From a bacterium (lineage in GTDB: Bacteria > Patescibacteriota > Minisyncoccia > Minisyncoccales > CG1-02-41-26): 10,498 bases of DNA. A program made the translations under genes and the position numbers. The notes under the pieces were generated by a model. That model made no database searches. It was not told the DNA's origin and was given only the letters and a program-made list of their open reading frames with translations. The stretch lies in NCBI GenBank assembly GCA_030615715.1, contig JAUWYS010000007.1:1-10498 (forward strand), written 5' to 3'. This document shows, one piece after another, positions 1 to 10,498 of the stretch (position 1 is the stretch's first letter; each line of letters opens with the position of its first letter).

Positions 1-1299
1 CTCAAATTTCCAACCTTCTGGTTTGAGCCAACACCGCAAGGATTATTTATGTTAAATATTGCCTTTGGTCAATCAAAATATTTTGTAGATAATTTGCGAG
101 AGAATGTAAAAAGAGGATTGAGGCAGAAAATTAGAAATGGAGTTTGGCCCGGCTGGGCGCCAGTTGGTTATCTCAATAATCCAAAAACAAGAATGATTGA
201 TATTGATAAAGACAAAACGCCAAAAGTCAAAAAACTTTTTGAACTTTATTCAACTGGCGAACATAATTTGAAATCTCTCGCAAATTGGTGTAAGGAGAAT
301 AATCTCAAAGGTAATCTAAACAAAGAAATTTCACCGAGCAACATTCACCGAATACTACAAAATATTTTCTACATTGGCCTGATGAAATACAAAGGAGAAA
401 TTTTTGAAGGAATTCACGAGCCGTTAATCTCAAAGAAACTTTTTGATAAGGTACAACAAGTTTTAAAACAAAGAGGGAAACCGCAAAAAATCAGAAAAAA
501 CAATTTTGTTTTTCTCGGATTAATGAAGTGTTCTTCTTGTGGTTGTTCAATCACCGCTGAAAAACAAAAAGGTCATCATTATTATCGTTGCACAAAAAAG
601 AAAGGGCCCTGCCAAGAAAAGCACTACTTGCGAGAAGAAGCGCTAACCGAACAAATCAAAAATTATCTTCAAAAAGTTTCTTTGTCGAGCCAAGACACAG
701 AAAAAGTCTTGTTTGAATTGAATAAAGAAGAACACCAAGCCAAAGAGCAAGTAAAATCTACTGTTCAAAATCTCAAAGAGGAATTGAAAACTATTGAAAC
801 TAAACTAGAAAAACTTTTAGATTTGCATTTAGCCGATGAATTATCCACAGAAGAATACTCAACCAAAAAGCAAAAATTTCTAACTCAAAAGTTAGAACTA
901 CAAGAGAAGATTAAAGATTTTGAACAAAAAGGATTGTCTTGGCTCGAACCGGCTCGTGAGTTTGTTTTATCCTTGAGTTATGCGGAAAAGTTGAGAAATT
1001 CCGAAAATTATCAAGAGATGAAAACATTTCTAAAAAATATCGGCTCGAACCACATTTTACAAAACCGAAAATTAAATTTTGACTGGAAAATTCCGTATAA
1101 TTTGGTCGCCGAGCGAAGCGAGGCGACCCACAAATCATTGACTTTTTCTCGGTGGTGCCCAGGGCGGGACTCGAACCCGCACGCCCAAATGGGCACGGCT
1201 CCTCAAGCCGCCGCGTTTACCAATTACGCCACCTGGGCATCAATTTTCTCTCCCCTTTTCTTTAATCTCGCTTTCTTGCCGACTCTTTTTCTTAGATAA
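1..1299 (+). CDS. Large serine recombinase, 5'-truncated by window edge, C-terminal read-through into host tRNA
   Basis: The frame is open from base 1, so the ATG at 49 is internal and the N-terminal resolvase catalytic domain with its serine lies off the window. Counting from that ATG, residues 1-30 match the long helix that ends the catalytic domain ([19 protein letters not shown]). Residues 38-140 resemble the Recombinase domain (PF07508 type). Residues 156-192 form a zinc ribbon (CSSC at 161-164, C181, C188), and about 218-292 is a charged coiled coil. This is the architecture of large serine integrases, which catalyse unidirectional insertion and excision of mobile elements. The last ~65 residues look non-native: residue 352 onward covers a GC-rich hairpin, then the antisense of tRNA-Leu (giving [12 protein letters not shown] sequence), then antisense rplS. 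The native C-terminus probably lies near 1100; the stop at 1297-1299 is simply the first one reached. The gene is AT-rich by eye compared with ftsH and gyrA, which fits acquisition by transfer. Confidence 0.9.
1104..1128 (-). repeat. GC-rich hairpin with TCGCTTCGCTC loop
   Basis: A perfect 7-bp stem (GGTCGCC/GGCGACC) encloses an 11-nt loop that reads TCGCTTCGCTC on the minus strand. It lies 24 bp downstream of the tRNA-Leu 3' end and inside the 3' end of the recombinase frame. The hairpin at 9463-9487 has a nearly identical loop (9 of 11 bases, flanked by CC and GG) on an unrelated stem, suggesting a dispersed palindromic element with a conserved loop. No T-tract follows on either strand, so it is not a classical terminator, although it could weakly end transcription of the tRNA-Leu unit. 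Confidence 0.7.
1153..1238 (-). tRNA. tRNA-Leu(GAG)
   Basis: The acceptor stem is GCCCAGG paired with CCTGGGC, followed by discriminator A and an encoded CCA (1153-1155). The D arm is GCG/CGC with a TAATTGGTAAA loop. The anticodon stem GCGGC/GCCGT holds loop TTGAGGA, giving anticodon GAG (reads CUC and CUU). A long class II variable arm (GCCCA-TTT-GGGC) is as expected for leucine. The T arm is GCGGG/CCCGC with loop TTCGAGT. The first 15 nt also encode the last four residues and the stop codon of rplS. The serine recombinase frame crosses it in antisense, so it is a candidate integration site. Confidence 0.97.
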
Positions 1300-1637
1300 T
1301 AAAGTTTTGCTCTTCTGACCTTCCCTCTTGTTAAGACCTCAATTTTCTCAATGATAGGAGAGTGTAAGGGAAAAATTCTTTCCACTCCAATCCCTTTCAC
1401 AATTTTTCTGACGGTAATGGTTGAGGAAATTCCCTTACCGTGTTTTCTTGCTAAAACCACTCCCTCAAAAAGCTGGGTTCTCCCTCTGTCTCCTTCTTTT
1501 TTATCTGCTGACTTACCAGCCTTTGTTTTAGCAGGAGCAGAGATTTTCAGATGAACCTTAACTGTATCTCCCGGACGAATATCCGGGAGGTTTTCTTTCA
1601 AAAAAGGTTTTATAAACTGTTCAATTTTGGTTGGCAT
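1224..1637 (-). CDS. rplS: Large ribosomal subunit protein L19
   Basis: The product is 137 aa. The L19 core is clear: [13 protein letters not shown] (about 20-32), [24 protein letters not shown] (about 56-79), [19 protein letters not shown] (about 84-102) and [21 protein letters not shown] (about 104-124). L19 sits at the 30S-50S interface and takes part in intersubunit bridges. A lysine-rich insert at about 33-50 lengthens the first loop compared with the usual ~115-residue protein. The ATG at 1637 is chosen because L19 homology begins there and the bases upstream are tRNA-Val. That leaves no room for a Shine-Dalgarno sequence outside the tRNA: the A of the ATG is the last base of the tRNA's CCA. 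At the other end, codons for A-Q-V-A-stop lie within tRNA-Leu. Making both tRNAs from the same transcript would destroy the start and the stop of this message. Confidence 0.96.
1568..1589 (-). other. Strong hairpin in the rplS 5' coding region
   Basis: A perfect 8-bp inverted repeat, CTCCCGGA-6 nt-TCCGGGAG, lies about 50-70 nt inside the rplS reading frame, over the codons for the conserved L-P-D-I-R-P-G-D stretch. Part of the symmetry may simply reflect these codons. The stem is GC-rich compared with the surrounding DNA and should form in the mRNA. A role in translation or RNA processing is speculative. Confidence 0.5.
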
Positions 1638-1714
1638 GGTGGGCGCGAGAGGACTCGAACCTCTGAACCTCATGCGTGTCGAGCATGCGCTCTAACCAGC
1701 TGAGCTACGCGCCC
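1637..1714 (-). tRNA. tRNA-Val(GAC), with atypical anticodon loop
   Basis: The acceptor stem GGGCGCG/CGCGCCC is followed by discriminator A and an encoded CCA (1637-1639). The D arm is GCTC/GAGC with loop AGCTGGTTA. The anticodon stem CATGC/GCATG holds the 7-nt loop TCGACAC. By position the anticodon is GAC (valine), but base 33, almost always U, is C. The variable region is six nt (AGGTTC), one longer than usual. The T arm is AGAGG/CCTCT with loop TTCGAGT. All four stems are perfect, so the gene looks functional; the valine identity is less certain because of position 33. It lies 3 bp after the stop of the HTH gene, and its final A is the first base of the rplS start codon. Confidence 0.88.
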
Positions 1715-1717
1715 TTT

Positions 1718-2398
1718 TTACAAATTATTATTCATTAATTGGAGGATTTCTTCACCGATAGTAAGTATTCTTTTATGGAGATTAGTATCACAGTAATATA
1801 CTGAGCAAACCCCTTTATAATCTTTGAAGGTTGGTTTAATTGTCCGTTTGTCAAATTGAGTTTTAATAAATTGTGATTTTGGAATATGTAGAATATTTGA
1901 CCAATAATCTTTGAGTTTTTCGTCCGACTGGTCTTTTCTTAAATTAAGACGGCAATGAAGTCTTGATTTTTGTGGTAAGTATAAATACTGAAATAAGTTT
2001 AAAAAAGCGGTTAAGATATTTGGGTTTGTGTTAGCAATTTCGACCCGTCCCCTTCCTCTAGTTCCTTCGGCTAAATAAAAAATAGCAAAAATTATCTCCC
2101 CTAGTTTTTTATCAATCGTAACATTCGAAGTGAACTTCTTTATACTATGTTCGATTTTCTTCATTCGATTCAGGCGTTCTTTTCTGTGAGCTTCATTTGC
2201 TTTTAATCTTGCTTTTACTAAATGAGCCAACGACTTTTGTCGTAATTTCTCTTTTTGCTGTTTTGTCAACTCAGTATTACGTAGCCACCCACTAAGAGTA
2301 GATCGTGCTACGCCCAAAATATTTTCAATATCTCGAATACTTCTCCCCTTTCTTCGTAATTTAACAGCCGCCTCTTTTTTAACTGTATCTGTTTTCAT
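1718..2398 (-). CDS. HTH protein with possible LAGLIDADG-like C-terminal domain
   Basis: The product is 226 aa. Residues about 6-42 form a helix-turn-helix (KLRRKGRSIRDIENILGVARSTLSGWLR) like those of transposases and resolvases. A basic linker covers about 43-92. The C-terminal part (about 97-225) contains IIFAIFYLAEGTRGRGRVEIANTNPNILTAFLNLF, with later segments resembling a family of HTH plus LAGLIDADG-like proteins common in Patescibacteria and archaea. That assignment is from memory of the family and is not certain. Only one candidate acidic motif is seen (LAEG, E111), so a nuclease would have to act as a dimer, or the protein could be a regulator. It sits between tRNA-Ile and tRNA-Val and is visibly more AT-rich than ftsH, suggesting insertion into a tRNA cluster. 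It has its own candidate promoter and an overlapping dyad upstream. Confidence 0.85.
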   Translation of the reverse strand: MKTDTVKKEAAVKLRRKGRSIRDIENILGVARSTLSGWLRNTELTKQQKEKLRQKSLAHLVKARLKANEAHRKERLNRMKKIEHSIKKFTSNVTIDKKLGEIIFAIFYLAEGTRGRGRVEIANTNPNILTAFLNLFQYLYLPQKSRLHCRLNLRKDQSDEKLKDYWSNILHIPKSQFIKTQFDKRTIKPTFKDYKGVCSVYYCDTNLHKRILTIGEEILQLMNNNL

Positions 2399-2441
2399 AA
2401 GCGCTATAATTGAACCCTAGAATTATTACTACTCTATTATT

Positions 2442-2470
2442 ATTTTAATGTACTAATACAATTTTGGCAA
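2442..2470 (-). promoter_or_regulatory. Candidate sigma70 promoter for the HTH gene (and tRNA-Val, rplS, tRNA-Leu)
   Basis: On the minus strand the -35 is TTGCCA (2465-2470), the spacer is exactly 17 nt and the -10 is TAAAAT (2442-2447). Each hexamer has five of six consensus bases. A start near 2435 leaves a leader of about 36 nt. With no terminator visible downstream, the transcript could extend through tRNA-Val, rplS and tRNA-Leu. Confidence 0.6.
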
Positions 2471-2478
2471 GTTGTATT
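2455..2478. promoter_or_regulatory. Operator-like inverted repeat over the -35 element
   Basis: AATACAA-10 nt-TTGTATT is a perfect 7-bp dyad whose centre overlaps the -35 hexamer (2465-2470). A protein bound here would block RNA polymerase. The adjacent HTH protein is an obvious candidate autoregulator, but no direct evidence links them. There is no T-tract, so it is not a terminator for tRNA-Ile. Confidence 0.45.
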
Positions 2479-2507
2479 TACTAGTATTTATTACAATAAC
2501 TGTCTTG

Positions 2508-2579
2508 TGGGCACGGAAGGGATCGAACCTTCTACCTGTTGTTTATAAGACAACCGCTCTCCCAATGAGCTACGTGCCC
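2508..2579 (-). tRNA. tRNA-Ile(UAU)
   Basis: The acceptor stem is GGGCACG/CGTGCCC with discriminator A. The D arm is GCTC/GAGC with a short ATTGGGA loop. The anticodon stem GTTGT/ACAAC holds loop CTTATAA, giving anticodon UAU, which reads AUA. The variable loop is AGGTA and the T arm GAAGG/CCTTC with loop TTCGATC. CCA is not encoded (the genome has CAA after the discriminator), so CCA must be added after transcription, unlike the other two tRNAs here. The first 10 nt encode the last two residues and the TAG stop of ftsH, so it is probably cotranscribed with ftsH. Confidence 0.95.
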
Positions 2580-4450
2580 TTTAATTTTCTTTTTTTTACT
2601 CTCTTTCTCTTGGGAACTTTTTTGACACTTCCTTTTACCAATTTTTCAAATTCTTCTTTTTCAATGGTTTCTTTTTCAACTAGAACCTTGGCTACTCTTT
2701 CAAGAATTTTTTTCTTTTTCGCCAAGATTCCCATGGCTTTCCTTTCAGCTTCTTTTATAAATCTTTCCGTCTCTTTGTCAATGGCTGAAGCAATTTTTTC
2801 TGAATAGTTTCTTTCCGTTTCTTGTTCCCAGCCCAAGAACGGCAAGGTTTCTTTTCTGCCGAAAGAAATAGGACCCAGCTTTGACATGCCGAATTTGGTA
2901 ACTAAATTTCGGGCTAAGATACTTGCTTTTTCTAAGTCATTGGCTGCTCCGGTTGAGATTTCCTTGAATTTCAATTTTTCAGCGCAGAAGCCCCCCAGCA
3001 ACATAGCTAATTCAGCTAAGAATTCTGATTTAGTTTTAATCCTCTTTTCTCTTCTGGGTAAAGCTAAGGTATAGCCAGCAACCATTCCCCGGGCCACAAT
3101 GGAAATTTTTCTTACGATTTCAGCCTCAGGAATGGAAGAGGAAACCAAGGCATGGCCTGTTTCATGAAAAGCCGAGATTTCCTTTTCCTTGACAGACAAG
3201 AGGTGACTTTTTCTTTCGGGACCCAGCAAAACTTTTTCAATTGATTCTAAAAGTTCTTCTTGATAAATCTGATGTTTATTGCTTTGAGCTGCCAGGATGG
3301 CTGCCTCATTGACTAAGTTAGCCAGGTCAGCTCCAGAAAATCCAGGGGTGCGCTCAGCAATTTCCTTTAGATTAACATCCAGAGCCAATGGCTTACCCCG
3401 GCAATGAATTCTCAAAATTTGTTCCCTTCCCTTGACATCGGGCAAGTCTAAAACAATTCTTCTGTCAAACCTCCCCGGTCTTAACAGGGCCGGATCCAGG
3501 TATTCCGGACGATTGGTGGCTGCCAAAACGATGACACCGGTATCTTTTTCAAAGCCATCCATTTCAGCTAAAATCTGATTTAAAGTTTGTTCTCTTTCCT
3601 CGTGTCCTCCCCCAACCCCCACCGTTCTTATCTTCCCTATGGCGTCAAGTTCATCAATAAAAATAATTGAAGGTTGGTGCTTTTTGGCTGTTTCAAAGAG
3701 CGACCTTACCCGGGCTGAACCGACACCGACAAACAATTCAACAAAGGCCGACCCCACAATGGAAAAGAAAGGAACTCTGCTTTCGTTAGCCACGGCTCTG
3801 GCCATCAATGTCTTTCCGGTACCGGGAGCTCCTATGAGCAAGACACCTCTTGGAATTCGAGCTCCCATTTTCAAAAACTTTTTGGGATTTTTCAAAAAAT
3901 CAACCACTTCTCCTATCTCCTTTTTCGCCTCCTCCAGATCAGCTACGTCTTTGAAGGTAACTCTCTCTCCGGGAGCTTTTCCAGCTCCGAAAAGTTTAGC
4001 CGGTGACCTTAAAAAACTGAAGGTCTGGGAGGCTCCGGTTTTGGCTTGTCGGAAAATCATCCAGAAGAACCAGCCAAAGATTAAGAGAGGAACCAAGAAA
4101 AGCCCCACCAGAAGCAACCAGGTTAAACTATCTCCTTTTTCCTTTGTTATGGCTATTTTTAGCTCTCCTATTCTCTCTTTGGTTACCCCATAACCTATTA
4201 AGGATTCACTAAGAGAAACCCCGGTCTCTTTTCGGGAGCGAACTTCTTCTCCGGACTTATAAACTATTTGGAGTTCGTCCCCAGCCACCTTGATTTCTTC
4301 AATTTTTCCCTCATTGACTTCAAGGGCCACTTGGGAGAGGGGAATTTCCTCTATCTTTTTGAAGGTTTGAGGGCTCAGTAAAGCGAATATTCCCGAAATC
4401 AAGATAAAAATCAGGATGATAAAGATAAGATTTCTCAAAAGCTTTTTCAT
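2570..4450 (-). CDS. ftsH: ATP-dependent zinc metalloprotease FtsH
   Basis: The product is 626 aa, full length for FtsH, the membrane-anchored AAA+ protease that extracts and degrades membrane and regulatory proteins. Transmembrane helix 1 is at about 6-25, an extracytoplasmic domain at 26-108 and helix 2 at about 109-133. The AAA+ module has Walker A GAPGTGKT (207-214), the pore-loop FVG (240-242), Walker B IIFIDE (262-267) and the second region of homology with arginine fingers at about R324 and R327. The protease has zinc motif HETGH (429-433; HEAGH is more usual) and third ligand D505 in STGAANDLEKA. The last ~18 residues are a strongly basic lysine/arginine tail. The start overlaps the stop of the upstream S1 gene (ATGA), so translation is probably coupled. 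The TAG stop is bases 8-10 of tRNA-Ile(UAU). Confidence 0.98.
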   Translation of the reverse strand: MKKLLRNLIFIILIFILISGIFALLSPQTFKKIEEIPLSQVALEVNEGKIEEIKVAGDELQIVYKSGEEVRSRKETGVSLSESLIGYGVTKERIGELKIAITKEKGDSLTWLLLVGLFLVPLLIFGWFFWMIFRQAKTGASQTFSFLRSPAKLFGAGKAPGERVTFKDVADLEEAKKEIGEVVDFLKNPKKFLKMGARIPRGVLLIGAPGTGKTLMARAVANESRVPFFSIVGSAFVELFVGVGSARVRSLFETAKKHQPSIIFIDELDAIGKIRTVGVGGGHEEREQTLNQILAEMDGFEKDTGVIVLAATNRPEYLDPALLRPGRFDRRIVLDLPDVKGREQILRIHCRGKPLALDVNLKEIAERTPGFSGADLANLVNEAAILAAQSNKHQIYQEELLESIEKVLLGPERKSHLLSVKEKEISAFHETGHALVSSSIPEAEIVRKISIVARGMVAGYTLALPRREKRIKTKSEFLAELAMLLGGFCAEKLKFKEISTGAANDLEKASILARNLVTKFGMSKLGPISFGRKETLPFLGWEQETERNYSEKIASAIDKETERFIKEAERKAMGILAKKKKILERVAKVLVEKETIEKEEFEKLVKGSVKKVPKRKRVKKRKLKGT

Positions 4451-5268
4451 GCCTTTTTTAACGAGAGATAGATTCTGTTGTTGGCGAGCTCAATTATTTT
4501 CGCCTTAACTTTTTGGCCAATTTTTAGAATTTGAGTTGGGTCTTGGTTTTCCTCATCCGAAATTTCCGAAGCATGGATAAGACCCTCTAAATTCCTACCA
4601 AATCCCATGAAGGCTCCAAAGTTGGTAACTCCAGTAATTTTCCCCTCAACAATGTCTCCCACTTTATATTCGGCTAAATTCTCTTTCTCCTGGGTCTCCT
4701 TCAGGAATTTTTCAGATAAAATAAGTTTTTCTTTCCTGGGGTCTAAAACAATTACTTTAACTTTAAGCTTTTTCCCCACAAATTTCTGCAAAGCACTCGC
4801 TATCTGAGCTCCCTCGCCGTTTTCCACCTTGGGATAATGCTTGGGGCTCAATTGGGAGGCGGGCAGAAATCCTTGAATTCCTTGAATCTCACAAACCAAC
4901 CCTCCCCTGTTGGCTCCCTTAATTTCCACTTCTATCACTTCACCCTTTTCCTTTTTTTGATTGAGGGTATCCCAGGCAACTTCCTTGACAGCCTCAACCA
5001 GTGATAATTCCCGGTAACCTTCCTCTGATTCCAAGTCTAATAGTTTAGCGGTAACCTTATCTCCTATCTTAAGGTCTTTTAGGGCGTACCGGGCTTTGGT
5101 GAATTCCTTTCCGTAAATTATGCCAATACCTTTAGCCCCCAAATCCAAAAATACCGAGCTCCTACCGCGGTTCAGAATTTTTCCCTCCACGATTTCTCCA
5201 ATTTTTGGTGGACAAATTATTTCACTTTTAATTTTTCTTAAACTTTTCAAAGCCATATAATTCCGCAT
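4447..5268 (-). CDS. S1-domain RNA-binding protein (small ribosomal protein S1-like)
   Basis: The product is 273 aa (269 if it starts at the second ATG). Three S1 (OB-fold) domains lie at about 22-92, 108-187 and 202-271. The last is most canonical, with VGDIVEGKITGVTNFGAFMGF and LEGLIHASEIS. S1 of E. coli has six domains, so this is either the reduced ribosomal S1 typical of small genomes or a related RNA-binding protein; rpsA is likely but not proven. The start is ambiguous. ATG at 5266-5268 has only GGA ten bases upstream. ATG at 5254-5256 has GGA five bases upstream, which is better placed. The TGA stop overlaps the ftsH start by four bases. A dispersed repeat and a short dyad fill its predicted ~65-nt leader. 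Confidence 0.93.
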   Translation of the reverse strand: MRNYMALKSLRKIKSEIICPPKIGEIVEGKILNRGRSSVFLDLGAKGIGIIYGKEFTKARYALKDLKIGDKVTAKLLDLESEEGYRELSLVEAVKEVAWDTLNQKKEKGEVIEVEIKGANRGGLVCEIQGIQGFLPASQLSPKHYPKVENGEGAQIASALQKFVGKKLKVKVIVLDPRKEKLILSEKFLKETQEKENLAEYKVGDIVEGKITGVTNFGAFMGFGRNLEGLIHASEISDEENQDPTQILKIGQKVKAKIIELANNRIYLSLKKA

Positions 5269-5276
5269 AAATAATT

Positions 5277-5289
5277 ATTCCATAGGAAT
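5277..5289 (-). promoter_or_regulatory. Short perfect dyad in the leader of the S1 gene
   Basis: ATTCC-3 nt-GGAAT lies directly between repeat copy 4 and the S1 start codon. Read on the minus strand, its 3' arm carries the GGA that could serve as a ribosome binding site for the ATG at 5268, so folding would hide it. Each repeat copy at 9396-9520 is likewise followed by a dyad of different sequence. The stem is short, and the regulatory role is inference. Confidence 0.4.
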
Positions 5290-5290
5290 T

Positions 5291-5319
5291 TCAAGGTTCT
5301 GCTCGCAGGCAGGTTCTTA
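5291..5319 (-). repeat. Dispersed repeat, copy 4 (in the S1 leader)
   Basis: On the minus strand this 29-bp unit begins TAAGAACCTGC and ends GCAGAACCTTGA, matching both halves of the three copies at 9396-9520. The centre differs by about three extra bases (CTGCGA instead of TTC). The core can fold as CTGC/GCAG. It falls within the predicted transcript leader of the S1-ftsH operon and points the same way relative to that gene as the other copies do relative to the pilin genes. Confidence 0.85.
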
Positions 5320-5339
5320 TAATTTTCGCTTCATTCTAA

Positions 5340-5368
5340 AATATACCTGAAAATCCTGGATATTGCAA
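5340..5368 (-). promoter_or_regulatory. Candidate promoter of the S1-ftsH operon
   Basis: On the minus strand the -35 is TTGCAA (5363-5368), the spacer is 17 nt and the -10 is TATATT (5340-5345). The predicted start near 5333 gives a leader of about 65 nt containing repeat copy 4. The -35 hexamer is its own reverse complement and is used by the opposing promoter as well. Confidence 0.65.
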
Positions 5369-5391
5369 GCGTAAAAGGCCTGTGCTAAGAT
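5363..5391 (+). promoter_or_regulatory. Candidate promoter of the MBL-gyrA operon, predicting a leaderless transcript
   Basis: The -35 is TTGCAA (5363-5368), the spacer is 17 nt and the -10 is TAAGAT (5386-5391), preceded by TGC, which makes an extended -10. Only eight bases separate the -10 from the ATG at 5400, so transcription should begin at or within a few bases of the start codon. The -35 is shared with the divergent promoter. Confidence 0.65.
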
Positions 5392-5399
5392 AAAAAAAT

Positions 5400-6053
5400 A
5401 TGACCATCACCTGGCATGGACAATCTTTTTTTGAAATTCAAACCAAAGACAGAGAGGGAAATGAAATTAAGCTGGCCATTGATCCTTTTGATGAAGATTT
5501 GGGACTGAGGGTGCCAAAAATCAGGGCTGACATCTTGCTTATTTCGCACCTGCATCACGACCATTCCAATAAAAAAGCCATTACCGGAACCCCCTTTGTT
5601 GTTGAGGAGCCGGGAGAATATGAGCTAAAAGGGATTTCCATCAAAGGCATCCCTGCTTTCCATGATAATTCTGAAGGTAAGGAGAGGGGAATGGTGACCA
5701 TCTATAAAATGGAAGTGGAGGACGTAAAAATTTGTCATCTTTCAGACCTTGGTCAAAAAGAACTAAATGAGAACCAGCTTGAAGAGCTCGGAGAGGTGGA
5801 TATTTTGATGCTCCCGGTCGGTGGAACTTACACCATTGGTCCCAAGGAAGCGGCTACTCTAATTTCTCAGATTGAACCGAAGATAGTTATCCCCATGCAT
5901 TACAAACTTCCTAAATTAAAGCTTAACCTTGAAGGGATAGAGAAATTTTTAAAGGTGATGGGGGCTGAAGATAGACAACCTCAAAAGAAGTTGAAAGTCA
6001 GTTTAAAAGATTTACCCAAAGAAGAAACAGAAATTGTGGTTTTGACACCCTAA
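5400..6053 (+). CDS. Metallo-beta-lactamase-fold hydrolase (UlaG-like / Lactamase_B_3 type)
   Basis: The product is 217 aa. It begins MTITWHGQSFFEI, the usual opening of the short MBL-fold family that includes UlaG and the UPF0173 proteins. The metal-binding motif is HLHHDH (50-55); further likely ligands are H88 (AFHD), D116 (HLSDLG) and H167 (IPMHYK). This set fits a two-metal hydrolase of the cytoplasm; there is no signal peptide. The substrate cannot be told from sequence, and although some relatives act on phosphoesters or lactones, none is assigned here. It is the first gene of a tight plus-strand operon: the next ATG follows its TAA with no gap. The start has no leader for a Shine-Dalgarno sequence if the promoter prediction is right. 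Confidence 0.93.
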   Translation: MTITWHGQSFFEIQTKDREGNEIKLAIDPFDEDLGLRVPKIRADILLISHLHHDHSNKKAITGTPFVVEEPGEYELKGISIKGIPAFHDNSEGKERGMVTIYKMEVEDVKICHLSDLGQKELNENQLEELGEVDILMLPVGGTYTIGPKEAATLISQIEPKIVIPMHYKLPKLKLNLEGIEKFLKVMGAEDRQPQKKLKVSLKDLPKEETEIVVLTP

Positions 6054-6371
6054 ATGGAATTTTTTAAAAAAATTCAAGCACTTAATGTTTTTTGGAAAAA
6101 AGTTATCATTTTTTTGGTAATTATTGGTTTGGGGATACCGCTCGTTTTTTTAATTGGAAAAAATTTTCAAAAAAGAACAAAGGAATTCAATAAAGAAGAA
6201 CTTTTAGAAAAATTAAGTTTTCCAGAGCTTGAAGGGGAAATGGAAGGTGAGCAAGGAGATGAGCTCAAAGAGAAAATAACAGAACTCAAAGAGCTGATGG
6301 AAGAACTTGGAAGAATGACCCAGGAGGTCTCAACCTCAACCACCTCCACCACCTCCACTAACCATCAATAA
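6054..6371 (+). CDS. Small single-pass membrane protein of unknown function
   Basis: The product is 105 aa and I do not recognise a family. A hydrophobic helix spans about 16-36 (KVIIFLVIIGLGIPLVFLIG), followed by a basic patch (KNFQKRTKEF). An acidic, probably coiled-coil region follows at about 47-90 (EELLEKL to MEELGRM). The end is a low-complexity Ser/Thr tail (STSTTSTTSTN) encoded by a short CCACCT-type repeat at about 6330-6360. The charge pattern suggests the N-terminus is outside or short and the acidic region is a soluble tail; orientation is uncertain. The ATG directly abuts the TAA of the upstream gene, and gyrA begins 7 bp after its stop, so it is part of the operon. Confidence 0.75.
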   Translation: MEFFKKIQALNVFWKKVIIFLVIIGLGIPLVFLIGKNFQKRTKEFNKEELLEKLSFPELEGEMEGEQGDELKEKITELKELMEELGRMTQEVSTSTTSTTSTNHQ

Positions 6372-6378
6372 ATCAACT

Positions 6379-8874
6379 ATGCCAGTCAAACAAAACAAAG
6401 AAATAGGCTATATCAAACCTCGAGAAATAACTGAGGAAATGCGAGAGAGCTATTTGGATTACGCCATGTCAGTGATTATCTCCCGAGCTCTACCTGATGT
6501 CAGAGATGGTTTAAAACCAGTCCATCGAAGGATTTTGTATGCCATGTATGAGGATGGATTGAGACACGCTGCCAGATTCAGAAAATCAGCGACAGTGGTG
6601 GGGAGCACTATGGCTCGTTACCATCCTCATGGCGACGCCCCAATTTATGATGCTTTGGTTAGAATGGCTCAAGATTTCTCATTGAGGTATCCTTTGATTC
6701 AGGGTCAGGGAAATTTTGGCTCAATTGACGGGGACGCGCCGAGTGCCATGCGCTATTCGGAGGCAAAATTGTCAGAAATTGGTGAAGAGATGCTCAGAGA
6801 GATTGAAAGAGATACGGTAGATTTTAGGCCAAACTACGATGGAACCAGAACCGAACCCGTTGTCTTGCCTTCTCCTCTGCCCCAGCTTTTACTGAACGGC
6901 TCTTTGGGAATTGCCGTTGGTATGGCGACAAACATTCCTCCCCACAATGTTTCTGAGGTTCTCCGAGCCACCATCTATTTAATTGACCGTCCCTCCTCAA
7001 CCACCGAAGACCTTTTTCAGTTTATCCAGGGTCCAGATTTTCCAACTGGCGGGGTAATCTACGGTAAGAAAGATATCATTGCCGCCTATTCGCAGGGAAA
7101 AGGAGCCATTTTGATGAGGGGGAAAGCCGAAATTCGGGAGCAAAAAAGAGGGAATTTCCAAATTTTAATAACCGAAATCCCCTTTCAGGTTCAGAAATCA
7201 GAGTTGGTGCGAGTTTTGGCAAAATTGGTTGAAGATAAAAGAATAGAGGGAGTCAAAGATATCAGGGATGAGTCAGGCAGGGAAGGGATGAGGATTGTCA
7301 TTGAGCCGAAGAAAGATGCCTTTCCCAAGAAAATTTTAAATGCTCTCTTCAAATATACTGACCTTCAAAAGACCTTTTATTTGAATATGTTGGCCTTGGT
7401 GGATGGCATCCAACCAAAAGTTCTCTCTCTGGTAGATATCTTAACCTGCTACCTGAAGCACAAAAAAGAGGTTGTCTTGAGAAGAACAAAGTTTGATTTA
7501 CTGAGAGCCAAGGAAAGAGCTCATATTCTGGAGGGCTTGGTCAAGGCCTTAAAAAATATTGATGAGGTAATCAAAACTATTAAAAGATCACAGAGCAGAG
7601 ATGATGCAGCAAAGAATTTACAAAAGAAATTTAAACTGACCAGAATCCAAGCTACGGCAATTTTGGAAATGAGGCTCCAGAGTTTGGCTAGGTTGGAGAG
7701 AGAAAAAATTGAAAAAGAGTTAAAAGAGACCAAGGAGAGAATAAAAGAACTCACCTTGATTTTGAAAAGTCCCAAAAAAGTAAAAGAGGTAATCAAAAAA
7801 GAACTTAGAGAAATGGAGCTGAGATTTAAAGATGAAAGAAGAACCAGAGTCCAGAGCTCACGGCTCGGAGAGATCGGTGAAGAAGAACTAATTCCTAGGG
7901 AAGAGACCATTATTACCTTAACTGAGGGTGGCTATATTAAGCGGACCAAGCCTTCGGTTTACAAGATACAAAAGAGAGGAGGAAAGGGAATTTCAGGAGG
8001 AGAACTCTCACAAGAAGATGTGGTCAGCCACTTTTTGGCAGCAAGCACCTTGGACAGATTGCTCTTTTTCACCGATTCTGGAAAAGTCTTCCAGTCTATT
8101 GTTTGGGAAATCCCAGAGTCAAGTAGGGTTTCTCGAGGCAGGGGACTTTTAAATTTTCTTGAACTCTCTCAAGAGGAAAAGGTTTTGAGCTTGATTCCTT
8201 ACAGCAAAGAAGACGAAGTAGCAGGGAAGAAATACTTAGTCATGGTAACTAAAAATGGTATAATTAAGAAAACCGATTTGGGGGTCTTCAAAAATGTCCG
8301 AAGAACCGGGTTGCGAGCCATCAACCTGCGACAGGGGGATCTGCTAAGGTCAGCCAAAATTGCCGATGAAGGGGATGAGATAATTCTGGTCAGCAGAGAT
8401 GGCAAATCAATCAGGTTCAGAGAAAAAGACCTGAGGGTGATGGGAAGAGCAACTTCCGGGGTGAACGGCATTAGGTTGAGCAGAGGTGATGAGGTAATTG
8501 GCATGAGCATCATAAAAAAATTAAAAATGAAAAAGGACCCTACGGGGTGTCCAGTAGGGCAAGAAAAATTAAAAACTTATTTATTGACGATTATGGATAA
8601 TGGATATGGGAAAAAGACTAAGATTAAAGAATACAGATTGCAAAAGAGGGGGGGCTCTGGCATAAAAGCAGCCAAGGTTACCCCAAAAACCGGAAGAATT
8701 GTTTTTTCAAGAATGGTTGGGACAGAGGAAAAAGATTTGATTGTTATTTCCCAAAAAGGCCAGGTTATCAGAAGCCCCCTTGGTTCAATCTCAATTCTTG
8801 GCAGAGCAACCTCTGGGGTGAGAGTGATGAAGTTAAAAAAGGGAGACAAAGTGGCATCGGCCATCTGCCTTTAG
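6379..8874 (+). CDS. gyrA: DNA gyrase subunit A
   Basis: The product is 831 aa, full length. GyrA cleaves and religates DNA in the A2B2 gyrase that introduces negative supercoils using ATP. The N-terminal part has the conserved start (ESYLDYAMSVIISRALPDVRDGLKPVHRRIL, about 24-54), the HPHGD motif (82-86) and the catalytic arginine-tyrosine pair R125-Y126 (AMRYSEA). The coiled coil and tower follow at about 370-490. The C-terminal beta-pinwheel carries a GyrA-box QKRGGKG at 531-537 and a second QKRGGSG at 755-761, which argues for gyrase rather than topoisomerase IV. The residue matching E. coli Ser83 is alanine (A87); the one matching Asp87 is D91. About 16 residues at 713-728 look like an in-frame insertion of a palindromic element. 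There is no Shine-Dalgarno sequence at the start. gyrB is not in the window. Confidence 0.98.
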   Translation: MPVKQNKEIGYIKPREITEEMRESYLDYAMSVIISRALPDVRDGLKPVHRRILYAMYEDGLRHAARFRKSATVVGSTMARYHPHGDAPIYDALVRMAQDFSLRYPLIQGQGNFGSIDGDAPSAMRYSEAKLSEIGEEMLREIERDTVDFRPNYDGTRTEPVVLPSPLPQLLLNGSLGIAVGMATNIPPHNVSEVLRATIYLIDRPSSTTEDLFQFIQGPDFPTGGVIYGKKDIIAAYSQGKGAILMRGKAEIREQKRGNFQILITEIPFQVQKSELVRVLAKLVEDKRIEGVKDIRDESGREGMRIVIEPKKDAFPKKILNALFKYTDLQKTFYLNMLALVDGIQPKVLSLVDILTCYLKHKKEVVLRRTKFDLLRAKERAHILEGLVKALKNIDEVIKTIKRSQSRDDAAKNLQKKFKLTRIQATAILEMRLQSLARLEREKIEKELKETKERIKELTLILKSPKKVKEVIKKELREMELRFKDERRTRVQSSRLGEIGEEELIPREETIITLTEGGYIKRTKPSVYKIQKRGGKGISGGELSQEDVVSHFLAASTLDRLLFFTDSGKVFQSIVWEIPESSRVSRGRGLLNFLELSQEEKVLSLIPYSKEDEVAGKKYLVMVTKNGIIKKTDLGVFKNVRRTGLRAINLRQGDLLRSAKIADEGDEIILVSRDGKSIRFREKDLRVMGRATSGVNGIRLSRGDEVIGMSIIKKLKMKKDPTGCPVGQEKLKTYLLTIMDNGYGKKTKIKEYRLQKRGGSGIKAAKVTPKTGRIVFSRMVGTEEKDLIVISQKGQVIRSPLGSISILGRATSGVRVMKLKKGDKVASAICL
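8516..8575 (+). repeat. Palindromic element inserted in frame in gyrA, flanked by 12-bp direct repeats
   Basis: AAAAATTAAAAA occurs at 8516-8527 and again at 8564-8575. Between them lies a palindrome, CCCTAC-10 nt-GTAGGG (8538-8559). The unit is 48 bp, exactly 16 codons. Removing one unit leaves a smooth reading frame SIIKKLKTYLLTI, the expected strand-to-strand transition of the GyrA pinwheel. This resembles a small palindromic element with a target-site duplication, comparable to Rickettsia palindromic elements. The A-rich direct repeat could partly be chance. Confidence 0.65.
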
Positions 8875-8879
8875 AAACT

Positions 8880-9398
8880 ATGCCAGAGTTTGTAGATCCC
8901 ATTCAAATTTTAAACCAAATAGGACTAAGGGCTAATATGACAGCCGCCGATTTCGGGTCGGGAGCGGGTGGCTGGACTATTCCCTTAGCCAAAAAACTTG
9001 AGGAAGGTCGGGTTTTTGCCGTTGATATCCAAGAAGAGCCCCTTTCGGCCCTGGAAAGTCGAGCCAAGATTCAAGGAATTTCCAACATCAGAAAAATAAT
9101 TGCCAATGTTGAAGAGAGAATTCCGGGCTTGACAGGTTTCTCTTGCGATTTGGTTTTGATAACCGACCTTTTATTTCAGGTCGACGATAAAAAAGGAGTT
9201 TTTAAGGAAGCCAAAAGGATTTTGAAACCGGGAGGAAGAATTTTGGTAGTTGAATGGATACCAGGAGTTTCTTTAGGACCAAAAGAGGGAGCACCCTCAA
9301 AAGAAGAAGTCAAAGAAATAGCCCAAAAACTTGGGCTTCTGTTAGAAAAAGAATTTAAAGCCGGCGATTACCACTATGGACTTGTTTTTAAGAAATAA
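8880..9398 (+). CDS. Class I SAM-dependent methyltransferase
   Basis: The product is 172 aa. Motif I for S-adenosylmethionine binding is ADFGSGAGGWTIPLA (23-37), followed by the acidic end of strand 2 in VFAVDIQ (45-51, D49). Later motifs are CDLVLITDLLF (89-99) and AKRILKPGGRILVVEW (111-126). This resembles the Methyltransf_11/25/31 group (UbiE/MenG-like fold). The substrate cannot be inferred; small size and lack of extra domains favour a small molecule or a stand-alone RNA/protein methylase. The ATG is 5 bp after the gyrA stop, in the context ACTATGCCA shared with gyrA and without a Shine-Dalgarno sequence. Its TAA stop is supplied by the first three bases of repeat copy 1. Confidence 0.92.
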   Translation: MPEFVDPIQILNQIGLRANMTAADFGSGAGGWTIPLAKKLEEGRVFAVDIQEEPLSALESRAKIQGISNIRKIIANVEERIPGLTGFSCDLVLITDLLFQVDDKKGVFKEAKRILKPGGRILVVEWIPGVSLGPKEGAPSKEEVKEIAQKLGLLLEKEFKAGDYHYGLVFKK

Positions 9399-9422
9399 GA
9401 ACCTGCTTCGGCAGAACCTTGA
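9396..9422 (+). repeat. Dispersed repeat, copy 1
   Basis: This 27-bp unit begins TAAGAACCTGCTTC and ends GCAGAACCTTGA, with one extra G in the centre compared with copies 2 and 3. AGAACCT occurs directly twice within the unit, and the centre can fold as CTGC/GCAG. Its first three bases are the methyltransferase stop codon. Confidence 0.93.
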
Positions 9423-9433
9423 ATGCTCCGCAT
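9423..9433 (+). repeat. Dyad following repeat copy 1
   Basis: ATGC-TCC-GCAT is a perfect 4-bp dyad starting at the base after repeat copy 1. It is too short to mean much alone, but copies 2, 3 and 4 are also each followed by a dyad. Confidence 0.35.
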
Positions 9434-9434
9434 A

Positions 9435-9460
9435 TAAGAACCTGCTTCGCAGAACCTTGA
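9435..9460 (+). repeat. Dispersed repeat, copy 2
   Basis: This 26-bp unit is identical to copy 3 and differs from copy 1 by one missing G. It lies 12 bp after copy 1. Confidence 0.95.
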
Positions 9461-9462
9461 AT

Positions 9463-9487
9463 GTTTTCCTCGCTATGCTCGGAAAGC
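9463..9487 (+). repeat. Hairpin with TCGCTATGCTC loop following repeat copy 2
   Basis: GTTTTCC pairs with GGAAAGC (7 bp, one G-T wobble) around loop TCGCTATGCTC. The loop and its flanking CC/GG nearly match the hairpin at 1104-1128 (TCGCTTCGCTC), although the stems are unrelated in sequence. Confidence 0.65.
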
Positions 9488-9494
9488 CATTGTC

Positions 9495-9520
9495 TAAGAA
9501 CCTGCTTCGCAGAACCTTGA
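9495..9520 (+). repeat. Dispersed repeat, copy 3
   Basis: This 26-bp unit is identical to copy 2. It lies 34 bp after copy 2 and ends 56 bp before the first pilin start codon. Confidence 0.95.
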
Positions 9521-9553
9521 TTTCGGTAAGGATATCGCTATTGTATTCCGAAA
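9521..9553 (+). repeat. Hairpin following repeat copy 3, upstream of the pilin genes
   Basis: TTTCGG (9521-9526) pairs with CCGAAA (9548-9553). The 21-nt loop contains TCGCTAT, also found in the loop at 9463-9487, and can form an inner GGATA/TAT(T)CC stem as an alternative. An A-rich stretch follows on the plus strand, so it could act as a weak terminator for minus-strand transcription only; no T-tract follows it in the plus direction. Confidence 0.5.
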
Positions 9554-9569
9554 ATAAAAGTATTAGGAT
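9541..9569 (+). promoter_or_regulatory. Weak candidate promoter, or Shine-Dalgarno site, of the pilin cluster
   Basis: TTGTAT (9541-9546), a 17-nt spacer and TAGGAT (9564-9569) could form a poor sigma70 promoter, with a start at about 9576 and so another leaderless message. Alternatively AGGA (9565-9568), eight bases before the ATG at 9577, is a Shine-Dalgarno site for a transcript started further upstream. Sequence alone does not decide. Confidence 0.3.
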
Positions 9570-9576
9570 AAAAAGA

Positions 9577-9909
9577 ATGACTTCGGGTTTATTTAAAACA
9601 ATAGCCATTCTTGGTTTTGTTTTGATTCCTCTGATGGTATCAGCAATAGAGATTGAACCACCCATTACGGTTACGACCATACCAGAACTTGTTAATACGA
9701 TTACCACCTGGGCTTTTCGGCTCGGGCTGATTTTAGCTCCCTTAATGATTTTAGTTGGTGCTTTTTACTTCTTGACGGCAGGTGGTAGCCCGGAGAGGGT
9801 CAAAACCGGACAAAAAATAATCCTCTGGACAATTGTCGGCTTAGGGATTATACTATTTAGTAAGGCAATAATTAAGATTATTGAAATAATTTTAAAGGGC
9901 ACCCCCTAA
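9577..9909 (+). CDS. VirB2/TrbC-like pilin (T4SS_pilin type), paralogue 1
   Basis: The product is 110 aa. The start at 9577 is chosen because it opens a clean signal peptide (MTSGLFKTIAILGFVLIPLMVSA); the open frame upstream translates the repeat array and is not credible. After a short proline/threonine linker, membrane helix 1 is at about 48-68 (FRLGLILAPLMILVGAFYFLTAGG). A basic loop SPERVKTGQK follows, then membrane helix 2 at about 81-103. Two helices joined by an A/T-G-G-x-P-E-x-hhK-G-x-x-h loop match the T4SS_pilin family (PF18895 as I recall it), which is related to VirB2/TrbC and frequent in Patescibacteria. The product could build a pilus or surface filament; no secretion ATPase is in the window. 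It has no cysteines, unlike the next paralogue. It heads a tandem set of three. Confidence 0.85.
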   Translation: MTSGLFKTIAILGFVLIPLMVSAIEIEPPITVTTIPELVNTITTWAFRLGLILAPLMILVGAFYFLTAGGSPERVKTGQKIILWTIVGLGIILFSKAIIKIIEIILKGTP

Positions 9910-9933
9910 AATTTTATTAAAATAATTTTCAAG

Positions 9934-10350
9934 ATGAAAAAAGTATTACCAGTCTTAGTTTTAGGAGGTTTATTGGCTGCTTTGGTTTTACCTGCGGTAG
10001 CTGCTCCAGCTCAACAAGAAATTCCTACCGGATGTAAGATGAAATATGATGTTGGAGTATCTGAATGTCCAAAGTCAGGGGAATGTAGCGAGAAGACACA
10101 CCCAGAGATATGGGGCATTTGCTGTCTGCTCAATAGTATCTACACGGCTACCAGCTGGTTCTTCTATATCCTGATTATTCTTTCAGTCATCATGATCATC
10201 TGGGGAGCTTTCGGAATCTTATTTGCTACTGGAGACCCAGAAAAGATGAAGAAAGGGAGAGGAACAATTATCTACGCCATGGTTGGCATAGCCATTGCTT
10301 TGTTTGCCAGGGTAATCCCTGCCATAGTTAGGTTTGTGATGGGAGTATAA
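9934..10350 (+). CDS. VirB2/TrbC-like pilin (T4SS_pilin type), paralogue 2
   Basis: The product is 138 aa. The signal peptide is about 1-23 (MKKVLPVLVLGGLLAALVLPAVA). The mature N-terminal segment has five cysteines (34, 45, 51, 63, 64), suggesting disulphides outside the membrane. Membrane helix 1 is about 76-97 (FFYILIILSVIMIIWGAFGILF), followed by the family loop ATGDPEKMKKGRG (98-110) and helix 2 at about 111-127. The loop matches that of the preceding gene, but the two proteins are otherwise divergent. The gap to the previous stop is 24 bp, so they are likely cotranscribed. The bases before the ATG (ATTTTCAAG) give no clear ribosome binding site. Confidence 0.88.
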   Translation: MKKVLPVLVLGGLLAALVLPAVAAPAQQEIPTGCKMKYDVGVSECPKSGECSEKTHPEIWGICCLLNSIYTATSWFFYILIILSVIMIIWGAFGILFATGDPEKMKKGRGTIIYAMVGIAIALFARVIPAIVRFVMGV

Positions 10351-10399
10351 AATATCCAACCAAAGGTCGAATTAACTTAATTTGAAAACAATTTTTAAA

Positions 10400-10498
10400 A
10401 TGAAAAAAGTATTACCAATCTTAGTTTTAGGAAGTTTACTGGTTGCCTTGGTTTTACCGGTGGTCGCTTTGGCTCAGGCACCACCAGAGGAGATTCCT
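10400..10498 (+). CDS. VirB2/TrbC-like pilin, paralogue 3, cut by the window end
   Basis: The 33 visible codons encode a signal peptide starting MKKVLPILVLGSLLVALVLP, almost identical to that of the preceding gene, then AQAPPEEIP, matching APAQQEIP there. The A-rich bases before the ATG are also alike in the two genes, so this is a tandem duplication that copied the upstream region too. It lies 49 bp after the previous stop. The rest of the protein, including the membrane helices, is off the window. Confidence 0.85.
   Translation, partial: MKKVLPILVLGSLLVALVLPVVALAQAPPEEIP

Follow-up and report, generated by a model that had tools for sequence, protein, structure and literature searches.

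The 10,498-nt window analyzed here comes from a 330-kb draft genome (G000) in 55 contigs, with an estimated completeness of about 84%. In it, rplS, which encodes ribosomal protein L19, is wedged between two tRNA genes and overlaps both. We consider it rather likely (probability roughly 0.6) that this arrangement reflects a compaction-driven, mitochondria-like tRNA punctuation, in which L19 and the tRNAs would be obtained successively from the same RNA molecules, with some waste and without a dedicated switch. This reading builds on the sequence itself, the gene order, the distribution of spacings across related genomes, and the presence of the processing and rescue machinery.

The minus strand of the window carries, in order, ftsH, tRNA-Ile(UAU), a 226-aa open reading frame (ORF), tRNA-Val(GAC), rplS, and tRNA-Leu(GAG) (Table 1). 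That rplS overlaps both neighboring tRNAs had been proposed in a sequence-only reading of this DNA, and ARAGORN, Rfam, Pfam, and TIGR01024 bear this out, coordinates included: the ORF between the two tRNAs encodes L19 (Pfam PF01245, E=3.5e-41; TIGR01024 above cut-off), and its stop codon TAA (1226-1224) coincides with nucleotides 13 to 15 of tRNA-Leu, the predicted protein ending in IDAQVA. The junction thereby belongs to the candidate non-stop class, being formed by a functional coding sequence (CDS) whose stop lies within a valid tRNA of the same orientation. A second borrowed stop, beyond what the sequence-only reading had described, is present in the same window where ftsH ends within tRNA-Ile. 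The 226-aa ORF separates tRNA-Ile from tRNA-Val, which are close neighbors in the two relatives of the same genus (G001 and G002), and the serine recombinase ORF on the opposite strand occupies the site of tRNA-Val(UAC), tRNA-Phe, and tRNA-Gly in these two relatives.

Table 1. Positions of rplS, its flanking tRNAs, and neighboring genes in the window
Feature	Position	Strand	Details
ftsH (AAA + peptidase M41)	2570..4450	-	UAG 2572-2570 = tRNA-Ile nt 8-10; 10-nt overlap
tRNA-Ile(UAU)	2507..2579	-	Member of the conserved cluster; CCA not encoded
226-aa ORF	1718..2398	-	Weak HTH_28/transposase-like N-terminus, below cut-offs
tRNA-Val(GAC)	1637..1714	-	CCA encoded (1639-1637); discriminator 1640; ARAGORN, Rfam
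Base common to tRNA-Val CCA end and rplS ATG	1637	-	
rplS (ribosomal protein L19, 137 aa)	1224..1637	-	ATG 1637-1635; TAA 1226-1224
15-nt overlap of rplS and tRNA-Leu	1224..1238	-	Last four rplS codons + UAA = tRNA-Leu nt 1-15
tRNA-Leu(GAG)	1153..1238	-	CCA encoded; ARAGORN, Rfam
Serine recombinase ORF	49..1299	+	Antisense to all of tRNA-Leu, reaching into rplS

The L19 alignments start at the ATG at 1637-1635, and the codons that follow can be compared among four genomes in which the frame and length of rplS are preserved (G000, G001, G002, and G007, the last from the same family). Over codons 2 to 15, as compared by eye, the window gene differs from that of G007 by five synonymous changes and a single I/V change, a pattern that supports translation from ATG 1637. 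The nearer relatives are less clear, with two synonymous and three amino-acid changes in G001 and two synonymous and four amino-acid changes in G002 (also by eye), and the evidence is accordingly mixed. Two other starts were considered and rejected. Starting at the ATG at 1673, which is the start given in the ORF list and lies within tRNA-Val, would add residues that merely translate the tRNA, while the in-frame TTG at codon 13 is a TTA in G007 and, by eye, has no Shine-Dalgarno (SD) sequence before it. An SD-like motif precedes just 4 of the 125 rplS starts usable for this test among the 127 class loci, whereas 67 of the 79 loci sampled beyond the phylum have one, a contrast that lies between lineages and is not particular to rplS (the 79 loci, assigned by record title, are mostly Bacillota and Actinomycetota). 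The rplS leader in the class is A/U-rich, with a mean of 75% A+T over 20 nt; the lowest values are those of G000 (25%) and G002 (30%), because in these two genomes a tRNA precedes the ATG.

The setting of rplS is an old cluster with the order ftsH, tRNA-Ile, tRNA-Val, (rluA), rplS, tRNA-Leu, tRNA-Val, tRNA-Phe, tRNA-Gly. We compared the rplS junction across 127 distinct genomes of the class, 56 of the window's order and 71 others. L19 was present in 56 of 60 genomes in a first search, G000 counted in, and matched in 102 of 112 genomes in a class-wide search, from which 75 loci were taken in (4 of them from genomes already counted), 2 were already in the set, and 25 were left out. On the same strand, the first tRNA to follow rplS is tRNA-Leu(GAG/AAG) in 116 of the 127 genomes (GAG in 111, AAG in 5), corresponding to 54/56 genomes of the order and 62/71 of the other class genomes; at the remaining loci it is tRNA-Leu(UAA) (3) or tRNA-Val(UAC) (2), or no tRNA is seen (5) or the locus ends (1). 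Elsewhere in the phylum, L19 matched in 166 genomes of other classes; in the 65 of these that were examined (30 with the best scores and 35 chosen mostly for long contigs), tRNA-Leu(GAG) follows rplS within 26 nt in 4 and tRNA-Gly(UCC) lies within 28 nt of rplS in 5. Outside the phylum, tRNA-Leu(GAG) follows rplS in 1 of the 79 loci, at a distance of 146 nt. The order rplS to tRNA-Leu is thus beyond chance. In addition, a gene of the RluA family is often found between tRNA-Val and rplS: BLAST groups 41 such ORFs, with some genomes double-counted, into a single cluster; the one insert tested against TIGR00005 reached 169 bits, below the cut-off of 193.

The distance between the rplS stop and tRNA-Leu in these 116 genomes is 25 nt or less in 72, 10 nt or less in 52, exactly 0 nt in 7, and more than 100 nt in 17. 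An overlap is seen in five of the 116 (-1, -1, -15 in the window, -36, and -36), and in both -36 cases the stop, by eye, is a UGA at the anticodon loop of tRNA-Leu. The overlap is the tail of a spacing continuum that runs from -36 to hundreds of nucleotides, and the earlier suggestion that the assembly would be at fault if relatives had normal spacing is therefore too strong. The sequence-only reading had proposed looking for the same overlaps in related genomes, and within the genus one of the two is found: the 1-nt overlap of tRNA-Val and rplS recurs in G002 (G001 has a spacing of +7 nt), but neither G001 nor G002 has the overlap with tRNA-Leu, rplS stopping 5 nt before the tRNA in each. We do not find the conservation among relatives that characterizes the selB/tRNA-Sec overlap discussed below. 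The 5' overlap, present in two of the three genus members examined, is not obviously deleterious.

Maturation of tRNA-Val had been expected to remove the A of the rplS start codon. This loss is not a necessary one, since by eye an encoded CCA is present in 3 of the 17 tRNAs of G000 (Val-GAC, Leu-GAG, and Arg-UCG) and absent from the other 14, and a CCA-adding enzyme domain is found in all seven genomes tested, G000 included. Maturation of tRNA-Val could thus stop at the discriminator, with CCA re-added, and the tRNA probably does not need the A at base 1637. Among the genomes tested we also find tmRNA in 7/7, SmpB in 7/7, and RNase P RNA in 6/7, with all three in G000. The curated model for RNase Z gave no above-cut-off match in seven genomes and no match at all in G000, G001, and G044, the last a member of the same order. 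A single transcript for tRNA-Val, rplS, and tRNA-Leu, which the sequence-only reading had set as a condition, is supported by the order conserved across the class together with the lack of any promoter-like match on the minus strand between 2442 and 1640, from which we infer co-transcription.

These observations bear on an alternative in which processing would make the message and not spoil it. An endonucleolytic cut after the tRNA-Val discriminator would leave CC-AUG on the rplS side, freeing a message with a 2-nt leader and leaderless-type initiation, on the mitochondrial pattern. This is consistent with the 14 of 17 G000 tRNAs that lack an encoded CCA and with the scarcity of SD-like motifs at rplS starts in the class. 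It also fits the short distances from tRNA-Val to the ATG that recur (-1, -1, 5, 7, 8, 10, and 11 in the 56 genomes of the order; 13 in 1 of the 71 others) and the other start codons of G000 that stand close behind tRNAs, which belong to RNase J (+1), rpsO (+6), a UPF0102 gene (+6), and glmS (+11), RNase J and glmS being identified from their first 150 residues. However, the RNase Z model has no match in G000, and the message would be lost if trimming were by exonucleases alone. In addition, a start codon within 11 nt after a tRNA is seen in 6/9 cases in G000, 6/17 in G001, and 5/21 in G064, a comparison genome from another class, and with similar values in the last two the 5' side separates the genomes unclearly. 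Taken together, we regard productive processing at the 5' end as unlikely.

Our preferred reading, compaction with ordered expression, would operate as follows. Short deletions, together with the loss of stop codons, would erode the spacers around rplS in a compact genome until tRNA-Val abuts its start and rplS borrows a stop from tRNA-Leu, whose nucleotides contain stops. One transcript would carry tRNA-Val, rplS, and tRNA-Leu; ribosomes would initiate at the rplS AUG without an SD sequence and would arrive at the UAA while tRNA-Leu is still unfinished and unfolded. The terminating ribosome, with a footprint large enough to cover the RNase P site at tRNA-Leu, would then sit over the 5' end of this tRNA and delay RNase P. 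Afterwards RNase P and 3' trimming would free the tRNAs, and the cut rplS remnant would be a stop-less, nearly leaderless RNA ending ..AUU GAU, on which late ribosomes would be cleared by tmRNA-SmpB; the tag peptide that ARAGORN predicts for the G000 tmRNA is AKPAYALA. As with co-transcription, we infer the timing, the position of the ribosome footprint, and the fate of the cut RNA. The earlier claim that rplS would lose its stop through RNase P cleavage at tRNA-Leu finds support here, and the genome encodes RNase P RNA, tmRNA, and SmpB. Its companion, that each RNA yields either L19 or the tRNAs, ignores timing, as RNase P would presumably need the whole of tRNA-Leu, whose synthesis is completed later than that of the rplS stop. 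A translation-first model accounts for the continuum of gaps, for the unconserved overlap, and for its recurrence in different registers and genes.

Such recurrence is seen at two further junctions of G000. Of the tRNA-Ile(UAU) loci, 29 are far enough from the locus end, and an ftsH-like frame lies just upstream in 25 of them (its domains verified by Pfam for the window copy only). In 5 of the 25 this frame ends within tRNA-Ile, with an overlap of -10 in G000, G035, G023, and G036 and of -21 in G011. SmpB matched in 90 of 94 class genomes searched, of which 71 were taken in and 19 left out; together with four added family members of the window genome, these make up a set of 75. In 19 of the 75, from 13 families and including G000, smpB ends within tmRNA (16/71 without the four added relatives), and the other 56 show a gap of 0 to 25 nt (14), a larger gap (31), or a stretch without a detected tmRNA (11). 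The overlap measures 8 nt in 10 of the 19, the stop UGA being nucleotides 6 to 8 of tmRNA; for 10 of 64 tmRNAs, one of them an overlap, the start was set by a custom motif and not by ARAGORN. Both ftsH/tRNA-Ile and smpB/tmRNA likewise place a stop within a tRNA or tmRNA of the same orientation and are candidates for the non-stop class. The resulting overlap rates are 4% for rplS (5/116), 20% for ftsH (5/25), and 25% for smpB (19/75) against 0.2% in the survey PMC4131195, with the qualification that the three junctions were chosen because each overlaps in G000 and do not represent tRNA genes in general. Borrowed stops at several junctions and in several registers are expected if any stop that the RNA offers can replace a lost one. 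In genomes of this kind, gene callers that forbid overlap between CDSs and tRNAs may place the ends of ftsH, rplS, and smpB wrongly.

Compaction extends to other tRNAs of the genome. A same-strand CDS stop lies within 10 nt of a tRNA 5' end in 7/9 cases in G000, 10/17 in G001, and 2/17 in G064, counts that come from one rough ORF caller throughout and, for G001, leave out one apparent rRNA-spacer artefact. Usable tRNAs numbered 12/17 in G000, 40/45 in G001, and 40/46 in G064, the one genome outside the genus. By this rough caller, upstream CDSs of G000 end at or in a tRNA at many sites of the genome, as in mitochondria.

The sequence-only reading had gone further and proposed a regulatory switch, each transcript giving either L19 or mature tRNAs and so coupling L19 to tRNA supply. 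The overlaps at both ends of rplS are real, the processing machinery is present, and the same hypothesis has been put forward for selB/tRNA-Sec (PMC8124441). Nevertheless, one would expect a regulated switch to persist at least within the genus, and this is not the case: among the three genus members the tRNA-Leu overlap is private to G000 and the tRNA-Val overlap is shared by one of two relatives. The tRNA-Leu overlap also occurs in just 5 of 116 class genomes, and the start-codon A is probably dispensable for tRNA-Val. To our knowledge, L19 has no special link with tRNA-Leu or tRNA-Val. A dedicated switch between L19 and the tRNAs is possible but not indicated, a conserved one is unlikely, and we consider the coupling of L19 to tRNA supply quite improbable as an explanation of the wedge. 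Very improbable is a one-base assembly or sequencing error at the 3' overlap: one extra A in the AAAA run before tRNA-Leu (gagaaaattgat, followed by GCCC) would give a UGA one base before the tRNA, so that the 15-nt overlap depends on one base of a draft assembly, with the register visible in the sequence and both same-genus relatives stopping 5 nt upstream, but miscalls in A runs this short are rare, the rplS/tRNA-Leu junction overlaps in four other genomes of the class (-1, -1, -36, -36), and G000 overlaps also at ftsH and smpB.

One observation runs against simple drift: at smpB/tmRNA, overlaps (19) exceed gaps of 0 to 25 nt (14). Drift alone would not be expected to produce this excess over short gaps, which hints that overlap may be favored at this junction. 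It is here that regulation is most plausible, because the overlap is frequent and SmpB acts on the very mRNA that encodes it.

CDSs that end in a tRNA or tmRNA are already known, as is the non-stop hypothesis (PMC4131195 and PMC8124441). Among 115,660 t(m)RNAs, the survey of Hudson, Lau and Williams (2014; PMC4131195) counts 250 that are overlapped by a Pfam-positive CDS from upstream, the top "CDS upstream" family being FtsW/RodA with tRNA-Ile(CAT) in Helicobacter. It describes the class to which rplS conforms, in which a same-orientation upstream CDS ends within a tRNA or tmRNA and maturation should remove the stop; no rplS case is named in the portion available to us. By the same source, the smpB/ssrA overlap is confined to Carsonella, where half of the strains have it and for which a feedback of smpB and ssrA is described, whereas our 19 of 75 genomes and 13 families belong to another group. 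For selB, Mukai (2021; PMC8124441) describes a nested tRNA-Sec whose processing is proposed to give a non-stop mRNA upstream and a leaderless one downstream, protein and tRNA being expressed alternatively; in Dyella/Luteibacter the stop lies within the tRNA. That overlap is described as highly conserved, though not essential, and the tRNA there is the protein's own partner. The rplS overlap, by contrast, is not conserved. As far as our searches show, three features are new: the junction of rplS with tRNA-Leu throughout the class, the wedge with overlaps at both ends, and the repeated borrowing of stops at three junctions, smpB/tmRNA among them; a literature search, mostly at title level, found neither an rplS/tRNA-Leu overlap nor an smpB/ssrA overlap in this group.

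A bolder proposal, which we offer tentatively and hold to be doubtful, is that RNAs processed by RNase P act as working punctuation across the class. Nucleotides 8 to 10 of tRNA-Ile, nucleotides 13 to 15 or the anticodon-loop UGA of tRNA-Leu, and nucleotides 6 to 8 of tmRNA would supply the stops of ftsH, rplS, and smpB, whose messages would be properly translatable only until maturation; SmpB would be self-limiting, and the rplS wedge would be a two-ended instance. If this holds at the RNA level, messages that stay useful only until the t(m)RNA behind them is processed would be routine in the class, which would help to explain why ribosome rescue is retained in these reduced genomes. Maturation of tmRNA would turn the smpB mRNA into a non-stop substrate of tmRNA-SmpB, and feedback of the Carsonella type would extend to many families. 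Such a system would also be a bacterial parallel to mitochondrial tRNA punctuation.

Mitochondrial protein genes have tRNAs on either side with scarcely any spacer, excision of these tRNAs generates the mRNA ends, and leaders are of near-zero length. The wedge in our window is similar in that the tRNAs adjoin rplS with little or no spacer. It differs from the mitochondrial arrangement in belonging to a bacterial genome with a ribozyme RNase P, and in the cut end of rplS, where ..AUU GAU is not convertible to a stop by 3' A addition, so that a message cut at tRNA-Leu would need rescue.

In 19 of 75 genomes examined from the class Minisyncoccia, the smpB stop codon lies within the tmRNA, and in 10 of these 19 it is the UGA formed by tmRNA nucleotides 6 to 8. 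Maturation of the tmRNA would leave the smpB mRNA non-stop. A corresponding arrangement is seen at ftsH, which ends inside tRNA-Ile in the window and, at an identical register, in three further genomes; a fifth genome displays an ftsH/tRNA-Ile overlap of 21 nt (gap of -21).

At the tRNA 3′ ends of the genome holding the window, a C follows the discriminator in 16 of 17 tRNAs, with a full CCA in only 3 (loci L057-L072, read by eye). There the RNase J gene (L071, position 1586 in locus coordinates) starts two bases past the tRNA-Leu(CAG) end called by ARAGORN, a single base separating the two. In G044, a member of the order whose genome is rated 100% complete, the class A RNase P RNA model, the only one applied, gave no match. 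Outside the class, five genomes of family f62 carry tRNA-Gly(UCC), not tRNA-Leu, 12 to 28 nt after rplS.

Features and loci (window positions unless a locus is named; L021, L044, and L153 in rplS-sense orientation)
Feature	Location	Remark
smpB/tmRNA overlap, window's genome	L293 625-645	contig C54
Other smpB/tmRNA overlaps	L294, L295, L297, L298, L299, L308, L312, L331, L335, L336, L339, L341, L343, L347, L359, L360, L363, L368	
ftsH/tRNA-Ile overlap	2570-2579	stop UAG = tRNA-Ile nt 8-10
rplS then tRNA-Gly(UCC)	L171, L173, L177, L234, L245	
226-aa HTH-like ORF	1718-2398	
Relatives of HTH-like ORF	L021 2170-2850, L044 148-846, L153 2360-3034	
Serine recombinase ORF	49-1299	antisense across tRNA-Leu, reaching into rplS

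Relatives of the 226-aa HTH-like ORF in other genomes are located between differing tRNA pairs of the cluster, as if the family were mobile among tRNA gaps. A second family of inserted ORFs occurs between rplS and the downstream tRNA (L196, L252, L254, and L286) and, judged by eye, looks like a candidate LAGLIDADG homing endonuclease.

The site taken up in the window by the serine recombinase is occupied in same-genus relatives by the tRNA-Val(UAC), tRNA-Phe, and tRNA-Gly continuation of the cluster, an arrangement that suggests insertion of an element at the 3′ end of tRNA-Leu. In PMC4131195, Resolvase is the top family among opposite-strand coding sequences downstream of tRNAs; the window case is likewise a recombinase lying antisense at a tRNA.
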